A stretch of 64,000 nt of DNA from a bacterium (GTDB lineage: Bacteria; Elusimicrobiota; Elusimicrobia; UBA1565; UBA9628). The notes beneath the pieces were generated by a model. It was not told where the DNA came from, made no database searches, and was given only the letters and a program-made list of their open reading frames with translations. The position numbers and the translations under genes were made by a program. Shown in pieces: positions 1 through 64,000 of this stretch; positions within the stretch are counted from its first letter, which is position 1; the number at the start of each line of letters is the position of its first letter. The stretch is from the NCBI GenBank assembly GCA_021822495.1, contig JAKAQO010000003.1, positions 1-64,000 on the forward strand, in the 5' to 3' direction.

Positions 1-502
1 CGCGGCATTTTTAGAAGGAGAAATCAGCCGCATTCTTAAAGAAGAAAAAAGCCTTTCGCCGCGGCTAAAAGAAGCCATCGCCTCTTGCCCCGTTTCCGTT
101 CAAGAGCGCGGGGAATATCTTGCGCGCGGACAAAGTTTTTTTGACCGGCTCAACGCCCTAAACGCAAGCGATTCCAAAGCCTTGGCCGATCTCGTCAATC
201 ATTGGCCTCAAAAATCCTCAGAAGCCAGCCGCCTCATGCAAAAAAGCGCTCAAACGCGGCCTCATCTTTTTACCGACACCGAGGATTTTATTTCGGTTCC
301 CTATCGTCTCGCGTCTCTTTACCAGCCGGAACCGCGCTGGAAAAGCTGGGCGCGTAAAGTCGCCCGAGAATTCTTTTCCTGGACCGCTTATGGACAAGCG
401 CTTAAATCTTTAGATGAAGAAAGACAATCCCTTAAGAACGTGTTCTTAAGCATCGCGACCGGAGACCAAACCGCCGCGCGGCGAATGCTCCACCCGCGAT
501 AA
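1..502 (+). CDS. C-terminal part of an unknown protein (5' end outside window)
   Basis: The frame is open from base 2 to a TAA at 500-502, so about 166 residues are visible and the true start lies before the window. A TTG at 182 is only an internal leucine codon, because coding-like sequence continues upstream of it. The visible part is hydrophilic and rich in Lys, Glu, Arg and Ala, with no membrane segment, signal peptide or motif that I recognise. It converges on the secreted-protein gene that ends at 505, two bases away. No function is proposed. Confidence 0.6.
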   Translation, partial: AAFLEGEISRILKEEKSLSPRLKEAIASCPVSVQERGEYLARGQSFFDRLNALNASDSKALADLVNHWPQKSSEASRLMQKSAQTRPHLFTDTEDFISVPYRLASLYQPEPRWKSWARKVAREFFSWTAYGQALKSLDEERQSLKNVFLSIATGDQTAARRMLHPR

Positions 503-504
503 AT

Positions 505-1158
505 TTACTTGCACGCGCCCGTGGCCATGCACGCCTGCGGGGTTAAATTGGTGCTTCCCACCGTCTGAGGCGAGGAACTCATTGATCCGCTATTGGCATT
601 AGAGTTCGGCTGAACATAGGTAGGGTTCACTTTTTGGGCATTCGACGGAACATTGGGAATGACGACCGAGGACGGTTTAGGGGTAGTGGAAGAAGGCTTG
701 GGGGCCGAGCGCACGGGAGGGATATAAGTCGGGGCTGAAGAATAACCGGTTCCGCCTGCGGATCTATTTCCGCCATAACCGCCGCTTCCCCCGCCCATCC
801 CCGAAGTGGCAAGAGGAATCACCACCGGGTGATACCCCGGGACAAAAGTCTTTGGAGATGAGGCGGGAGCGATATGCGGAAAAGAAGGCGCCGACGCCTG
901 CGCCCCCCCTTTCTGCGCGGGAGACCCCGAATTTCCAACCGAAGTCGGCATCACGGTCTGGGAGCCTGAAGAGTTATTCATTCCGGCGCTCCCAAAAGGG
1001 TTTGATTGTAGTTGCGGAAATTGAGACGGTTGCCCATTCTGCGCATTGTTTGAATTATTGCCATTGGAAGCCGGAACAAAGGTTTGAGAATAACCCCAAG
1101 AAGATAAAAAAAAGATAAAAATTAAAAAAGGAAGCTGAACTTTCTCGCGGTTTTTCAT
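505..1158 (-). CDS. Secreted low-complexity Ser/Pro/Asn/Gly-rich protein
   Basis: 217 residues. Residues 1-24 form a signal peptide: basic MKNREK, a hydrophobic core, then GYSQ. The mature part is almost entirely Ser, Pro, Asn, Gly and Thr, with a glycine patch near residue 125 (GGGSGG) and repeated SSTTPKPSS-type runs, and it ends with two cysteines in a short ACMATGACK tail. No catalytic domain is visible; it looks like a disordered periplasmic or surface protein. The start is set by a strong AAGGAGGG ribosome site just upstream and by a TTGCAA-N17-TATACT promoter. That promoter shares its -35 box with the divergent ndk promoter. Confidence 0.75.
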   Translation of the reverse strand: MKNREKVQLPFLIFIFFLSSWGYSQTFVPASNGNNSNNAQNGQPSQFPQLQSNPFGSAGMNNSSGSQTVMPTSVGNSGSPAQKGGAQASAPSFPHIAPASSPKTFVPGYHPVVIPLATSGMGGGSGGYGGNRSAGGTGYSSAPTYIPPVRSAPKPSSTTPKPSSVVIPNVPSNAQKVNPTYVQPNSNANSGSMSSSPQTVGSTNLTPQACMATGACK

Positions 1159-1176
1159 CTTTAAACCCTCCTTATC

Positions 1177-1205
1177 AGTATAAACCCAAAAACCATTTTT
1201 TGCAA
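1177..1205 (-). promoter_or_regulatory. Promoter of the secreted low-complexity protein
   Basis: On the minus strand TTGCAA (1200-1205) is followed by a 17-base spacer and TATACT (1177-1182), then the AAGGAGGG ribosome site and the ATG at 1158. The TTGCAA box is its own reverse complement and is also the -35 box of the ndk promoter. Confidence 0.65.
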
Positions 1206-1228
1206 GCCCTTTTCTATTATTGTAAGAT
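1200..1228 (+). promoter_or_regulatory. ndk promoter sharing its -35 box with the divergent gene
   Basis: TTGCAA (1200-1205), a 17-base spacer, then TAAGAT (1223-1228). The predicted transcript would start near 1235 and carry an AAAAGGAG ribosome site ahead of the ATG at 1249. Because TTGCAA is palindromic, the same six bases serve the promoter reading the other way. Confidence 0.6.
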
Positions 1229-1248
1229 AGAGAAAAAAGGAGTACCTT

Positions 1249-1710
1249 ATGGCCATCGAAGAAACCCTCGTTTTAATCAAACCGGACGGCAACAAACGCC
1301 GCTTGACCGGGCTCACCATTGACCGTTTGGACGCTTCTGGACTTGAAATGGTCGCCGCCAAGATGGTGTCTGTTTCAGAATCCCTGGCGAAGGAACACTA
1401 TAGCCTTCTTAAAGACAAACCGTTTTTCCCCAATCTCATTCGCTATATCCGAGGCGAATTTCACGGATTTAAAGATCACCGCATCCTGGCGCTAGTCTAC
1501 CGGGGAGAAAACGCGATTAAAAAGGTTCGCGAGGTAACCGGCGCGACCAACCCCGAACAAGCCCTTCCGGGCACCATCCGCGGTTCTTTTGGACGCATCA
1601 CCACCGACGGACAGTTTGAGAACGTCCTCCATGCTTCCGGAGACGCCACCGACGCCGCGAGAGAAGTCTCCCTTTGGTTTAAGCCCGAGGAGATTTTGCC
1701 AAGAGGCTAA
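1249..1710 (+). CDS. ndk: Nucleoside diphosphate kinase
   Basis: 153 residues. Transfers the gamma phosphate of ATP to nucleoside diphosphates through a phosphohistidine, balancing NTP and dNTP pools in the cytoplasm. The N-terminus (ETLVLIKPDG) is the classic family opening with the conserved Lys, and the active-site His is H128 in NVLHASGD. The family more often reads NxxHGSD, so HASGD is a slight variant with one extra small residue. Length is close to the usual 135-155. AAAAGGAG lies just before the ATG. The next gene begins one base after the stop, so the two are probably co-transcribed. Confidence 0.95.
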   Translation: MAIEETLVLIKPDGNKRRLTGLTIDRLDASGLEMVAAKMVSVSESLAKEHYSLLKDKPFFPNLIRYIRGEFHGFKDHRILALVYRGENAIKKVREVTGATNPEQALPGTIRGSFGRITTDGQFENVLHASGDATDAAREVSLWFKPEEILPRG

Positions 1711-1711
1711 C

Positions 1712-2599
1712 ATGAAGGTCATTCTTTTTCTCGTCGGAATCCTGACCGGACTTCTTTTCAGTCAAGTCGTCCAGCCGGTTTCAGCTGAATCTCCCATTAT
1801 TCCCGGCCTCGACGCCTCGTTTAAAACCTCCGACGGCTGGACATTGACCGCCAAATATATGCCGGCCCAGAAAAACGAAAAAACCGTTCTTCTCCTTCAC
1901 GGCAGAGGAGAAGCAAAGGAACATTGGATTTTACTCGCCCGTTATTTAAAGGACGCGGGGCTTGGATATTTAGCCGTCGACTTAAGAGGCCATGGAGACA
2001 GTCTTTCAGGCCCCAAGGGAAAAGAGTCCTGGCACAAATTCAGAGCGAACAAGCGGCAGAATGATTTTGAAAATATGCGTTTTGACATTGACGCCTCAAT
2101 TCAATACCTAAAAACGCAGGGAGTCGATTCCAATTCCGTCGCCTTGATTGGAGATGAAGTGGGCGGAAGCCTGGCCCTTAAATACGCGGCCATTCACCCG
2201 GAAATTCCCATGGTCGTCTTAATTTCCCCAGGCCTTAATTATGAGGAAGTCTTGACGGTCAACGCCATGCGCGCCTATAAAAACCGCCCCGTTCTTTTAA
2301 TCTACGCCGAAAGCGACCGCAAGTCTTCTCATGAAGCGCCGCTTCTCTATCAATTCGCGCGTCTCTCCGCTGGCGACCCGAACGCGAGTTTGGTATCCAT
2401 TCCCAATTTAAACGGGCGCAAAATCGCTTTCTATCGGCCTATCGCCCAACAAATCGCCGATTGGATAAAAAATCCCGTTAAAATTTTGCCTCCCGCCGTT
2501 TCCACCTCCACCGTCAATTCGACGATGATCTCAACAGCAACCTCAAGCGTGGCTTTATCCTCATCAACATCAACAGCCCCCGCGCTTCAAAACCCTTGA
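1712..2599 (+). CDS. Exported alpha/beta-hydrolase-fold protein lacking catalytic residues
   Basis: 295 residues from the ATG at 1712, one base after ndk. This start is chosen over an in-frame TTG at 1589 inside ndk because it opens a clean signal peptide ending near VSAES (residues 1-23). The hydrolase fold is clear: oxyanion-type HGRGE, RGHGDS, and the strand leading to the usual GxSxG elbow. The elbow reads GDEVG, so the nucleophile Ser is absent. YAESD keeps the acid position, but the segment where the catalytic His is expected (NLNGRKIAFY) has no His. The protein is probably a non-enzymatic or repurposed member. The last about 35 residues are a Ser/Thr-rich tail. It overlaps murQ by 4 bases. 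Confidence 0.8.
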   Translation: MKVILFLVGILTGLLFSQVVQPVSAESPIIPGLDASFKTSDGWTLTAKYMPAQKNEKTVLLLHGRGEAKEHWILLARYLKDAGLGYLAVDLRGHGDSLSGPKGKESWHKFRANKRQNDFENMRFDIDASIQYLKTQGVDSNSVALIGDEVGGSLALKYAAIHPEIPMVVLISPGLNYEEVLTVNAMRAYKNRPVLLIYAESDRKSSHEAPLLYQFARLSAGDPNASLVSIPNLNGRKIAFYRPIAQQIADWIKNPVKILPPAVSTSTVNSTMISTATSSVALSSSTSTAPALQNP

Positions 2600-3501
2600 C
2601 ATCTCCGGACGCGCCCTTTAAAATCTATTCTCGCCTTCCCACGGAAAAATCATCGTCTTATTCCAATCTCGACGAACTGAAACCCTTAGAGATCGCGCGC
2701 CTCATGAATAAAGAAGACGCAAAAGTCGTCTCCGCCGTTAAAAAACAGCTTCGCTCCATCGCCAAGGGAGCGGAACTGATCCAAAAATGTTTATCTAAGG
2801 ATGGGCGGATCTTTTTATTTGGGGCGGGAACCAGCGGAAGGCTCGGGGTTCTTGAAGCGGCGGAATGCCCGCCGACTTTTGGAACGCCTCCTGAGTTAAT
2901 TCAAGCGGTCATCGCTGGAGGAAAAAATTCCATCTTTGCCGCCCGCGAGGGCGCCGAGGACTTGCCCATTGATTCCGAAGTCAAGAAAATCCTAACCCCC
3001 AAAGACGTCGTGATTGGAATTGCGGCCAGCGGACTCACTCCTTTCACGCGCTCGGCTCTTCAATTTGCGAGAAAACGCGGATGCCGGACTATTTTTTTAA
3101 CCTGCAATTTCCAAGAAGCCCGCAAGCCCTTGGCCGACATCATCATCGCCCTCAACGTGGGCCCGGAAATCATCGCGGGTTCCACCCGCCTTAAGGCCGG
3201 AACCGCGACGAAAATGGCGCTCAATATGTTGACCACGATATCCATGATCGGCCTTGGGAAAACCTATGGCCCCTGGATGGTGGACTTAAGGCCGAACTCC
3301 CGAAAACTCAAGTTAAGGGCCGTTCGCATCGTCTCGGAAATCACAAAAACGCCGCCTCATATCTCGGAGGATTTTCTCAACAAAGCTCATGGGAACGCGA
3401 AACTCGCAATTCTCATGAGCCAGAAAAAAATGAATTTGGCTCAAGCGCGGCAAAAACTCGCCAAGGCCCAAGGGTTTTTGCGCCGCGCGCTTTTAGATTA
3501 A
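2596..3501 (+). CDS. murQ: N-acetylmuramic acid 6-phosphate etherase
   Basis: 301 residues. Cleaves the lactyl ether of MurNAc-6-phosphate to give GlcNAc-6-phosphate and D-lactate in cell-wall recycling. The family signature GAGTSGRLGVLEAAECPPTFG-like stretch (about residues 74-94) is intact, with the SIS sugar-phosphate fold, and the N-terminus carries the expected TE...LD...EIARLMNKEDAKV pattern. The chosen start is a TTG that overlaps the TGA of the preceding gene, consistent with translational coupling. The C-terminus overlaps the convergent small membrane-protein gene by 4 bases. Linked to the other cell-wall enzymes of the window only by theme. Confidence 0.93.
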   Translation: MTSPDAPFKIYSRLPTEKSSSYSNLDELKPLEIARLMNKEDAKVVSAVKKQLRSIAKGAELIQKCLSKDGRIFLFGAGTSGRLGVLEAAECPPTFGTPPELIQAVIAGGKNSIFAAREGAEDLPIDSEVKKILTPKDVVIGIAASGLTPFTRSALQFARKRGCRTIFLTCNFQEARKPLADIIIALNVGPEIIAGSTRLKAGTATKMALNMLTTISMIGLGKTYGPWMVDLRPNSRKLKLRAVRIVSEITKTPPHISEDFLNKAHGNAKLAILMSQKKMNLAQARQKLAKAQGFLRRALLD

Positions 3502-3776
3502 TTTGAGGGCGCCGGAGGAGCTTCCGGAGAAGCGGAAAGAGAATCGGGGTTTTTGCCGGAGAAACTAACCCGCGGAGCGAAGGGAACCGCGTGCTCCAAA
3601 GGCGGGTTTGGGCTATTTTGAGGTTTTGAAACCATTCTTGCCGCGATAATTTTCCCAATTTCACGCCCCATCACTCTTCCCTGCCAAGCCGGAAAGGAAG
3701 GCAAAATAAACTTCTCAAAATAAAGCCAGCCCGCTAAAGCCGCAAGGACAACGAGAGGCAGGATATATCTTTTCAA
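3498..3776 (-). CDS. Small membrane-anchored protein with Pro/Ser-rich tail
   Basis: 92 residues. One N-terminal membrane segment (about residues 4-22, LPLVVLAALAGWLYF), then a short basic stretch, and a tail rich in Pro, Ser and Asn. It starts at a TTG two bases after the rpoD stop, with GGAG formed by the end of rpoD, so it is read as the last gene of the hinT-rpsU-dnaG-rpoD operon. No known domain is seen. It could be a small envelope protein; function unknown. Confidence 0.55.
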   Translation of the reverse strand: MKRYILPLVVLAALAGWLYFEKFILPSFPAWQGRVMGREIGKIIAARMVSKPQNSPNPPLEHAVPFAPRVSFSGKNPDSLSASPEAPPAPSN

Positions 3777-3778
3777 AG

Positions 3779-5494
3779 TTACTCCATATAGTCTTTCAGG
3801 AGTTTGCTCCGGGAGGGGTGACGAAGCTTGCGGATTGCCTTTGCCTCGATTTGCCGCACGCGCTCGCGGGTCACGCGAAAAAGGCGGCCCACTTCTTCAA
3901 GGGTTCGCGGATAGCCCGTGTCAATTCCAAAGCGCAGTTTGACGATTTTAGCTTCTCGGTCGCTTAAGGTCGCCAAAACCTGTTCGATTTCTTTTTTCCT
4001 TAAAAAAGAAGCCGCCGAATAAGACGCGGGGTGGCTGCTTTTATCCTCCAGAAATTCTTCCAAGTAAGAATCGTCTTCTTCTCCAACCGGAGTGGATAAA
4101 GACACCGGCTCCTGCATGATTTTAAGAACATTCTTGACCTTATCCATGGACAGGTGCATGGACTTTGAATACTCTTCAATGGTGGGTTCCCGCCCATACT
4201 CCTGGCGGTATTTTCTGGACACCTTCGTCAGTTTGGAAATTAATTCCTTCATGTGAACCGGAATGCGAATGGTGCGCGCTTGATCGGCAATCGCGCGGTT
4301 GATGGATTGCCGAATCCACCAAGTGGCGTAAGTTGAGAATTTAAAGCCGCGCTTATATTCAAATTTCTCAACCGCCTTCATCAGTCCCAAACCGCCTTCC
4401 TGGAACAAATCCGAAAGCTCAAGGTTTGAGTTCACGTGTTTTTTTGCGATGGAAACCACCAGCCTCAGGTTCGCTTTAATGAGCTTTAATTTATCCGTCA
4501 AAATCGTCTCTTCCAGACGAACGATTTTGTCATCTAATTCCAAAAATCTTTCCCCGGGGATGGGAAGCGTATTTTGAATGCGCTGAAGGCGATCGACCAC
4601 CGCGCCCATATTTTCAAGCGCGGCTTCGACCGCCGACGGCGCGTATCCGGTTTTAGCCTTAAAAGCGGTTTCCGTCATCTTCCCGCTTTTGATTTGCTGG
4701 AAGTAGTGCTGAAGTTCTTCATAACTAGCGCCGTATCTCTTTTTGTAGCGCTCGATTTCATCATGACACTCGCGAATTTTAGAAGCGAGGTTTTTAACCT
4801 TGTTGGTCAAACGCTTGATTTTTTCCTGGTTCAGATCAAGACTCAGGATTTTTTCGATAACGATCTTGTTCCTTTTTTCGATGGCCTTGTTAATCTCAAT
4901 TCTGTCTTTTTCCTTTAGATTGGGATTGTTTAAGCGGGAGCGCAGGTTCGCCATCACTTTTTCCGATTCCGCGATAAAGCGGGAAACGGTTTTCATTTTC
5001 TTTTTCATTCCCGCGAGTTCCGAATCAGTTTTCCGTCCCCGGGGCATTAATTCCTTGGGGGTCATCTCTTCTTGTTCGATGAGGGTTTCCCAACTGCGGA
5101 TTTCACGCATCGCGACCGGAGACTCCAAGACCAAAAGCCTCAGTTCTCTTTCTCTTTCCCGAACGTTTCTGGCCAAGGTAACTTCTTCCTCGCGGCTGAG
5201 AAGCGGCACGCGCCCCATTTCGGAAAGATACATGCGAATAGAATTGGAAACATCGGAAGAAGAAGTCCATTCTTCGCTAAAGCGCTCTCTTTCGGGAGTG
5301 GAATCGGGAAGAGCTTTTTTCTTATCTACGACCTCTATTCCCAAATCCTCCAAGGTTGACATTAAATCATCCACTTCCTCGGAACTGATATTGGCGGGCC
5401 CCAAGGTCCTGTTGATTTCATCGAGCGTCAAATACCCGTGGTTTTTGCCCATCTCGATTAGATTTTTTACCGCTTGACTTGCATGAATAGCCAT
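3779..5494 (-). CDS. rpoD: Primary sigma factor (sigma-70, RpoD)
   Basis: 571 residues. Housekeeping sigma subunit that directs RNA polymerase to -35/-10 promoters. Region 1.1-like helices occupy residues 1-60. Region 1.2 follows ([20 protein letters not shown]), then a charged coiled-coil insertion (about 130-300). Regions 2.2-2.4 are canonical: [17 protein letters not shown], then [10 protein letters not shown], then RTIRIPVHM. Region 4.2 is [20 protein letters not shown]. The length and the long non-conserved region mark a primary rather than an alternative sigma factor. It starts two bases after the dnaG stop. The promoters proposed in this window agree with a standard sigma-70 consensus. 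Confidence 0.97.
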
Positions 5495-5496
5495 AA

Positions 5497-7254
5497 TTAC
5501 CTGCTCCCTTTTAGTTCACAAAGTACTTTCTGATATTCCAGCCTTAAGTCCGGATGCAGCTCGCCGTCTTTTTGAGAGTGAATGCGCCCCTCAAGCTCCT
5601 GAAGACGCTCTTCAAGATGTCGGCGCGTAAAAATTCGGTTTAATTCCTGTTTGGGATCTTCTCCTTCCATGCTTTCCGCGATCATGAGAAGTTCAGACGC
5701 CAGAGGCTTAGCCGAACCCGCATTTTCCAATAAGCGCGCCGGCCAACCCGGAAGATGGGACTCAGCTGAAAGAAGCGCCTGCCAAGTAGCACGGGCGTCC
5801 GGCGACATAAAATGAGTCTCGCTTGCGATCGCGGTTAAAGACGGGTCTTTGATCATCAGACAGAGAACCTGCCGCTCAAACGGGCTGGCCTCAATTTTTG
5901 GCGCGCTCGCCTTTAAATTCTCTCGCCCATTATTTGAATCATAGGGACGCCGAAAACGGAATTTTTTATCCATCTCTTTTTTAAATTCCATCCGCAAAGA
6001 GTCTTCCGGAATCTGAAGCCGCTGGGACAAGGCGCGCAGCCATTCAGAACGCAAAACCTCATCTGAAGTCTTTGAAATCAAGCCGAACACTTCATGGGCG
6101 ATCTCGGACTTCTTTGATGAAGACAAGGGCCCCTTGTGTCCCGCAAGAAGAATTTCCGTCTTAAAAGCCGCCGGGTCCAAGGCCTGATTCAAAAGTTCCC
6201 TTAACGCCGTAGCTCCTTTTTCAATCAAAATCTCATCGGGATCCTGGTCTCCCGGCAAAACAGCGATGCGAACATCGATATCCTCGGGGAGTAAAATTTC
6301 AGCCGAGCGCAAAGCCGCCGCGCGACCCGCTGAATCCGGGTCAAACGCGATGACTGTTTTCGCTCCGTAGCGCTTGATGGTTTTGGCGTGCTCAGAAGTA
6401 ATCGCCGTTCCCAGAGGAGCGACGGCCGCGTCAATTCCATATTGATGCGCCATTAAAACGTCCAAGTATCCCTCCATGAGAAAAATTTCCCGATTGGCGC
6501 GGATGGAGGACAAGCGCTCGAAAACTCCATAAAGAATGCGGCTTTTGGAAAAAAGAGGAGACTCCGCGGAGTTGAGATATTTCGGCTGAATTTCGGAATT
6601 TAAAACCCGCCCACCAAAACCCACGACGCTCCCTTTGGAATCCCGAATCGGAAAAAGAATCCGTCCGAAAAAAGAAGGCCTTAAGCGCCCGCTGATTTTG
6701 ACGGCGACCCCCGAGGAAATAAGACGCGCCTCGGAAAACCCTTTTTTCTTGGCCGCCTCCAGAAAAACATTTGAATCAGGCACGAACCCCAACTGAAAGC
6801 GCTCAAAGGATTCTTTTGAGACCTTGCGGCCTGCCAGATAGCGCCGAGCGTGTTCCGCAGCAGGCGAACGGAGAAGCTCACTGTGATAAAAAGAGGACGC
6901 AAAATCCAAAACCGCTTTTAAACTCATCTTCTCTTCGTAATGCCGATCCTTTCTTTCCGTTTGAACCAGGGGCACGCCCGTCTTGGCGGCCAATTTTTCG
7001 AGGGCCTCCGGGAAAGTCAGATTCTCGGCTTTCATGACAAAAGAAAAAGCGTCCCCCCCTTCTCCGCAGCCGAAGCAGTGAAAAGTCTGCCTTTCAGGAC
7101 TGACGATAAAAGAGGGGGTTTTTTCGTTGTGAAAAGGGCAAAGCCCCTTCAGGTTCTTTCCGGAACGCTGAAGGTTCGGGACATAGTCGGAAACGACATC
7201 GGCGATATCCAGCTTTAAGCGAATCGCCTCAACCGCATCTCCTGTAACGCCCAC
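5497..7254 (-). CDS. dnaG: DNA primase
   Basis: 585 residues. Makes RNA primers at the replication fork. The N-terminal CHC2 zinc-binding domain is intact ([11 protein letters not shown], then [10 protein letters not shown], about residues 41-70). The catalytic core and Toprim domain follow, with EGYLDV and [10 protein letters not shown] carrying the metal-binding acids (about 260-320). The C-terminal part (from about 430) is the poorly conserved helicase-interacting region. The start is a GTG (7252-7254) preceded by AAGGAGG at close spacing. It lies between rpsU and rpoD, the classic macromolecular-synthesis order. Confidence 0.97.
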
Positions 7255-7268
7255 CTTGCCTCCTTGAC

Positions 7269-7466
7269 CTAAACCGTCTTTCGACGTCTGGAACGCATCA
7301 TCTTCCGCCTTGATTCCGCCGCCTTCATCTTCCGCTTCAAAGAAGGAGGGAGATAGAATTCCCGGCGCTTAATTTCGCGAAGAACTCCGTTTTTTTCGCA
7401 CTCGCGCTTAAAACGCCGCAACGCGTCGTCAACGCCTTCGCCTTCGCGCAACTTAACAAAAACCAT
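7269..7466 (-). CDS. rpsU: 30S ribosomal protein S21
   Basis: 65 residues from the ATG at 7466. A second ATG six bases upstream (7472) would add Met-Phe; the inner start is preferred because S21 proteins normally begin with Val-rich VKLREGE, as here. The central [11 protein letters not shown] motif and the Arg/Lys-rich C-terminus ([13 protein letters not shown]) are typical. A GGGGGTG ribosome-site-like run precedes both starts. It is the second gene of the hinT-rpsU-dnaG-rpoD operon; 14 bases separate it from dnaG. Confidence 0.95.
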
Positions 7467-7490
7467 GAACATTCACCCCCTTTTTTTAAA

Positions 7491-7829
7491 TCAGCCCGGC
7501 GGCCACTGCATTGCGCGCCCGCCCATTAAATGATAATGCAGATGGTCAACCGTCTGACCAGCTCCGCGGCCGTTATTGGCCACCAACCGAAACGAATCCA
7601 AATTCAAGGAAGCGGCCACCTGAGCCGCCACTCTTTGCAAATGCCCCAACAAATCCTTGTCTTCATCCGTCGAAGACAGAAGGCTCGCGATATGTTTTTT
7701 AGGAACGACCAAAACATGCGTGGGAGCCTTGGGGCTGATATCCTTAAACACGAGGCTCCGCTCATCCTCGAAAATAAGCTGCGAAGGAATCTCTTTCGCG
7801 GCTATCCGACAAAATAGGCAGGAACCCAT
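7491..7829 (-). CDS. hinT: HIT-family purine nucleoside phosphoramidase
   Basis: 112 residues. HIT proteins hydrolyse AMP-linked phosphoramidates, such as aminoacyl-AMP by-products. The zinc-type N-terminus CLFCRIAAKEIP and the catalytic histidine triad DHLHYHLMGGR near the C-terminus are both present, and VVPKKH is the usual central motif. Length matches the bacterial HinT group. It is the promoter-proximal gene of the operon leading to rpsU, dnaG and rpoD, reached from an extended -10 promoter at 7844-7873. Confidence 0.93.
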   Translation of the reverse strand: MGSCLFCRIAAKEIPSQLIFEDERSLVFKDISPKAPTHVLVVPKKHIASLLSSTDEDKDLLGHLQRVAAQVAASLNLDSFRLVANNGRGAGQTVDHLHYHLMGGRAMQWPPG

Positions 7830-7843
7830 TGAATATCTGAGTT

Positions 7844-7873
7844 ATTATACCAAAGCCTTCCCTAATAAGGCAA
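7844..7873 (-). promoter_or_regulatory. Extended -10 promoter for hinT-rpsU-dnaG-rpoD
   Basis: On the minus strand TTGCCT (7868-7873), an 18-base spacer ending in TGG, then a perfect TATAAT (7844-7849). The -10 box ends 14 bases before the hinT ATG, so the leader would be about 7-8 bases. The divergent DUF3015 promoter starts six bases away, so the two polymerase footprints would overlap. Confidence 0.65.
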
Positions 7874-7878
7874 AAAAC

Positions 7879-7907
7879 TTGACACCTGCGCAACAAATTC
7901 ATCTAAT
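7879..7907 (+). promoter_or_regulatory. Promoter of the DUF3015 gene
   Basis: A perfect -35 TTGACA (7879-7884), 17-base spacer, then TCTAAT (7902-7907); TAATAT two bases on is an alternative -10. A leader of about 70-75 bases follows, ending in an AAAAGGAG ribosome site before the ATG at 7989. Confidence 0.6.
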
Positions 7908-7988
7908 ATTTCTCAGCGTGGCCCCCCAGCGCAGAGAATGGGAGTCGTCGCGACAAGTCCAATAAAAAAAGATAAAAGGAGAAATTAA

Positions 7989-8492
7989 ATGATTAAGAAA
8001 ATACTGTTTGCTTTCGCGGCGCTGACGTTCGTATCCGGGATGGTTTACGCGGGAACTCAAAATGACGCGGGTTGCGGGCTGGGTAGCGAGATATTCAAGG
8101 ACAACAATATGCCCGAGCAGGTTCTCGCGGGAACGACCAACAACTCGATCTCACCGCAAAGCTCGGCCATCACCAGCGGCACATCGGGCTGTACCGCCGC
8201 AAATGGCGCGAGCAAAAGCGCCCAAGCCGAGCTAAAACAAAAAGCCTTCGCGACCCAAAACTGGCGAGATCTCAACCGCCAAATGGCCTCCGGCGGCGGA
8301 AAATACGTTTCCACGCTCGCGAATCTGATGGGATGCTCTAAGAATTCTCAAGGAGCCTTCGCTCATTTCGCTCAAACTCATTATGTTTCCATCACTAAAA
8401 ATGCGAAATCCTCGCCCTCAAATGCCGTTGAGAATTTAAGGTCCGCCATCGCGAAAGATCCGAAGATGTCCATGTCTTGCTCGCTTACCTAG
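7989..8492 (+). CDS. Exported DUF3015-family protein
   Basis: 167 residues with an N-terminal signal peptide (residues 1-21, cleaved after VYA). The mature part matches the DUF3015 pattern: GCGLGSEIFKDN near the N-terminus, then a TSGTSGC motif, and a conserved Cys near residue 115 and the C-terminus. The family has no defined biochemical role; members are small periplasmic proteins. It has its own TTGACA promoter, an AAAAGGAG ribosome site seven bases before the ATG, and a strong rho-independent terminator at 8514-8554. That terminator intrudes into the next gene. Confidence 0.85.
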   Translation: MIKKILFAFAALTFVSGMVYAGTQNDAGCGLGSEIFKDNNMPEQVLAGTTNNSISPQSSAITSGTSGCTAANGASKSAQAELKQKAFATQNWRDLNRQMASGGGKYVSTLANLMGCSKNSQGAFAHFAQTHYVSITKNAKSSPSNAVENLRSAIAKDPKMSMSCSLT

Positions 8493-8504
8493 GCGAGGTC
8501 TTAA

Positions 8505-10403
8505 ATTATCATCAAAAACCAGCGGAGTCGTCTTCCGCTGGTTTTTCTTTTTTTCCTCGCGGCGCTCAACCCCGCCAATGCCTTTTCCTCTAGTCAAACG
8601 CAAAAGCTCATTCAAAAAGCGCAAGCGGAAGATTTAAGCCAACGCCGTATGTGGCGGCTTCTTCTTCATTACCGTTCAAGCCCCTTCGGTCTTGAAAGCG
8701 AAGCCTCCAGCCCGCGCTTTTTTCTCTCCTCCCAAGGGCGGAAAAATCCAAAGAAAGAGCTTGAGGCCGACATTCAATCGCTGTTTGGGCCGGATTTAAA
8801 GGCGCGAAAAGAAACCGCCTGCCGATTTCCGGCAAGAGACGCCTGGCTTAGACGCGCGCTTCATGTGAATACCAAGAATTTTCCAAGAATCGAGTGTCCT
8901 GACTTCGAGGCCTGGAAAAATAAAATAACAGCGCCATCCGTCACCCTCGTTTTCGCCTCGGCCTACATGGGAAACCCCGCATCTTTATATGGACACACTT
9001 TTTTGCTCATGGACAGACATCCGAACGAACCGCTTCTTGACCCCGCGATTAGCTTCGCGGCCAAAGTAAACACCAAAAACGGCATTCTTTTCGTCGTGGA
9101 CGGGCTTTTCGGCGTCTTCCCGGGCTATTTTTCCATACTGCCCTACTCTCTCAAAATCGAGCAGTATAATGATTTTGAGAACCGCGATCTATGGGAATAT
9201 CAACTCAACCTTGATTCCGCCGCGATTTCTCGGCTTTTGACTCATCTATGGGAATTAAATCAGGTGAGCTTTCCCTATTATTTTTTTAATAAAAATTGCT
9301 CCTACCAACTACTCGCCCTTCTCGAAATCGCCGATCCCAAGACCCGCCTCATCACTCACTGGCCGCTTTACACAATTCCCGCGGACACCATTCGCTCCAT
9401 TAAAAAAGCGGGTTTAGTGAAAAAAGAAACCTATGAGCCCGCGATTCTCACTCAAATTATCAATCTGCGGAATCATCTGAGTCCCGAAGAAATCAAAATG
9501 ATCCCGCGCCTCATCCGGTCTCCGAACTCGGCTTTAAAGACGTTGGAAAAATTGCCTCCGAAAAGACAAGCCCAGATTCTTGATCTTGCGGCGGAATACC
9601 TCCAATATAAAACGGATTACCGAAAGAAAAAAGAAGACGCTTTTCGCGATATCCGCCATCAAATTCTTTCGGCGAGAGCCGCCCTTGGAATTCCTTCTCC
9701 GCCTGAAAAAATTCCAGCGCCAGCGCCGCCAGAAGAGGGGCATCCCAGCGCGCGAATCAGCGTCGGGCAAAGCGCCGGAAGCACGGGTTTCACGGAACTT
9801 GATTGGCGCCCCGGGCTTCATGATCTTCTCGATCCTCCGCAAGGATATCTCCCCGACAGCGAACTTGCGATGGTCAATTTGGATATGCGCCGCGATCTTA
9901 AAACCGGGCGAGTTTATCTTCACAATCTCGATCTGGTCCACATTCTCTCCTTGTCGCCACAAGAACCTCTCATCCACAAACCCTCCTGGAATTTCAGCTT
10001 CGGTCTGAAAACCGCCGATGAGCTTGCCCCCAAAGACCCCTGGAACGCGAATTATTTCGGCTTCCGCGCCGGCGGCGGAAGCTCTTTTAATATGCCGCTG
10101 GTTCCCTGGCGCCAAATCAATTACGTACTCGTGGACGCCGACGCGGGCGCGGGACAAATTTTCAGGAATTATTGCCGTTTAGGCGGCGGAGGGAGAATAG
10201 GAACTGTCGCGGATTTAACATCCAAATGGAGGCTTAGGCTGGAAGGTTTCGCCTTCGGATATTTTCTAGGCGATACTAGAGATGATATTGGCGCGAAAGT
10301 CGAAAGTCAATATGACTTGACGAAATCAATATCTCTCCGCGCTAAAGCCGAGAGAAACGGCCCCGACAAACAGGCGGGACTTAATTTTTTAATTTATTAT
10401 TAA
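8505..10403 (+). CDS. Exported DUF4105 (Lnb-type) protein, probable ATT start
   Basis: 632 residues if read from the ATT at 8505. The first ATG (8649) falls inside the conserved WRLLLHY segment, and upstream of it the same frame encodes a textbook signal peptide: basic residues, then PLVFLFFLAAL, then a PANA cleavage site. No ATG, GTG or TTG is in frame between the TAA at 8502 and 8649. GAGG (8494-8497) sits seven bases before the ATT. DUF4105 hallmarks are present: FFLS.GRKNPKKEL, YGHTFLLMD (conserved His), a second GLFGVFPGYFS segment and NKNCSYQLL with the conserved Cys. The C-terminal third looks like a beta-barrel or outer-membrane-type region. The family is related to cell-envelope hydrolase-like proteins; function unproven. 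Confidence 0.75.
   Translation: MIIKNQRSRLPLVFLFFLAALNPANAFSSSQTQKLIQKAQAEDLSQRRMWRLLLHYRSSPFGLESEASSPRFFLSSQGRKNPKKELEADIQSLFGPDLKARKETACRFPARDAWLRRALHVNTKNFPRIECPDFEAWKNKITAPSVTLVFASAYMGNPASLYGHTFLLMDRHPNEPLLDPAISFAAKVNTKNGILFVVDGLFGVFPGYFSILPYSLKIEQYNDFENRDLWEYQLNLDSAAISRLLTHLWELNQVSFPYYFFNKNCSYQLLALLEIADPKTRLITHWPLYTIPADTIRSIKKAGLVKKETYEPAILTQIINLRNHLSPEEIKMIPRLIRSPNSALKTLEKLPPKRQAQILDLAAEYLQYKTDYRKKKEDAFRDIRHQILSARAALGIPSPPEKIPAPAPPEEGHPSARISVGQSAGSTGFTELDWRPGLHDLLDPPQGYLPDSELAMVNLDMRRDLKTGRVYLHNLDLVHILSLSPQEPLIHKPSWNFSFGLKTADELAPKDPWNANYFGFRAGGGSSFNMPLVPWRQINYVLVDADAGAGQIFRNYCRLGGGGRIGTVADLTSKWRLRLEGFAFGYFLGDTRDDIGAKVESQYDLTKSISLRAKAERNGPDKQAGLNFLIYY
8514..8554 (+). terminator. Rho-independent terminator overlapping the next gene's 5' end
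   Basis: An eight-base perfect stem, CCAGCGGA (8519-8526) with TCCGCTGG (8534-8541), a seven-base loop, an A-run before and a long T-run after (8542-8554). It ends the DUF3015 transcript, yet lies inside the codons for the signal peptide of the DUF4105 gene, so it may act as a conditional terminator between the two. Confidence 0.8.
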
Positions 10404-10413
10404 GCCCTTGGTT

Positions 10414-10422
10414 TGATAGAAT
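10414..10422 (+). promoter_or_regulatory. Extended -10 promoter element before the transglycosylase gene
   Basis: TGA followed by TAGAAT (10417-10422), an extended -10 with no clear -35. The ATG at 10436 follows after 13 bases and there is no Shine-Dalgarno sequence, so any leader would be only a few bases long. Confidence 0.45.
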
Positions 10423-10435
10423 AGAAAACAATCCC

Positions 10436-11965
10436 ATGAAACCCACAACTGCCGCCTTTTCCTTATTATTAACTCCGCTTGGCGTATTCGCGCAAGGAGT
10501 CCAGGTCTCAAGCTCAACCGCCACCCTCAATCATCCGGTTGCAGTTTCGGTTTCAACTTCCACTCCCGTCTTAACGCAATCTATTTCTACTCATACGCTG
10601 GCGACGCCGCCATTGGCCACAACTAATCTTAAAACGTCTTCATCCACCGCGCTAATCGGAATGCCGGCAATATCCTCGAACACCGCGCAGGAACAAATTC
10701 CGCAGGTATCCACCATTCCTTTAGATGGAGTCTCTCAGGCAAAAGCGGATTATCAAGAAGGGCTCTCCGATTTTAAAAATGGGCAAGACAGCGCCGGACG
10801 GGAAAAAATGGCGGACGCCTTTAGCATCGTCATTTCCCGCTTTCACGACCCTGGCCTTCCCAAGATTCTTGCCCCCGATTTTGACGACATGCTGAAAAAA
10901 ATCCGTGTTTCGATTACCTCAGAAACCGAACACATCCCCATTAACCCCAATGATCCGAATGTTCAGAAGATGATTGATCTCTATCTGCGCCGGCCCAAAG
11001 CCACTGAAGCGGCCCTATCAAAATCCGGGATGTATCGGGACATGATTATGTCAGCGCTCAAGAAAAAAGGCCTGCCGCCCGAACTTTTTTATTTAGTCAT
11101 GGCGGAAAGCGAATTTAAAGACAACGCTTTGAGCCGCTCGGGAGCGGCGGGGCTTTGGCAATTCATGCCAGGCACCGCGGTCAAATACGGCCTTAAAGTC
11201 ACCTACTGGGAAGATGAGCGTTACGAGCCCGCGAAAGAAACCATGGCCGCCATTCACTATCTTTCGGATCTTCACCGCTGGTTCGGCGATTGGGCCTTAG
11301 CTTTAGCCGCTTATAACCGCGGAGAAGGAGGCTTAGGCTATGAAATGAAAATGAGCCGCGCCTTAAATTTTGGCACTCTTTCCTCCCGCGGAGCGTTGCC
11401 GACTCAAACGAATTTTTACGTTCCAAAGTTCGAAGCCTGCGTTTTAATCGGAGAAAACCCGGCAAAATACGGTTTCCATCCTCAATATGCCTCGCCTAAT
11501 TCCTATGATACGGTAACTATTCCTCATGCCCTTGACTTGGGAATCGCCGCCCGTTGCGCGCAAACCACCGAAAGCGCCCTGCGCCAATTAAACCCGGAGC
11601 TTCGCGCCTGGTGCACGCCGGAAAACAAATCTGGTTTTACGCTTAAGATTCCCCAAGGCACGGAAAAGAGTTTCGAAACGGCCTTGGCTCAAGTCAAGGA
11701 CTGGAACCCCGGGCCGACCATGCTTCGCTACCGCATTAGACGAGGAGATATTCTCGGCAAAATTGCTCGGCGCTATCACACCTCCATTTCGAACCTTATC
11801 AAAATCAACCATATCCGAAGCGTGCGAACCCTGAGACCCGGGCAAATCATTCTCATTCAACCGGGAATAAGACGGAAAACTCGCATACGGAGGCTCGCCC
11901 GCCGAAGACATCGGCAATCCCGCCTTCACCATCGAATTAAAAAAAGAAAAAAGGCCCGCGGCTAG
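10436..11965 (+). CDS. Membrane-bound-type lytic transglycosylase with LysM (MltD-like)
   Basis: 509 residues. Lytic transglycosylases cleave peptidoglycan glycan strands to 1,6-anhydromuramic products. Order: signal peptide (residues 1-19, FAQG), a Ser/Thr-rich linker (20-95), a helical domain, then the SLT domain (about 205-325). That domain has catalytic Glu224 in MAESEF, then SGAAGLWQFMPGTA and ALAAYNRGEG. One LysM peptidoglycan-binding repeat follows at about 432-478. The last about 30 residues are extremely basic (RRLARRRHRQSR and KKRKKARG), which is unusual and could bind anionic wall polymers. Architecture resembles MltD, without a lipobox. Confidence 0.9.
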   Translation: MKPTTAAFSLLLTPLGVFAQGVQVSSSTATLNHPVAVSVSTSTPVLTQSISTHTLATPPLATTNLKTSSSTALIGMPAISSNTAQEQIPQVSTIPLDGVSQAKADYQEGLSDFKNGQDSAGREKMADAFSIVISRFHDPGLPKILAPDFDDMLKKIRVSITSETEHIPINPNDPNVQKMIDLYLRRPKATEAALSKSGMYRDMIMSALKKKGLPPELFYLVMAESEFKDNALSRSGAAGLWQFMPGTAVKYGLKVTYWEDERYEPAKETMAAIHYLSDLHRWFGDWALALAAYNRGEGGLGYEMKMSRALNFGTLSSRGALPTQTNFYVPKFEACVLIGENPAKYGFHPQYASPNSYDTVTIPHALDLGIAARCAQTTESALRQLNPELRAWCTPENKSGFTLKIPQGTEKSFETALAQVKDWNPGPTMLRYRIRRGDILGKIARRYHTSISNLIKINHIRSVRTLRPGQIILIQPGIRRKTRIRRLARRRHRQSRLHHRIKKRKKARG

Positions 11966-11981
11966 ATTTTAGGGGACCATC

Positions 11982-12830
11982 GTGTTTCGTCGTTTCACTC
12001 TCTTATTCTTTCTCTGTTTTCCAGTCTTATCCGGTTGCACTCACGATTTCTTTTTTCCCACTCGCCGCCTCTATCACCGTCCGGAAGCGCTGGGAATTCA
12101 ATCCGAATGGTTTAAGTTCCCCTCGAAAGACGGTACCACAATCACCGGACTCCTCATGAAAACCTCTCGTCCCAAGCCGCGGGGAATTCTCGTTCAATTT
12201 CACGGCAACGGGGAGAATATGACTTCCCACTTTATGTTTTCCTATTGGCTGCCCGCCCAGGGTTACGACGTGTTTATTTTCGATTATCGCGGATATGGGG
12301 CCTCGGATGGAAAGCCATCGGTCAAGGGCGCCATTGAAGACGGAGAGTCAGCCATCAATTATGTTTTAAAACGCCGGGATTTACCGTCCGACGTTTTTAT
12401 CTGGGGACAAAGCTTGGGCGGCGCCATTGGCATCGCGTCCTTGGCCTTGGGACATTTCGCTCAAAATCCGCGCATTAAAGCCCTCATTATTGAAAATTCG
12501 TTCGATTCTTATCGGGATATGGCTGAGGCCGTTTTAAGCCGCTCTTGGATTACCTGGCCTCTTCAGTGGCCGCTTTCTCGGCTGTTTATCTCCGACCGTT
12601 ATGCGCCCACTCGTTATGTTCATCAACTACCCCATATTCCTATTTTGGTCATCGCCTCAAGCAAAGACCGGATTGTGCCGTTCCGACTGGAGAAAAGGCT
12701 TTTTGAGGAACTTCCGCAGCCCAAAACCCTGTGGATTGTTTCCGGCGGAGACCACTTGTCGGCCTTTACGCGGTTTGGAGACTCTTTCAAGCCGAAGCTT
12801 CTTGAATTTCTCGACGAACACCGCCGCTAA
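11982..12830 (+). CDS. Alpha/beta hydrolase lipoprotein
   Basis: 282 residues from a GTG. The signal peptide ends in a lipobox, LSGC (Cys about 19), so the protein should be lipid-anchored. The hydrolase core is complete: FHGNGENM oxyanion region, DYRGYGAS, nucleophile elbow GQSLGG (active Ser), the acid in SSKDRIVP and the His in GGDHLS. It resembles the BEM46/FrsA-like serine hydrolases; the substrate is not predictable. It follows the transglycosylase gene by 16 bases and probably shares its transcript. Unlike the hydrolase-fold protein at 1712, all catalytic residues are present. Confidence 0.85.
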   Translation: MFRRFTLLFFLCFPVLSGCTHDFFFPTRRLYHRPEALGIQSEWFKFPSKDGTTITGLLMKTSRPKPRGILVQFHGNGENMTSHFMFSYWLPAQGYDVFIFDYRGYGASDGKPSVKGAIEDGESAINYVLKRRDLPSDVFIWGQSLGGAIGIASLALGHFAQNPRIKALIIENSFDSYRDMAEAVLSRSWITWPLQWPLSRLFISDRYAPTRYVHQLPHIPILVIASSKDRIVPFRLEKRLFEELPQPKTLWIVSGGDHLSAFTRFGDSFKPKLLEFLDEHRR

Positions 12831-12886
12831 CTTTTTCGGCTTGTCTCTTTGGGCTAATTCTTTCGCTAGGCGAGGGTCTTGTTTTT

Positions 12887-12895
12887 TGCTAATCT
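12887..12895 (+). promoter_or_regulatory. Extended -10 element immediately before gcvT
   Basis: TGC plus TAATCT (12890-12895), then six bases, then the gcvT ATG at 12902. Initiation seven bases after the -10 would fall on the A of the ATG, giving a leaderless mRNA. No Shine-Dalgarno sequence and no convincing -35 are present. Confidence 0.45.
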
Positions 12896-12901
12896 AAAGC
12901 A

Positions 12902-13999
12902 ATGCAGACGGAAACCTTTTCACTCCTTAAAAAAACTCCTCTCAACCAGGCGCAAAAAGGTATGTTCGCCAAAATGGTCGATTTCCACGGTTGGGAATTG
13001 CCACTTTATTTCGAGAGCATTCTCAAAGAGCACGAAGCGGTCCGAACGCATTGCGGAGTTTTCGACGTATCCCACATGGGGCGCCTCAAAATCGAGGGTC
13101 CCGGCGCCTTGCCTCTTCTTCAAAAAATCAACGCCAATGACATTTCATCATTAAAACCGGGCCAAGCCCTTTATTCCCATATGCTCAATGAGAAAGGCGG
13201 CATCATTGATGATCTCATCGTCAGTTACTTATCCCCCAACCACTATTACGCCGTCGTTAATGCCTCAAGACTCGATGCCGACAAGGCCTGGATCGCTCAA
13301 AATAATTCCTATGACGCTCTTATTATAGATGAAAGTCCTCAAACCGCCATGATCGCCGTCCAAGGTCCCAAAGCCGAAGACATTCTTTACGCTCTTGAAT
13401 TTAAAGAGGCCAAAACCCTCCCGCGCTTTGGAATTATTCAAACCAAACTTCTTAATTGCAAAGCCCTCATCAGCCGAACCGGGTACACAGGCGAAGACGG
13501 ATTTGAGATCATCGTTCACAATGAAGACGCAGAGGTCATTTGGGAAGGGTTAATGTCTGAAAGTCCCATGCCCTGCGGCTTGGCCGCGCGCGACACTTTA
13601 AGGCTTGAAGCTGGCCTTCTTTTATACGGCCAAGACATGAATGAGGATATTACAAGTTTAGAAGCGGGATGCGCCTGGCTGGTCAAAAATCCGGATGATT
13701 TTATCGGCAAGGACTCCCTCCTTAAACAAAAACAAGAACTTAAGCGAAGGCTTTACGGCATCAAATTGTTAGACAAAGGCGTGCCTCGTCACGGAAATAA
13801 GGTCTTTTTAGGCGAGGAACAAATCGGGACGCTGACCAGCGCCACGTTTTCGCCGACCTTAGAAACCGGAATTGGACTGGCCTATCTTCCTACCTATGTT
13901 AAGGTAGGCGACAATCTTTCGGTTTCGGTTCATGGACGAAAAATCGCGGCCAAAGCCAATCTTACGCAATTCTACAATAGAGGGAAGAGCCATGCCTAA
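12902..13999 (+). CDS. gcvT: Glycine cleavage system T protein (aminomethyltransferase)
   Basis: 365 residues. Releases ammonia from the aminomethyl group carried on lipoyl-GcvH and passes the one-carbon unit to tetrahydrofolate. Characteristic stretches: MVDFHGWELP near the N-terminus, GVFDVSHMGR, the folate-binding RTGYTGEDGFEI (about residues 195-207) and GLAARDTLRLEAGL. Length is normal for the family. It is the first gene of gcvT-gcvH-gcvP, and its end overlaps gcvH by eight bases. No ribosome site precedes it; an extended -10 element ends six bases upstream. Confidence 0.96.
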   Translation: MQTETFSLLKKTPLNQAQKGMFAKMVDFHGWELPLYFESILKEHEAVRTHCGVFDVSHMGRLKIEGPGALPLLQKINANDISSLKPGQALYSHMLNEKGGIIDDLIVSYLSPNHYYAVVNASRLDADKAWIAQNNSYDALIIDESPQTAMIAVQGPKAEDILYALEFKEAKTLPRFGIIQTKLLNCKALISRTGYTGEDGFEIIVHNEDAEVIWEGLMSESPMPCGLAARDTLRLEAGLLLYGQDMNEDITSLEAGCAWLVKNPDDFIGKDSLLKQKQELKRRLYGIKLLDKGVPRHGNKVFLGEEQIGTLTSATFSPTLETGIGLAYLPTYVKVGDNLSVSVHGRKIAAKANLTQFYNRGKSHA

Positions 14000-14381
14000 A
14001 AATGAAGAATGCCGCTACATGAAATCTCACGAATGGGCTTATCTGGACGGAAATGAAGCCGCCGTCGGAATTTCCGATCACGCTCAAAAGGAAATCACCG
14101 ACATCGTCTTTGTCGAAATGCCCAAGGTGGGCCGAAAGGTTTCCGCCGGAGAAGCCGTGGCAACCGTTGAATCCGTCAAGGCCGCTTTCGATATTTACGC
14201 TCCTCTCTCAGGAGAAATCTGCGCCGTTAACCCCGAAGTCGCGAAAGACCCCTCCATCGTCAACAAAGAACCCCATGGTCAAGGCTGGCTTTTCAGGCTC
14301 AAATCGTCGCGCAAAGAAGAATTAGATTCGCTCATGGACTGGAAGCAGTATCAAGAATTTATCAAGACCCAAAAACATTGA
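13992..14381 (+). CDS. gcvH: Glycine cleavage system H protein (lipoyl carrier)
   Basis: 129 residues from the ATG at 13992, which overlaps the gcvT stop; a longer frame beginning at 13932 lies inside gcvT and is not used. The protein carries the aminomethyl group between GcvP and GcvT on a lipoylated lysine. That residue is K63 in [11 protein letters not shown], inside the conserved lipoyl-domain fold with [10 protein letters not shown] after it. The [11 protein letters not shown] start is typical. Lipoylation probably depends on the ligase encoded at 20779, now separated from this operon by the defence island. Confidence 0.96.
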
Positions 14382-14392
14382 GGCGACTCGAC

Positions 14393-17287
14393 ATGAACAC
14401 CGCTATCTTGGAACAAGAACCAACCGTGAAAGAAAACCAAATTCCCACTGAAAGCCTCTTCGCCAACCGCCATATCGGGCCCTCGGAAAAAGAAATAGCG
14501 GAGATGCTGTCTTTTGTCGGGGCTTCCAGCCTTGAAAATTTAATTGAGCGCGCGGTTCCCAAAACTGTTCTATCGCGGAAATCCATGCGCTTGCCCAAAG
14601 CCTTAAGCGAACGCCAGGCCCTTCAAAAACTAAAAGAGATGGCGGGCAAAAACAAGATTTTCAAATCCTATATCGGCCTGGGTTATTACGACACGTTCAC
14701 TCCCCCCGTCATCAAAAAAAACATCCTTGAAAATCCGGGCTGGTATACGGCCTACACTCCCTATCAAGCCGAAATCGCCCAAGGACGTCTGGAAGCGTTG
14801 CTTAATTTTCAAACCATGATCGAAGATCTGACGGCGTTGCCGATTGCCAATGCCTCGCTTTTAGATGAAGCAACCGCGGCCGCGGAAGCGATGCTCATGA
14901 TGCGAAACTTGTCGGAAAATCAGTCTTCGCTTTTCTTTGTCTCCGATTCTTGTTTTCCGCAGACCCTGGCGGTTGTTTCCACCCGCGCCAAGGCTTTGGG
15001 AATTCAAGTGGAAATTATGCCTGAGGATTCCTTTGACTTTTCAAAAAAGCCATTCGGCATTCTGCTTCAATATCCGAGAAAAGATGGGCTCATTAAAAAT
15101 TATGAATCTCTGTGCCAAAAGGCTCATGCGGCGGGTTCGCATGTCGCCGTCGCCGCCGACCTTCTTAGCCTGACTCTCTTAAAAGCGCCGGGAGAATTCG
15201 GCGCCGATATCGCCGTGGGTTCAACTCAGAGGTTTGGAATCCCCCTGGGTTTTGGCGGCCCTCATGCCGCTTACATGGCGACGAAAGATGAGTTTAAGCG
15301 TCATATGCCGGGCCGAATCGTCGGCGTTTCAAAAGACGCCGCCGGAAAACCAGCTTTGAGACTCAGCCTTCAAACCCGCGAGCAGCACATTCGTCGGGAA
15401 AAAGCGACCTCAAACATCTGCACGGCCCAGGTCCTTTTGGCCGTTGCCGCTGGGGCTTATGCGGTTTATCACGGTCCCAAAGGTCTTCGTCAAATCGCAA
15501 AACGGCTTCACTATCTCACCGCGGCTTTAGCCGAGGGCCTTCAGAATCTTGGTTTTTCAATCAAAAACAAGACTGCCTTTTTTGACACGATTGAAATTTC
15601 CGTTTCTTCCCATGAAACAGACAAAATTCGCGCGGCCGCGGAAAAACAAAAAATGAATTTTTGGTTTGAGGGAAATGAAATCGGCATTTCACTCGACGAA
15701 ACCACCGATGAAAAAGACGTCTTGGACATTTTGTCGGTTTTTGCATCGGTAAAAGACGCCGCTTCTCCAGTGAATCTTCCGGGATCAAGCATCGCCATTC
15801 CAGAGACCTTGCGAAGAAAAAGCGCCTATCTCGCCCATCCCGTTTTCAATTCCTATCATTCTGAGACCGAGATGATGCGCTATCTTAAGCGCCTTGAAAA
15901 CCGCGATCTCTCCTTGGTCCATTCGATGATTTCGCTCGGTTCCTGCACGATGAAGCTCAATGCCGCTTCTGAAATGCAGGCCATGACCTGGCCGAAATTT
16001 TCTCAAATTCATCCTTACGCTCCCCAAAGCCAGACCCGGGGGTATCAGGCCTTAATCAAGGATTTGGAAAGCCGCCTTTGCGCCATCACGGGCTTTGACG
16101 CTTTCTCGTTTCAACCCAATGCCGGTTCCCAAGGCGAGTACGCGGGGTTGCTCGCCATCAAAAGATATCATGAAGCCAATCACAAGCAAAAAAGAAATAT
16201 TTGTCTTATTCCCGCTTCCGCGCACGGAACCAACCCGGCTTCCGCCGCCCTGGCCGGCCTTGAGGTTGTCGTCGTTTCGACTACTCCAAACGGAGATATT
16301 GATGTCGCCGATTTAAAAGCGAAGGCGGAGGAGTTTAAAGATCGCCTGGCCGCGTTCATGGTCACTTATCCCTCGACCCACGGAGTTTTTGAGGCTCAAA
16401 TACGGGAAATTTGCGCCCTCATCCACAAAAATGGCGGCCTGGTTTATTTAGACGGCGCCAATCTCAACGCCTTGGTGGGAATTGGAAAACCCGCAGAATT
16501 GGGCGCGGATGTCTGCCATCTCAATCTCCATAAAACCTTCGCCATTCCGCACGGCGGCGGCGGCCCCGGCATGGGGCCTATTGGAGTCACGAAGGCCTTG
16601 AAGAGCTATCTTCCCGGAAATCCCTTGGACGGAGAGAAAAGTCATGCCGTTTCCGCCGCGCCTTGGGGCTCGGCCTCAATTTTAACGATTTCCTGGTCTT
16701 ATATCGCCCAAATGGGACCCGAAGGACTGCTCAAAGCGACCCAGGTCGCGATTCTTAACGCCAACTATCTGGCCAAAAAACTTGAGAGCTCCTATCCCAT
16801 TCTTTTTAAAGGCCCTGGCAGCTGGTCCGCCCATGAATGCATTATCGAACTGCGGCCGCTCAAAAATTCCGCGGAAGTCACCGCCGAAGACATCGCTAAA
16901 CGCCTGATGGATTACGGCTTTCATGCGCCCACGGTTTCCTTTCCGGTTCCCGGCACGATGATGATTGAGCCCACGGAATCGGAATCTAAATCCGAACTTG
17001 ACCGCTTCTGCGAGGCCATGATTTCCATTCGCAAAGAGATTCAAGAGATCGAAGACGGCCGCGCGGATAAAATAAATAATCTCCTTAAAAACGCGCCCCA
17101 CACGATGGAACAGGTTTGTTCGGATTCTTGGAACAAACCTTACAGCCGGCAGAAAGCCGCGTTCCCTTTGCCATGGATTCAAGACCGCAAGTTCTGGCCC
17201 GCCGTTTCCCGCATCGATAACGCCTGGGGCGACCGCAATTTCTTCTGCTCCTGCCCGCCGTGGGGCGAACCTCAAAATAACTCCTAG
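14393..17287 (+). CDS. gcvP: Glycine dehydrogenase (decarboxylating), fused P protein
   Basis: 964 residues from the ATG at 14393, preceded by GAGGCGA; a TTG 15 bases upstream is the alternative. It decarboxylates glycine with PLP and loads the aminomethyl group onto GcvH. Both halves, separate genes in many non-proteobacterial phyla, are fused here. The N-terminal half ([11 protein letters not shown] to about residue 450) is the non-PLP subunit fold. The C-terminal half carries the PLP lysine K714 in [16 protein letters not shown] and [10 protein letters not shown]. The end, [11 protein letters not shown], is the usual terminus. Last gene of the gcv operon; the defence island begins within about 90 bases. 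Confidence 0.96.
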
Positions 17288-17361
17288 TTCCTCTTAAAGG
17301 GAACAAATTCGCGCGATAACCCGTAAGAGTCATGAAACGCCCGCGAGTTATTCGGGAACTT

Positions 17362-17369
17362 GGTATAAT
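17362..17369 (+). promoter_or_regulatory. Possible extended -10 element upstream of the methyltransferase
   Basis: TGG plus a perfect TATAAT ends 11 bases before the ATG at 17381, with no clear -35. A ribosome-site-like AGGGGGA lies between the two, which would sit at or before the predicted transcript start; so either the promoter or the ribosome site may be fortuitous. Confidence 0.35.
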
Positions 17370-17380
17370 GAGGGGGAATT

Positions 17381-18277
17381 ATGCTCTCAGGACGCGAAAA
17401 AATATTCCGCTCCGAAGACGTTGTAGTCGCCCATGGTAACACACTCGACATCATGGATGAACTTGTTTCTGACTCAACGGCGAATTTGATCTTTGCCGAC
17501 CCGCCTTACAACATCGGCAAGAAATTTGGAATGTTTGTGGACAGATGGGAAAGCGACGACGCTTATGTATCCTGGTGTACGCAATGGCTCGAGCTATGTG
17601 TTCGGAAATTAGCCCCGGATGGGACTCTATATCTTATGACCAGCACACAAGCCATGCCATATCTCGATTTATATCTCCGGTCGCGATTGACCATTCTATC
17701 TCGAATTGTCTGGGTATATGACAGCTCTGGTGTCCAAGCAAAACGCTATTTCGGCTCGCTCTACGAACCGATACTCCATGCCGTCAAGAACCCAAAACGG
17801 TATGTCTTTAACAGTGATGCGGTTTCCGTTGAAGCCAAAACTGGCGCTATCCGGCATCTCATTGATTATCGCAAGCCCACGCCGACACTCTATAACAGCA
17901 AGAAGGTGCCGGGAAATGCTTGGACCTTCCCCAGAGTGCGTTATCGAATGAATGAATACGAAGAACACCCTTCTCAAAAGCCGGAAGCATTACTGGAAAG
18001 AATTATCCTGGCAAGCAGTAACGTCGGTGACCTTGTCGTTGATCCATTTGCTGGGTCGTTTACGACCGGAGCCGTAGCCAAAAAGCTCAAAAGACGCTTT
18101 ATCGGCATAGAAAGAGAATGGCCTTACATCAAGATCGGACTGCGCCGAATTGGACTTCTAAGAGAGCTTGACGGAGAAACACTAATGCCCCCGCGAAAGA
18201 CCTATGTTCGCCGAAGCGAGAAGGCCTTGCAAGGCGCTCAAGAGATTACAGGAAATCTTTTCGACGCAACCACATGA
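17381..18277 (+). CDS. YhdJ-like adenine-specific DNA methyltransferase
   Basis: 298 residues. Transfers a methyl group from S-adenosylmethionine to adenine N6 in DNA. Catalytic motif IV is DPPY (D40) near the N-terminus and the AdoMet-binding motif DPFAGSFTTG (221-230) near the C-terminus, the order of beta-class enzymes. Long stretches, such as YDSSGVQAK, VEAKTG and KVPGNAW, match what I recall of Escherichia coli YhdJ, which methylates ATGCAT; this suggests but does not prove the same target. It overlaps the next gene by 4 bases (ATGA), as expected for a restriction-modification pair. Confidence 0.9.
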   Translation: MLSGREKIFRSEDVVVAHGNTLDIMDELVSDSTANLIFADPPYNIGKKFGMFVDRWESDDAYVSWCTQWLELCVRKLAPDGTLYLMTSTQAMPYLDLYLRSRLTILSRIVWVYDSSGVQAKRYFGSLYEPILHAVKNPKRYVFNSDAVSVEAKTGAIRHLIDYRKPTPTLYNSKKVPGNAWTFPRVRYRMNEYEEHPSQKPEALLERIILASSNVGDLVVDPFAGSFTTGAVAKKLKRRFIGIEREWPYIKIGLRRIGLLRELDGETLMPPRKTYVRRSEKALQGAQEITGNLFDATT

Positions 18278-19425
18278 ATCACCCCTTCACGGAAATCATT
18301 CTTGCGATTCTTCGAAAGCGCTTTCGAGGCGCCGCCAAAGATATTTTTGAAAAGAGTCTTCTAGTGCAGTATCTGAATGTTAAGACTCGCTCCGCCAACA
18401 GTGGCTCAAAATCCCGCGGAGCTTTCGCGAACCATTACGCGCTCTACGTGCTTATTGAAGATTATATCACGAAGGGCTTTCTCTCAAAGAAGAGAGGAGA
18501 TTACAAGGGATACGCGGGCGCAAGGTTTACCGATCTCCTCCAACGACAACGCGAACTTCCTTTCGGGGCGAAACTTCAAAATCATGCGCTAAACTCGCGT
18601 CTAAACGATGAGTTCGCGAAATATTTCCCCACGAGTGATCTTCGCCCCATTCTGCGCGATCAGGTAGCCCAAAGATATTGGATAAACGAACGTCTACTCC
18701 TTTTGCGCGTCGGAACTGGCCGAAATGTTCGGGAAGTAAATATTGCAAAGGAAATAATTGAGATCATCAACAAATATGTTGAAACAAAAAAAGCCGCGTT
18801 CGATGGATTCATCAAGACATGTCGGGAGATAGCGATTCTACCTTTAGAAAGATCACAAGATGTCATTGACTTCGTGACCAGCCAGCTAAAGCCAAATGTT
18901 GACGCCAGGATTTTTGAGATTGTCAGTTTCGCAATTCTCAAGGCCCACTATGAAGAACAAACTGTATTTTGGGGATGGTCAACGAAAAAAATTAAAAAAG
19001 AGTTCCTTATGCTTTACAAGACGGGCAGGACCAACGCGAATGACGGCGGAATCGATTTTGTCATGAAACCATTGGGCCGATTTTTTCAGGTAACGGAGAT
19101 AGTTGATGCAAATAAGTATTTTCTCGATATTGATAAGGTCCACCGATTTCCCCTGACCTTCGTGGTAAAGAGCGTTGATCCAGAAGCAACCATCCAAAAA
19201 CAACTGCGACAAGAGGCTCAGCGCAAGCATGGCGTTAACGCCGTCGTTGAAAAATACATGGGCGCCGTTGAGGATATCATTAACATTCCAAGGTTGCTTG
19301 GTTTATTCGCGCAACTTGTTAAGAAAAACAAAGTCAAGCAGATCATGAATGAGATCGTTCTGCAAAGCCGCGTTGAATTTAATGTCGCCGAAGACGGAGA
19401 GGATGAGTTGGCTACTGACGAATAG
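18274..19425 (+). CDS. Probable type II restriction endonuclease paired with the methyltransferase
   Basis: 383 residues, translationally coupled to the methyltransferase. I do not recognise a named family. The N-terminal half is helical and basic, and a compact segment near residues 255-275 (NDGGIDFVMKPLGRFFQVTE) has the look of a degenerate PD-(D/E)xK nuclease core: GGID acid, beta-hairpin, then F-Q-V. The usual catalytic Lys position is Thr. If the partner methylates ATGCAT, this enzyme would cut unmethylated ATGCAT. The C-terminus is acidic. Gene order, overlap and the lack of any other partner are the main support; the nuclease assignment is inference. Confidence 0.6.
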   Translation: MNHPFTEIILAILRKRFRGAAKDIFEKSLLVQYLNVKTRSANSGSKSRGAFANHYALYVLIEDYITKGFLSKKRGDYKGYAGARFTDLLQRQRELPFGAKLQNHALNSRLNDEFAKYFPTSDLRPILRDQVAQRYWINERLLLLRVGTGRNVREVNIAKEIIEIINKYVETKKAAFDGFIKTCREIAILPLERSQDVIDFVTSQLKPNVDARIFEIVSFAILKAHYEEQTVFWGWSTKKIKKEFLMLYKTGRTNANDGGIDFVMKPLGRFFQVTEIVDANKYFLDIDKVHRFPLTFVVKSVDPEATIQKQLRQEAQRKHGVNAVVEKYMGAVEDIINIPRLLGLFAQLVKKNKVKQIMNEIVLQSRVEFNVAEDGEDELATDE

Positions 19426-19495
19426 GCTACGACAACCTGCGGACATGCATTCATACTCATGTGGTGTCAGAATTGCGGCTGAGGAAAATGTTTGT

Positions 19496-19693
19496 ATGAA
19501 AAAATCTTCAATAAAAAATCTAGGAAATGTTTTAATGACAGCCTTGGCAAAATTAGATGAACGCGGGACTAACGATTCCGTTTCAAAAGCCATGAGTATA
19601 GTTTTCGCTACTCTTAACGCGATGTCCGAAGGGCGTCTCCTAACGGCGGAAGAAGCATATAAAATGGGTAACCAACAAGATGTATGTGGATAG
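19496..19693 (+). CDS. Small ORF in the defence island
   Basis: 65 residues from the ATG at 19496, with GAGGA about ten bases upstream. The sequence (MKKSSIKNLGNVL..., then AMSEGRLLTAEEAYKMGN) is soluble and helical, and I do not recognise it. It lies alone in the 364-base gap between the endonuclease gene and the SIR2-like gene; the rest of that gap holds no other convincing feature apart from the AT-rich leader of the SIR2-like gene. It could be a small regulator or antitoxin-like partner; coding status uncertain. Confidence 0.4.
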   Translation: MKKSSIKNLGNVLMTALAKLDERGTNDSVSKAMSIVFATLNAMSEGRLLTAEEAYKMGNQQDVCG

Positions 19694-19789
19694 AATTTTG
19701 AGGAACTCATTAATTTTTCCACTCTTCCTTAAAAAAACCAGAGAATATCTCATGGCAAGATTGAAACTAGGAACTATGGAGGTGTCTGT

Positions 19790-20782
19790 ATGAGTGGTTC
19801 AGTCTTTGTCCTAGGCTCCGGTTTTTCCAAGGAAGTTGCAGGGTATCCTACTTTACAAGAGCTCTCACTAGAGATTGGGAAATGGATTACCGAATGCAAC
19901 GAGCCCGAAGCCAATTTCATAAAAAATAACGTTTCAAACGAAATCCAAAACAATCTAGAACATTTGCTGTCATATTTATGGATCGAACAACCATGGCACG
20001 ACGTGATTGATCAAATCCGTGCCAAGGCGGCTTATGTATTCGTAACACGACAGCTTCAAAATATATTCGCAAGTCGCAAGGTTCCTGATTTTAACGATTC
20101 ACATCTCGCTCTCGCAAAATCCTGGGATAAAAGTAGAAGCATGTTGATTACGTTTAATTATGACACAGTTATTGAGAAATTAGCCCTACAATTAGGAAAA
20201 GTCGACTTGCTTAGCGATTTATATTGCGTAGCGGTTGCTCCGCTCCATTCGCGCAACCAGGGTTTTGGACACGGAACTATCATTAAACCCAAATTTCACC
20301 TCCTTAAACTGCATGGTTCTCTAAATTGGTTTTACACAGGTGATGCCAGCTATGCAGGCCAGCCAATTTATTATACACACTCAAGCCAACTGCAACTTCC
20401 AGAAGAGCATCAAGACCTTGCGCCCATTATCATTCCTCCTGTCATGGACAAAAACCGATTCTATTTTCATAACGCCCTTAAGCATCAATGGCGTTTGGCT
20501 AAAAAATCTATCCAAGAGGCAGAACATGTATTTTTTATTGGATACTCCATCCCTTCAACAGATTTTTCAATCCAGTTTTTCCTTAAGGAAGCTTTTATGC
20601 AGAGCAAAGCCAAAGTCTTTGTGATTGTGAAAGAATCCGATAGCGAGCAAGCAAATGAAATTAAGGTGCGTTACGAAAAGATTTTTAAGGGCGGTTTAGT
20701 CCAATTTGAATTTAAAAATGCCACTAGCCCGTCACTTACATGGATTCAAGACAACCTAAACAAATTGAACATAAACAAATGA
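19790..20782 (+). CDS. SIR2-like (sirtuin-fold) defence-associated protein
   Basis: 330 residues. SIR2-like proteins in defence islands usually bind NAD and many degrade it during phage infection. The fold markers are visible: nucleotide-binding VFVLGSGFSKE (residues 6-16), TFNYDTVIEK (F122-N-Y-D125), the active-site-like KLHGSLNW with H175, and the C-terminal FIGYSIPSTDFS. No second effector or sensor domain is fused. Start: ATG with GGAGGTG nine bases upstream, a stronger ribosome site than in most host genes here. The stop overlaps the lipoate ligase ATG (ATGA), although the two functions are unrelated. Confidence 0.75.
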   Translation: MSGSVFVLGSGFSKEVAGYPTLQELSLEIGKWITECNEPEANFIKNNVSNEIQNNLEHLLSYLWIEQPWHDVIDQIRAKAAYVFVTRQLQNIFASRKVPDFNDSHLALAKSWDKSRSMLITFNYDTVIEKLALQLGKVDLLSDLYCVAVAPLHSRNQGFGHGTIIKPKFHLLKLHGSLNWFYTGDASYAGQPIYYTHSSQLQLPEEHQDLAPIIIPPVMDKNRFYFHNALKHQWRLAKKSIQEAEHVFFIGYSIPSTDFSIQFFLKEAFMQSKAKVFVIVKESDSEQANEIKVRYEKIFKGGLVQFEFKNATSPSLTWIQDNLNKLNINK

Positions 20783-21513
20783 AACTTAGCGAAGACGAAC
20801 TCTTGAAAAAACCCGCCGTGGAATTAGGGACTGTCCCCATTTCCCGGACGGGGCTCGACGTTTTTTCTCAAATGGCCTTGGACGAGGCCGCGCTTCTTTT
20901 TTCTCCCAAGGAAAGTCTGACTCTGCGCTTTTATTCGTGGTCGGGCCCGGCAGCGACCTTTGGGCGGCATCAATCTTTTCAATTTATCGAACAAGAGCTA
21001 AAGAAAACCGGAAAACCTCATCTTCCCTGCGCGCGGCGGATCACGGGCGGGGGTCTCGTCTTTCACGGAGAAGACATCACATTTTCCCTGACTTTCCCAT
21101 GGAGCGATTTTACCCCTCCTTCTCAAATTTATCAAAGGCTTCATTCTTTGATAGAACTTCAACTCGCCAAGGAAGGCATTTCTCTTAATTTAAAGACTGA
21201 ATCTTCCGCATTGATGGGGCTCAACAAGGTCTGTTTTTCCACACCCGAAAAATCCGATCTGATAACCCCGGCGGGAAAGAAAATTTTAGGCGGGGCTCTC
21301 TGCCGGAAAAACAAACGCGGCCTCTATCAAGGTTCGCTTGAGGCTTCTCTCATTTCTCTTTCCCCGCTTCAAATTGAACGAGCCATTAATGACGCCGTTT
21401 CGCTTTTTGGCGAGAAAGAACCGGAAAAAAAATTTGATTTTATCTCCACGGAAAAATTGCGATCTCTCGTCGAAAAATATCAGTCTGATGAATGGCGTCT
21501 TCGCGTTTCTTGA
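20779..21513 (+). CDS. lplA: Lipoate-protein ligase A family protein
   Basis: 244 residues from the ATG at 20779, which overlaps the SIR2-like stop; an in-frame upstream ATG at 20740 lies within that gene. The family attaches lipoate or octanoate to lysines of carrier proteins. Signatures: QMALDEAALLF, RRITGGGLVFHGEDITFSL (about residues 87-105) and the ligand lysine KILGGALCR. The likely target here is GcvH, whose operon ends 3.5 kb upstream. The first about 20 residues are unconserved and include a palindromic GGGACTGTCCCC (GTVPIS in protein). The native start may therefore have been remodelled at the island junction. Confidence 0.85.
   Translation: MKLSEDELLKKPAVELGTVPISRTGLDVFSQMALDEAALLFSPKESLTLRFYSWSGPAATFGRHQSFQFIEQELKKTGKPHLPCARRITGGGLVFHGEDITFSLTFPWSDFTPPSQIYQRLHSLIELQLAKEGISLNLKTESSALMGLNKVCFSTPEKSDLITPAGKKILGGALCRKNKRGLYQGSLEASLISLSPLQIERAINDAVSLFGEKEPEKKFDFISTEKLRSLVEKYQSDEWRLRVS
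20827..20838 (+). repeat. Degenerate single copy of the GGGGAC palindrome
   Basis: GGGACTGTCCCC is the core of the paired repeat found at 34.0 and 46.2 kb, here preceded by TTA instead of an A-run and followed by ATTTCCC. It encodes GTVPIS at the N-terminus of the lipoate ligase, next to the defence-island edge. Confidence 0.5.
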
Positions 21514-21531
21514 GGAAAATGGGAAATTAAT

Positions 21532-21560
21532 TTGAATAAACTCTAAATATGTGCTATCAT
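21532..21560 (+). promoter_or_regulatory. rplU operon promoter
   Basis: TTGAAT (21532-21537), a 17-base spacer ending in TGC, then TATCAT (21555-21560). The rplU ATG at 21570 is nine bases on, with no ribosome site, so the mRNA would have a leader of only about three bases. Confidence 0.7.
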
Positions 21561-21569
21561 AATTAGGCT

Positions 21570-21875
21570 ATGTACGCGGTCATCGAAACAGGCGGTAAGC
21601 AGTATAAAGTTGAACCCGGGGAAGTGATTCGGGTTGAGAAGCTCGATTTAGCTTCCGGAAGCGAAGTCAAGTGGAAAGCTCTTTGGGCTTCCAAAGGCGA
21701 AGACGCCCCTATCGCCGGCATTCCCGTGGCAATGGTCACGGCCGAGGTTCTCGCTCAGAAGAGAGCTTCTAAAATTTTAGTTTTCCGAAAGAAAACGAAA
21801 AAAGCCTATAAAAAGATGCGCGGGCATCGCCAGTCCCTGACTGAAGTCAAAATTAAGGATATTTCTTTTAACTAA
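21570..21875 (+). CDS. rplU: 50S ribosomal protein L21
   Basis: 101 residues. Opens with [18 protein letters not shown], the universal L21 N-terminus, and ends with the basic [16 protein letters not shown] rRNA-binding stretch. First gene of rplU-rpmA-obgE, the standard bacterial order, with a good sigma-70 promoter directly upstream and essentially no leader. rpmA begins one base after its stop. Confidence 0.97.
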
Positions 21876-21876
21876 T

Positions 21877-22125
21877 ATGGCTCATACCAAAGCGCAGGGT
21901 TCATCCTCCAACGGCCGCGATTCCAATGGCCAGCGTCTCGGCGTTAAGAGATACGGCGGCGAGAAAGTTTTGGCGGGAATGGTCATTGTCAGGCAACGCG
22001 GAACTAAATTTTTGCCGGGCGAGAATGTCGGACGCGGAAAAGACGACACCTTGTTCGCCAAAGCTTCGGGTTCCGTTCAATTCGAGTGGGCCTACAAAGA
22101 CAAGAAACGCGTCAGCGTCCGCTAA
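21877..22125 (+). CDS. rpmA: 50S ribosomal protein L27
   Basis: 82 residues. [28 protein letters not shown] is the expected N-terminal extension that reaches the peptidyl-transferase centre, followed by [14 protein letters not shown] and [10 protein letters not shown]. There is no N-terminal cleavage extension of the type seen in Firmicutes. Co-transcribed with rplU and obgE. Confidence 0.97.
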
Positions 22126-22158
22126 GTCTTTTTATCTTTTCCTTTCTTAGTTTCCCGC

Positions 22159-23478
22159 ATGAATTTTATTGATAGAGTTCGTCTTTTTCTTGAAGCCGGA
22201 TGCGGTGGAGATGGATGTTTGGCTTTCCGCCGAGAAAAATACGTCGCCTATGGCGGCCCCATCGGGGGCGACGGAGGAAACGGTGGAGACATCCTCCTTA
22301 AAGCGAGTCTGAGACTCACGACTCTCTATGATTTAACCCGTCAGGCCCACATCCGCGGAGTTCCCGGCGGACATGGAAAGGGAAGTAATAAAGCGGGCAA
22401 AGACGGATATCCAATCACCATTGAGGTTCCGGTGGGGACCCTGGTCTACAAAGACAAGGTTCTCGTCGCCGATTTAAACGCCCCCGAAAAAACCTATCTC
22501 GCGGCCAAAGGCGGCCGTGGCGGAAGAGGCAATCTTTCTTTTAAAACTCAATGGATCACGGCTCCACGTATCAGGGAAAAAGGCGCGCCCGGAGAAAACG
22601 CCCATTTAGAACTGGAGCTTAAGCTTTTGGCCGATGTGGGCCTTGTCGGCTTTCCAAACGCGGGAAAATCCAGCCTGCTCGCCCATTTATCCAAGGCGCG
22701 CCCAAAAATCGCGGACTACCCTTTTACGACCCTCTCCCCCAATTTAGGGGTTGTCGTCCACAAAGGCATTTCTTTTGTTTTAGCTGATATTCCCGGCCTC
22801 ATCGAAGGCGCGCATGAAGGCAAGGGTTTGGGATTTGATTTTCTAAGGCATATCGAGCGAACGAGAGTTCTTGTCCATATGGTAGACCCCCAGGGTTTCA
22901 ACTCTCATTCTCCAACGGAAAGCATTACCCTCATTGAAAAAGAATTAAATTCTTATTCTCCCGCGCTCAAGAAAAAGCCGCGCCTTTTAGCGCTCAATAA
23001 AATGGATATTCCTGAATCCGCGGAAGCCTTAAAGAAAATCAAGAAAAAATTTTCCAAGCGCGAGATTTTTCCTATTTCGGCCGCGACGGGAGAAGGCCTA
23101 AAACCTCTTTTGGATTCAATCATCAAAATACTTTCAAAAACTCCCCCTCCGGTTTTCAAAACGGAAGAAGACTCGGAAACAAGACTTGAAATCAAAAAAG
23201 GTTTTGAAGTCGAGTCCCTGGGAAACGGAGTTTTTAATCTCAAGGGCGCTTCTATCGAGCGCGCGGCCGCCATGCTAGACTTCGGTCTTCCCGAATCCGT
23301 CATGCGCTTTCAGGCCATGCTGAAAAGAATCGGGGTCGACCGCGCCCTTAGAGCGGCTCATATTCGGGAAGGAAACGAAGTCCGTTGCGGGGAAGTGTCT
23401 TTTGAATGGAGCGGCGAAACTCAAAAACCTCTTCCCAAACTCTCGCGCGATAGGCCAACGAGACTTGGCATTTACTAA
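22159..23478 (+). CDS. obgE: Obg-family GTPase (CgtA)
   Basis: 439 residues. GTPase acting in 50S assembly and stress signalling. The glycine-rich Obg domain occupies residues 1-158 (GGDGCLAFRREKYVAYGGP, GGRGGRGNLSF). The G domain follows: G1 GFPNAGKSS, switch TTLSPNLGVV, G3 DIPGLIEGA and G4 LNKMD. A C-terminal OCT domain spans about residues 345-420 and keeps the FEV...GNGVFNLKG pattern. No ribosome site is obvious before the ATG. Its TAA overlaps the hpnC ATG by one base, tying a ribosome gene cluster to squalene synthesis. Confidence 0.96.
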   Translation: MNFIDRVRLFLEAGCGGDGCLAFRREKYVAYGGPIGGDGGNGGDILLKASLRLTTLYDLTRQAHIRGVPGGHGKGSNKAGKDGYPITIEVPVGTLVYKDKVLVADLNAPEKTYLAAKGGRGGRGNLSFKTQWITAPRIREKGAPGENAHLELELKLLADVGLVGFPNAGKSSLLAHLSKARPKIADYPFTTLSPNLGVVVHKGISFVLADIPGLIEGAHEGKGLGFDFLRHIERTRVLVHMVDPQGFNSHSPTESITLIEKELNSYSPALKKKPRLLALNKMDIPESAEALKKIKKKFSKREIFPISAATGEGLKPLLDSIIKILSKTPPPVFKTEEDSETRLEIKKGFEVESLGNGVFNLKGASIERAAAMLDFGLPESVMRFQAMLKRIGVDRALRAAHIREGNEVRCGEVSFEWSGETQKPLPKLSRDRPTRLGIY

Positions 23479-24362
23479 TGGCTCAAACTCTCAAAGCTTA
23501 CCAAGCCCGGCAGGAAAACCCGAAAGACATCTCCGCCGCTTACGCCTTTTGCTTTGACTTAGCCGCGTCTCATTATGAAAATTTTCCGGTCGCCTCGAGT
23601 CTTATTTCATCTAAGCTTAGAAAACACGTCGCTTGCCTCTACGCCTTTGCGCGCATCGCGGATGATTTTTCAGATGAGCCAGAATACGAGGGCGTGAGGC
23701 GGGAAAGGCTTCTGGAATGGCGGGAAAACTTGAGAAGCCTCAATCAAAAAACTCCCACTCATCCGGTTTTTATCGCCCTGAAAGAGACGCTCAAAGACCT
23801 TCATCTCCCCCTTCAACCTTTCGATGATTTATTGGACGCTTTTCTCCAGGACACCGTCAAAAACCGCTATCAAAATTTTGACGAGGTATTGGATTATTGC
23901 CGGCGTTCCGCCAACCCCGTTGGGCGGATTGTCTTGATGATTCACGGCTACCGAGACGAAGAACTGTTTAAACTCTCCGACTCCATCTGCACCGGCCTTC
24001 AATTGGCTAATTTTTGGCAGGATATTTCAGTTGACCTCAAGAAAGACCGCATCTACATTCCGCAGGAAGACTTCGCCCGTTTTTCTTACTCGGAAGCGGA
24101 TTTAAGAATGGGAGTCGTCAATGAAAGATTCCGAGATTTGATGAAATTTGAAATCTCAAGAGTCTGTCAAATTTTTGAACAAGGTCAGAGTCTCCCCCAA
24201 AAACTTTCCTGGCCCCTGTCCTGGGAAATTCGCCTGACTCTCCTCGGCGGCCGACAGATTCTAAAGAAAGTTAGAAAACAAAATTATAATACGCTCAAAG
24301 CCCGTCCCAGCTTAAGCAAATGGGATTGGATTCCGCTTTTGTTGCGCGCTGTTTTAAGATGA
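23478..24362 (+). CDS. hpnC: Hydroxysqualene synthase (HpnC)
   Basis: 294 residues, squalene/phytoene synthase fold. HpnC converts presqualene diphosphate made by HpnD into hydroxysqualene. The sequence has HYENFPVAS near the N-terminus, the first aspartate-rich motif RIADDFSDE (about residues 60-68) and the second, NFWQDISVDLKKDRIYIP (about 178-195). It is followed by hpnD and hpnE in overlapping order, the standard HpnCDE set, which separates it from an ordinary phytoene synthase. ATG overlaps the obgE stop; its own TGA overlaps the hpnD ATG. Confidence 0.9.
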   Translation: MAQTLKAYQARQENPKDISAAYAFCFDLAASHYENFPVASSLISSKLRKHVACLYAFARIADDFSDEPEYEGVRRERLLEWRENLRSLNQKTPTHPVFIALKETLKDLHLPLQPFDDLLDAFLQDTVKNRYQNFDEVLDYCRRSANPVGRIVLMIHGYRDEELFKLSDSICTGLQLANFWQDISVDLKKDRIYIPQEDFARFSYSEADLRMGVVNERFRDLMKFEISRVCQIFEQGQSLPQKLSWPLSWEIRLTLLGGRQILKKVRKQNYNTLKARPSLSKWDWIPLLLRAVLR

Positions 24363-25219
24363 CCATTGAGAGTTCTCCTAAAGAAACCCACCCCCAGTCG
24401 GAAAAAAACTCTAACTTCTTTTTAGGCTTTCTTTTTCTCTCCCCTCTCCAGCGCCAAGCCTTGTCCGCGGTCTACGCCTATTGCAGAATGATTGATGATC
24501 TGGTGGATGACGCCGGGAAAACCGAAAAAGAAGCTAGACAAGGCCTTGATTTTTGGCGGGAAGAAGTCGAGAGAATTTTCTCGGGACAAGGAACTCTCCC
24601 CCTTTCGCGGGAAATCGAAAAAACTCTTAATCACTTTCCCCTCCCCAAGGAGGCTTTCTTTGAAATGATCCGCGGATGCGAAATGGATCTTAATAAAACC
24701 CATTATCAAACCTTCTCCGACCTGGAACCTTATCTTAAAGGCGTCGCGGTTTCGGTCGGGCAAATGTCCGTTGAAATTTTCGGACATAAGCATACGCCGC
24801 CAGAGAAAATGCGGGAATTCGTGGATTCTTTCGGCTACGCCTTTCAGATGACCAACATCCTAAGAGACGTGGGGGACGATTTAAGCCTTGGGCGCATCTA
24901 TATTCCCGAAAGCGAAATGGAAAAAGCGGGATACAGCCGCGAAAAACTTTTAAAGAGAGAACACAACGCGGCCTTTCGACTCTTGATGCAGGGGCTCTGG
25001 CAAAAAACCAAGGGTTTTTACCGCCAGGGAAGAAACGCCCTTGATTTTAGAGACCGCGCAACTCTCATGCCGGCGGAAATCATGGCCCACGTCTATGAAG
25101 GAATTCTGGATGAAATTCGACAAAGAGATTTTCACGTTTTCTTTTCCAAAACAAAAATATCTCCGTTTAAAAAACTAAGACTGGCGTTTAAGGCTTGGCT
25201 TTATTGTCATGGATTTTGA
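24359..25219 (+). CDS. hpnD: Presqualene diphosphate synthase (HpnD)
   Basis: 286 residues from the ATG at 24359 (ATGA overlap with hpnC); the in-frame ATG at 24320 is inside hpnC. Condenses two farnesyl diphosphates into presqualene diphosphate. Aspartate-rich motifs are intact: YCRMIDDLVDD (about residues 41-51) and NILRDVGDDLSLGRIYIP (about 163-180). It is the first catalytic step of the three-gene squalene route, although it is the second gene. Overlaps hpnE by 11 bases. Confidence 0.9.
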   Translation: MTIESSPKETHPQSEKNSNFFLGFLFLSPLQRQALSAVYAYCRMIDDLVDDAGKTEKEARQGLDFWREEVERIFSGQGTLPLSREIEKTLNHFPLPKEAFFEMIRGCEMDLNKTHYQTFSDLEPYLKGVAVSVGQMSVEIFGHKHTPPEKMREFVDSFGYAFQMTNILRDVGDDLSLGRIYIPESEMEKAGYSREKLLKREHNAAFRLLMQGLWQKTKGFYRQGRNALDFRDRATLMPAEIMAHVYEGILDEIRQRDFHVFFSKTKISPFKKLRLAFKAWLYCHGF

Positions 25220-26543
25220 CGTTTTAGTCGTCGGCGGCGGCTTTGCCGGCCTTTCCGCCGCGACTTCGCTCGCCCAACAGGGAAAGAAAGTTCTCGTTCT
25301 TGAAAAAAAGCCGCATCTCGGAGGACGGGCCTACTCTTTTACCGATCCTAAAACCGGGCATGAAATCGACAATGGTCAACATTTATTTATCGGGGCCTAT
25401 GTTGAGACGAGAAAATTTTTATCCCGCATCGGTTCCAGTTCGCTTTTGCGCTTTTCCGATCAACTCAAACTCCATTTTAGAGATTCTTCCGGGAAAGAAG
25501 ACCTGTTGTCCGCGCCGCGATTACTTTCCTCTCCGCTTGATTTTAGCTGGGGAGTCTTAAACCTTAAAGGGCTCTCTCTCAAAGAAAAAATCGCGGTTTC
25601 AAGAGTCGTCCAAGAAGTCAAAAAGTTCAAAGCCGATAAAAATTATGCCGCGCAAATCGAGCCTCTGACTATTCGCCAATGGCTTGACAAACTGGGTCAA
25701 ACGCCCAATGTTCAGGAAAGATTGTGGGAACCATTGGCCATCGGAATTCTCAATGAAAACGCCAAAATCGCCTCGGCCTTGGGGCTCCTTCAAGCCTTGG
25801 AAAAAATATTAAGTAAAACCCCGATTGATGCCGCTAAAACTGGCTATTCCAAAGTGGGCTTAAGTTCCCTCTACACCCGGCAAGCCTCAAGCTATCTTCA
25901 AAAGCATAGTGGAGCCGTTCTCTATTCCTCTAAAATCCAATCTCTCATTTATGAAAATGAGCGCGTTTGTGGAGTAAATCTGGAAGACGGGCGCCAATTT
26001 CGCGCATCCTATGTTTTACTCACGCTCCCGCCTTGGGACCTTAAGCGCCTTAATATTCCCGAGCGGATACAAAAAAATCTTCAAGCGTTTTCGACTTCTC
26101 CCATTATCGGTCTTTCTCTATGGCTGGACCGGTCCATCACTGAGAACGAAACGACAGGGCTTATTCAAACCCGTTTTCATTGGGCCTTTAACAAAAACAG
26201 CATTTGGAATATCCCGGGGCCCGGCCAATATCTGTCTTTGGTCATCAGCGCCGCCCATGATGAACTCAAAAAAGAACCGCAAGAAATTCTCGAAATCGCG
26301 AAAAAAGAACTCCTTGTTTTTCCTGAATTTAAAAAAGCTAAAATGATTCATTGGCGGCTCATTAAAGAGCCCTTTGCGACGCCGTCTCCAAAACCTGGCC
26401 TTGAAGAAATGCGGCCATTTCCCGGAGAGGTCTCGCCCGGACTCTTTCTCGCTGGAGACTGGACCAGAACAGGGCTTCCAGCGACCATTGAGAGCGCGGT
26501 CTTGAGCGGACATAAAGCCGCGGAAGCCGTTTTTAACGAATGA
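25209..26543 (+). CDS. hpnE: Hydroxysqualene dehydroxylase (HpnE), FAD-dependent
   Basis: 444 residues. Amine-oxidase/phytoene-desaturase-like flavoprotein that reduces hydroxysqualene to squalene. FAD-binding motif VVGGGFAGLSAA (residues 6-17), then LEKKPHLGGRAYSF, and the C-terminal FAD contact LFLAGDWTRTGLPATIESAVLSG. It completes HpnCDE. No squalene-hopene cyclase gene lies in this window, so the end product (hopanoid or other squalene derivative) is not shown. A ribosome site for dcd follows within 18 bases. Confidence 0.9.
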   Translation: MDFDVLVVGGGFAGLSAATSLAQQGKKVLVLEKKPHLGGRAYSFTDPKTGHEIDNGQHLFIGAYVETRKFLSRIGSSSLLRFSDQLKLHFRDSSGKEDLLSAPRLLSSPLDFSWGVLNLKGLSLKEKIAVSRVVQEVKKFKADKNYAAQIEPLTIRQWLDKLGQTPNVQERLWEPLAIGILNENAKIASALGLLQALEKILSKTPIDAAKTGYSKVGLSSLYTRQASSYLQKHSGAVLYSSKIQSLIYENERVCGVNLEDGRQFRASYVLLTLPPWDLKRLNIPERIQKNLQAFSTSPIIGLSLWLDRSITENETTGLIQTRFHWAFNKNSIWNIPGPGQYLSLVISAAHDELKKEPQEILEIAKKELLVFPEFKKAKMIHWRLIKEPFATPSPKPGLEEMRPFPGEVSPGLFLAGDWTRTGLPATIESAVLSGHKAAEAVFNE

Positions 26544-26561
26544 ATTAAGGAGAATGAGACC

Positions 26562-27125
26562 ATGTTAAAATCCGACCGCTGGATTAGAAAGATGTGCCTT
26601 GAAACTAAGATGATCGACCCTTTCCTCGACAAGCAAGAAGGGGAAGGAAAAATTTCCTACGGCCTTTCTTCCTACGGATATGACATCCGCCTGGCGGATG
26701 AATATAAAATTTTTACCAACGTTTTTGGCGCGGTCGTTGATCCCAAGAATTTTGATCCCAAATCCTTCGTCGACTATAAAGGCCCGGAATGTATCGTGCC
26801 TCCCAATTCATTCGCCTTGGCGCGCTCGGTCGAGCGTTTTAAAATTCCAAGAAATGTTCTGGCTATTTGTCTTGGGAAAAGCACTTTCGCCCGTTGCGGC
26901 ATCATCGTCAACGTCACGCCGCTTGAGCCAACCTGGGAAGGCTATTTAACTATTGAAATTTCAAACACGACTCCGCTTCCGGCCAAGGTCTATTCCGGAG
27001 AAGGAATCGCGCAACTTTTGTTCTTAGAATCAGATGAGGTTTGCGAAATCAGCTATGCCGACAGGAAAGGCAAATATCAGTCTCAAACCGGCGTCGTGGT
27101 CCCAAGGATTCTTTCAAAAGCCTAA
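26562..27125 (+). CDS. dcd: dCTP deaminase
   Basis: 187 residues. Deaminates dCTP to dUTP on the route to dTMP. Motifs: [36 protein letters not shown] with the catalytic Glu, and the C-terminal GKYQSQTG. Whether it is monofunctional (dUTP product) or bifunctional (dUMP product) cannot be told by eye. AAGGAG precedes the ATG. The following gene begins inside its 3' end. Confidence 0.95.
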
Positions 27126-27693
27126 AAAGGCTTTTGTTTTAAGTTTATTCCTGACCGCCTTGGGGCCATCGCTTTTGTGCCGCGCTGAGAAATCCGCGCC
27201 GCCTTTAGAGAATAGCGCCGCGGCGCCCAATCCCCTTAAGGAATTAAAACAAAGGCAAATTATCTCTCCCGACGCCGAGGACTACACCGAAGAAGACCTT
27301 CAAACCCTCGTTCGGATGAAAAAGGCGGAAGCTCTCGGCGCCATTGATTTTTTAACCCGCAAATTAAAAAACATTCAGGCTTTCACTGTTCAAAAGCGTG
27401 GAGACCTCAATTCCCCCATCGAACTCAACAAAGCGGGTTTTGAGAAATACCTCTTTTTTCTCTCTCAGAAAGCGATTGGCTATTTTGCCCTGCGCCATGT
27501 CGAAGCCAAAGAGGTTTTTAATCTCACTGATATGCGCGACCGAAAAATTTTCGATAAGAACGGACTTCTAACTCTTCCGGGAGAGAATCTTTTCAACAAT
27601 ATTCTTGAGAAGAAACATGTTCAATGGAAATTGAACGGAAAGACCATGGCCAATTACAGAATTAAAAAGGAAGCTTCGCCTAAAAGCCCATGA
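27055..27693 (+). CDS. Exported protein of unknown function
   Basis: 212 residues if started at the ATG at 27055; another ATG at 27034 gives 219. Both lie inside dcd. A hydrophobic signal-like segment ([16 protein letters not shown], then CRAE) sits about 30-44 residues into the protein. The n-region is therefore unusually long and the real start may be closer to it, but no ATG, GTG or TTG is available there. The mature part is Lys/Glu-rich with repeated [14 protein letters not shown]-like helices; no family recognised. It overlaps the next gene by 4 bases. Confidence 0.6.
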
Positions 27694-28385
27694 TCAAGGA
27701 AGAAATTGTCTTCTATCTCAAATCCAACCTGGGGAAATTCCCGTTTTCGGAACTGAAAGCTCAGTTGTTATCCGAGGGGGTTTCAGAAGAAGACATTAAA
27801 GACGCCTTAAAAGCGGCCAAGCGCGCCCAAAGCCGGGAGCGTTTCGGACGATTTTTGATGGTTCTAGGCGGACTCGCCTTATTTTCCTCCGTCGTTTTTA
27901 TCTTTTTGCGCCCGACCCGGCAGCGCTTGGGAAACCCTATCACCAGCCCCGTATTCTTGAGTCCCTTCGCTTATACCCTTCATATCCCTAATGGCTACGA
28001 AGCCGTCGTTGACCAAAGAACAAAAAGGCGGGAAACCGTTTTTTTCTGCCAAAAAGGGACCGACCCCAGCACGTTTTTAGACCAAAGTCTTTATGGACAA
28101 TTAGGCATCGTTCGCCTTAAGACTTTGCCAAATCCTTTTCCCAACGATATATCCGCCTTTCAAAAACTCAGTCAAATTGTCATCTCCCGGGCAAAAACAA
28201 ACCGTTCACCTTTTCAGGTCAAACCTCTTGAAGTTTCCAATATGCCGGGGCTTGAAATCGACTTTTCTCCTCCCGCCTCCAAAATCCTGACCTATATTCT
28301 TGGCTCTAAAAATCTCTATATTTTTTTAACCGGCCCCAGCAATCCCAACGGCCCCGTCATCATTGGCAGCCTACGGGAAATCTGA
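27690..28385 (+). CDS. Membrane protein of unknown function
   Basis: 231 residues. Residues 1-45 are a helical cytoplasmic domain resembling a small recruitment or winged-helix-like module (LLSEGVSEEDIKDALKAAK). One membrane segment follows at about 53-72 (FLMVLGGLALFSSVVFIFL), then an extracytoplasmic beta-rich domain of about 150 residues. Starts with an ATGA overlap with the preceding gene, so the two are likely a functional pair. No known family recognised. Confidence 0.65.
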   Translation: MIKEEIVFYLKSNLGKFPFSELKAQLLSEGVSEEDIKDALKAAKRAQSRERFGRFLMVLGGLALFSSVVFIFLRPTRQRLGNPITSPVFLSPFAYTLHIPNGYEAVVDQRTKRRETVFFCQKGTDPSTFLDQSLYGQLGIVRLKTLPNPFPNDISAFQKLSQIVISRAKTNRSPFQVKPLEVSNMPGLEIDFSPPASKILTYILGSKNLYIFLTGPSNPNGPVIIGSLREI

Positions 28386-28446
28386 CGCGCGAACTTTCCC
28401 CGCCTTCCCTGCGTAATAAATAAAGAGGCGACGTTGATAAAAAACC

Positions 28447-29847
28447 ATGTTAAAAACGCTTTTCTTTTCATTTTTAGATATTTTTTTAACTATCGCAGTA
28501 TGCGCAAATCTCCGGGCTTCTTCGTTCCCCCAACTTAAGAACCCCGCCCCGATTTTAGCTCAAAATTCCAGCTCGAACAACTTACTCGCCAATATCGAAA
28601 AGAAAAAAATTTGGCCCCATGCGGCGGTCTTGAGGAATCTGTCCAATTGCTGGAAGTCTTCTTGCTGGCCATGGAAGAGTTCTCCCGCGGAAATACAAAC
28701 CGAAAAAAAATCGCTCAAAAGATATTCCGCCATCCCCAAAATGACTCAACGAACGCAGAAAAAGATTCAAAGCCGCCTAAAAGCCATGGGCTCACGCTAT
28801 CCCAACGACTTATTGCTCGTTTCGCCTTCAACTCAAAATCCGGCTTCGATTGCCCAAAGAACAAAAATCCTCAAGCAATTTGATCAGGAACAAATTAAAC
28901 TTATTCGCCGATATTGGCCGAACTGGAAAGATTCCGCCAATAGCAATTCAAGCGCAGTCTTCGGAGGAGGCGGGGGTGGCGGAGCCGCCGGCGGAAAGAA
29001 AAAAAATAAAAAGAGCGGAATTTCAGGAGGAGCGGGGGGTGGTGGAGGCGGGGGCGGCGGTTCTTCCGGAGGCGGATCTGGAGGAGGCGGTGGAAGCCCC
29101 CCCGGCGCTTCCGGATCGCCCGCCATGTCCGAAGCCCAAGCTCTTAAAAATTCTGTTCCAAAAACGGCGGCCGTCCCCTCCCCACCCAAATCATCTTCAA
29201 AACCCGTTCCGAAACCTCAAAAAGCGCCCGCGCCCAAAAGCGCAAAAACCGTCAAAAAAATTAAGCGCGCGCCGCCGCCCATAAAAACGGCCCAGAAACC
29301 GGCCATTTCTCAAAAAACAAAAGCCAAATCTCCTCTCCTAAAACCTCAACCGAAGGCTCTTTTAAGTTCTCATCCTAAAAAGACCATTCCAGTTCCCGAG
29401 CCAAATAAAAAATCCTCCCAATCCCACCCGAACCTTAAAAAGGGAATCGCCCCCGTCTCGCCATTTTCTCCGCTTAACAAGCCCCAAGCCTTTCAAGAGG
29501 CCCCATCACCATCGAGAAGAATTTCCCGTCCTACAAAAAAAACTCCGCCCAAGAGTCTTAAAAATGTCGCGATCGCGAAAACCAACAGCGCAATTTCCAA
29601 GGAATATTCCTATCCCCAGAACAATTCCAAAACCAGAGAAAGCGAAGCTCAAACGCCCGATTCCAAATCAAAACCTCTTCCCCTGGATCAAGCCCCTCCG
29701 AGCGCCAAAATATTTCCCAAGGGCGCACGGAACGCTCGGCCTTCGGCCTTGACCGCGCGTTCGAAAAAATCAGACATTCCCGTCTTTCTCATTGCCTCTT
29801 CTTTAACATCGCTGGCCGCCCTAATTCTCATGCTCTGGTTTCTTTAA
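28447..29847 (+). CDS. Anchored low-complexity protein with poly-Gly and Lys/Pro-rich regions
   Basis: 466 residues. N-terminal signal sequence (about 1-24), a short basic domain (to about 170), then a poly-glycine segment of about 50 residues broken by KKKNKK. A 250-residue Lys/Pro/Ser-rich region of very high pI follows, and a C-terminal membrane anchor (IPVFLIASSLTSLAALILMLWFL, with no basic tail). The layout suggests a wall-spanning or surface stalk protein. Coding is supported by the intact long frame, signal and anchor; the proline-rich frame on the opposite strand is a mirror of the glycine codons. It precedes two pseudopilin-like genes. Confidence 0.65.
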   Translation: MLKTLFFSFLDIFLTIAVCANLRASSFPQLKNPAPILAQNSSSNNLLANIEKKKIWPHAAVLRNLSNCWKSSCWPWKSSPAEIQTEKKSLKRYSAIPKMTQRTQKKIQSRLKAMGSRYPNDLLLVSPSTQNPASIAQRTKILKQFDQEQIKLIRRYWPNWKDSANSNSSAVFGGGGGGGAAGGKKKNKKSGISGGAGGGGGGGGGSSGGGSGGGGGSPPGASGSPAMSEAQALKNSVPKTAAVPSPPKSSSKPVPKPQKAPAPKSAKTVKKIKRAPPPIKTAQKPAISQKTKAKSPLLKPQPKALLSSHPKKTIPVPEPNKKSSQSHPNLKKGIAPVSPFSPLNKPQAFQEAPSPSRRISRPTKKTPPKSLKNVAIAKTNSAISKEYSYPQNNSKTRESEAQTPDSKSKPLPLDQAPPSAKIFPKGARNARPSALTARSKKSDIPVFLIASSLTSLAALILMLWFL

Positions 29848-29867
29848 AACATGAAACAATTTAGACC

Positions 29868-29896
29868 TTGAAAATTTTAAGTTTCGGGGTTATAAC
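29868..29896 (+). promoter_or_regulatory. Promoter of the TadG/TadE-like gene pair
   Basis: TTGAAA (29868-29873), 17-base spacer, TATAAC (29891-29896). The ATG at 29902 follows after five bases, so transcription would begin on or within a base or two of the start codon: a leaderless mRNA. Confidence 0.65.
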
Positions 29897-29901
29897 AGAA
29901 T

Positions 29902-31029
29902 ATGCGGCTCTCGAGAGGACAAATCCTGATTCCGGCCCTTCTCATGTTTCCAACCTTGATGCTTTTTGTGTATTTGATTTACGAAACCGCCAAACTCTCT
30001 CGCGAGAAAATCCGCCATCAATTCGCCATTGATTCGGCCGCTTTCGTTGAAATGACCAACTATTCTGATTTCTTGAACCGGACGGCCTATGTCAACGGGG
30101 CTTTTCCCATGCGCATTTTCTACGAGGGCTTTCATTCGACCACTTTAACCAATATGGGCAAAACCAATTGCGATGCGGCCGTGAATCAATATGCCACTGG
30201 CGGGAGCTTGGCTATTGACGATCTCCTCTATGGAGAAGGGACCTTTCCGCGAGATCCCTCTTACGCCACCAGCAATACAGAAGCCCCAGGCTCGGCTTCC
30301 TGGAAAATCGCCTATGATCCCGCCTCCGTCCGCGGCCCCAATCTCAACACGGCCACTCCAACTAACTTTGATTCTTCCAACGCCCATACGGACTCGACCG
30401 GAAAAAACTGCGGAGGAACTCCTTGCTTGACGCTTATTAGCGAACAAACCGCCAACTGTTGGAATATCAACTGGACTGACGCGACCCAAGTCATGAATCT
30501 TTATGTCCAGATTTACCAGCTTCTAGGCTCGGTTGAATCGGCGCAATTTTCCGTTCTTCAGCGTCTATCAAGCGGACATCAATTTTTTACGAAGTCTTAC
30601 TGGCTTAATCTGGGAACGCAAGAAGCCTTGAGCCAAGCCCAGGGCGTTCAATTTCCACCGGTGAGTTTTACCAGTCAAGTCCAAATGCACTGTGTGCCAA
30701 AAATTTTTTACTACGCCAATAAGCTGATTTCTGGGAATCCTTATCAGCCTTACGGAATATTCAACAACTCCCCGGGAACCGGCATGGCCTCGACCATCAG
30801 CGGCTGCGATGGGCTTTTTCAACTAGCGACCGTTAACCCCAGCGCCATTCAATCGGCGGAAGGGGGTTGGCCCGCCTCGATTACCTGGACGCCTCCTCAA
30901 AATTCTTTCAATGTCCCGCTGGGACAAGCCACGGTTCACGCCACCGCCTCTTTGTGGCCCGGGGCGGATAATGAAGCCGCCGTCTGGCCAGATCCCACTC
31001 CCCATTTTCAAACGAGACTTCATCCATGA
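29902..31029 (+). CDS. TadG-like pseudopilin/minor pilin protein
   Basis: 375 residues. The N-terminus (SRGQILIPALLMFPTLMLFVYLIYETAKLSREKIRHQFAIDSAA) has the Tad/TadG pattern: short basic leader, Gly-Gln, one hydrophobic segment, then a helix with the conserved D-AA. The large C-terminal domain is extracytoplasmic with several Cys pairs (NCGGTPC, TANC). TadG-like proteins are minor pilins of tight-adherence or type IVc pili. No TadA ATPase or prepilin peptidase gene is present in the window. ATGA overlap with the TadE-like gene; leaderless promoter upstream. Confidence 0.7.
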   Translation: MRLSRGQILIPALLMFPTLMLFVYLIYETAKLSREKIRHQFAIDSAAFVEMTNYSDFLNRTAYVNGAFPMRIFYEGFHSTTLTNMGKTNCDAAVNQYATGGSLAIDDLLYGEGTFPRDPSYATSNTEAPGSASWKIAYDPASVRGPNLNTATPTNFDSSNAHTDSTGKNCGGTPCLTLISEQTANCWNINWTDATQVMNLYVQIYQLLGSVESAQFSVLQRLSSGHQFFTKSYWLNLGTQEALSQAQGVQFPPVSFTSQVQMHCVPKIFYYANKLISGNPYQPYGIFNNSPGTGMASTISGCDGLFQLATVNPSAIQSAEGGWPASITWTPPQNSFNVPLGQATVHATASLWPGADNEAAVWPDPTPHFQTRLHP

Positions 31030-31571
31030 AAAAGAAACGGCTCTCAAGCGGTCAAGGCCAAAGGCCGAGCGTCCTTGCCGCGCTTTGGGAAAGGCGTCAG
31101 CGACAAGGGCGCGGTCAGGCCACCACCGAAACGGTGCTTCTATTTCCCATCTTCATGTTCTTTCTCTTTGTCTTCGCCAAAATTTTTGCGATGCTCATTT
31201 TAGTTCAAAAAATGGAAATTGCGTCCTTTTACGGAGCCAGAAGATGGCAGCTTGAATCTCACCGAAATGAAAGCGCGTTTCCAGACAATAACCTTCAAAG
31301 CGACATTCAAAATAAAGTCAGCGCTTATCTCGGATACAACAATTCTGAGACTCAAAAGTTTCTGGGGCTAGTGCCCACGGGTTCTGGCGGAGGAGCTTCT
31401 TTTCAATGCACCCCCACTGAATTTTGGCAGGTCTGCACTCTTCAAGTCAAAACCCAGCCCATCGACATCGCCTGGATGTATCATTCCCCGGGATACACTT
31501 TTGAAGTGACGAAATACGTTCCTCACCGGGATCGCCCTATTCCCTTTGTTCTGCCAGGAATGGGACCATGA
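31026..31571 (+). CDS. TadE-like pseudopilin
   Basis: 181 residues. After a basic leader of about 35 residues, GQATTETVLLFPIFMFFLFVF has the TadE-type cleavage region (Gly-Gln, Glu at +5 or so) and pilin-like hydrophobic helix. The C-terminal domain has two Cys near residues 120 and 130 that could pair. It overlaps the TadG-like gene by 4 bases. With that gene it forms an orphan pseudopilin pair; the processing and assembly machinery must be elsewhere, if it exists. Confidence 0.7.
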   Translation: MKKKRLSSGQGQRPSVLAALWERRQRQGRGQATTETVLLFPIFMFFLFVFAKIFAMLILVQKMEIASFYGARRWQLESHRNESAFPDNNLQSDIQNKVSAYLGYNNSETQKFLGLVPTGSGGGASFQCTPTEFWQVCTLQVKTQPIDIAWMYHSPGYTFEVTKYVPHRDRPIPFVLPGMGP

Positions 31572-31598
31572 TCTCATCTGGCATTAAAGAGAATATCT

Positions 31599-31607
31599 TG
31601 ATATAGT
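31599..31607 (+). promoter_or_regulatory. Extended -10 element before the FtsH-like gene
   Basis: TGA plus TATAGT (31602-31607), followed by AAGGAG and the ATG at 31620. No good -35. The ribosome site overlaps the predicted transcript start region, so the element is tentative. Confidence 0.35.
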
Positions 31608-31619
31608 TTAAGGAGCGCT

Positions 31620-33425
31620 ATGATCTCATCTTATCTCATCGAAGTCGCCATCAGCGTCGTGTTTTTGTCCGTTTTGATGCTTTTCATCGGACCGGGGAAA
31701 CACGGAAGCCTCAAGGCTAAAATCTGGCTTTTTTTTCAGCGCAACTGGCTGTGGTTCGCGATTATAGCTGGGGTCATTATCTCAATTGTCATCCCCATTT
31801 GGTATATGGCTGGAATGGAAGAGAGCGTCCGCAAATACATCATTGGAATCAACATCGCGTCTCTTCCCTGGGGCATCATTCAAACCTTGGTTTTCGTGGG
31901 ATTTCTCTATCTTCTCCAATACGGAGGCGGATTCGCTCAATTTAAAAAGTCCCGCGTGAAGGAAGGTCACGTCAACGTCCGCTTTTCGGACGTTATTGGG
32001 CTTACCGAGGCAAAAAAAGACGCCTGGGAAATGGTGCAGCTCATTAAAGACCGCGCCGCTCTTAAAAAAGTCGGAGGGAAGATTCTTCATGGGATGCTCA
32101 TGGTCGGCCCGCCGGGATGCGGAAAAACTTTACTCGCCAAAGCGATAGCGACCGAAGCAGGCGTTCCCTTTTTATCCGCTTCGGGCTCGGAATTTGTCGA
32201 AGTCTTTGTCGGGGTTGGGGCGGCGCGCGTCAGAAAACTTTTTAAGCAAGCCCGGCAGTTCTCAAAGGCTTATGGAGCCTGCATCATTTTTATCGATGAG
32301 CTCGAAGTCTTGGGGCGCTCTCGCGTCTATTTTGACGCCTTTGGCGGCAATCAAGAGGGAAACCAGACCCTCAATCAACTTTTGGTCGAAATGGACGGGC
32401 TCAACGACGATGGAAGCCCCATTGTGGTCATTGGCGCCATGAACGCCCAAGAAGAAGTTTTGGACGCCGCCCTCTTGCGACCAGGCCGGTTTGACCGCAC
32501 AATTGCGATTGGACGCCCCAATCTCCAGGAACGCACCGAGATTTTCGAGTATTACGCAAAAAAGATTAATCTTGAATCCTCCATTGATATCGCTAGATTA
32601 GCCCGGAAAGCGGTTTATAAGACTCCGGCTGAAATTGAAAACATCCTCAAGGAATCCGCCCTGATCGCGACCCGCGACCACCGAGAAATCATCACCTACA
32701 AAGATATTTCCGCCGCCATTGAAAGAATTGAGCTGGGGGTCGCCCATCGTTTGAACATGACTCAGAGAGAACGCGAAATGACCGCTTTCCATGAAGCCGG
32801 GCATCTCCTGATTCTCTATCTCACCCATCCGACCAACGACGTTTTCAAGGCTTCCATTATCCAGCGCGGCGGAGTATTAGGGGTTGTTCACTCCATTCCA
32901 CGGGAAGAACTTTTTAGCTCGGACATGAACACGCTCAAAGCCCACATCAAAGTCGCCTTGGGTGGATACATGGCGGAGAAACTCCGTTTCGGCGTCACGA
33001 CCGACGGCGTGGCTTCCGATTTCGCCAACGCGACCACCATCGCCCACAATATGGTTTGGCGCTACGGCATGGGCGAAAAAGGATTTGTCGGAGATTATAC
33101 GCGCATTCCCAAGGAACAACTCTCCGAAGCCCTCAAGGAACGCCTGAATGCGGCGACCCAAAGGCTTCTTCAACAATCGGTGGAAGAAGTAGAGATGACT
33201 CTCAAATCAGAAGCCCATATTCTAGATCGCTTCGCCCAAGAACTACTCAAGCGCGATGAGTTGGATTACGATGAAATCGTCGCCATCTTCAGGGAATATG
33301 GAAAACCGCCGAAATCTCTTCCTACAAACTCGGAAATTATCACGCCCAAGGCGGAACCGGTTCTTCCCGTCATCGCCGACAATGAGAGTCAGAATCCTAA
33401 CGAATCTTTAAAGCCGTTAGAATGA
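31620..33425 (+). CDS. FtsH-like membrane AAA+ zinc metalloprotease, atypical N-terminus
   Basis: 601 residues. Three membrane segments (about 2-23, 42-63, 83-103) replace the usual FtsH layout of two segments flanking a periplasmic domain. AAA+ module: Walker A GPPGCGKT (163-170), pore segment [14 protein letters not shown], Walker B IIFIDELE (223-229, where FtsH has DEID), sensor GAMN and Arg fingers RPGRFDR. Protease: zinc motif HEAGH (391-395) and the third-ligand region [12 protein letters not shown]. FtsH normally degrades membrane proteins and labile regulators; this paralogue probably has its own targets. AAGGAG before the ATG. The 3' end overlaps marC by 29 bases. Confidence 0.88.
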
Positions 33426-34008
33426 ACTGAACCCCAATCGCGGCCAACATGAGTCCCATCAGCCGGGTGATGATATTGAGCATGGTCGAGCTGAGGCGTT
33501 TGGCCCCGGCGCTGGAAAAGGTCAAAATAAGGTAAGACAAAACCGCGACTCCCGCGATCGTCAGATAAAGAATTCCGCGGGACACCCAGCCATGCGCGTG
33601 ATCGGATAAAACAATCGCGGTGGTAATCGCCCCGGGACCGGCCAACATCGGGACGGCCAAGGGCGTAATCGCGATGTCGTCCTTGGACATTCCCTCTTGG
33701 GTTTCTTCCGCCGTTTCCTGGAGCGGAGAACGCTTGGCCCTAAGCATATCCAAAGCCGACAGCAAAACGATAAGCCCGCCTGCGACTTGAAAAGCGGGCA
33801 AGGTAATTCCAAAGAGGCTGAAAATTTCAGACCCCAACAAGGCAAAGCCGGTCAGAATTAGCCAGCAAACCATGCAGGCGATTTTCGCGGTATGCCGTTT
33901 ATCTTGATAACTCAATTTCTCCGTCATCGCCAAGAAAGCGGGAATGGCGGCGAAGGGGTCCACGATCGCAAACAGAGAACCGAAAGTTAAAAGAAAATAT
34001 CCAAGCAT
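33397..34008 (-). CDS. MarC-family membrane protein
   Basis: 203 residues from the ATG at 34008; a TTG 12 bases upstream is possible but lies in the repeat. Six hydrophobic segments, opening with MLGYFLLTFGSLFAIVDPFAAIPAFLAMT, the typical MarC N-terminus, and the internal TPLAVPMLAGPGAITTAI motif. MarC/YhgN proteins are inner-membrane proteins; the old link to multiple antibiotic resistance is not supported, and their transport role is unknown. Convergent overlap of 29 bases with the FtsH-like gene. The paired palindrome begins within 15 bases of its start. Confidence 0.88.
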   Translation of the reverse strand: MLGYFLLTFGSLFAIVDPFAAIPAFLAMTEKLSYQDKRHTAKIACMVCWLILTGFALLGSEIFSLFGITLPAFQVAGGLIVLLSALDMLRAKRSPLQETAEETQEGMSKDDIAITPLAVPMLAGPGAITTAIVLSDHAHGWVSRGILYLTIAGVAVLSYLILTFSSAGAKRLSSTMLNIITRLMGLMLAAIGVQFILTALKIR

Positions 34009-34018
34009 GATTTTAATC

Positions 34019-34077
34019 AAAGGGGACAGTCCCCTTTTTCACAGCATTCTATCAAAAAAGGGGACTGTCCCCTTTTT
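34019..34077. repeat. Paired GGGGAC palindromes in inverted orientation (intergenic)
   Basis: Copy 1 (34019-34038) has core GGGGACAGTCCCC followed by a T-run; copy 2 (34054-34077) has core GGGGACTGTCCCC with an A-run before and a T-run after. The cores are reverse complements, separated by about 15 bases. The pair fills the gap between marC and the barrel-protein gene and could also act as a bidirectional terminator. The same unit occurs at 46205-46273. Confidence 0.85.
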
Positions 34078-34082
34078 CCTTT

Positions 34083-35621
34083 TTAAAACGCCATCACAAT
34101 CGAGGTCCCGGACTGATAAACATTCGTCAAGCGGTATCCAGGAATACTCGCGAAAGTATAGGCGCTGGTCGCGGTATTATGCAAATCCCAATAAGAATAT
34201 TCAAATTTCAACCAAAAGTGATCGCTCAGTTGCCAATCAATGGCGGCGGTGTATTTATTCATCATCGAAGTCGCGTATCCATTGGCCGGGTTAAGGGCGC
34301 TGACCGAGGAATAAAATGTTCCGTCCAAGGTTTGATTGTCCAACAAGTCTTCGACCGGCCCGCGGCGGTACATTTGGTTGTAAACAAGAACCCCCATCAC
34401 GTCTTTGCCGTATTTAGGATGGCGAATAATGGGAGCCGAGGCCTGAACAAAATAACCGTAATCCTCCTCCGCTGATTCCGCCAACTGGGTATTGCAACCC
34501 GTTGTGCTTCCAGCCGTCGCGCAAGGGCTTCCCCCGGTAGGACTCACATACTGACCGTTCGCTTCCAAGGGCGCCATGAACTGGGTATAGCTGTAAATGC
34601 CCTGGCCGGAAAAATTAAGCCCTAAGTAATCGAAACTCCAGTCCAAAGAATAGACCTCATAATTTAAATTGCCTTCCAGGTTATATTGCCCCCCCGTTCC
34701 GGATAAATCCATCGTCACGCCTTCAAGGTTTGAGGCTCCCTCGGGGAATGGCCAGGGAAATCTCAAATCTCCCAAAGCCCAGACCAGTCTCGCGCCAATG
34801 GATTTTGGATTATTATTATCCGCTAAATTATTGTCTTGATGACCAAAATCGATATTGGTTCCGTTGCCTGGGATGGGCGGCACCCCCAAATCGCCGGGGT
34901 TCGAAAAAGTCCGCAAACGGTTATAGGACTCACCCAAGCCGTTGACGACATAGAAGGTAATCTCATCGGGAACGAAAATATTTTTGACCGGCGGATAGAA
35001 ACTAGTCCGGGCGCCGATATCGGTGTAGCCAATGCTAATCGGAGGCGTCGGGGAATTGGCTCTCACCATCAAATCCAAGCTTTGGGGAGAAGCCATGGAT
35101 AAAGGTTGCGTGATCGTCAGATAATCTTGGGGATGATACAACTCGTTATAACGTCCAAAGGGAACCACGAATTTACCTAATTGAAAGTCCCAATTTTGTA
35201 TTTTTCGATAGCTGAAATTAAGTTGATTGAGAATGACCGAGCCTTGGCCGTTGGTCGGCATATGCCACTCGCCCACAATGGGAACGCTGTCGCCCACCGG
35301 CCCCTCAAAGCCAAAATACATGCCCGCCAAATAAACCTCGTCTTGAATTTGGCTCTCAAAACCTTGGTATTTAGGACCGATGTTTCGCCAGTTTAAGGAC
35401 ATACTCCCCGTGGGCTTAAGCATGGTCAACTTAGAGAGAAGACGATAGACATCCGACTGTTTCTTGAGATCGGCAAAACTCTGGGTTGAAGTCGAGTTCT
35501 CGAAATCGGCAAAACCGGCGGCATGAAGTTTCGCGGTCAAGAACCCCACGAGCAAACCACAAAGCGCCCAAGAGCGGATTTGACAGCGGAAAGAAAAAGA
35601 GTTACTATGAAAACGTCCCAT
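34083..35621 (-). CDS. Outer-membrane porin-like protein
   Basis: 512 residues from the ATG at 35621 (MGRFHSN). A TTG 39 bases upstream is the alternative, but the inner ATG sits just after a promoter and opens a signal peptide ending near KLHAAG. The mature part has alternating beta-strands, many aromatic residues and Gly/Asn turns, and ends in Phe, like outer-membrane barrels. Stretches such as FQLGKFVVPFGRYNE resemble phosphate-selective porin-like proteins. Substrate unknown. Its stop lies six bases from the paired palindrome. Divergent from the ferredoxin gene; the -35 box abuts that gene's ATG. Confidence 0.75.
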   Translation of the reverse strand: MGRFHSNSFSFRCQIRSWALCGLLVGFLTAKLHAAGFADFENSTSTQSFADLKKQSDVYRLLSKLTMLKPTGSMSLNWRNIGPKYQGFESQIQDEVYLAGMYFGFEGPVGDSVPIVGEWHMPTNGQGSVILNQLNFSYRKIQNWDFQLGKFVVPFGRYNELYHPQDYLTITQPLSMASPQSLDLMVRANSPTPPISIGYTDIGARTSFYPPVKNIFVPDEITFYVVNGLGESYNRLRTFSNPGDLGVPPIPGNGTNIDFGHQDNNLADNNNPKSIGARLVWALGDLRFPWPFPEGASNLEGVTMDLSGTGGQYNLEGNLNYEVYSLDWSFDYLGLNFSGQGIYSYTQFMAPLEANGQYVSPTGGSPCATAGSTTGCNTQLAESAEEDYGYFVQASAPIIRHPKYGKDVMGVLVYNQMYRRGPVEDLLDNQTLDGTFYSSVSALNPANGYATSMMNKYTAAIDWQLSDHFWLKFEYSYWDLHNTATSAYTFASIPGYRLTNVYQSGTSIVMAF

Positions 35622-35631
35622 CGGATTAAAT

Positions 35632-35660
35632 ATTATCAAACAATAGGGAGAAGAGTTCAA
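35632..35660 (-). promoter_or_regulatory. Promoter of the porin-like gene
   Basis: On the minus strand TTGAAC (35655-35660), 17-base spacer, GATAAT (35632-35637), ten bases before the ATG at 35621. TAATAT two bases on, preceded by TGA, is an alternative -10. The -35 box overlaps the first base of the divergent ferredoxin gene. Confidence 0.5.
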
Positions 35661-35974
35661 TGGCGCATGTAATCAACGAAGCCTGCCTGGGAGAAGTTTA
35701 CGCATCCTGCGTCGATGTTTGTCCGGTCGAGTGCATTCATCCAGGCGAGTATAAAGGCCAGCCGTTCATGATTATCGATCCCGAGGTTTGCATTGACTGC
35801 GGAGTTTGTCTCCCGGAATGCCCCATTGGCGCGATTGTGGGGTCGGTGGATGAGTCTCCAGAATGGGCGAAGATCAATGCGGAACTCGCCCCTTCATTTA
35901 AAAATAATCCAAAAACGACTCCGCGACCGGCCAACGATCCGCCAAAAAAAGCCTCTAACAAGCTGGTCAAATAG
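35660..35974 (+). CDS. 7Fe/8Fe-type ferredoxin (FdxA-like)
   Basis: 104 residues. Cys9, Cys17, Cys21 and Cys25 plus Cys44, Cys47, Cys50 and Cys54 give the two-cluster pattern. The spacing around ASCVDVCPVECIHP and DPEVCIDCGVCLPECPIGAI matches the FdxA family with one [3Fe-4S] and one [4Fe-4S] cluster. The C-terminal 35 residues are a Pro/Lys-rich tail. It has a GGGAGAAG ribosome site and no partner oxidoreductase alongside. The next gene starts three bases after the stop but encodes an exported protein. Confidence 0.88.
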   Translation: MAHVINEACLGEVYASCVDVCPVECIHPGEYKGQPFMIIDPEVCIDCGVCLPECPIGAIVGSVDESPEWAKINAELAPSFKNNPKTTPRPANDPPKKASNKLVK

Positions 35975-35977
35975 TTT

Positions 35978-37966
35978 TTGATTGATTATAAAAAAACGGG
36001 CCAATTCCTCGGGGCCTGTGGTTTTTTGGCCTTCATGGCGGCAAACCTTCAGGCTATGAGTTATACCTATCTTTTTCGCGCGCCCCTGGATTGGCGTGGA
36101 GCTAAACTCTCGGGCCTCAAACCAATTCCTTTTGAAGAAGGTTTGTTTAAAACCAGTTTGAGTTCTTCTATTTTTACCTCCAAAATCATCTCTTCTCCGA
36201 TTCCCTTTGACGAACTGGTCGGTTCTTGGAACGCGGAAATTCCCGTGGGAAATTCTCTTCAGATGGACGCCCGCGTTCAAATCAATAACCGATGGACGCC
36301 CTGGTTTATTCTCGGAACCCAGAAAGGCTCTCTCTTTTTCTCGCATAAAGGCGAAAAAAAATCCGCGCTCGCTTTTGTCGATATTGATACTCTTAAACTC
36401 AAAGAAAACGCTCACGTTTTTCAATACCGAGTTTTGCTTTCATCTTCAAAAAAGCCGACCCTATTAAAACTCCTCGCCATTAATGTCTCAAACGCCGAAG
36501 GGCTCAACCGCGCGCCTCATCCATTTAAGCCCGGGCCTTGGGTGAGAGAACTCAAGATTCAAGCGCGCTCTCAAATGCTGGAGGAAAAGAAATATCGTCA
36601 TGACGTCTGTAGTCCGACCTCCCTGGGGATGGTCCTTGATTATTGGAAGATTCCACTTAAGACCGCCAAAATCGCCGAAGCCGTTAGAGATCAAACGACT
36701 CTTAACTTCGGAGATTGGACTTTTAACGCCGCCTTTGCCGGTTCATTTAATCTTGTATCCTACGTCTCTCGCTTCAACGATCTAGCGGATGTCGAAAAAG
36801 AAATTGCCAAAGGGCGTCCTGTGATTGCCAGCATCTCTTTTAAAGCGGGAGAATTACAGAACACCCCCATTAGAAAAACCGCGGGGCATTTGCTCGTCAT
36901 CACGGGCTTTACCAAACAGGGAGATGTCATCGTCAACGACCCTGCCGCTCCCAACGCCTCTTCTGTCCGGCGCATTTACCCGCGGCTTGAGTTTGACAAG
37001 GCCTGGAGAGTCAACAAAAGAGGTTTGGTTTATCTCATCAGCCCACTCGAAGGGCTATCGGCCATCATTGGCGTTCCCGTTTCAAATCTCATGTCAAAGC
37101 CAGTTCCAAAAATGAAAGTCAAACTCGACGATCCCCTGCACTTGTCCCAGCTTCTCTATGGCGAGAAAATAACTCTTTTAAAAGCCCAGGGTTCCTGGGT
37201 CAAAATCGCGGCGGATGAACAACTCGATTTTAAAAAAGGACGTTGGGAAGGCTATCACGGGTGGATTCAGGCCAAAGACATTGCATTCGCTTTAAACCCA
37301 GCGCCTAATTCCGTCGTGAGAATTAGGCAAGCCATTTTGCACCGCGGTCAGGAATTTCTGAACCTTTCGGTCGGAACGAGACTCGAAAAACTTGGCAATA
37401 ACGGAAGCCTTTCCATGGTAGCACTTCCCGATGACACCACTGCCGAAATTGATTCAAGCGCCCTTTATCCGTTCCATCATCCCATTGACGCGCAGAGCCG
37501 CGCCGAAATTATTCGCACGGCGGAGCTTTTTCTTGGAACCAGCTATTATTGGGGCGGAAGATCCGGAGTCCAGCCGGATTTATCCATTGGGGTTGATTGC
37601 TCGGGCCTGGTCAGTCTCGCCTATCGGGTCATTGGAGTCGATATTCCGCGAGACTCCTTCGCTCAAAAGCTCAAGAGTCGTCCGGTCAAAAATATTCAGA
37701 TGAAGACAGGCGACCTAATTTTTCTAAGCGACCCTAAAAATCAAAAGCGCATCAGCCATGTCATGATTTACACGGGCGGAGACGGGTTCATCGAAAGCCG
37801 AAAATCCTCCGGGCAAGTCATGAGGTCCTCATTTAAAGAGAGATTCGGACAACCTTTAAGCGAAATTAATTCCGGCGAAAAAGTTACCGATTACTCCTAC
37901 CCTAAGCCCAAGAAGAGATTTATTTACTTTGGATCTTACTTGGAGAAAGAACCTCATCCAAATTAA
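35978..37966 (+). CDS. Exported C39-like peptidase + SH3 + NlpC/P60 fusion
   Basis: 662 residues from a TTG, with a signal peptide (GACGFLAFMAANLQA). After an N-terminal beta domain there is a C39_2-type papain-like domain (about 200-365) with Cys211 in DVCSPTS and His in TAGHLLVITG. An SH3-like domain follows (about 385-440), then an NlpC/P60 endopeptidase domain (about 510-640) with Cys541 in VDCSGLVS and His in ISHVMIY. Two cysteine-peptidase folds in one chain suggest a peptidoglycan or peptide-bridge hydrolase with a double active site. It converges on the DUF1460 gene with a 47-base overlap. Confidence 0.85.
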   Translation: MIDYKKTGQFLGACGFLAFMAANLQAMSYTYLFRAPLDWRGAKLSGLKPIPFEEGLFKTSLSSSIFTSKIISSPIPFDELVGSWNAEIPVGNSLQMDARVQINNRWTPWFILGTQKGSLFFSHKGEKKSALAFVDIDTLKLKENAHVFQYRVLLSSSKKPTLLKLLAINVSNAEGLNRAPHPFKPGPWVRELKIQARSQMLEEKKYRHDVCSPTSLGMVLDYWKIPLKTAKIAEAVRDQTTLNFGDWTFNAAFAGSFNLVSYVSRFNDLADVEKEIAKGRPVIASISFKAGELQNTPIRKTAGHLLVITGFTKQGDVIVNDPAAPNASSVRRIYPRLEFDKAWRVNKRGLVYLISPLEGLSAIIGVPVSNLMSKPVPKMKVKLDDPLHLSQLLYGEKITLLKAQGSWVKIAADEQLDFKKGRWEGYHGWIQAKDIAFALNPAPNSVVRIRQAILHRGQEFLNLSVGTRLEKLGNNGSLSMVALPDDTTAEIDSSALYPFHHPIDAQSRAEIIRTAELFLGTSYYWGGRSGVQPDLSIGVDCSGLVSLAYRVIGVDIPRDSFAQKLKSRPVKNIQMKTGDLIFLSDPKNQKRISHVMIYTGGDGFIESRKSSGQVMRSSFKERFGQPLSEINSGEKVTDYSYPKPKKRFIYFGSYLEKEPHPN

Positions 37967-38855
37967 TTCCCAAGAGCGGCCACTTGGAATTTTCATAGCG
38001 GGCGAAATATTCCAGGGCCGGAACGTCTTTAACCACGCTGTCAAAAGCCGCGTGACGAACGTAGGTCTCCCCTTCCTTTTGAATGATAAACACTTGGTGA
38101 GAAATTAAGACCGGCTCTCGGGGATTATCGCCGCGCACGAGATTGGCGATAGCGCCGGAGGGAATATTTTGCAGACGGTCCGCAAAATCCCGAATGGGCA
38201 AATAGGGAATAGAAGCTTCCTCATCCGGCATCTCTTCTCCAATTTCACTCAATTTGTCAAGCAGCACCTTTTTTTCTTGCGGAGTCATCTTGGGAAAGCC
38301 CTGAATATCCGATAACTTCTTCTCCTGGTACCATTTTTTCTTGGATATCCACTTGGAAGCGACCTCCAGATCCGGCCCCGCGACGGTCGAGGTAATGTCT
38401 TTAATAAAGCCGGCGGCGATGTTATTGGGAATCCAGTCAACCGATGGAAAATGATTTCTTGTCTGGTAAGAGATGACGCCATTTTTGTAGCGAATGCGCT
38501 GAAGAATTTTTGTGGCTTGGGCAAGATTATCAGCCAAGGACAAGGCCATGGTCTCCTCGACAAAGGTCGTGCAGTCAACGACGGAAAATGAAATCAGGGG
38601 TTTTTGATCAAATTCTCCTTGCGACCCTTCGCCCAAAGGCCCTAAATGATACGGCGTTCCCAAAAAATGCGCGCTAACTTCGATAACTCTATCAGAAAGA
38701 TTTGGGGTATGTTTATGGATTTTTGAAATCGTCCGACTAATCTCCCGAGGAGTCATCCGGTAAAACGGACGTTCCGAATTATCCAAGGCGCGGCAATTCC
38801 AACAGAGAAAAACTAGCGGAATAAATAAAACTAAAAATCTCAGTTTGTTGTTCAT
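37920..38855 (-). CDS. Exported DUF1460 amidase-like protein
   Basis: 311 residues from the ATG at 38855; an in-frame TTG 15 bases upstream is less likely. Signal peptide (about 1-24). The conserved DUF1460 features are present: RVIEVSAHFLGTPYHLGPLGEG, the nucleophile-like Cys in VVDCTTFVEE and the His in ISHQVFII. DUF1460 proteins adopt the NlpC/P60-like fold and some cleave peptidoglycan-derived amides. Its neighbour across the 47-base convergent overlap also contains an NlpC/P60 domain, so both are probably cell-wall enzymes. Confidence 0.82.
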   Translation of the reverse strand: MNNKLRFLVLFIPLVFLCWNCRALDNSERPFYRMTPREISRTISKIHKHTPNLSDRVIEVSAHFLGTPYHLGPLGEGSQGEFDQKPLISFSVVDCTTFVEETMALSLADNLAQATKILQRIRYKNGVISYQTRNHFPSVDWIPNNIAAGFIKDITSTVAGPDLEVASKWISKKKWYQEKKLSDIQGFPKMTPQEKKVLLDKLSEIGEEMPDEEASIPYLPIRDFADRLQNIPSGAIANLVRGDNPREPVLISHQVFIIQKEGETYVRHAAFDSVVKDVPALEYFARYENSKWPLLGINLDEVLSPSKIQSK

Positions 38856-38933
38856 GGCCTTTGCGCACAAACGTCTTTATAGAACTTTATCAGAGTCAAA
38901 CAGAAAAATCAAGAATAAATCAATCAAAAAGAC

Positions 38934-39893
38934 TTAAAACGGCGTCGAGTGATATCCCATTTTTTTGAGAAGCCAGCCGTAGAAAAACGTCATATACAGC
39001 ATTCCGCGCTTGCCGATAAAAGAGGAATCCACTCCATAGGGGGTCTGATAGGCCAGCCCAATCTGATACCAGTCTGTTTGGTAATTAATTTCGTAGCTGG
39101 TATATCCGGCGGTCGCGCCTTGATGGCCGTTGGAACTTTCATTCACCAAAGTCCGCGCCTCGACCGCGGGAACTATTTGATCCAAAAACTGAGGCACATT
39201 CCAGCCTACTACGTCATGAAGATAAAGAAAGCTATATTCAAGAGCTCCGTCAAAGCGAAATGAATCCTGAAAATCATAAAGCCCCACATAGGGAGACAAA
39301 GGCTCAGGACCATTTCCAAAAGGGGTAATCCCCGCGATATCGCTCTGAATGGCAAAAGGGCGAATCCAGGAGACGGGAATATCCCCCATTCCTTTGTTAA
39401 AAAGGAGATATCCGTAAAGCGTCATCGGGTTTCCCTGCCCAGCTTGGGAGTATCCCATCGGGGTCGTCGCGCGCACAATGGCGGTCGCCATGATTTCATG
39501 CGGGGCATTCTCATAAAACATATATTTTCCCTGAACTCCAAAATACTGAAAGCCTGAATGGGCTCCGCCAGGAGTTTGAATGTCCTCATAATGAGACTCA
39601 AAGCGGAGGCTGAACGAATGCGTCAGGCGTTTTTCAAGGGTAATGGGAGTTTGAGAAATCGTCGAACCCCCATAGCCCGGGCTTAAAGACGGAGCGATGG
39701 TGAGTTGATTATCGATATCAGCGTCTTTGACCACCAAGGGCTCGATGAAAATACGCTCGCCAGCCCGCGCCAAATCGCTGTTATAGACCCCGGTCACTGC
39801 GTGGGAGCTAGCGTGAACTGCCAATGAATCCGCGGCCCTCGCTGTTTGAGCGGCGCATAGACACAGAAAAAGGGCTAAAAGTATTTTTTTCAT
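38934..39893 (-). CDS. Outer-membrane beta-barrel-like protein of unknown function
   Basis: 319 residues. Signal peptide (residues 1-20, ARA) then beta-strand-rich sequence with many Tyr, Gly and Phe and a terminal Phe, as in small outer-membrane barrels. Strands such as GFQYFGVQGKYMFYE and YTSYEINYQTDWYQIGLAY are typical. No specific family recognised. Its ATG overlaps the stop of the AIR-synthase-like gene by 4 bases, so the two are co-transcribed despite their different locations. Confidence 0.65.
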   Translation of the reverse strand: MKKILLALFLCLCAAQTARAADSLAVHASSHAVTGVYNSDLARAGERIFIEPLVVKDADIDNQLTIAPSLSPGYGGSTISQTPITLEKRLTHSFSLRFESHYEDIQTPGGAHSGFQYFGVQGKYMFYENAPHEIMATAIVRATTPMGYSQAGQGNPMTLYGYLLFNKGMGDIPVSWIRPFAIQSDIAGITPFGNGPEPLSPYVGLYDFQDSFRFDGALEYSFLYLHDVVGWNVPQFLDQIVPAVEARTLVNESSNGHQGATAGYTSYEINYQTDWYQIGLAYQTPYGVDSSFIGKRGMLYMTFFYGWLLKKMGYHSTPF

Positions 39894-40894
39894 AAAAACC
39901 TCACGATTTCATCTCTCAAAAAGCGCGGAAACGTCCCTTGCCTTTGCCCGCTTTTTAAGACAACTCCTTTACCGCGAAAAGCCCGGCCGATAATCGTTGC
40001 TGGAATTTTAAGGCGCGAAAGTTGGCTTAAAATTTTCTTTGACGCTTGAGGTTTTACGGCAATCAAAAGAGCTCCCGAGGACAATGCTCCTAAAGGGTTA
40101 AGCCCATAAAAATCCAACAAGCGGCGCACAGATTCTAAAATGGGGATTTTCTCTTTTTCAACGGTAATTTGAACGCGAGAGGCCCCGGCCATTTCATAAA
40201 GAGCGGAAGATAGCCCGCCTTCGGTCGGGTCATGCATGGAGTGAACGCCGCCCGCGCGATAGGCCACGAGAGCCTCTTGAACGACCCCGATATTTTGAAT
40301 CAGGTCCTCGCATTCTCGGGCCAACCGCGCTCCGAATTTGGTCTTCACCTCCAATTTCTTTTCTCGCGCGATGACCGAAGCGGCCTCTAAGGCGATACTT
40401 TTCGTCAAAATAATCTCATCTCCCGGTTTCACCCCCGAGGTTTTCAAGGCTTTTGGGCCAAGGACTTCTCCCAACATGATTCCGGTCAAAACCGGGCGCG
40501 AGACGGCGGAGGTAATTTCGGTATGCCCGCCAATCGAAGAAACCCCAAACAAACGACAGGCGCGCTCAACCTCCGAAAAAATTTTTTCAATCATTTTTGG
40601 ATGTGCGCCATTATCGGGAAAAAGAGCGGAACAGAGAAACCAACGGGGTTTGGCCCCGCGAGTCGCGATATCATTGGCGTTGACGGCCACCGCGTAAAAG
40701 CCAGCCTCATTCGAGAGAAAAGTAACCGGGTCAACCGCGACCGCGATCATTTTTTTACCGATCAATAAAACTGCCGCGTCTTCCCCCATGGACGGACCCA
40801 ATAAGACCGAAGGATCGGAAACGCGAAATTTTTTGAGCATCCGGGACAAAAAAGCCGGCGGAAGTTTCCCCGCTGGAAAATTACCGCGCGCCAT
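39890..40894 (-). CDS. AIR-synthase-superfamily protein (HypE/ThiL-like)
   Basis: 334 residues. The PurM/HypE/ThiL/SelD fold is supported by MGEDAAVLLIG, VNANDIATRGAKPRW (metal/ATP acid), GGHTEIT, TKSIALEAA and the second-domain HDPTEGGL. The HypE C-terminal cysteine tail is absent and no hyp genes are near, so hydrogenase maturation is unlikely. It may phosphorylate or activate a carbonyl or amide substrate with ATP; substrate unknown. Overlaps the symporter by 14 bases and the barrel gene by 4. Confidence 0.7.
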   Translation of the reverse strand: MARGNFPAGKLPPAFLSRMLKKFRVSDPSVLLGPSMGEDAAVLLIGKKMIAVAVDPVTFLSNEAGFYAVAVNANDIATRGAKPRWFLCSALFPDNGAHPKMIEKIFSEVERACRLFGVSSIGGHTEITSAVSRPVLTGIMLGEVLGPKALKTSGVKPGDEIILTKSIALEAASVIAREKKLEVKTKFGARLARECEDLIQNIGVVQEALVAYRAGGVHSMHDPTEGGLSSALYEMAGASRVQITVEKEKIPILESVRRLLDFYGLNPLGALSSGALLIAVKPQASKKILSQLSRLKIPATIIGRAFRGKGVVLKSGQRQGTFPRFLRDEIVRFL

Positions 40895-42269
40895 CAGCTA
40901 CTCGCCTTTGAATCATCGAATACGAATAAAACGCTCCCGCGACCAAGAGCCCCGGATAAATAGGCGCCAGTCCCAAAGGTTGCTTAAAGAGAGTCCAAAC
41001 TGAAGCCACCCCGCTTCCGCCAATCATGATTTTAACGGCGTCCTCGGCTCTAGGTTTCAAAGAAGGGAAATATCCCAAGCACAAGGGAAACAGAAGTCCC
41101 GCCACCGCGATGGAACTGAGCGTATACCAGATATCGACGACCGAAGGCAAAACGACCGCAATGACTGTTCCCACAACGAGGCCCACGATCAACCCTGATT
41201 GAATATGCCGAGTCTCGGAAAGACCGGGAACCTTGAAAAATTTCCAAACGATATCTTTTCCCAAGGTCGAGGCAAATAAAAAAGCAAGCGAACTGAATGC
41301 CGCGAAAATAGCGCCCAGCATCCCCACATAGAAAAATCCTTTCCAAAGGGGCGGAAGAATTTTCGCGGCTAAAGCGGGATAAGACAAAACCGGATCTTTT
41401 AAATTCGGCAAAATAGCCCGTGCATAAAGACCCGCGACAGTGGTGATAAAGTCAAACAAAATCCAAAATAAGACGCTAATCACAATCCCTCTTCTTGCCG
41501 TTTCCGGGCTTTTAGCCGCCAAGCACTTTTGATAAAACGTCGGCTCAACCAATGTCCACAAGCCCAAAAACCACCAAGACCCGATATAGCCCAAACTTTT
41601 TCCACCGCTCCATTCCAAATGCGTGGGAGGAAGATGCGCTTTAAGAAAAGAAAGTCCGCCCCAAGCGTGATAGGCATAGAGAGGTAAAACGATGAGCCCG
41701 CTATACATCAAGATAAAATGCAAGACATCCGCCCGCACGTCCGAACGGAAGCCACCGACAAAAAGAAACGCGGTGGCGGACGCCATCGCAACAATGAAAG
41801 AAGCCCCCACGGAAATTCCGGCTAAAGACTTGACCAAGACCCAAATCATGAGAATATAAGGAGCTGGGGAAACGAGCAAAAGTAAAAGAACCGCCCCCAC
41901 GCCGGAGGCCCTGGGTCCATAAAATTTTTCCAAAAGTTCAGGCAAGGTGACCGCTCCTGAACTCGCGATTTTAGGAGCAAGAAAATACGCGTAAATCAAG
42001 GCGAAAATATAATACGGAAAACCCAAAACTACCCAGTTCAAAAGGCCGTAGCGGTAGGAAAACTCTCCGACCCCCAAGACCCCGCCGTACCAGCTGGAAA
42101 CCAAGGCCGCGACAAAAACGGGAAGGCTGAGTCCCCGGCCCGCCAATAAATAATCCGCCATCTCGGAATTGTTTTGTTTTTTTTGGTAAGACCAGAAACC
42201 CACCGCGAGATTGGCCGCGAAGTAAGCGACGATAATTGCATAATCAACCAAACTAAGAGAAAATTTCAT
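40881..42269 (-). CDS. Sodium:solute symporter family protein
   Basis: 462 residues, about 12-13 hydrophobic segments. The SSS family pattern is visible in VAYFAANLAVGFWSYQKK, ADYLLAGRGLSLPVFVAALVSSWYGG and the WWFLGLWTLVEPTFYQKCLAAKS loop. These transporters import sugars, amino acids, vitamins or carboxylates with Na+; the substrate cannot be told here. The ATG lies 23 bases from the divergent greA ATG. First gene of a minus-strand set with the AIR-synthase-like and barrel genes. Confidence 0.87.
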   Translation of the reverse strand: MKFSLSLVDYAIIVAYFAANLAVGFWSYQKKQNNSEMADYLLAGRGLSLPVFVAALVSSWYGGVLGVGEFSYRYGLLNWVVLGFPYYIFALIYAYFLAPKIASSGAVTLPELLEKFYGPRASGVGAVLLLLLVSPAPYILMIWVLVKSLAGISVGASFIVAMASATAFLFVGGFRSDVRADVLHFILMYSGLIVLPLYAYHAWGGLSFLKAHLPPTHLEWSGGKSLGYIGSWWFLGLWTLVEPTFYQKCLAAKSPETARRGIVISVLFWILFDFITTVAGLYARAILPNLKDPVLSYPALAAKILPPLWKGFFYVGMLGAIFAAFSSLAFLFASTLGKDIVWKFFKVPGLSETRHIQSGLIVGLVVGTVIAVVLPSVVDIWYTLSSIAVAGLLFPLCLGYFPSLKPRAEDAVKIMIGGSGVASVWTLFKQPLGLAPIYPGLLVAGAFYSYSMIQRRVADGAR

Positions 42270-42280
42270 AATGATTTTCT

Positions 42281-42286
42281 TATAAT
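42281..42286 (+). promoter_or_regulatory. -10 box immediately before greA
   Basis: A perfect TATAAT ends six bases before the greA ATG at 42293. Initiation about seven bases downstream would fall on the start codon. No ribosome site and no clear -35 are present. Confidence 0.5.
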
Positions 42287-42292
42287 ACTATT

Positions 42293-42763
42293 ATGAAAGA
42301 AACATTTCTAACGCGCGCCGGTTATGAAAAACTCTTGAGCGAAATTGAGCCGCTCAAAAAAATGAAAAACCAGCTGTCTCAAGACATCGCCGAGGCCAGG
42401 GAAAAAGGGGATCTCAAGGAAAACGCGGAATATCACAGCGCCAAGGAAAAACTAGGCGAGGTGATGGGCCGGATCGCAAAAATACAAGATAAGCTTGAAG
42501 GCGCCAAAATCATCGACGACTTGGAGACGCCCAAGGGCGTCGTGGCTATCGGCAGCCGCGTAACTATCCAAAATGAATCAGGAGATGAATCCGTCTACAC
42601 CTTGGTTGGCGAAGATGAGTCCGACCCCTCAGAGGGAAAAATCTCCGTCTACGCTCCCATTGCTCAAGGGCTTTTGGGCAAAAAAGTCGGGGAAACCGTG
42701 ACCGTCACTCTTCCCGCGGGGCCCCGGCGCTTTAAAATTCTTAAGTCCGAGCCCGCCCTATAA
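42293..42763 (+). CDS. greA: Transcription elongation factor GreA
   Basis: 156 residues. Rescues backtracked RNA polymerase by stimulating transcript cleavage. The N-terminal coiled coil carries the functional acidic tip (DLKENAEYHSAKE, about residues 41-53) and the C-terminal domain has GLLGKKVGETVTVTLPAG. Length is standard. A TATAAT box ends six bases upstream and there is no ribosome site, so the message may be leaderless. Its TAA stop overlaps the putative ATA start of queG. Confidence 0.96.
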   Translation: MKETFLTRAGYEKLLSEIEPLKKMKNQLSQDIAEAREKGDLKENAEYHSAKEKLGEVMGRIAKIQDKLEGAKIIDDLETPKGVVAIGSRVTIQNESGDESVYTLVGEDESDPSEGKISVYAPIAQGLLGKKVGETVTVTLPAGPRRFKILKSEPAL

Positions 42764-43698
42764 ACGCAGAAGAAATAGCCCAAGCTTTAAAGGAGCGCGC
42801 GCTTGAAATCGGGGCTGACCGGATTGGAATTTCTCCCGCCAAGGCATTTCCGGAGGCCCAATTTTATCAGGAATGGATTCAACAGTCGTATCACGCCTCC
42901 ATGGACTACATGGCCAAAAACCCGCAAACGCGCTCAGACATCCAGCTTTGGTGGCCAGAAGCCCGTTCGGTCCTTATCTGCGCCTTTGATTATTCTGATA
43001 ATAAGCAAACTCCTCTTCCCCAAGGACATGGGCGCGTCGCGCGCTACGCGGGAGAGAGAGATTATCACCTGGTATTGAGAGAAAAGATGGAAATTCTCGC
43101 ATTCCACCTCAAAACACTGGATTCTAAAGCCGATTCAAAGATATTTGTCGACACTAGCCCCATTCTTGAAAGACTTTATGGTCACTATGCAGGTTTGGGA
43201 TGGATCGGGAAAAACACGATGCTTTTATCGAAACAAGGTTCTTATTTCTTTCTTTCAGGAATGGCGACAAACCTTGAACTGCCGCCGGATAAACCTCAAG
43301 CTGATCATTGCGGAAGTTGTCGAAGATGTATTGAGGCCTGTCCAACTCACGCTTTTCCTCAGGAACGCGTGTTGGACGCCAATCGCTGCATTTCCTACTG
43401 GACCATCGAACACAAGGGAGAAATTCCAGCGGAGAAACAATCAGACATTGGGGAATGGGTCTTTGGATGCGACATCTGCCAAGAAGTTTGTCCCTTTAAC
43501 CGCTTCGCCTCTTTTGGTCGCGCCTTTAAAACTCCCGGATACGAAAGCCTCCCGCTTAAGGAAATCACAGCATTAACGGAAAGCGAATTTAAGTCCCGTT
43601 TTTCAAAAACAGTACTTGCCAGAACTAAGCAAAAAGGACTTTCCAGAAATGCTCGTATTGTCTTAAAAAACATGGAGGAGAAATCTCCATGCGCTTGA
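42760..43698 (+). CDS. queG: Epoxyqueuosine reductase, probable ATA start
   Basis: 312 residues if read from the ATA at 42760. Reduces epoxyqueuosine to queuosine in tRNA using cobalamin and two [4Fe-4S] clusters. Cluster motifs CGSCRRCIEACP and CDICQEVCPFNRF are intact. The first ATG (42901) is too late: the upstream codons encode the family N-terminus (AEEIAQALKERALEIGADRIGIS, then YHASMDYMAK). Between an in-frame TAA at 42742 and 42901 there is no ATG, GTG or TTG. ATA overlapping the greA stop (ATAA) is the best-placed start. The 3' end overlaps the next gene by ten bases. Confidence 0.85.
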   Translation: MNAEEIAQALKERALEIGADRIGISPAKAFPEAQFYQEWIQQSYHASMDYMAKNPQTRSDIQLWWPEARSVLICAFDYSDNKQTPLPQGHGRVARYAGERDYHLVLREKMEILAFHLKTLDSKADSKIFVDTSPILERLYGHYAGLGWIGKNTMLLSKQGSYFFLSGMATNLELPPDKPQADHCGSCRRCIEACPTHAFPQERVLDANRCISYWTIEHKGEIPAEKQSDIGEWVFGCDICQEVCPFNRFASFGRAFKTPGYESLPLKEITALTESEFKSRFSKTVLARTKQKGLSRNARIVLKNMEEKSPCA

Positions 43699-44993
43699 AA
43701 CTTCTTATTTTGCCTCTTTTTTTAATGACCATCGCTAAACCTGCCGACGCTCAAACCCAAAGCCCCGATCAAGACCAAATCATCGTCAAAAATCTAAAAC
43801 CGCCAACGACATCTCAAACCGACGTGGACAAAACCCCGGCCCTGGTCCGGTGGATGTTCTACAAGCAAAACCGCAATATCCAGGTCATCGTCCCTATTCT
43901 CGCGACCGACCCCAACAGCGGAACATCGATAGGCATCATGCCCATTTGGGTTAAGCAGAAAAAAAATTCAGACGAAATTCAAAGCATCACGGCCCCTTCC
44001 ATCACCGAGAATCAATACTTCGGCCCCGAAGGGACATATCGCTATTATTACTTCCCGAATCAATACAAAAGTTTCACCGCCATAGGAACTATTGGGAAAT
44101 ACGAAAACGAAGCCTTAATCGAGTACAAAAATCTGCGTGTTGAAGACACCGACACCGACTTCGATTTGCGCCTTCACAAAAACACCAACGCCGGCGGACT
44201 TTTTTACGGCATTGGACAAAACTCCGCCTATGGAAATCAGTCCAGCTACATTTCCCACGCCTGGAGCTACAACGTCACCGCCGGGCACTCAATCTTGCCG
44301 GGCTCTAATTGGCGAATTGAAGCCAACAGCCATCTTTTATCCGAAAAGGTCACTAACGGCGTCATTCCCGGAATGCCGGGAATCAAAACTGAATTTAACG
44401 GCGCTGTTCCACAAAATTTCGAACAAGTGCAAGAAGGAAGGCTAAGTTTTGAATATGACTCCCGCGACAGCGAGGTGACAACCACCAAAGGCGCTTTTCT
44501 TCAGGCTTATTCCGGTTATTCCGTGCGCGGAATCGCCAGCAGTTATAATTACGATCGTTATGGAATTGACGGCCGCTATTTTTATCCCTGGCCCAATCAT
44601 CCAGATAACGTCTTCGCCGCCCAAATTCAAGGCCAACAACTTTACGGGAACGCGCCTTTTTGGCTGATGCCGGAACTGGGCGGAAAATACAGCTTAAGAG
44701 CTTACGCCTATGGCCGCTATATCGACAATGGAATGTATGCCGCCAACATCGAACAACGCTTTAAAGTGTATGAAGCTAAAATGGCGGGAGTGGCGACAGA
44801 AATTGAAGTCGCTCCCTTTGCCGGAATCGGAAGCGTCTTTGCCAATCCCACTGACGCTACCGCCCGCTATTCCCGCCCGGTTTTTGGAACTGCCATCCGC
44901 GCGGTGGCAAGACCCCAGGTCGTCGGTTCTCTGGACTTTGGAGTCGGTCAGGAAGGCCTTGCCGCCTTCATGGACATCAACTACGCGTTTTAA
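43689..44993 (+). CDS. Omp85-type surface antigen (outer-membrane barrel)
   Basis: 434 residues with a signal peptide (about 1-21, ADAQT). The C-terminal half has the bacterial-surface-antigen barrel pattern: LSFEYDSRDSEVTTTKGAFLQAYS, an LxGGKYSLRAY motif equivalent to the conserved GG-x-x-S-L-R-G-Y segment, and a final strand ending in AF. No POTRA domains are visible, so it is a short Omp85 relative rather than BamA itself. GGAGGAGAAA within the end of queG serves as its ribosome site; the ATG overlaps that gene by ten bases. Confidence 0.8.
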   Translation: MRLKLLILPLFLMTIAKPADAQTQSPDQDQIIVKNLKPPTTSQTDVDKTPALVRWMFYKQNRNIQVIVPILATDPNSGTSIGIMPIWVKQKKNSDEIQSITAPSITENQYFGPEGTYRYYYFPNQYKSFTAIGTIGKYENEALIEYKNLRVEDTDTDFDLRLHKNTNAGGLFYGIGQNSAYGNQSSYISHAWSYNVTAGHSILPGSNWRIEANSHLLSEKVTNGVIPGMPGIKTEFNGAVPQNFEQVQEGRLSFEYDSRDSEVTTTKGAFLQAYSGYSVRGIASSYNYDRYGIDGRYFYPWPNHPDNVFAAQIQGQQLYGNAPFWLMPELGGKYSLRAYAYGRYIDNGMYAANIEQRFKVYEAKMAGVATEIEVAPFAGIGSVFANPTDATARYSRPVFGTAIRAVARPQVVGSLDFGVGQEGLAAFMDINYAF

Positions 44994-45010
44994 AAGCGGC
45001 TAGATCGCTC

Positions 45011-45331
45011 TTATTCTTCCCAGTTTTCCTCGATGGAATCTTCCGACAGAAAGGATCGACACCAAGGACATCTCCGCACGGGACCGTAGGTGCGGTGGCA
45101 ATCGTTTTCAGAAGACCACCATTCCTCAAAAAACATCGAAACGGTCTTTCGGCATTTGAGGCAAAAGCGGATCAAGGTCGCGCCGCAAGACCAACAAAAC
45201 TTGGGAAACTCTTCGCCTTCCGGGTGATGGATTAAAGAGCGGCACACCCCGCATTGGATGTCGACATGAACATGAAACCTGGGCTTTAAAACTTCTTTTT
45301 TTTCTTTCCGCTCTTTTTTATCTTTGGCCAT
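45011..45331 (-). CDS. Zinc-ribbon protein of unknown function
   Basis: 106 residues. After a very basic start (MAKDKKERKEKKE) there are four Cys pairs: CGVC, CWSC, CLKC and CPWC, giving two probable zinc ribbons (first and second pair, third and fourth pair). No further domain is visible. Start: ATG with GAGGAG upstream and a TATATT -10-like box before it. It probably binds nucleic acid or protein; function unknown. It stands alone between the Omp85 gene and the ALDH gene. Confidence 0.7.
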   Translation of the reverse strand: MAKDKKERKEKKEVLKPRFHVHVDIQCGVCRSLIHHPEGEEFPKFCWSCGATLIRFCLKCRKTVSMFFEEWWSSENDCHRTYGPVRRCPWCRSFLSEDSIEENWEE

Positions 45332-45365
45332 AGGCTTCTCCTCAATATATAACCGATTTTTTGGA

Positions 45366-47756
45366 TTAAGACAAGGCCGTCATCCAAACAGTTTTAAATT
45401 CCAGATATCTTCGCATCCAGGAGCGACCCTGAGCCTGGGAACTGGCCCAATCGGCAGGGTCATGAACCCAGGTCCGCTTCATGTTGCTCGCGGACAATTC
45501 CTCGATTTTTTTAGCCAACTCTTGAGTTCCCGAGAAATCAATCCCCGAAACAGCCCGGTGTTCCGCCAAAATAGGCGAAAGCTCTTCTGATTTCCCCGTG
45601 ACGATATTGACCACTCCCGCCGGCATATCAGAAGCGTCTAGGACCTCAATTAAAATAGCGGCGGCCAATGGATATTTTTCCGAAGGGACCGCAATCACTG
45701 CGTTTCCGAAAGCAATGGCCGGAAAAATCTTGGACACAAGAGCTAAAAGAGACGGAGTCTCGGGAGAAACAAGGCCCACAACGCCCATCGGTTCCGGATA
45801 GGTAATATTGAAATCGGTCTGCGTGACTGGATTGACGTTTCCCGTGTATTTGTCGGTCCAACCGGCATAATAAAGAATGCGGTTGAGACTGAGAGCGACC
45901 TCTTTTTGAGCCAAAGACCAATCGCAGCCGGTTTGAGCCGTCAATATCTGAACCAATTCCGAAGACCGGCTTTGAAAAATCTCAGCCGTGCGGTAGAGAA
46001 TCTGCCCACGCAAATAGGCCGTTGATTTTGCCCAGGCAACTTGAGCCTTTAAAGCCGCTTCGACCGCGTCGCGAATATCTTTTCTCGATCCAAGCGGCAC
46101 ATCCGCCAATAATTTCCCTTCATTGGAGAAAACTTTATAGTAGCGGCTGGATTCCGAGCGAACCTGTTTTCCCCCGATAAGCATTTTCGGAGTTTTCCAG
46201 ATGGAAAAGGGGACTGTCCCTTTTTCCGTTTTCTCTGGGGGATAAACGAGAGAAAAGGGGACAGTCCCCTTTTCTTCGAGATGGACGTATTCCCAGAGCC
46301 CCTCGGGGCCGCCTTCCCGGCCAAAACCGCTTTCCTTAAAACCGCCAAACTCCGCTGCCGCGTCGAATTTATTGGCGCCGTTTCCCCAAATCGTGCCCGC
46401 CTTAACGCCTCGAGCGACTTCAATCATTTTCGCGACGTCTTTCGTCCAAACGCTGGCCGCTAAGCCGTAAAAAGTATTGTTGGCCAGTTCTACCGCTTCT
46501 TCTTTTGTCCGAAACGTCATCGCGGATAAAACCGGGCCAAAAATTTCTTCCCGCGCGATGGTATGAGAAGTCTCAACCTCGGTAAACAAGGTTGGCGGGA
46601 AAAAGAAACCGTCTTTCGGGCAAGAGAAAGGCGACTGATATTTGACCGCGCCTTCTTTTTCTCCAATTTGAACGTAGCGTTCGATGGTTTCAAGTTGTCT
46701 CTTGGAATTAATCGCCCCCATATCAACATTCTTGTCCAAGGGATCGCCAATGCGAATTTTTCGCATCCGCTCTTTAAGAAGGCGGGTAAACTTGGGAGCG
46801 ATGCTTTCCTGAAGCAACAGGCGAGAACCCGCGCAGCAAACCTGTCCCTGATTAAAGAAGATGCCGTCCACAATGCCTTCGACCGCCTCATAAAGGGGCG
46901 CGTCCTCAAAAACAATCGTGGGCGATTTTCCGCCCAGTTCCAAGGAAAGTTTCTTTCCACTTCCCGCCGTCATTTTGCGGATGAGTTTTCCAACCTCGGT
47001 TGAACCGGTAAAAGCGATTTTATCAATCCCGGGATGAGAAACGATCCACTGCCCGGTCTTTCCAAACCCAGTCACGATATTGACCACGCCTTTAGGAATG
47101 CCCACTTCCTGGATAATTTCTGCCAAATGAAGCGCCGAAAGAGAGGTTGTTTCAGCTGTCTTTAAAACGACCGTATTTCCGGCGGCCAAGGCCGGAGCGA
47201 TTTTCCAAGCCGCCATGAGAAGCGGAAAATTCCAGGGGATAATCTGGCCAACGACTCCTAGCGGAGAAACATTCATTCCCGGAAAAGCTTCTTCTAGTTT
47301 ATCGGCCCAACCGGCGTAATAAAAGAAATGCCGGGCGGCAAGAGGAATATCAATATCGCGGGTTTCCCGAATCGGCTTTCCGTTGTCTAAAGTCTCGATC
47401 ACAGCCAGTTCCCGAGCGCGCTCCAAAATCACCCGAGCAATGGCGTAGATGAGCCGTGCGCGCTCTTGAGACGGAGTTTTAGACCAGTTTTTAAAAGCTT
47501 CCTTAGCGGCAGAAACGGCCAGGTCCACGTCTTTTTCGCCCGCCTCGGCCACTTTTGCCAAAACACGGCCATTGGCCGGATTAATTGAGTCGAAATATTT
47601 CCCAGAAACCGGCGGAACCCATTCTCCTCCAATAAAGAGTTCGTATTTGGGTTTAATTTTGACATGAGAAATAGATTCCGGCGCCGGGCCGTATTCAGCC
47701 CAGGAAACATTGCCGCGTTTTTTTTGATTCAAAGGAGCCTTGATTTGTTTAATCAT
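45366..47756 (-). CDS. ALDH16-like two-domain aldehyde dehydrogenase
   Basis: 796 residues. The first domain (about 30-490) is a complete NAD(P)-dependent ALDH: VGQIIPWNFPLLM, FTGSTEVGK, LELGGKSP (general base Glu) and catalytic Cys307 in GQVCCAGSR. The second domain (about 520-780) repeats the ALDH cofactor fold (VVGLVSPETPSLLAL, GVVNIVTG) but has no catalytic Cys or Glu. This layout matches ALDH16-type proteins. The linker (about 495-518) contains two KGTVPFS copies encoded by the GGGGAC palindrome pair. It follows tpiA, pduL and deoC, so acetaldehyde from DeoC is the likely substrate. Confidence 0.85.
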   Translation of the reverse strand: MIKQIKAPLNQKKRGNVSWAEYGPAPESISHVKIKPKYELFIGGEWVPPVSGKYFDSINPANGRVLAKVAEAGEKDVDLAVSAAKEAFKNWSKTPSQERARLIYAIARVILERARELAVIETLDNGKPIRETRDIDIPLAARHFFYYAGWADKLEEAFPGMNVSPLGVVGQIIPWNFPLLMAAWKIAPALAAGNTVVLKTAETTSLSALHLAEIIQEVGIPKGVVNIVTGFGKTGQWIVSHPGIDKIAFTGSTEVGKLIRKMTAGSGKKLSLELGGKSPTIVFEDAPLYEAVEGIVDGIFFNQGQVCCAGSRLLLQESIAPKFTRLLKERMRKIRIGDPLDKNVDMGAINSKRQLETIERYVQIGEKEGAVKYQSPFSCPKDGFFFPPTLFTEVETSHTIAREEIFGPVLSAMTFRTKEEAVELANNTFYGLAASVWTKDVAKMIEVARGVKAGTIWGNGANKFDAAAEFGGFKESGFGREGGPEGLWEYVHLEEKGTVPFSLVYPPEKTEKGTVPFSIWKTPKMLIGGKQVRSESSRYYKVFSNEGKLLADVPLGSRKDIRDAVEAALKAQVAWAKSTAYLRGQILYRTAEIFQSRSSELVQILTAQTGCDWSLAQKEVALSLNRILYYAGWTDKYTGNVNPVTQTDFNITYPEPMGVVGLVSPETPSLLALVSKIFPAIAFGNAVIAVPSEKYPLAAAILIEVLDASDMPAGVVNIVTGKSEELSPILAEHRAVSGIDFSGTQELAKKIEELSASNMKRTWVHDPADWASSQAQGRSWMRRYLEFKTVWMTALS
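46205..46273. repeat. Paired GGGGAC palindromes inside the ALDH reading frame
   Basis: Copy 1 (46205-46225) has core GGGGACTGTCCC, one C short; copy 2 (46253-46273) has core GGGGACAGTCCCC. They are inverted relative to each other with about 28 bases between, the same design as at 34019-34077. Read on the minus strand both encode KGTVPFS, and the insertion keeps the frame, falling exactly between the two ALDH domains. Confidence 0.85.
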
Positions 47757-47759
47757 GAT

Positions 47760-48701
47760 TCACCCTTTCGGAATATAGTCGTAAGATTCGTATTGGCCGG
47801 TGTTAAGATGATGAAGCTGCCGCGCGATATCATCAAGTAAAGAGCTTGCGCCAAAGCGGAATAAATCCGGCGTCAGCCAATCATCTCCCACCGTTTCCTT
47901 GACCAAGGCCAACCAGTGAAGAGCTTCTTTCGCCTGCCGAATTCCGCCTGCGGGTTTGTGCCCGATGTGATAGCCAGTCCGGAGATAAAAGTCCTCGATG
48001 GCGTTGAGCATGACCAAGCTCACCGGCAAGGTTGCGGAAACCCCAATTTTTCCGGTTGAGGTCTTGATGAAGTCCGCGCCCGCCTGCATCGCGATTTCAC
48101 TTGCCGTCCAGACGTTTTGAAGTTCGCCCAGTTCCCCGGTTTCTAAAATTACCTTAAGATGCGCCTCTCCGCACGCTTCCCGAATCATGGCAATTTCGTC
48201 ATAAACACGGGAATAATCGCCTCTCAAAAACGCCCCACGATTAATGACCATGTCGATTTCATCGGCTCCGGAGGCGACCAAGGCTTTTGTCTCCTGAATT
48301 TTGAGAGGAAGCGGCACCTGCCCATGCGGAAAAGCGGTTGAGACCGCGGCGACTTTCACCGCGCTTCCTTCTAAAACTTTTTTCGCTTCGCTGACAAAAT
48401 TGCCATAGACGCAGACCGCGGCGACTTGAATTTCAGGCTCATCCGCCAAAGGCCTCAAGGCTTTTTGGCAAAGACGCCTCACGCGATGGGGAGTATCACT
48501 GCCTTCCAAAGTAGTCAAGTCGATCATGGATACCGCGTGGAGAAGCCAATTTTTTTGATGTTCCTTTTTTGGATTCCTGGTTTTTGTGATTTTGGAAACG
48601 CGGTCATAAACGCCGGTCGTATCTACCTGCAAGCGGCGCAAAACCTCCAGGTCCAGACGATGAATGGGATTGCGGCGAGTTTTGGTCATGGTCTCAGTCA
48701 T
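47760..48701 (-). CDS. deoC: Deoxyribose-phosphate aldolase
   Basis: 313 residues from the ATG at 48701, one base from the pduL stop; longer upstream frames lie inside pduL. Class I aldolase splitting 2-deoxyribose-5-phosphate into acetaldehyde and glyceraldehyde-3-phosphate. The Schiff-base lysine is in FIKTSTGK and the second active lysine in GHKPAGGIR; ADEIDMVINRG is also typical. Longer than the bacterial norm (about 220-260) because of an N-terminal extension. The aldehyde can go to the ALDH encoded next, and the triose to TpiA. Confidence 0.94.
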   Translation of the reverse strand: MTETMTKTRRNPIHRLDLEVLRRLQVDTTGVYDRVSKITKTRNPKKEHQKNWLLHAVSMIDLTTLEGSDTPHRVRRLCQKALRPLADEPEIQVAAVCVYGNFVSEAKKVLEGSAVKVAAVSTAFPHGQVPLPLKIQETKALVASGADEIDMVINRGAFLRGDYSRVYDEIAMIREACGEAHLKVILETGELGELQNVWTASEIAMQAGADFIKTSTGKIGVSATLPVSLVMLNAIEDFYLRTGYHIGHKPAGGIRQAKEALHWLALVKETVGDDWLTPDLFRFGASSLLDDIARQLHHLNTGQYESYDYIPKG

Positions 48702-48702
48702 A

Positions 48703-49305
48703 TTATTTCTCGATATAAACGCTGTCTCCGGTTTTAACCCAGGCGGCATTGGCCTCATCAGTGTCAATATGAAATTCCAGACTGTAGTCGTTTGAAATCC
48801 GGCACAAAACGTTGGTGAAAAAAAGTTCCCTGGGGCCGCCAATGCCCGCGCGCACGCGGACAATTTCCCCTTCTTTAATTCCTATCGCCTCCGCCTCGGT
48901 GGGGCTGAAATGAATATGACGACTGGCGATAACCAAGCCTTCTTTGACTTCCAAAACTCCCTTAGGTCCTATGATTTTAACCGGGCTTGAGCCTCCCAAG
49001 TCTCCGGAACCGCGAACCGGCGGGCGAAATCCCAACTGGCTGGCATCGGTTTTCGCGATTTCAACCTGGGTCTTTTTCCGGTGCGGAGCGATCAGACGCA
49101 CGTTTTCGATTTTTCCCTTGGGTCCTTCCAGGTTTACCGTCTCATAACAAGCCCAAAAACCTGGCTGTTTGACGGAACGAAATTTTCGGGGTTCGGTTCC
49201 CGCCCCAAACAGAAAATCCCAATCCGCCTGGCACAAATGGACATGGCGGTTGGAGACGCCTACCGGAATCGGGGTTTCATAGCGCGACTTTAAAGAATCA
49301 GACAT
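48703..49305 (-). CDS. pduL: PduL-type phosphate acyltransferase
   Basis: 200 residues from the ATG at 49305, which overlaps the tpiA stop by eight bases; a longer upstream frame is inside tpiA. Interconverts acyl-CoA and acyl phosphate with zinc. The family histidine motifs are intact: VGVSNRHVHL near residues 18-27 and VIASRHIHFSPTEAEA. PduL enzymes often serve aldehyde-degrading microcompartments. No shell-protein gene or encapsulation peptide is evident here, so a free cytosolic role with acetyl-CoA/acetyl phosphate is assumed. Confidence 0.93.
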   Translation of the reverse strand: MSDSLKSRYETPIPVGVSNRHVHLCQADWDFLFGAGTEPRKFRSVKQPGFWACYETVNLEGPKGKIENVRLIAPHRKKTQVEIAKTDASQLGFRPPVRGSGDLGGSSPVKIIGPKGVLEVKEGLVIASRHIHFSPTEAEAIGIKEGEIVRVRAGIGGPRELFFTNVLCRISNDYSLEFHIDTDEANAAWVKTGDSVYIEK

Positions 49306-50077
49306 GAATTGCCTTCCTAACAAAATTGATAATCCTAACAAAGGATTCGGCCTTGAGGCTATCCCCGCCAACCAAGGCCCCGTCAATATCGGGCTCGGCC
49401 ATCAAGGCGTCAATATTATCCGCTTTAACCGAACCCCCGTAAATGATCCGCGTCTTCTGTGAGAAATCGTGCCCAAAAAAACCCGCCAAGCGGTCACGGA
49501 TAAAATCGTGCATATCCTGAGCTTGATCGGGACTTGCCGTTTTCCCGGTCCCAATGGCCCAAACCGGCTCATAGGCAATGATTAAAGAGCTTAGTTGCGC
49601 GGCTGAAAAACCGGACAAGGCTCCCGCGAGTTGCCTTTCCACGACCTCCCGCGCTTTTTGCGCTTGATGTTCTTCCAATGTTTCTCCCACGCATAAAACG
49701 GGAATAAGAGCCTCATCCAAAACCGCCGCGACCTTTTTATGCAAGGAATCATCCGTCTCTCCAAAAAGGCGCCGCCTTTCGCTGTGTCCCAGCAAAACTG
49801 CCTGACAGCCGGCGTCTCTAAGTTGGGAAGCGGAAACTTCTCCGGTAAAAGCCCCGGATTTTTCCCAAAACGCGTTTTGCGCGCCCAGCCAGATAGAACT
49901 TGAAGAGACAATGTCTTTCACCGCGCTCAAAGCAGTGAAAGGAACAAACAAAGCGACATCACAACCGGCATCTTTTTGAATGGAAGATTTAATCTTTTCG
50001 GCCAAGGCCCTGGATTCGGAAAGGCCAAAGTTCATCTTCCAGTTTCCGGCGATCAAGGGCTTTCGATGAGCGTGCAT
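49298..50077 (-). CDS. tpiA: Triose-phosphate isomerase
   Basis: 259 residues. Interconverts dihydroxyacetone phosphate and glyceraldehyde-3-phosphate. The catalytic set is complete: GNWKMN (Lys), LLGHSERR (His) and AYEPVWAIGTGKTA (Glu), with the phosphate-binding GGSVK and GALVGGDSL. It leads a tightly packed minus-strand operon with pduL, deoC and the ALDH gene; glycolytic use of the DeoC triose fits. The divergent gene at 50174 has its -35 box about 60 bases away. Confidence 0.96.
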   Translation of the reverse strand: MHAHRKPLIAGNWKMNFGLSESRALAEKIKSSIQKDAGCDVALFVPFTALSAVKDIVSSSSIWLGAQNAFWEKSGAFTGEVSASQLRDAGCQAVLLGHSERRRLFGETDDSLHKKVAAVLDEALIPVLCVGETLEEHQAQKAREVVERQLAGALSGFSAAQLSSLIIAYEPVWAIGTGKTASPDQAQDMHDFIRDRLAGFFGHDFSQKTRIIYGGSVKADNIDALMAEPDIDGALVGGDSLKAESFVRIINFVRKAIHV

Positions 50078-50138
50078 TCTAAGCCCATTCTACCGCTTTC
50101 CGTCGCCGCCGTCAATGAAACCCAGCGCATGAAAGCCC

Positions 50139-50167
50139 TTGACAGCCCTTCTCATTTGCGATACGAT
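50139..50167 (+). promoter_or_regulatory. Strong promoter with ATG six bases after the -10
   Basis: A perfect TTGACA (50139-50144), 17-base spacer, then TACGAT (50162-50167). The next ATG in frame with the following gene is at 50174, six bases after the -10. It decides the start of that gene and predicts a leaderless mRNA. Confidence 0.75.
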
Positions 50168-50173
50168 TTTCGT

Positions 50174-51076
50174 ATGCTGATTCATCTGCTCAAAGACGTC
50201 TGGTTCTATATTTCAGCCGGAGGCTTTCTCGCAAGCCTCGTTTTATTTGTCTTTCTTTTGGGACAATACCGCCTGGCGGTTGAAGCCGAGGAAGAAAACG
50301 CAGAGGAACCCGAAGGACCTTTAGAGCCTCAAGAAAAATCACAAGAGCCCATCGCTGATCAAACCGAACAATTTAAAATTAAGCCGGAAACCGTGGAGGA
50401 AGAACCGGTTCCCGCTTTAATTTCTCCCGAAGCACACGAGGCATTGGAAGCCCCGCTGACCGCGCCCATTGAAAACAGCGCTCCTGCCGTTGCCAACGAA
50501 GAAACGCCTAAAATAAATTTTAAAGAACCAGAGCCGCAAGAAACTTTTCATTCAAATGAAGAAATCAAAATTCTGAACGAAGCGCTCAATAAGCTCACGG
50601 AACAAATAAATTCCTTGGAAAGAGTTTTTGTCACGGAATCCCGCAATAATCTCAAAGCGCTTGAAAAAATCTCCGCCCTTCTTAAAGAGCAAACGGAAAA
50701 AGTGTCCCAATTCAATGAACGAACAGCTTTGCCTTTAGCGGTGCAACCAGAAGATATCGTAAAGAAACCACTGGAAACCGAGAAAGAAATTTCCGTCGCT
50801 AAAAAAATCAAACTTAAAGCGCCTAAAGCCGATGCGACCATTGTTCTCAAGCCGGAAGAAATCTCCAAAGAACAAAAAGAAGACTCGGCCTTGACCCCGC
50901 AACCCGAGCAATTGGAACTTTCCATCAAAGAAGCCGTGCCTGAAATAAAAGTCGAACCAGCGGAAGAGCCTGCGGAAAAAAATAAAAGCCCCCTCAAGAT
51001 CAAAGACCCAAAGGATCTGGACGCCATCGACGAGAATACGCTTTCGACTCGGAAAGGCCCCGTCTGGCCCATCTAG
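50174..51076 (+). CDS. Membrane-anchored acidic coiled-coil protein
   Basis: 300 residues from the ATG at 50174, chosen because it follows a perfect TTGACA promoter and opens directly into an N-terminal membrane helix (about 10-35, FYISAGGFLASLVLFVFLLG). Longer frames would run back into the tpiA start. The rest is highly charged: Glu/Pro-rich (36-115), a predicted coiled coil (about 125-175, IKILNEALNKLTEQINSL) and Lys/Glu/Pro-rich to the end. Resembles cell-envelope or division-associated scaffold proteins in composition only; no family recognised. Confidence 0.65.
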   Translation: MLIHLLKDVWFYISAGGFLASLVLFVFLLGQYRLAVEAEEENAEEPEGPLEPQEKSQEPIADQTEQFKIKPETVEEEPVPALISPEAHEALEAPLTAPIENSAPAVANEETPKINFKEPEPQETFHSNEEIKILNEALNKLTEQINSLERVFVTESRNNLKALEKISALLKEQTEKVSQFNERTALPLAVQPEDIVKKPLETEKEISVAKKIKLKAPKADATIVLKPEEISKEQKEDSALTPQPEQLELSIKEAVPEIKVEPAEEPAEKNKSPLKIKDPKDLDAIDENTLSTRKGPVWPI

Positions 51077-52020
51077 TTTTCCTATTGCTGGCCGCGTTTG
51101 CGTCCCCTGCCAAAGCCACATTCCTTTTGCCTTCCAACCCCTTCTCCAGCGGTAGCATTGGAACAACCGGAGCGGAATTTCTCCAAATTCCAACGGGCGC
51201 ACGAGTTCCCGCCATGGGGGGTGTCGCGGCGGCTTCTGTTGAGGGCGCTGATGCCCTGTTTTGGAATCCAGCGGGACTCGCTCGGCTTGAGCCAGAGGAC
51301 CCCTCGGAGATTGATCTCAGTTACAACAGCCTTCTTCAAACAACTTATGAGGGCTCCGCCTCATACGCGCTTCCCCTTTCAAATGGAGGAGTTTTGGGAG
51401 CGGGGCTTCTTTATTTTTCCCAGGCGCCTCAAACCGCCTACGACAATACCGGAAACTCAGTCGGCAGTTTTACTCCTTATGACATGGCGATGAATCTTTC
51501 CTACGCCCAGCATTGGAAATCGCTTTTAATCGGCGGAGGAGTCAACGTCATCCGCTCTCAAATCGACACCGCCGAAGCCGCCGATGTCGCGCTTAATCTG
51601 GGAGTTCAGGCGCTCCACGTAACTGATATTGGAAACCGCCCGGTTGATTTAGGAGCTTCTATTACCAATCTCGGCCCTCCCATCCAGGTTGGAAGCGTCG
51701 CCTCTCCCTTGCCGACCGAACTGAGAGGCGGATTTATCTGGCATTTATCCGAAATTCTTAACGCCGGAATGGACGTCGTCGCCGATTCCAATCAGGCACC
51801 GTATTTGAGCGTCGGTTTAGAAAGCGTTTTTAAATCCGACGATATGAGCGGGGCTCTTCGAGTCGGATACAATCAAAGCTACGCGCGCGGAATTAACGGG
51901 CTGAGCGGCATCGCAGGAGGCGGCGGCCTCGATATCGGAAACTTTCGAATTGACTACGCCTGGGTTCCCTTTGGGCTTTTGGGAGTCACCAACCGCCTCG
52001 ATATTACGCTGAGGTTTTAA
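51064..52020 (+). CDS. PorV/UPF0164-like outer-membrane protein, uncertain (CTG) start
   Basis: About 318 residues if started at the CTG at 51064. The only listed canonical start nearby, TTG at 51085, cuts the signal peptide in half, leaving MLAAFASPAKA. From the CTG the frame reads LAHLVFLLLAAFASPAKA, a full signal sequence, with AAAGG about six bases upstream. The mature protein has the PorV/UPF0164 opening (GAEFLQIPTGARVPAMGGVAAASVEGADALFWNPAGLA) and a barrel ending in RF. Such proteins are long-chain-transporter-like barrels tied to secretion in some phyla. It overlaps the preceding gene by 13 bases. Confidence 0.75.
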   Translation: MAHLVFLLLAAFASPAKATFLLPSNPFSSGSIGTTGAEFLQIPTGARVPAMGGVAAASVEGADALFWNPAGLARLEPEDPSEIDLSYNSLLQTTYEGSASYALPLSNGGVLGAGLLYFSQAPQTAYDNTGNSVGSFTPYDMAMNLSYAQHWKSLLIGGGVNVIRSQIDTAEAADVALNLGVQALHVTDIGNRPVDLGASITNLGPPIQVGSVASPLPTELRGGFIWHLSEILNAGMDVVADSNQAPYLSVGLESVFKSDDMSGALRVGYNQSYARGINGLSGIAGGGGLDIGNFRIDYAWVPFGLLGVTNRLDITLRF

Positions 52021-52034
52021 ACGCCGCGAACCCT

Positions 52035-52838
52035 TTAAGCGAGCTCTTCCTGCGGACCTTGAATATTTTTAATCGCAAGAGCGATATAGACCGAAGTCAC
52101 CGCTAACGAAATTGGAGCGGCGCCGGGTAAAGGGCCAGGCATGAAAAGAAAAATTGCCCGCACAATCACCATCAAGGTCTGGGCATAGGCCGCCACATTA
52201 AAAAGAGCGTTGTAGGGTAATTGCGCGTTGAGCAAGGAATTCATCATCATCCCCACGAGCGAATAGAACAAAGAGGCCAGAATTTTCCAGACCACAAACA
52301 GGGTGAAAACCAAAACCAAGACGAAGGGATAAAGAATTTTGTCGAGAAAATGGCGGGAAGCCTCATAGAAATCCTGGTTGATGACCAAGGGCTTACTCAT
52401 CGGCTTTTGAGACGCGAAATCAAACACCCGAAGTTCTCCGGGACGGCGCATGACGTAAAGGGCGTTGGAGGTCACATAGGCCATGACTTTTTGGCTTTCC
52501 AGCATCTGCGGAGTCACCGGGTCCACCCGCATCGTGTCGATGGTCAAGGCCACATCAGGATCATCGGGATGGCGGAGGGTCAATGGCGCGGTCAAATTAG
52601 AAGTCATTTTTCCATTAGAGAGAGTCAAAACCGGCATGGATTTTTCAAGCCAGAAAAAGGTCTTGTCAATTTCAGGGCCGACCCTCAACTTAAACGCGAC
52701 CGTCGCGATAAGAGCGAAGGCAAAAGCGACATAGCACAAATACCCGACCGTGCGCGCCCAAGACTGCTGGGCCACTTTTTTATAAAACTGAATTGAGGTT
52801 ACGGCGTTGACCGGATCTAATATCATCATGAGAAACAT
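52035..52838 (-). CDS. DUF1189-like membrane protein
   Basis: 267 residues. An N-terminal membrane segment (about 28-50), an extracytoplasmic domain of about 110 residues (VLTLSNGKM...LTAPLTLRHPDDPDVALTIDT), then four or so membrane segments. This is the DUF1189 layout. The family is of unknown function, found in Firmicutes and other phyla. Its stop is 15 bases from the convergent PorV-like gene. Ribosome site not clear. Confidence 0.7.
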   Translation of the reverse strand: MFLMMILDPVNAVTSIQFYKKVAQQSWARTVGYLCYVAFAFALIATVAFKLRVGPEIDKTFFWLEKSMPVLTLSNGKMTSNLTAPLTLRHPDDPDVALTIDTMRVDPVTPQMLESQKVMAYVTSNALYVMRRPGELRVFDFASQKPMSKPLVINQDFYEASRHFLDKILYPFVLVLVFTLFVVWKILASLFYSLVGMMMNSLLNAQLPYNALFNVAAYAQTLMVIVRAIFLFMPGPLPGAAPISLAVTSVYIALAIKNIQGPQEELA

Positions 52839-52861
52839 TATGCTATACCCAAAGCCTTAAA

Positions 52862-53284
52862 TCAAGTCGTCTTAAAGGAAAACCGGTTGTGAACGACGTA
52901 GCTGAGTACAACGGTGATCGGCAATAAAATAGCTTGAGCCAAAACCGGGCCCAGGGAAGTTTTGTGAACCAACAGAGGCAAGGCGAAAAAATTGAAAACA
53001 AAAATAACCCAATAGACTCCGGAAAAACGAATGTATTCCCGAAGGTATCCTCCCTTGGTTTTAAAAACGAAATGTTTATAGCCTAAATAGGCGTTGGCAA
53101 TCCCTAAAAATTGACTGATGAGAAGAGCGACCAAGTAATGGCGGCGCATCCAATCTCCCAAATGATAGAGAGAGACAAAGCAAAAATACCCGAAAAGAGT
53201 GTTCCAAGCCCCGACGAATAAATAACGGATTTTTTTCTCGTGGCGACGCGCGAAGTCTTTGGCTTTAACGATTTTCTTTTTCAC
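52862..53284 (-). CDS. GtrA-like membrane protein
   Basis: 140 residues with four membrane segments. The GtrA pattern is visible in RYLFVGAWNTLFGYFCFVSLY, ANAYLGYKHFVFKTKG and NRFSFKTT at the end. GtrA-type proteins are thought to flip or carry lipid-linked sugars across the membrane in surface-polysaccharide modification. The ATG overlaps the stop of the glycoside hydrolase gene by 4 bases, suggesting a shared role with a periplasmic sugar enzyme. Confidence 0.85.
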   Translation of the reverse strand: MKKKIVKAKDFARRHEKKIRYLFVGAWNTLFGYFCFVSLYHLGDWMRRHYLVALLISQFLGIANAYLGYKHFVFKTKGGYLREYIRFSGVYWVIFVFNFFALPLLVHKTSLGPVLAQAILLPITVVLSYVVHNRFSFKTT

Positions 53285-54594
53285 GGGCGAGGCGACGGCG
53301 CGGGATTTTTGACCGCCGGAATAGAAGCGGGGTCAAACCCCGACAAAGCTTCTTCTTTCATGCGCTCGGCGAGCAAATTCCAGCTGACAAAATGCCCGCC
53401 CGCCGTCGGTCCTCCGGTCTCGGGATTATAATTTTCGTTCATCCCCCCGCTGTTTTTAAAGTCTCGGATGAGAAAGACCTCCGTTTCTTTGGCCAAATCA
53501 AGAGCCTCTTTTTTATAACCGTAGTTTAAAAGGCCGTGCATCATCAAGTAATTGGAGAGAACCCACACCGGACCCCGCCAATACCCCGCGCGCGGGTCAT
53601 AGAGAACTTCGGTCTTAGACAAACTCCGAATTCCATTAGGAGACCAAAATTCGGCCGGGTTGAGCAGATGTTTACGAATCATTTTTCGCGCCTGTTCGGA
53701 AGTCGCGATTTTCGTCCAGAGCGGGATAAAATTGGTCCAGGTTTTAATCTTGATAAATTTTCCCGTTCGGGAATCTATATTCCAGTAACTCTCGTCTTTC
53801 TCGGACCACATGCGCTTGCGGATGAGTTTTTTGAGCGCCGCCGCCTTGGAAAGATAAAGAGAAACGTCATTTTCTCGATTTAATTTGCTCGCCAGAAACG
53901 CCATCGCTAAGTATTCGCGGTAAATATAGCATTGGAGGTCAACGCCTTCGGTGATTTGGCTCGGGCGATTAGAAACCGCAGGGTTATTGTCAATACCGCT
54001 TTCGACCCCGTTATACCAAATAAAAAGACCGTCCGGGGCACGGCGATTATTTTCCCAGAAAGAAAGCATATCTTTGAGTTTATGGTAATAGGAACGCCTG
54101 GGAGCCGCATCCGGACGTTCAAAAATTTGAAGTTTCCGGTAACGCGGGTTTGAGGAGGGCGGAGTATCGGAATCTTTGAGCCAATTAAAATCCCCAGATT
54201 CCAGGGAAGCGAGAACGGCCGCCTGGGCCATGAAGGGCTTACACATTTCAGGAAGGGCCCACAAAGCTTCCGGCGCTATTTCCCGGGGAGCATAGCCCGT
54301 CCAATTGGCGAATTCATCCACAAAAGACAAAAAATCCTTGACCGAGCCGATCGCCGGGCGAGAGACGTGATCATAGCTGAGAGCGACCGCCATAAAGTAC
54401 ATATCCCAATCGAAAAGTTGAAAATAAGGGCCATAAGGAACGATGTATTGGTGCTTTAAAATCCCGCGCGGACTTTTGACAATCTCATTTTTAACCTGGT
54501 ACTTTTCGAAAAAGAATTTTAAGTCCTGGGCCTTCTGAGTCGCGCCCCAAGAAGGCGAGGCGAGAAGAAACAAAGAGACAATTATCTTTTCCAT
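53281..54594 (-). CDS. Exported trehalase-like glycoside hydrolase (GH37/GH63 clan)
   Basis: 437 residues with a signal peptide (about 1-18, SWGA). The alpha/alpha-barrel catalytic pattern is present: FDWDMYFMAVAL, WYNGVESGIDNNP (acid in the ESG-D segment), YWRGPVWVLSNYLMMHGLL and the end motif MNENYNPETG with the general base Glu. Similar modules occur in trehalases and in GH63-type alpha-glucosidases or mannosylglycerate hydrolases; substrate not determined. The C-terminus is a short Pro-rich tail. Overlaps gtrA by 4 bases and the thioredoxin-like gene by 13. Confidence 0.8.
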   Translation of the reverse strand: MEKIIVSLFLLASPSWGATQKAQDLKFFFEKYQVKNEIVKSPRGILKHQYIVPYGPYFQLFDWDMYFMAVALSYDHVSRPAIGSVKDFLSFVDEFANWTGYAPREIAPEALWALPEMCKPFMAQAAVLASLESGDFNWLKDSDTPPSSNPRYRKLQIFERPDAAPRRSYYHKLKDMLSFWENNRRAPDGLFIWYNGVESGIDNNPAVSNRPSQITEGVDLQCYIYREYLAMAFLASKLNRENDVSLYLSKAAALKKLIRKRMWSEKDESYWNIDSRTGKFIKIKTWTNFIPLWTKIATSEQARKMIRKHLLNPAEFWSPNGIRSLSKTEVLYDPRAGYWRGPVWVLSNYLMMHGLLNYGYKKEALDLAKETEVFLIRDFKNSGGMNENYNPETGGPTAGGHFVSWNLLAERMKEEALSGFDPASIPAVKNPAPSPRP

Positions 54595-55109
54595 TTAATC
54601 GTGCATCCAATGGCGTGAGTTTCCGGCAAACGAAGAGGCTTACCCGCCGACAAATCATCTAGCGCGTCCCTCAGATAGCGTTTTTGAACTAAAGCGGAAT
54701 TCTCCCAGTTGTCGTCAATTTTTCCAGTATAGGTTAATTTCCGTTCAGAATCAAAAACAAATAGATGCGGAGTATGCGTCGCGTGGTAAGCCTGAGCGAC
54801 TGTTTGCTCCCGGTCATGTAGATACGGGAAATTAAATCCTTTTCCTTGGGAACGCTTGACCATTTCCTCAAATGAATCCTCCGGATAACCAACGGAATCG
54901 TTGGAATTAATGGCGACGATTTGAACTTTTCTATTTTGATAATCCCGCTGAATTTCAATCATGCGGTCCTCATAGGCCTTGACATAGGGGCAATGGTTGC
55001 AGGAAAAAATGATGACCAAAACCTTGGCCTCGGAAAAAGAAGACAAGGAATAATTTTTTTCGTCTACCCCCTTAAGCACAAAATCTGCGGCTTTTTCTCC
55101 TAATTTCAT
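54582..55109 (-). CDS. Thioredoxin-fold AhpC/TSA-like protein
   Basis: 175 residues, no signal peptide. The fold starts MKLGEKAADFVLKGVDEK, with redox motif CNHCPY (about residues 36-41), the cis-Pro region THTPHLFVFD and a final conserved Cys in AIGCTIKW. The CNHCP group is often annotated as thioredoxin-family or peroxiredoxin-like; the electron partner is unknown. A strong AGGAGG lies just before the ATG. Confidence 0.85.
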   Translation of the reverse strand: MKLGEKAADFVLKGVDEKNYSLSSFSEAKVLVIIFSCNHCPYVKAYEDRMIEIQRDYQNRKVQIVAINSNDSVGYPEDSFEEMVKRSQGKGFNFPYLHDREQTVAQAYHATHTPHLFVFDSERKLTYTGKIDDNWENSALVQKRYLRDALDDLSAGKPLRLPETHAIGCTIKWKR

Positions 55110-55118
55110 TGAAACCTC

Positions 55119-55484
55119 CTATCTTGCGGGCGTAATATCCTGAAAAGTAATGGCGGCCCCCATCAAACGAGACTGGGCATCCCGAAGAACCATGGTCCCG
55201 TATCCGATCAAATGCCGGCGATTTCCGTGAAGCCAGCTGATCTCGCTCCGCTTAATGGGATTGCGAGTAGCCAAGGTATCCAATAAAATTTTTGCGAAGT
55301 CCGGCGCGCCCATTAAAACTTGATCCACAGACAAATCCAAATTCAACCCCTCCGGAAGGTCCAGAATTCGACGAGCCGCCGGATTTAAAATCATGATGCG
55401 TTTGGTTTCGTCAATCGCGATAAAACCGCCCGTCAAATTTTCGAGAATGGCCGACAAAAGCCTGGACTCATGACTTTCTTGCAT
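55119..55484 (-). CDS. Stand-alone PAS-domain protein
   Basis: 121 residues from the ATG at 55484, which has AAAGGAG upstream; a longer frame lies inside the amidase gene. The PAS fold is supported by LLSAILENLTGGFIAIDETKRIMILNPAARRILDL and the C-terminal MGAAITFQDITPAR. No kinase or output domain is attached. It may modulate a histidine kinase or sense a small ligand. It overlaps the amidase gene by 17 bases, an arrangement suggesting coupling. Confidence 0.8.
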   Translation of the reverse strand: MQESHESRLLSAILENLTGGFIAIDETKRIMILNPAARRILDLPEGLNLDLSVDQVLMGAPDFAKILLDTLATRNPIKRSEISWLHGNRRHLIGYGTMVLRDAQSRLMGAAITFQDITPAR

Positions 55485-57342
55485 GAAGTTTTCTCCTTTT
55501 ATGATAAGTCCGGCGTTTTTTTCGCTTGTGCCGATAAACGATTTTAGTCTTCGCTTTGGAATGCAAAACAGTCGCCGCCTTGACCGACTCTTGCCGCGGC
55601 GCATTAGGACGCAAGCGGTCAAAGAAAGAGCGAAGGCCGTTCACAATCGCCTTGGCAATTTTATTTTGAAAAAACGGAGTCAAAAGATCCGCTTCCTGAG
55701 CCGGATCGCTTAAATAAGCTGATTCCGTTAAAATAGCCGGCATTTCCGTCATCCTCAAGACCAGATAATTCCCATAACGCGTTCCCTCATTGGGCAAGGT
55801 CAAATATTTTTGATACTTCTTTTCAACATCTCGAGCCAAAGTTAAACTTTGAGGAAGATAATAAAATATCGAAAACCCGTGTTCCGACTTAAACGGATTC
55901 TCTCCCGGGGAAAGGGTATTATTGTGAACGCTGACAAAAACATCCGCCCGGCTTTCCCATGCGAGCTTTGGGCGCTCGGCAAGACCGACCTCTTCGGTAT
56001 CAGTCTGATGGCTTAAAATGACTTTAGCCCCGTCTTTTTCCAAAATTTTCGCGGCGCGTTGGGCAATGGCGAGATTGACTTCCATTTCCTGCGTTCCCAG
56101 CCCTCCAATCGCTCCGGGCGCCGACGGCATGTGCCCCGGATCTAAAAAAATTGTGCGTCCCTTAAGAGAGTTAGAAGAAGCAACCCGCGGAGGCCGTCTC
56201 ATTTCAATCAGGAGAGAATTTCCTTCAAAAGAAGCGTGGTATCCCCACAAATGCTTTCCGCGCCTTAAATGAAGGGTCAGTTCAACCACGTCTTTTGATC
56301 GCTGCCGAATTCGAGCTTGACGGATAAACGAATCATCCTGATAGACAATCCAATTGGTATGTATATGCGCGTTATAGACTAAAACTTTTAAACGCGTCAA
56401 ATCCGAGGACTCTTCCGTTTGAAAGGGAACTTTCTCAGACATCACAAGAAGCGCTTTCGCTCCGTCGGTAGAACTTTTAATAATCACGCTCCCAGTTTCG
56501 GAGGAAGGAAGAGAAGAATTGACAGGAAGTAAATTGAGATGGCGAGTTTCCACCCATCCCGCCAGATTTTCGCTCAGTGGAATATAACTCCACGAACCAA
56601 TAGATTTTTCGACTTCCACCCTAGTTCCCGGCAAGAGGGTAAACATTTCTCCCGCCTCCGGCAAAGACTTCATCATCACGGGATATTGACTCTTCACAAG
56701 AGCCGTTCTATCAATCCCTTTATGAAAAGAAACCTTCGCCTTCGTGTAAATTTTTCGGCCGCTCAAATAAAGTTCGATGGAAGAAGGTTTGAGAGAATCC
56801 TTCTCTGAAACCATGTAAAAACCCTGATAAAGGCCCAAGGACGGGTCATATTCGAGCATCTTCATCCAGGAATGATGCGGGATTTTAAACCAGGCCTTTC
56901 CGCCGGGGCTTCCTTTAAACGCGACGCGCAAAATATCTCTGGAACGCAAGGATTCATTTGTTGCGGGCGCAACGCTTGCGGCATCAATGGCGATAGGGCG
57001 TTTCGGCATCGGCGCAGGGGACGGCTCAATTATGATATTACGGTCATAACTGTAATTGGTATTTCCAACACTTAAGGTTGCGTGAAAAGTAAAGGTCCCG
57101 GTGTTAACCGGAAGCCAGGCGATAAAAGCGCCCGTTTTATAAACAGAAACGCTCGATCCGTTAATCTCAAAACGACCTTTCGGATTTGAGACAGATCCCA
57201 AGACAAACTGGTGAGAAGTAAAGGCGAAAGAATCATTTTCATGAGGAAAAACAATCATGATTGGAGCCGTAGACTGCCGCAAAGAAACGCTGGGTTGTGA
57301 AAACGCCGGAAGCGACAAGAATAAAAACAGAAAAAATATCAT
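55468..57342 (-). CDS. N-acetylmuramoyl-L-alanine amidase (Amidase_3), multi-domain
   Basis: 624 residues with a signal peptide (about 1-15). N-terminal beta-rich domains include an SH3-like segment (PGTRVEVEKSIGSWSYIPL...GWVETRHL, about 230-265) and an AMIN-like region. The catalytic domain (about 395-590) has zinc ligands in LDPGHMPSAPG (His), QEMEVN (Glu) and VSVHNN (His), plus the catalytic Glu in LTESAYLSD. A basic C-terminal tail (YRHKRKKRRTYHKRRK) ends the protein, similar to the basic tail of the transglycosylase at 10436. Cuts the amide between MurNAc and L-Ala in peptidoglycan. Confidence 0.9.
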   Translation of the reverse strand: MIFFLFLFLSLPAFSQPSVSLRQSTAPIMIVFPHENDSFAFTSHQFVLGSVSNPKGRFEINGSSVSVYKTGAFIAWLPVNTGTFTFHATLSVGNTNYSYDRNIIIEPSPAPMPKRPIAIDAASVAPATNESLRSRDILRVAFKGSPGGKAWFKIPHHSWMKMLEYDPSLGLYQGFYMVSEKDSLKPSSIELYLSGRKIYTKAKVSFHKGIDRTALVKSQYPVMMKSLPEAGEMFTLLPGTRVEVEKSIGSWSYIPLSENLAGWVETRHLNLLPVNSSLPSSETGSVIIKSSTDGAKALLVMSEKVPFQTEESSDLTRLKVLVYNAHIHTNWIVYQDDSFIRQARIRQRSKDVVELTLHLRRGKHLWGYHASFEGNSLLIEMRRPPRVASSNSLKGRTIFLDPGHMPSAPGAIGGLGTQEMEVNLAIAQRAAKILEKDGAKVILSHQTDTEEVGLAERPKLAWESRADVFVSVHNNTLSPGENPFKSEHGFSIFYYLPQSLTLARDVEKKYQKYLTLPNEGTRYGNYLVLRMTEMPAILTESAYLSDPAQEADLLTPFFQNKIAKAIVNGLRSFFDRLRPNAPRQESVKAATVLHSKAKTKIVYRHKRKKRRTYHKRRKLHARKS

Positions 57343-57362
57343 GGGTCTATTTTACTATTAAT

Positions 57363-58541
57363 CTAATTTTCAAAAGCGTGAAAAACAAACCCGCTTGAAA
57401 CCTTGGGATAAAAATAAGTGGATTTTGGAGGCAAAAGCCCCAAGGCCTGGGCGGCTTGTCTAACCTCCGACACAGAAAACGCTTTAACTAAAATTGCCGC
57501 TCCCCCTAAAGAATCCGCCATTTTTTTGGCCTCAAAAGCGTCATACGTATAGCGCAATTCCTGAGGAGAAATTCCTGACAGAATATTTTGATTGAGCCAC
57601 TCAAGAGTCAAACGGCTCTTATAGCCGCTTTGGTTTTTAGGCAAGGCTAAAACACAATTTCTATTTTCATAAATTCCAAAGGCATAAGGATTAACCTCTT
57701 TCTTAAGCGAACGCTCAAGAGAAGACAAACTGCCCTCTTTTTTTAATTCACAGGAAGTTTTGACTTGATCTAAAATTTTTTGAGGCAAAACGCGGTGAGT
57801 GGGCAAGACCAAAAGCCCGGGGTCGTCTTCCGCGCAAAGATACGCGAGAATTTTCCCCGCTTCGGAGTTTCCGTTGTTCTTAAAATAATCGCAGGCCGCG
57901 CCAAGGCGGTGATGGCCGTCCGCCACAAAAAGCGTCAGCTTTTTCAATGCCTGTTGAATTTCCGCAATTTGAAGAGGCTCATTAATTCGCCATAAGCGGC
58001 AATCAGTATGAGGGAAAACAGAAAGACGCCCTTTTTGGAATTTTCTTTTTCTAATTAATCGCCTTATGAGGTTTTCAATGCCCCCCTTGATATCTGGATA
58101 AACGGTAAAAATGGGACTTAGGTTTGCCTTGACCATTTGAAGGACTTTTAAGCGATCAGCTCGGGGGAGGGGAAGAGTTTTTTCATGTGGAATAATTTGG
58201 GAAAGGTTTTTGGGACTTAAACTGACCAAAGCCAGAAAACCTAGGCGGCGGAAATTTCTCTTTCCGTAGCGAAAACGCTCTTCCAAAATATAAATGGCGG
58301 AAGAGTCGTCTTGAATGATAGTTCCATTGCCTCTCCATGATTCCCAAAGCCTGGCCGCCTCCCGATATCCATCTTTTTTTACTCCCGCGGATAAGTCCAA
58401 ATGAATGGAATTAAATTTTTTAGCGCGCAAAATTTTTTCTTCTCGCGCGCCAATGGCGTCATAGGGCGGACACAAGACCGCGCTTAAGGAAACCTGTTGG
58501 GGGTTAAAATGAAGCCCCTGAAACGGAAAAATATCGGGCAT
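57363..58541 (-). CDS. DUF1015-family protein (SerK-related)
   Basis: 392 residues. The DUF1015 signature includes VLCPPYDAIG near the N-terminus, FALVSLS-like strand, HEKTLPLPRADRL, FVADGHHRLGAA (about residues 215-226) and the C-terminal YTYDAFEAKKMADSL. A relative in archaea, SerK, phosphorylates free serine using ADP or ATP; whether this protein does so is not shown. The ATG has a TTGACA-N18-GATGAT promoter eight bases upstream. Confidence 0.85.
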   Translation of the reverse strand: MPDIFPFQGLHFNPQQVSLSAVLCPPYDAIGAREEKILRAKKFNSIHLDLSAGVKKDGYREAARLWESWRGNGTIIQDDSSAIYILEERFRYGKRNFRRLGFLALVSLSPKNLSQIIPHEKTLPLPRADRLKVLQMVKANLSPIFTVYPDIKGGIENLIRRLIRKRKFQKGRLSVFPHTDCRLWRINEPLQIAEIQQALKKLTLFVADGHHRLGAACDYFKNNGNSEAGKILAYLCAEDDPGLLVLPTHRVLPQKILDQVKTSCELKKEGSLSSLERSLKKEVNPYAFGIYENRNCVLALPKNQSGYKSRLTLEWLNQNILSGISPQELRYTYDAFEAKKMADSLGGAAILVKAFSVSEVRQAAQALGLLPPKSTYFYPKVSSGFVFHAFEN

Positions 58542-58549
58542 GGTAATCC

Positions 58550-58579
58550 ATCATCGCCGATTTAAGCCCCCACTGTCAA
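58550..58579 (-). promoter_or_regulatory. Promoter of the DUF1015 gene
   Basis: On the minus strand TTGACA (58574-58579), an 18-base spacer, then GATGAT (58550-58555), eight bases before the ATG at 58541. The -35 is perfect but the -10 is weak. Confidence 0.4.
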
Positions 58580-58600
58580 GAAGGCAGACTCAATCCAAGA

Positions 58601-59680
58601 TTAATTTAAAGTCCGCGAGAAACGCCGGACCGCAAGCGTTGTCACCGCCGTTCCAATCAAGGCAATTTTGGATAGATTTCCCCAGAAGACATAAGGATTT
58701 CCGCCTTTAAGCATGATATTGATGAGCATCGTGATAAAATAGCGCAAAGGATTGATGTAGCTAATCCACGCGATGACCTTGGGGATATTGTCCAAGGGAA
58801 AGCCAATTCCGGAAAGCTGCATCTGAAGAAAAAGAATGATGAAGCCGATGACCATCGTTCCCTGCTGTGTGGGGGCCAAGGTGAAAACCCAAAAACCTAC
58901 TTCGACCATTGTCGTAATAAAAACAAAGCCTCCCAAAAATAACATCCATAAAGGCCCGCGCTCGGGAACACCAAAGCCGAAAACTCCTCCCGCGACGCAT
59001 AAGAAGAAAATAACCATCGTGATCACGATAAACGGAATAGTTTTTCCAAAAATGATTTCTCGTTTTTTAACAGGGGCCATCAAAAGCATTTCCATGGTTC
59101 CAAAATCGGTCTCGCGCGCAAAGGACATACTGCTTAAAGGTACCGCCACCAGACATAAAATCATCCCGATGATGGATGGAACCATGAAATAGGGAGTTTT
59201 AATTTCCGGGTTATACAAGGTTTTGACGGAAAAGCTGAAAATGGGCCTGGGAACATGGGAAACTTCGGCAATAATCGAAGAAAGATAACCTTCAATGTTC
59301 CTGGCGCGTGCGCCGTCGGAGGCGTCAATTAAGGCCTGTAGCCTTCCGTTTTTTTGCGCGATTGATTTTTGAAGGCCTTCCGGCGGCGCGATTAAAACGG
59401 CTTCCGCTTCACCGGATTTGACCCATTGATACGGATTATCCCCATGAACTTTCGCCGGCACAAACCATCCGGAAGAATGAGCCCGATCAATAATCTCTTC
59501 TAAAACCATGTCGGGTTTTCCAGAAACAGCCAGGCGAATATTTCTGGTTTCCGTGCGAATAATAATTCCAAAGGTAATCAATTGAATCGCCGGCAGGGGA
59601 ATCATAAAAATAAGCATTCGCGGATCCCGCAGATTTTGAGAGAATTCCTTCCGCAAAAATCCCCAAATGGCCTTGTTCAC
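58601..59680 (-). CDS. ABC-2 type permease (YbhR-like)
   Basis: 359 residues: one N-terminal membrane segment, a periplasmic domain (about 50-165), then five membrane segments, the ABC-2 pattern. MNKAIWGFLRKEFSQNLRDPRMLIFMIPLPAIQL is the usual cytoplasmic start. With the next permease it would form the channel of an efflux ABC system with two ATPase genes and a HlyD-type adaptor. The ATGA overlap with the preceding gene supports coupling. Substrate unknown; E. coli YbhFSR relatives have been linked to drug and cation export. Confidence 0.85.
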   Translation of the reverse strand: MNKAIWGFLRKEFSQNLRDPRMLIFMIPLPAIQLITFGIIIRTETRNIRLAVSGKPDMVLEEIIDRAHSSGWFVPAKVHGDNPYQWVKSGEAEAVLIAPPEGLQKSIAQKNGRLQALIDASDGARARNIEGYLSSIIAEVSHVPRPIFSFSVKTLYNPEIKTPYFMVPSIIGMILCLVAVPLSSMSFARETDFGTMEMLLMAPVKKREIIFGKTIPFIVITMVIFFLCVAGGVFGFGVPERGPLWMLFLGGFVFITTMVEVGFWVFTLAPTQQGTMVIGFIILFLQMQLSGIGFPLDNIPKVIAWISYINPLRYFITMLINIMLKGGNPYVFWGNLSKIALIGTAVTTLAVRRFSRTLN

Positions 59681-60801
59681 GGTTCGACGTCCTTTTTAAA
59701 ACTTTTAATGGAAATCATAACCGTAATCAGGGTCAAGACAATCAGGGCCAAAAACTCGGTTTTAAGATCTTTAAAACCGGCTCCTTTTAGAAACACCGGG
59801 CGCAAAATCTGCATGAACCAGCGAACGGAAAAAATTTCGGTTAAACGACGGAAAAAAGGAGTCATGTTTTGAATGGGGAAGATAAAGCCGGACATCAAAA
59901 GAGCGGGCAAAAGCCCTACATTCATTGCGGTCTGGACCGCCAACTGTTGTTGCCGGGTTAAAACCGATATGAGAAGTCCCTGAGCCAGCATTCCCGCAAG
60001 AAAAATGGCAGAAGAGATAAATAAAACCCAGTAACTTCCCCTCATTGGGACATGAAAAACCATGCGCGCCAAAATAAAAACCACCCAAACTTCGAACATT
60101 CCCAAAATGGCGTAGGGGGCGATTTTCCCAAAAATAATTTCGGAAGGACGAAGCGGGGTTGAAAGTAAAAGCTCCATGGAACCGTTTTCCCATTCGCGCG
60201 CAACCGTCATCGCAGTTAGCAGAGTCGCAACCAGCCCGTTAATGACGGCGATAAGACCGGGGACAAAAAACCAATAGTTGTTAAGTTCCGGATTAAAGAG
60301 ATATCGAGTCTTTAAGCGAATAGGCCATTTCCAATTTCCCCATTGGGAGTTGATTCGCTTGTTGGCGGCAAGCTCAACCCCCGAGAGATATCCGACGACA
60401 ATGCCGGAAGTGAGATTGTCCGCCCCGTCTAGGACAATCTGGGCTTGAGCGGGCTTTCCCCCCTCGATTCTTCGTCCGAAATGGGGATTAATGATTAAAA
60501 TAGCCTTGTCTTTTTCTTCATCCAGGCGTTTGAGCGGCCGAGCCGTCAATTTTAACTTTTGCGGATGGAAATAATCCGAACCATGAAAAACTTCAATGAG
60601 CTTTCGAGATACCGGCGTATTGTCTCCATCCATAATCCCAATATGAACGTCCCGAATGTCGAAATTAATGGTAAAGCCAAAAAAAATTAAAAATGCTATT
60701 GGAAGACCCAAGGCGAGAGACATGGTATAAGGATCCCGCATGAGATGGCTAAACTCTTTTCTGGCAATGGACCAAGCGCGGGAAACGCTGAACCCCATCA
60801 T
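59677..60801 (-). CDS. ABC-2 type permease (YbhS-like)
   Basis: 374 residues, same layout as the adjacent permease: ARKEFSHLMRDPYTMSLALGLPIAFLIFFG, periplasmic domain (about 48-180), five further membrane segments with the conserved TVAREWENGSMELLLSTPLRPSEIIFGK loop. It overlaps the downstream permease gene and the upstream ATPase gene by 4 bases each. Probably pairs with the YbhR-like subunit as a heterodimer. Confidence 0.87.
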   Translation of the reverse strand: MMGFSVSRAWSIARKEFSHLMRDPYTMSLALGLPIAFLIFFGFTINFDIRDVHIGIMDGDNTPVSRKLIEVFHGSDYFHPQKLKLTARPLKRLDEEKDKAILIINPHFGRRIEGGKPAQAQIVLDGADNLTSGIVVGYLSGVELAANKRINSQWGNWKWPIRLKTRYLFNPELNNYWFFVPGLIAVINGLVATLLTAMTVAREWENGSMELLLSTPLRPSEIIFGKIAPYAILGMFEVWVVFILARMVFHVPMRGSYWVLFISSAIFLAGMLAQGLLISVLTRQQQLAVQTAMNVGLLPALLMSGFIFPIQNMTPFFRRLTEIFSVRWFMQILRPVFLKGAGFKDLKTEFLALIVLTLITVMISIKSFKKDVEP

Positions 60802-61706
60802 ACTTGTGCCTCGACCATTTTTATGAAGACATCTTCCAATGACGGAGAAATAGCTCTCACCTTGATGCCCATCTCTTCAATGAAGCGATTCTCTTCCGTC
60901 CCTACTTTAAGCTCAAAATGCCAGCGCAGACCATGAGGAGTCAAATTGATAACCGCGGGATGGTCCGCCAGGCGTTTTTCCAAAGCCAGATCATTGTTAA
61001 CTTCCGCCTCATACAGGGACTGCGGAAATGCCGCGCCTTTGAGTCGTTCGGAAGAATCAAGCGCGACGATTTTTCCAGAACGCATGAGGCTGATGCGCCC
61101 GCAATGCTCGGCCTCATCCATATAATGCGTCGTGATAAAAACAGTTTTCCCCTCCAAGGAGACCTTACGAATTAAATCCCAAAACTTAACGCGCGCGGCA
61201 GGAGAGACTCCAGCGGTCGGCTCATCTAAAAACAATATCTCCGGTTCATGAAGCATCGAAATCGCCAGCGCCAGGCGCTGCTTGACTCCTCCGGAGAGAT
61301 TTCTCACCAGGGCTTTGGAAGAAGAATCAAACTCGATGTAATTAAACAGCTCCTTGGTCCTAGACGCGATCCGAGCATTTGTCATTTTTCTGAGGCTTCC
61401 GGCAAAGTAAATATTTTCAGTGACACTCAAATCATTATAAAGAGTAAATTTTTGGGACATATATCCCACGCGGGCCTTGATCGCGTCCATATCCCGCCTG
61501 GGATCGCAACCTGAAACAGAGATAATCCCCGCCGTTGGACGAATGAGCCCACAAAGAACGCGAATGGTGGTTGTCTTTCCGGCGCCATTAGCGCCAAGAA
61601 ACCCAAAAATTTCACCGCGCTTGACCGAAAAAGAAATATCGTTAACCGCCACGAAATTTCCAAAGCGAACGGTTAAATTCTGGACTTGCGCCGCGTATTC
61701 GTTCAT
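60798..61706 (-). CDS. ABC transporter ATP-binding protein (second half of YbhF-like)
   Basis: 302 residues. Walker A GANGAGKTT, signature LSGGVKQR, Walker B ILFLDEPTAGVSP and switch His in FITTHYMDEAE are all intact. The C-terminal about 90 residues form the extra alpha/beta domain seen in ABC-2 exporter ATPases. In E. coli YbhF the two ATPase modules are fused; here they are two genes overlapping by 4 bases. Energises the two ABC-2 permeases encoded downstream. Confidence 0.9.
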   Translation of the reverse strand: MNEYAAQVQNLTVRFGNFVAVNDISFSVKRGEIFGFLGANGAGKTTTIRVLCGLIRPTAGIISVSGCDPRRDMDAIKARVGYMSQKFTLYNDLSVTENIYFAGSLRKMTNARIASRTKELFNYIEFDSSSKALVRNLSGGVKQRLALAISMLHEPEILFLDEPTAGVSPAARVKFWDLIRKVSLEGKTVFITTHYMDEAEHCGRISLMRSGKIVALDSSERLKGAAFPQSLYEAEVNNDLALEKRLADHPAVINLTPHGLRWHFELKVGTEENRFIEEMGIKVRAISPSLEDVFIKMVEAQV

Positions 61707-62446
61707 GCCGCAGCCGCCCGCTTGAGAAAGAGGGCTTCAAAACTATCGACCCCTTCAAGCGTCAAAACCGAACGCGGCTCTCCCGAGGCGAGAATTTTTC
61801 CGTTTTCCATCAGGTGAACCTGCCCGCATCTCTCTGCCTCATCCATATAAGAAGTGCTGGCTAGGATCAAGATGGGACTGTGAGCCAGAAGGCGATAGAG
61901 TAAATTCCAAAATTCCCTGCGGCTAATTGGGTCAACCCCCGTGGTCGGTTCATCTAAAAGTAAAACCTCAGGTGAAGAAAGTAAGGCGCACATGAGTCCC
62001 AATTTTTTATACATCCCTCCTGAAAGTTTTCCGGCCGGACGCGATATAAATTCTTCCATCTCGGTGGCCTTGAGCAATTCCTGCCTGCGCGCTTGATAAT
62101 GCACACGTGGAATGGCATAGAGAACTCGGAAAAAATCTAAGTGTTCAGAAACTGAAAGATCAGGGTAGAGGCTCTGGGCCTGCGGCATGTAGGCGATATG
62201 CGGACGAACCTCCTTGAACGAAACCTGAACGCCCCTTCGTTTGAAAATGACCTCCCCTTGATTGGGTTTGAGCAGTCCCACCAAAGCCCTCATCAATGTA
62301 GTTTTTCCCGCGCCGTCAGGACCAATGAGACCATGAAGGGTAGCGGAAGACAAGACGCAGCTTGCCCCATTTAAAGCCTGATTGGGGCCCAGGCGTTTAG
62401 AAATTTCCCTGACTTCGATTGACACGCCTTGCGAATTAGGGTCCAA
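61703..62446 (-). CDS. ABC transporter ATP-binding protein (first half of YbhF-like)
   Basis: 247 residues. Walker A GPDGAGKTT, signature LSGGMYKK and Walker B VLLLDEPTTGVDP are present, but the H-loop reads STSYMDEAE: Ser replaces the switch His found in the partner. The site it contributes is therefore probably weak or degenerate, giving an asymmetric heterodimer with the 302-residue subunit. Overlaps the adaptor gene by 11 bases and the partner ATPase gene by 4. Confidence 0.9.
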   Translation of the reverse strand: MDPNSQGVSIEVREISKRLGPNQALNGASCVLSSATLHGLIGPDGAGKTTLMRALVGLLKPNQGEVIFKRRGVQVSFKEVRPHIAYMPQAQSLYPDLSVSEHLDFFRVLYAIPRVHYQARRQELLKATEMEEFISRPAGKLSGGMYKKLGLMCALLSSPEVLLLDEPTTGVDPISRREFWNLLYRLLAHSPILILASTSYMDEAERCGQVHLMENGKILASGEPRSVLTLEGVDSFEALFLKRAAAA

Positions 62447-63521
62447 GGCGCACCTCGATGGGCATACCGGGTTTCAGTATTTTGTCTAGATTATCGAAGG
62501 CGATCTTGACGCCGTAAACCAAGCGCGTTCTCTCCTTTTGAGTCTGAACATTTTTAGGAGTAAATTCCGCCTCGGGACGGATAAACTCAATGTGCCCTGA
62601 AAAAGCTTTCATGTTCATTTCCGGTAAATATCCGTTCGCCTCTTCGCCTATAGACAAGCGAGCCAACATCGGCTGAGGAACATAAACATAAGCATAAACC
62701 GAGCGCAAATCGGCCAAGGAAAGAATGACTGTTTGAGGGCCGGCCATATCTCCAGGCTCAACGGGGCGATAAAGGACGGTGCCGTTAATCGGAGAAGAAA
62801 TTTTGCACCAATTAAGGTGAATTTCGGTTTCTTGATAGCGAGCCTTAAGAGCGTCCAAATCCTCCTGACTCGCCGACCCCTGATCAAATAGCAGTTGTCC
62901 CCGATTGTAATTTTTTTGAGCGAGATCAAACTCGGTCTGGATATCCCCGCAAGAAAGAGTCGCAACCAATTGTCCCTTTTCAACCACGTCCCCCTCGCGG
63001 GGAAATATTTCAGCGACTCTGGCCATAATGCGCGGAGCCACACGTACCTCCACCGCCTCAATCGTACCGGAATAAAGAAACTTTTTCTTTTGCTCGATCC
63101 CCAGGTAGTTTTTGATCTGATCCAGAATGGAGGGCGGCGATTCTTCATCTTCTGAAACATTCCCAATAGCATCCCTGGCATTTAAAGGCAAAGGCCGCAT
63201 TTCTTCCAGAGACTGGTTCTTGGGTTTTTGTCCAGTTTCAAGCGTGCGCGCTTTCCTAAAAGCTTCTTGAGCGCGACTCAAATCTCCTTGGGACAACAGG
63301 ATATTTCCCAATAAGACATAGCCTTCCGTAAAGCGCGGATTTTGTCGCATGAAAGGAATCAAATCGGACAAAGCCGACGAGTAATTTTCAAGCTTGTAAA
63401 AGTTTCGCGCTTCCTGATAGAGAGTATCCCGAGAAAGGAGTCGGTTGTTTTCTTGAGCTTGGACCCCAATAAAAGCCATTCCTAAAACAAGACACAGAAG
63501 CGCCCCAGCCATTTTTCGCAT
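62436..63521 (-). CDS. HlyD-family periplasmic adaptor with N-terminal TPR domain
   Basis: 361 residues from the ATG at 63521 (MRKMAG), preferred because it opens a signal peptide (ALLCLVLGMAFIGVQA) six bases after a TATCTT box; an upstream in-frame start would add 36 unlikely residues. Residues 25-110 are TPR-like helices (LYQEARNFYKLENYSSAL, then TEGYVLLGNILLSQGDLSRAQEAF). Then come the adaptor elements: lipoyl-like halves (VRVAPRIMARVAEIFPREGDVV and ISSPINGTVLYRPVEPGD), a coiled-coil hairpin, and a beta-barrel. It would link the ABC pump to an outer-membrane channel. A TPR fused to this family is unusual. Confidence 0.85.
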   Translation of the reverse strand: MRKMAGALLCLVLGMAFIGVQAQENNRLLSRDTLYQEARNFYKLENYSSALSDLIPFMRQNPRFTEGYVLLGNILLSQGDLSRAQEAFRKARTLETGQKPKNQSLEEMRPLPLNARDAIGNVSEDEESPPSILDQIKNYLGIEQKKKFLYSGTIEAVEVRVAPRIMARVAEIFPREGDVVEKGQLVATLSCGDIQTEFDLAQKNYNRGQLLFDQGSASQEDLDALKARYQETEIHLNWCKISSPINGTVLYRPVEPGDMAGPQTVILSLADLRSVYAYVYVPQPMLARLSIGEEANGYLPEMNMKAFSGHIEFIRPEAEFTPKNVQTQKERTRLVYGVKIAFDNLDKILKPGMPIEVRLGP

Positions 63522-63527
63522 ACAACT

Positions 63528-63533
63528 AAGATA
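63528..63533 (-). promoter_or_regulatory. -10 box before the HlyD-family adaptor gene
   Basis: TATCTT on the minus strand ends six bases before the ATG at 63521; no ribosome site and no clear -35. The spacing matches the other proposed leaderless starts. Confidence 0.35.
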
Positions 63534-63586
63534 GCTGAAAGCTGTTAAATTTTCATGACACGCAAAAAAATCGGCCTTTTTGAAAT

Positions 63587-63595
63587 TGCTAGAAT
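63587..63595 (+). promoter_or_regulatory. Extended -10 element before kdsD
   Basis: TGC plus TAGAAT (63590-63595) ends six bases before the ATG at 63602; no ribosome site. It predicts transcription starting on the ATG. Confidence 0.5.
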
Positions 63596-63601
63596 GAGCG
63601 G

Positions 63602-64000
63602 ATGAAGAAAATCTCAGAACGCGAGGCAAAAAAAGAAATCGAGCGCACGCTCAAAATCGAGGCCGATGCAATCCTGAAAGCCCGGGAATCCGTGGGCCCT
63701 GAATATTTCAAAGCCTTATCGCTTTTGATCGGTTGCAAGGGAAAAGTGATTTTCATGGGGGTCGGGAAATCCGGCCTTATCGCTCAAAAAATAGCGGCAA
63801 CCTTCTCTTCCACCGGCACCCCCGCCATGTTTCTTGATCCAACCGAGGCCAAACACGGCGGCATCGGCTTTATCCAAAAACATGATATCGTCGTATGCTT
63901 GGGAAAATCGGGAGAATCAGAAGAACTAAACGAGCTTTTCCCAGCACTCAAATCCCTTAAAGTTTCCATGATCGCCATTACCGCAAATCCCGCGTCCACT
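63602..64000 (+). CDS. kdsD: Arabinose-5-phosphate isomerase (KdsD/GutQ type), N-terminal part
   Basis: 133 residues are visible; the gene runs past the window end. Converts ribulose-5-phosphate to arabinose-5-phosphate, the first step towards Kdo for lipopolysaccharide. SIS-domain signatures: VIFMGVGKSGLIAQKIAATFSSTGTP (about residues 50-75), then LDPTEAKHGGIGFI with the conserved His and LGKSGESEEL. Family members usually read HP and GD where this has DP and GG. Divergent from the ABC efflux operon; the two ATGs are 80 bases apart. Confidence 0.9.
   Translation, partial: MKKISEREAKKEIERTLKIEADAILKARESVGPEYFKALSLLIGCKGKVIFMGVGKSGLIAQKIAATFSSTGTPAMFLDPTEAKHGGIGFIQKHDIVVCLGKSGESEELNELFPALKSLKVSMIAITANPAST

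What the first reader, a model, noticed from the sequence alone, without database searches (positions are those of the whole stretch)
17300..20800. Compact M-R-small-SIR2 defence cassette between gcvP and lplA
A YhdJ-like methyltransferase, a partner nuclease, a 65-residue ORF and a stand-alone SIR2-like protein sit together in AT-richer DNA, splitting two lipoate-linked host functions (gcv genes and the lipoate ligase). SIR2-like NADases paired with restriction systems could provide a back-up when restriction fails. I know of no named system with exactly these four parts, so this is the best candidate for an undescribed arrangement.
Basis: partly seen in the sequence, partly recalled or inferred. 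Interest (0 to 1): 0.7.

Follow-up and report, generated by a model that had tools for sequence, protein, structure and literature searches.

The report
Restriction system plus SIR2 at hotspot
A bacterium carries, at one insertion site between two metabolic genes, an ordinary DNA-cutting defence system followed by a separate protein of the NAD-destroying SIR2 kind, and a sister species carries a different DNA-cutting system at the same site.

Summary
The four ORFs exist as reported and interrupt a gcvP-lplA junction that is intact in three congeners. M and R are a type II restriction-modification pair (YhdJ-like methyltransferase, PD-(D/E)XK-like nuclease); all 80 R relatives examined have this M just upstream. 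The likely target is ATGCAT: the genome has 57 sites against about 153 expected from congeners. SIR2 keeps its catalytic residues and folds like defence SIR2 NADases, closest to SIR2-HerA, but no HerA is nearby. None of the 80 M-R loci has a SIR2 nearby, so this is not a conserved four-gene system. The 65-aa ORF is an orphan and may not be a gene. SIR2's own clade does sit beside restriction genes in five of nine loci, of four kinds. The insert has a 10-bp direct repeat at each end; a sister species shares its 5' leader but carries an m5C methyltransferase and Vsr there. Best reading: two independent defence modules stacked at a cargo-swapping site. A PrrC-like guard role for SIR2 is possible but untested; RM-Sir2 coupling was proposed in 2012 (PMC3506569).

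The parts
17254..17263 (+). Left copy of the 10-bp direct repeat CCCGCCGTGG, inside the 3' end of gcvP
   Evidence: the only two + strand copies in the window are this one and 20812-20821
17288..17380 (+). 5' leader of the insert with TTGGTATAATG (-10-like); shared with the sister species that carries a different RM system at this site
   Evidence: (alignment score 39; best of 200 shuffles 5)
17381..18277 (+). M: YhdJ-like N6-adenine DNA methyltransferase (DPPY motif near the N-terminus, DPFAGSFTTG near the C-terminus)
   Evidence: PF01555 E 1.6e-55; NF008572/PRK11524 429 bits, cut-off 292
18274..19425 (+). R: type II restriction endonuclease, winged-helix-like N-terminal half and PD-(D/E)XK-like C-terminal half
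   Evidence: PADLOC REase_II PDLC03455, 513 bits; model pLDDT 84.5; best VIA match EcoT38I, Z 9.7, 266 aligned
19496..19693 (+). 65-aa ORF, orphan, possibly not a gene
19790..20782 (+). SIR2-like protein (PF13289), predicted NADase; invariant N123, D125, H175
20779..20782 (+). ATGA overlap of the SIR2 stop with the likely lplA start
20812..20821 (+). Right copy of CCCGCCGTGG, followed by a remnant of the uninterrupted gcvP-lplA junction as found in congener G004
   Evidence: score 26; best of 500 shuffles 10.5
20827..20837 (.). GGGACTGTCCC, one copy of a dispersed palindromic repeat (25 sites in 304 kb of this genome)

Best explanation
Two defence modules of known kinds are stacked in one insert. 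(1) M and R are a type II restriction-modification pair: M methylates adenine in, most likely, ATGCAT, and R cuts unmethylated ATGCAT in incoming DNA. Shown: gene order, families, 80/80 pairing, depletion of ATGCAT. Inferred: enzyme activity and exact site. (2) The SIR2 protein is a free-standing defence effector that, when triggered by infection, destroys NAD+ and stops phage growth at the cost of the cell. Shown: predicted fold and intact catalytic residues. Inferred: activity, trigger and effect. It needs neither M nor R. The insert lies between direct 10-bp repeats at the 3' end of gcvP, and the cargo at this site turns over: a sister species has another restriction system behind the same leader.
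For: M-R: family scores; M directly upstream in 80/80 R loci across many bacterial and archaeal phyla, and beside R on plasmids. Target: whole-genome ATGCAT count 57 against 116-151 in four congeners, about 153 expected, Poisson p 4.5e-19, while the reversed control TACGTA is not depleted. SIR2: PF13289; motifs GSGFSKE, FNYD, KLHGSLNW; best structural matches SIR2/HerA SIR2 (Z 16.9, 271-276 residues), then SPARSA, ThsA, DSR2. Independence: SIR2 near 0/80 M-R loci; GC of SIR2 0.401 against 0.485 and 0.448 for M and R. Hotspot: no insert in G001, G002, G004; m5C methyltransferase, a 259-aa ORF without family match and Vsr in G003 behind a homologous leader; direct repeats and junction remnant.
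Against: SIR2's nearest relatives are beside restriction genes in five of nine clade members, which hints at more than chance stacking. One insert carries all four ORFs between one pair of repeats, so they may have arrived together. ATGCAT depletion is not the only one: in a 304-kb sample CATATG is also lower than in congeners (12 sites with 24 expected, against 42 with 24 expected).
Confidence: 0.72

Rival explanations
1. SIR2 is a functional guard of restriction: kept silent while restriction works, unleashed when a phage disables R-M, in the manner of PrrC with the PrrI type I system. Different restriction systems can serve as the guarded partner.
For: In SIR2's 9-member clade (support 99/89), four kinds of restriction context occur: hsdM-SIR2-hsdS-hsdR with 4-nt overlaps (L053), SIR2-hsdS-hsdM with overlaps (L188, L190), REase-m5C-Vsr divergent from SIR2 (L189), and the window. 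Other stand-alone SIR2 genes lie beside type IIG enzymes or in type I loci (L268, L290, L354, L355, L359). Coupling of RM with Sir2 was proposed in PMC3506569.
Against: Partners are unrelated, so no shared binding surface is evident; four clade members have no restriction gene in the DNA held; in the window SIR2 is 365 nt from R and not translationally coupled to it; defence-island clustering gives the same pattern without coupling. Part of the restriction seeds came from these very loci, so the association count is biased upward; a 455-kb control from the same genus had two other restriction loci.
Confidence: 0.17
2. The four ORFs form one dedicated M-R-small-SIR2 system, the small ORF being a regulator or inhibitor of SIR2.
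For: All lie on one strand in one insert bounded by one repeat pair; the small ORF has a weak in-frame codon signal.
Against: 0/80 M-R loci have SIR2 or the small ORF nearby; the small ORF has no relative upstream of other SIR2 genes or elsewhere.
Confidence: 0.05
3. SIR2 has a housekeeping role, for example as an NAD-dependent deacylase linked to the lipoate or glycine-cleavage genes.
For: SIR2 overlaps lplA by ATGA; SIRT3 and SIRT5 deacylases also appear in the structural list, lower down (Z about 11).
Against: Absent from the four congeners and the other family members searched; its sequence family and best structural matches are defence SIR2s; the sister species' Vsr shows the same ATGA overlap with lplA, so the overlap follows from the site and not from SIR2 function.
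Confidence: 0.06

Closest known systems
YhdJ ATGCAT methyltransferases and YhdJ-type type II RM pairs on plasmids (e.g. Leptospira noguchii p2, E. coli pEC22)
   Same: M passes the PRK11524 cut-off; R relatives lie next to yhdJ on these plasmids
   Different: E. coli YhdJ is an orphan enzyme without R (own knowledge; ATGCAT specificity from PMC9239280); here M has a REase partner
SIR2-HerA (Nezha) SIR2 subunit
   Same: best structural match over most of the protein (Z 16.9), profile match E 2.9e-14
   Different: no HerA near the window SIR2 or in 455 kb searched from the genus
Other defence SIR2 NADases: ThsA, DSR2, SPARSA SIR2-APAZ
   Same: same catalytic SIR2 fold
   Different: the window protein is a bare 330-aa SIR2 domain, with no room for the extra sensor or partner domains of these proteins
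PrrC-EcoprrI and other toxin genes linked to type I RM (PMC3506569)
   Same: defence effector gene beside restriction genes; relatives are embedded in hsd operons
   Different: SIR2 instead of an anticodon nuclease; here a type II system; no evidence of physical coupling
EcoT38I type II REase
   Same: best VIA structural match to the R model (Z 9.7, 266 residues)
   Different: no sequence match; different predicted target

Membership tests
Type II restriction-modification, YhdJ-type (ATGCAT) | M is an N6-adenine methyltransferase of the YhdJ family | tested here: met
   NF008572 429.5 bits, cut-off 292
Type II restriction-modification, YhdJ-type (ATGCAT) | separate REase gene adjacent to M, pairing conserved | tested here: met
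   PDLC03455 513 bits; 80/80 loci paired
Type II restriction-modification, YhdJ-type (ATGCAT) | host avoidance of the target site | tested here: met
   57 against about 153 expected ATGCAT sites; indirect evidence only
Type II restriction-modification, YhdJ-type (ATGCAT) | R cleaves and M protects the same sequence | not testable with these tools
   needs an enzyme assay or a methylome
Defence SIR2 NADase | SIR2_2 domain with catalytic Asn and His | tested here: met
   PF13289 33 bits, cut-off 24.5; N123, D125, H175 invariant in 18-20 relatives
Defence SIR2 NADase | NAD+ hydrolysis upon infection | not testable with these tools
   needs an experiment
SIR2-HerA (Nezha) | adjacent HerA/DUF87 ATPase | tested here: not met
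   no HerA match in the window or in the other genus DNA searched
SIR2-HerA (Nezha) | SIR2 subunit fold | tested here: met
   Z 16.9
Restriction-linked suicide gene (PrrC-type coupling) | gene lies recurrently within or next to an RM operon | tested here: inconclusive
   5 of 9 clade loci, four kinds of RM; seeds partly biased; not with this M-R family
Restriction-linked suicide gene (PrrC-type coupling) | activity silenced by the RM complex and released by anti-restriction | not testable with these tools
   needs an experiment

The most novel reading that the evidence does not exclude
This SIR2 subfamily is a portable guard of restriction that has paired repeatedly with unrelated type I and type II systems and senses their failure rather than a phage part, so that NAD depletion is the second line behind DNA cutting.
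Probability: 0.14. Interest if true: 0.72.

Novelty: new member of a known kind. Interest (0 to 1): 0.36.

Why it matters
As it stands it is a clean natural example of defence cargo being exchanged at a fixed chromosomal site without an evident integrase: three congeners without an insert, two different restriction cargos behind one shared leader, and short direct repeats that mark the ends. If the SIR2 really guards restriction, it would extend the PrrC idea from tRNA cleavage and type I systems to NAD depletion and type II systems.

Tried and rejected
Four-part system: rejected by the 0/80 census. SIR2-HerA membership: rejected for lack of HerA. A partner role for the 65-aa ORF: no relative in Pfam, PADLOC, NCBIfam, PHROGs, plasmids, viral contigs or any fetched locus. 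Mobile element carrying the insert: no transposase or integrase seen among the ORFs of the insert, no tRNA in the window, leader absent from plasmids and viral contigs. RNA families: none in the window. Promoter and terminator scan: fewer matches than in shuffles, uninformative. Foldseek alone gave no significant match for R; the VIA second look gave EcoT38I. A sequence profile of R found no solved relative. One phylum group held only 5 genomes and was uninformative. Literature searches found no described SIR2-type II RM cassette, but most subscription papers are not held.

Full report
What is there. The window is the start of a 212-kb contig of a 2.2-Mb genome. Between gcvP (ends 17287) and an LplA-family gene lie four ORFs on the + strand: M, R, a 65-aa ORF and SIR2. 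Flanking identities: GcvH and GcvP pass NCBIfam cut-offs; the ligase passes Pfam LplA-B_cat but no NCBIfam cut-off.

M and R. M is a YhdJ-family N6-adenine methyltransferase. R has no Pfam family but matches a PADLOC type II REase model with 513 bits. A scan of genome contigs with a small R alignment gave 465 relatives; in all 80 best loci a YhdJ-like M lies directly upstream. Relatives also sit on plasmids of Leptospira, Lactiplantibacillus, Acetobacter and enterobacteria, either tandem or convergent with yhdJ and sometimes with a small helix-turn-helix gene. The predicted R structure (pLDDT 84.5) has a helical, winged-helix-like N-terminal half and a nuclease-like C-terminal half; Foldseek alone gave nothing significant, but the second look placed EcoT38I first with Z 9.7 over 266 residues, followed in the C-terminal half by MspJI, BspD6I and Bse634I. 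The conserved stretch NDGGIDFVxxPxGRFFQVTE (residues 256-275) is the likely active site; I did not assign single catalytic residues.

Target. YhdJ methylates ATGCAT (PMC9239280). The whole genome holds 57 ATGCAT sites; the four congeners hold 116-151 in slightly smaller genomes. About 153 would be expected, p 4.5e-19, and the reversed control TACGTA is not depleted. This fits long restriction pressure at ATGCAT. It is indirect, and CATATG is also lower than in congeners in the part sampled.

SIR2. The protein is a bare SIR2 domain of 330 aa. N123, D125 and H175 are invariant among 18-20 relatives. A profile of relatives matches solved SIR2 subunits of SIR2-HerA (E 2.9e-14) and SPARSA. The model (pLDDT 71, weak in 149-165 and 180-212) is closest to SIR2-HerA SIR2 (Z 16.9), then SPARSA, ThsA, DSR2 and Kom SIR2; human sirtuins come lower. 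No HerA lies nearby. NADase activity is inferred.

Are the four a system? No SIR2 occurs in any of the 80 M-R loci in the DNA held; 65 have at least 1.5 kb and 40 at least 5.5 kb downstream of R. Four viral and the other plasmid loci agree, with pEC22 the one exception: there a SIR2-HerA pair lies near R and M. The small ORF has no relative anywhere searched. GC falls from 0.485 (M) to 0.401 (SIR2). So M-R is complete without SIR2.

Does SIR2 belong with restriction at all? Its relatives were sought in 341 genomes of the phylum and about 1,170 others. In a 56-row tree the window SIR2 falls in a nine-member clade (99/89). Among these nine, L053 has hsdM-SIR2-hsdS-hsdR with 4-nt overlaps; L188 and L190 have SIR2-hsdS-hsdM with overlaps; L189 has SIR2 next to Vsr, an m5C methyltransferase and a type II REase; the window has M-R. 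The other four (L054, L186, L187, phage-borne L305) show no restriction gene in the DNA held; L054 carries nearly the same SIR2 as L189 in another context. Branches are long and the join of the window with L186 is unsure. Outside the clade, stand-alone SIR2 genes lie beside type IIG enzymes (L354, L355, L359) or in type I loci (L268, L290), while a 22-member Bacteroidota group showed none with my seeds. Control DNA of 455 kb from the genus had two other restriction loci. The seeds were taken partly from these loci, so I do not attach a p-value. PMC3506569 already noted Sir2 enzymes linked to type I RM and proposed suicide coupling on the PrrC model.

The site. G001, G002 and G004 have gcvP running straight into lplA. 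In the window the last codons of gcvP contain CCCGCCGTGG, and the same ten bases recur 3,558 bp downstream, where they run on as the uninterrupted gcvP-lplA junction of G004 (27 of 28 bases identical). This looks like an insertion footprint at the 3' end of gcvP that gave gcvP a new tail. G003 has the same gcvP tail and a clearly homologous leader with TTGGTATAATG (score 39 against at most 5 in shuffles), but behind it lie an m5C methyltransferase, a 259-aa ORF and Vsr instead. In both species the last cargo gene overlaps the lplA start by ATGA. Thus the site holds exchangeable restriction cargo in line with the gcv-lplA genes. How cargo moves is not known; no recombinase was seen in the insert.

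Verdict. Two known kinds of defence are stacked at an exchange site. The guard reading is testable and would be worth testing.

Noticed in passing
L050 3841-6155 (congener G003, between gcvP and lplA): A different cargo at the same site: m5C methyltransferase, 259-aa ORF of unknown family (position suggests the REase) and Vsr, behind the same leader as in the window.
   Followed up: yes
L053 850-8201; L188 2947-8852; L190 878-4562: Relatives of this SIR2 encoded inside type I RM operons with 4-nt overlaps (hsdM-SIR2-hsdS-hsdR; SIR2-hsdS-hsdM).
   Followed up: partly
L188 6667-7719 and L186 128-460: The gene directly upstream of SIR2 matches PADLOC candidate family PDC-S42 in two different loci of the clade; a possible SIR2 partner, not found in the window.
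   Followed up: partly
window 20827-20837 and 24 other places in 304 kb of the genome: GGGACTGTCCC is a dispersed REP-like palindromic repeat; one copy lies at the right end of the insert, and a near copy at the intact junction in G004.
   Followed up: partly
L124 3652-11784 (Planktothrix paucivesiculata): Four tandem copies of the M-R pair, unit 2319 bp, two of them identical; amplification or assembly artefact.
   Followed up: partly
L047 (E. coli plasmid pEC22): SIR2-HerA pair a few genes from a YhdJ-type M-R pair on one small plasmid; the SIR2 is not listed in the gene table.
   Followed up: partly
304-kb sample of G000: CATATG is much rarer than in congeners (12 against 42 in a smaller sample), perhaps another restriction target.
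   Followed up: no
L265-L291 (Bacteroidota): Many members of a 22-row SIR2 group of about 372 aa sit next to the same run of genes of about 453, 625 and 227 aa: a fixed chromosomal context, perhaps a non-mobile role.
   Followed up: no
L305 (viral contig IMGVR_UViG_2791355313_000001): A phage or prophage carries a SIR2 of this clade between terminase-like and portal-like genes.
   Followed up: no

Follow-up and report, generated by a model that had tools for sequence, protein, structure and literature searches.

An inverted pair of palindromes lies in frame within an ALDH16-like aldehyde dehydrogenase gene in the 64,000-nt stretch of DNA analysed here (the window). This pair is probably a REPIN-like doublet of a RAYT-linked, REP-like family, resident in the interdomain linker of the enzyme from roughly the time when the genus arose, where it is translated as a passenger that the protein tolerates. 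A broader reading, about which we have somewhat more doubt than confidence, is that RAYT-linked palindromes evolve in concert and in place: old copies would keep their fixed positions while their arms were rewritten to the current type of the species, and the same residues would consequently change in parallel in unrelated proteins of a species (to KGTVPFS, IGTVPIS or LGTVPNS) by a process acting on DNA and not by selection on protein.

Whether REP families spread by new insertion only or are also homogenised in place is a long-standing question. With dozens of sites shared among five congeners, some of them in conserved genes with exact alignments, in-place homogenisation becomes testable, and the set illustrates that a repeat spread through the genome can determine residues of proteins that are otherwise unrelated.

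An inverted palindrome pair in an ALDH16-like gene

The pair is contained in a 796-aa open reading frame on the minus strand (45366-47756). It consists of two inverted copies of the 23-nt palindrome GAAAAGGGGACWGTCCCYTTTTC, at 46204-46226 and 46252-46274, with 96% arm-to-arm complementarity and a 25-nt gap (46227-46251) that forms the loop of the predicted hairpin. As the units lie 48 nt (16 codons) apart from start to start, both are read in the same frame and both encode KGTVPFS, at residues 496-502 for the N-terminal unit (unit 1, 46252-46274) and residues 512-518 for the C-terminal unit (unit 2, 46204-46226). The first-pass annotation had described a repeat pair inside the ALDH gene that keeps the reading frame, and this was confirmed. 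The coding strand of the pair folds with a predicted energy of -40.3 kcal/mol (z -7.0).

Other members of the family are present nearby. With one mismatch allowed, the palindromic core was matched 10 times in the window, compared with 0.43 expected, and none of 100 shuffles reached 10. These matches include a second inverted pair (34016-34077; cores at 34023-34033 and 34061-34071) and a single copy of another arm type (20821-20843, plus strand), which is in frame and encodes ELGTVPIS within a lipoyl-ligase-like open reading frame (20740-21513).

The host protein has the architecture of ALDH16, a single chain in which a catalytic ALDH half precedes a second, ALDH-like half. Pfam Aldedh matches it in two stretches, and the closest solved relative is the Loktanella ALDH16 (6mvr, with 6mvs and 6mvt), which matches residues 20-792 at 697 bits and shares the full-length two-half architecture, but whose linker, although similar in length, contains no palindrome. 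The N-terminal catalytic domain (residues 46-492; 46281-47621, minus strand), defined by Pfam and alignment, carries the active-site motif NQGQVCCAGS, with C307/C308 invariant in the alignment. The C-terminal half (residues 520-796; 45369-46199, minus strand) is supported by Pfam and the 6mvr match and is often a separate gene in homologues: of 80 homologues fetched, 68 have the halves as separate neighbouring genes, as called from frame and stops between the halves and not from annotation. Between the domains lies a linker (residues 492-519; 46200-46283, minus strand) that is hypervariable among species. Adjoining the gene, at 47760-50077, are genes whose translations resemble those of deoC, a PduL-like phosphotransacylase and triosephosphate isomerase, which suggests an aldehyde-handling neighbourhood as judged from these translations.

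A dispersed palindrome family with a RAYT

The palindromes belong to a large, dispersed family. Exact GGGACAGTCCC sites number 142 across the genome, whereas the reversed pattern, used as a control, gave none. At the centre of the family unit is the core GGGACWGTCCC, a near-perfect 11-nt palindrome, which occurs 142, 100, 76, 23 and 13 times in the five congeners (142 in this genome, 100 in G004 and 23 in G003). Most of 112 other relatives have between 0 and 5 copies. High counts were seen separately in genera beyond this one within the same order or family (G042, 152; G043, 36; G038, 34; G019, 25). All genomes are drafts of 80-97% completeness.

We examined site contexts in the stretches around the first 100 listed of the 142 sites. 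The consensus of 99 copies from this genome has symmetric arms and carries neither GTAG nor CGTC nor any other one-sided tag; on the basis of these symmetric arms and the missing GTAG tag, we call the family REP-like and not a GTAG REP. Open reading frames of at least 90 aa, called mechanically and in many cases possibly spurious, contain 69 of the 99 copies. Among close neighbours in this genome, 15 of 17 are inverted with a spacing of 26-48 nt, and many copies are singlets. Inverted doublets, regular spacing and the capacity to form a hairpin (z -7.0 for the ALDH pair) are the features by which REPINs are recognized.

One of the two Y1 transposase genes in this genome passes the NCBIfam model REP_Tyr_transpos (82.4 bits; cut-off, 80). 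This RAYT gene (L204:1482-2156 on contig 11, minus strand) has palindromes on both sides and within its own coding sequence, where they encode KRGQSPF and, twice, KKGTVPFF. Its syntenic counterpart in G002, at 79 bits just below the 80-bit cut-off, is likewise flanked by palindromes. Thus, of the features of a REPtron, many dispersed palindrome copies and a RAYT flanked by repeats are present, and the end tag is absent. No RAYT was found in the assemblies of G001, G003 and G004, a weak absence given that these are drafts; even so, G003 has 23 copies of the palindrome and G004 has 100. Arms of the AAAAR type dominate in the two genomes where a RAYT was detected and do not in the three where none was.

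In the route that we propose, the RAYT would have moved the element as a single-stranded hairpin, and the element would have entered the ALDH linker by insertion. Such an insertion may have survived because the frame is open through both units and the linker presumably tolerates any sequence. The arms might then have been rewritten, either in place or by re-insertion, to the type current in each genome.

The linker tolerates repeats

The pair adds no net length to the enzyme. Measured between the conserved motifs GLWEYV and WKTPKML, linkers that contain the pair are 28 aa (this genome), 25 aa (G003) and 28 aa (G004) long, compared with 29 aa (G001) and 36 aa (G002) in congeners without it and 34 aa (G056) and 31 aa (G047) in members of the same class without it. 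The expectation from the first-pass annotation that the repeat lengthens the linker, and that orthologues without it have a shorter one, was therefore rejected. That annotation had also named the same linker in distant homologues without the palindrome as evidence against its reading; linkers of similar length were indeed found without the palindrome, but their sequence is not the same.

Its view of the linker as tolerant was borne out. In addition to being variable, the linker is predicted to be disordered, with pLDDT <50 at residues 497-520 in an AlphaFold2 model built from an alignment of ten sequences. In more distant members of the class it contains unrelated tandem repeats, of the heptamers TCAGGGG and AACCCTC in G055 and of AAGTCCG and CCGCAAC in G056. 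As other class members hold unrelated repeats there and the halves are often separate genes, the site behaves as a repeat-tolerant junction, which supports the idea of a tolerant linker.

We infer that the pair entered the ALDH gene by insertion, a weaker statement than the 'direct evidence' of insertion that had been claimed. No empty ALDH site was found among the homologues, because the linker cannot be aligned outside the genus; in most distant homologues the halves are separate genes, and in G055 a contig break falls within the linker. The linkers of G001 and G002 were searched for a remnant of the palindrome. The best matches (14/23 and 15/23) were reached by 455 and 167 of 2,000 shuffles, respectively, and we do not claim one.

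Shared sites carry species-specific arms

The same ALDH linker holds the pair in G003 and G004, that is, in three of the five congeners, and in all three unit 1 begins four residues after WEYV. An ALDH tree computed with the linker left out places this genome beside G003 and puts G004 together with G001 and G002, such that carriers of the pair fall in both groups. The simplest reading is a single gain before the genus split followed by loss in G001 and G002, with two separate gains as the less simple course. Sharing of this kind is common. Among 78 surveyed site clusters of this genome, 45 are matched by a palindrome at the corresponding position in one or more congeners, 34 of them in G004. 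The search demanded an exact core, so perfect conservation of the core at shared sites holds by construction and the information lies in the arms.

Arm types differ between species. AAAAR accounts for 77% of arms in this genome and 70% in G002, AAATR (50%) is the commonest type in G003, and AGATR (32%) and ARTTR (37%) are frequent in G004. These dialects extend to shared positions: at the 34 sites common to this genome and G004, 86% of the arms in this genome but only 18% of the G004 arms are AAAAR, an excess of 54 to 1 when counted by arm, although arms that share a site are not independent of each other. Where the flanks can be aligned without gaps, at 14 of these sites, the copy in this genome was more AAAAR-like at nine and less so at none (p = 0.004). 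At the other 20 of the 34 the immediate flanks are unalignable, so at some of these the two species may each have acquired a copy in the same spacer independently. Some sites have AAAAR arms in all species.

In proteins, the dialect appears as a change of residues at matching places. The ALDH linker reads KGTVPFS, KGTVPIS or LGTVPNS according to species, a radical SAM protein reads KGTVPFS, MGTVPIS or LGTVPNS, and a protein without a Pfam match reads KGTVPFS or IGTVPIS.

At alignable sites, identity is 67% in the arms and 76-77% in the flanks; the arms change only modestly faster than their surroundings. The likeness of orthologous arms between this genome and G004 (0.54) is barely above that of shuffled pairs (0.50) and below that of paralogues within this genome (0.77), as expected of concerted evolution. 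Closer pairs (G001-G002 and G004-G002) retain more orthologue memory of the site. In-place conversion and repeated re-insertion both fit the species dialect at shared sites.

Alternative explanations

The linker is variable, which would suit a coincidental, low-complexity sequence arising by point mutation, but such a chance origin, to which we assign next to no probability, is refuted by the copy number (142 compared with 0 for the control) and by the 100 shuffles, none of which reached the window count. Domestication, in which selection would maintain the segment encoded by the palindromes as a functional spacer within the enzyme, seems to us very improbable. The frame is kept in three congeners and linker length is confined to 25-36 aa across genus and class, as a selected spacer would have it, but the sequence is not conserved between the three carriers, G001 and G002 have no detectable palindrome, the segment is predicted to be disordered, and the same peptide occurs in unrelated proteins and in the RAYT itself. 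The term 'domesticated', used in the first-pass annotation, is thus unsupported, as is a function for the KGTVPFS peptide.

The dialects could have been produced without any change of arms in place, if each species had received independent insertions into the same hotspots. This is rather unlikely but deserves the most weight among the alternatives, as it would give species-typical arms at shared sites with no conversion at all and agrees with the unalignable flanks at 20 of 34 sites shared with G004. Exactly alignable sites count against it, as at L181:4236, where this genome and G004 align gaplessly over two units and the spacer and insertion would have had to recur at the same base in both species, as does the orthologue memory in the closer pairs. 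Alternatively, the motif could be a recognition sequence peculiar to each species, for example a DNA uptake sequence, with a host DNA-binding protein and recombination, and not transposition, keeping the copies at shared sites and setting their dialect. The dialects seen where positions are shared, the intermediates one step apart that link arm types and the permissive nature of the coding positions do recall the uptake-sequence dialects described in Neisseriaceae (PMC3630211); the motif, however, is a palindrome, often in inverted doublets 24-48 nt apart, in two species its copies cluster at and within the RAYT gene, and they number no more than about 140, which makes such a role improbable. 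Our preferred reading remains a RAYT-linked doublet carried as a passenger.

Relation to known repeat families

REPs within genes are known. Di Nocera et al. 2013 (PMC3733652) describe REPs in open reading frames, including different REPs at approximately the same site of recB in two Xanthomonas species. With the intragenic REPs and RPEs covered there (Rickettsia RPE and Opitutus terrae GTAG REPs), the present family has in common in-frame palindromic repeats in unrelated proteins, often as dimers encoding 20-30 aa. It differs from them in having no GTAG or CGTC consensus tag, in its near-perfect 11-nt palindromic centre, and in that several intragenic sites are common to congeners and carry species-specific arms. 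Like the REPINs of Bertels and Rainey 2011 (PMC3116915), it has two inverted units with a spacer, a predicted hairpin and a RAYT in the genome. By contrast, the SBW25 REPs are almost entirely extragenic (14 16-mers overlap genes), whereas many copies here lie in open reading frames, and here dialects of the arms surround a fixed core.

The closest precedent for the dialects is the 'orthoswitch' of REP classes (Nunvar et al. 2013, PMC3686654), in which related strains have different REP variants with orthologous RAYTs and abundance tracks the RAYT. In that model the new variant spreads and the existing copies are left to decay, whereas here the new variant is found at the old positions. Gene conversion of REPs was proposed in the title of a 1988 review, as listed in PMC3116915. 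Intragenic REPs and REP class switching are thus already known from these sources, and what is added here is that in-frame sites which are orthologous between species follow each species' dialect, whether through conversion or through re-insertion. The open-access literature, seen in part, yielded no description of arms that differ by species at a large number of orthologous sites, some of them in frame, and at the level of titles and abstract openings nothing on point on palindromic repeats in Elusimicrobia; open-access searches for the core or the KGTVPFS peptide returned nothing relevant.

Palindromes in other proteins

The suggestion to look for KGTVPFS elsewhere in the genome proved productive, as the peptide was found in further, unrelated proteins: an AMP-binding enzyme, a 3-hydroxyacyl-CoA dehydrogenase (near its start) and arginyl-tRNA synthetase (in its DALR domain). 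Two related peptides, likewise encoded by palindromes, are MGTVPYS at the start of an FGGY kinase and the ELGTVPIS of the lipoyl-ligase-like protein.

In the AMP-binding enzyme (L174:916-2598, plus strand), 15 repeat-encoded residues directly precede a conserved motif, and G003 (L328) has four, SGTD, in their stead. We did not accept this as a clean empty site, as either the 15 residues or SGTD may be ancestral. In the arginyl-tRNA synthetase (L193:5882-7546, minus strand), the palindrome lies in a loop of the DALR domain, and at the same place G003 (L337) carries an insertion of unrelated, repeat-like sequence, VTPTKVGVQSSDLLDSGFRRNDE, which again suggests that repeats accumulate in tolerant loops.
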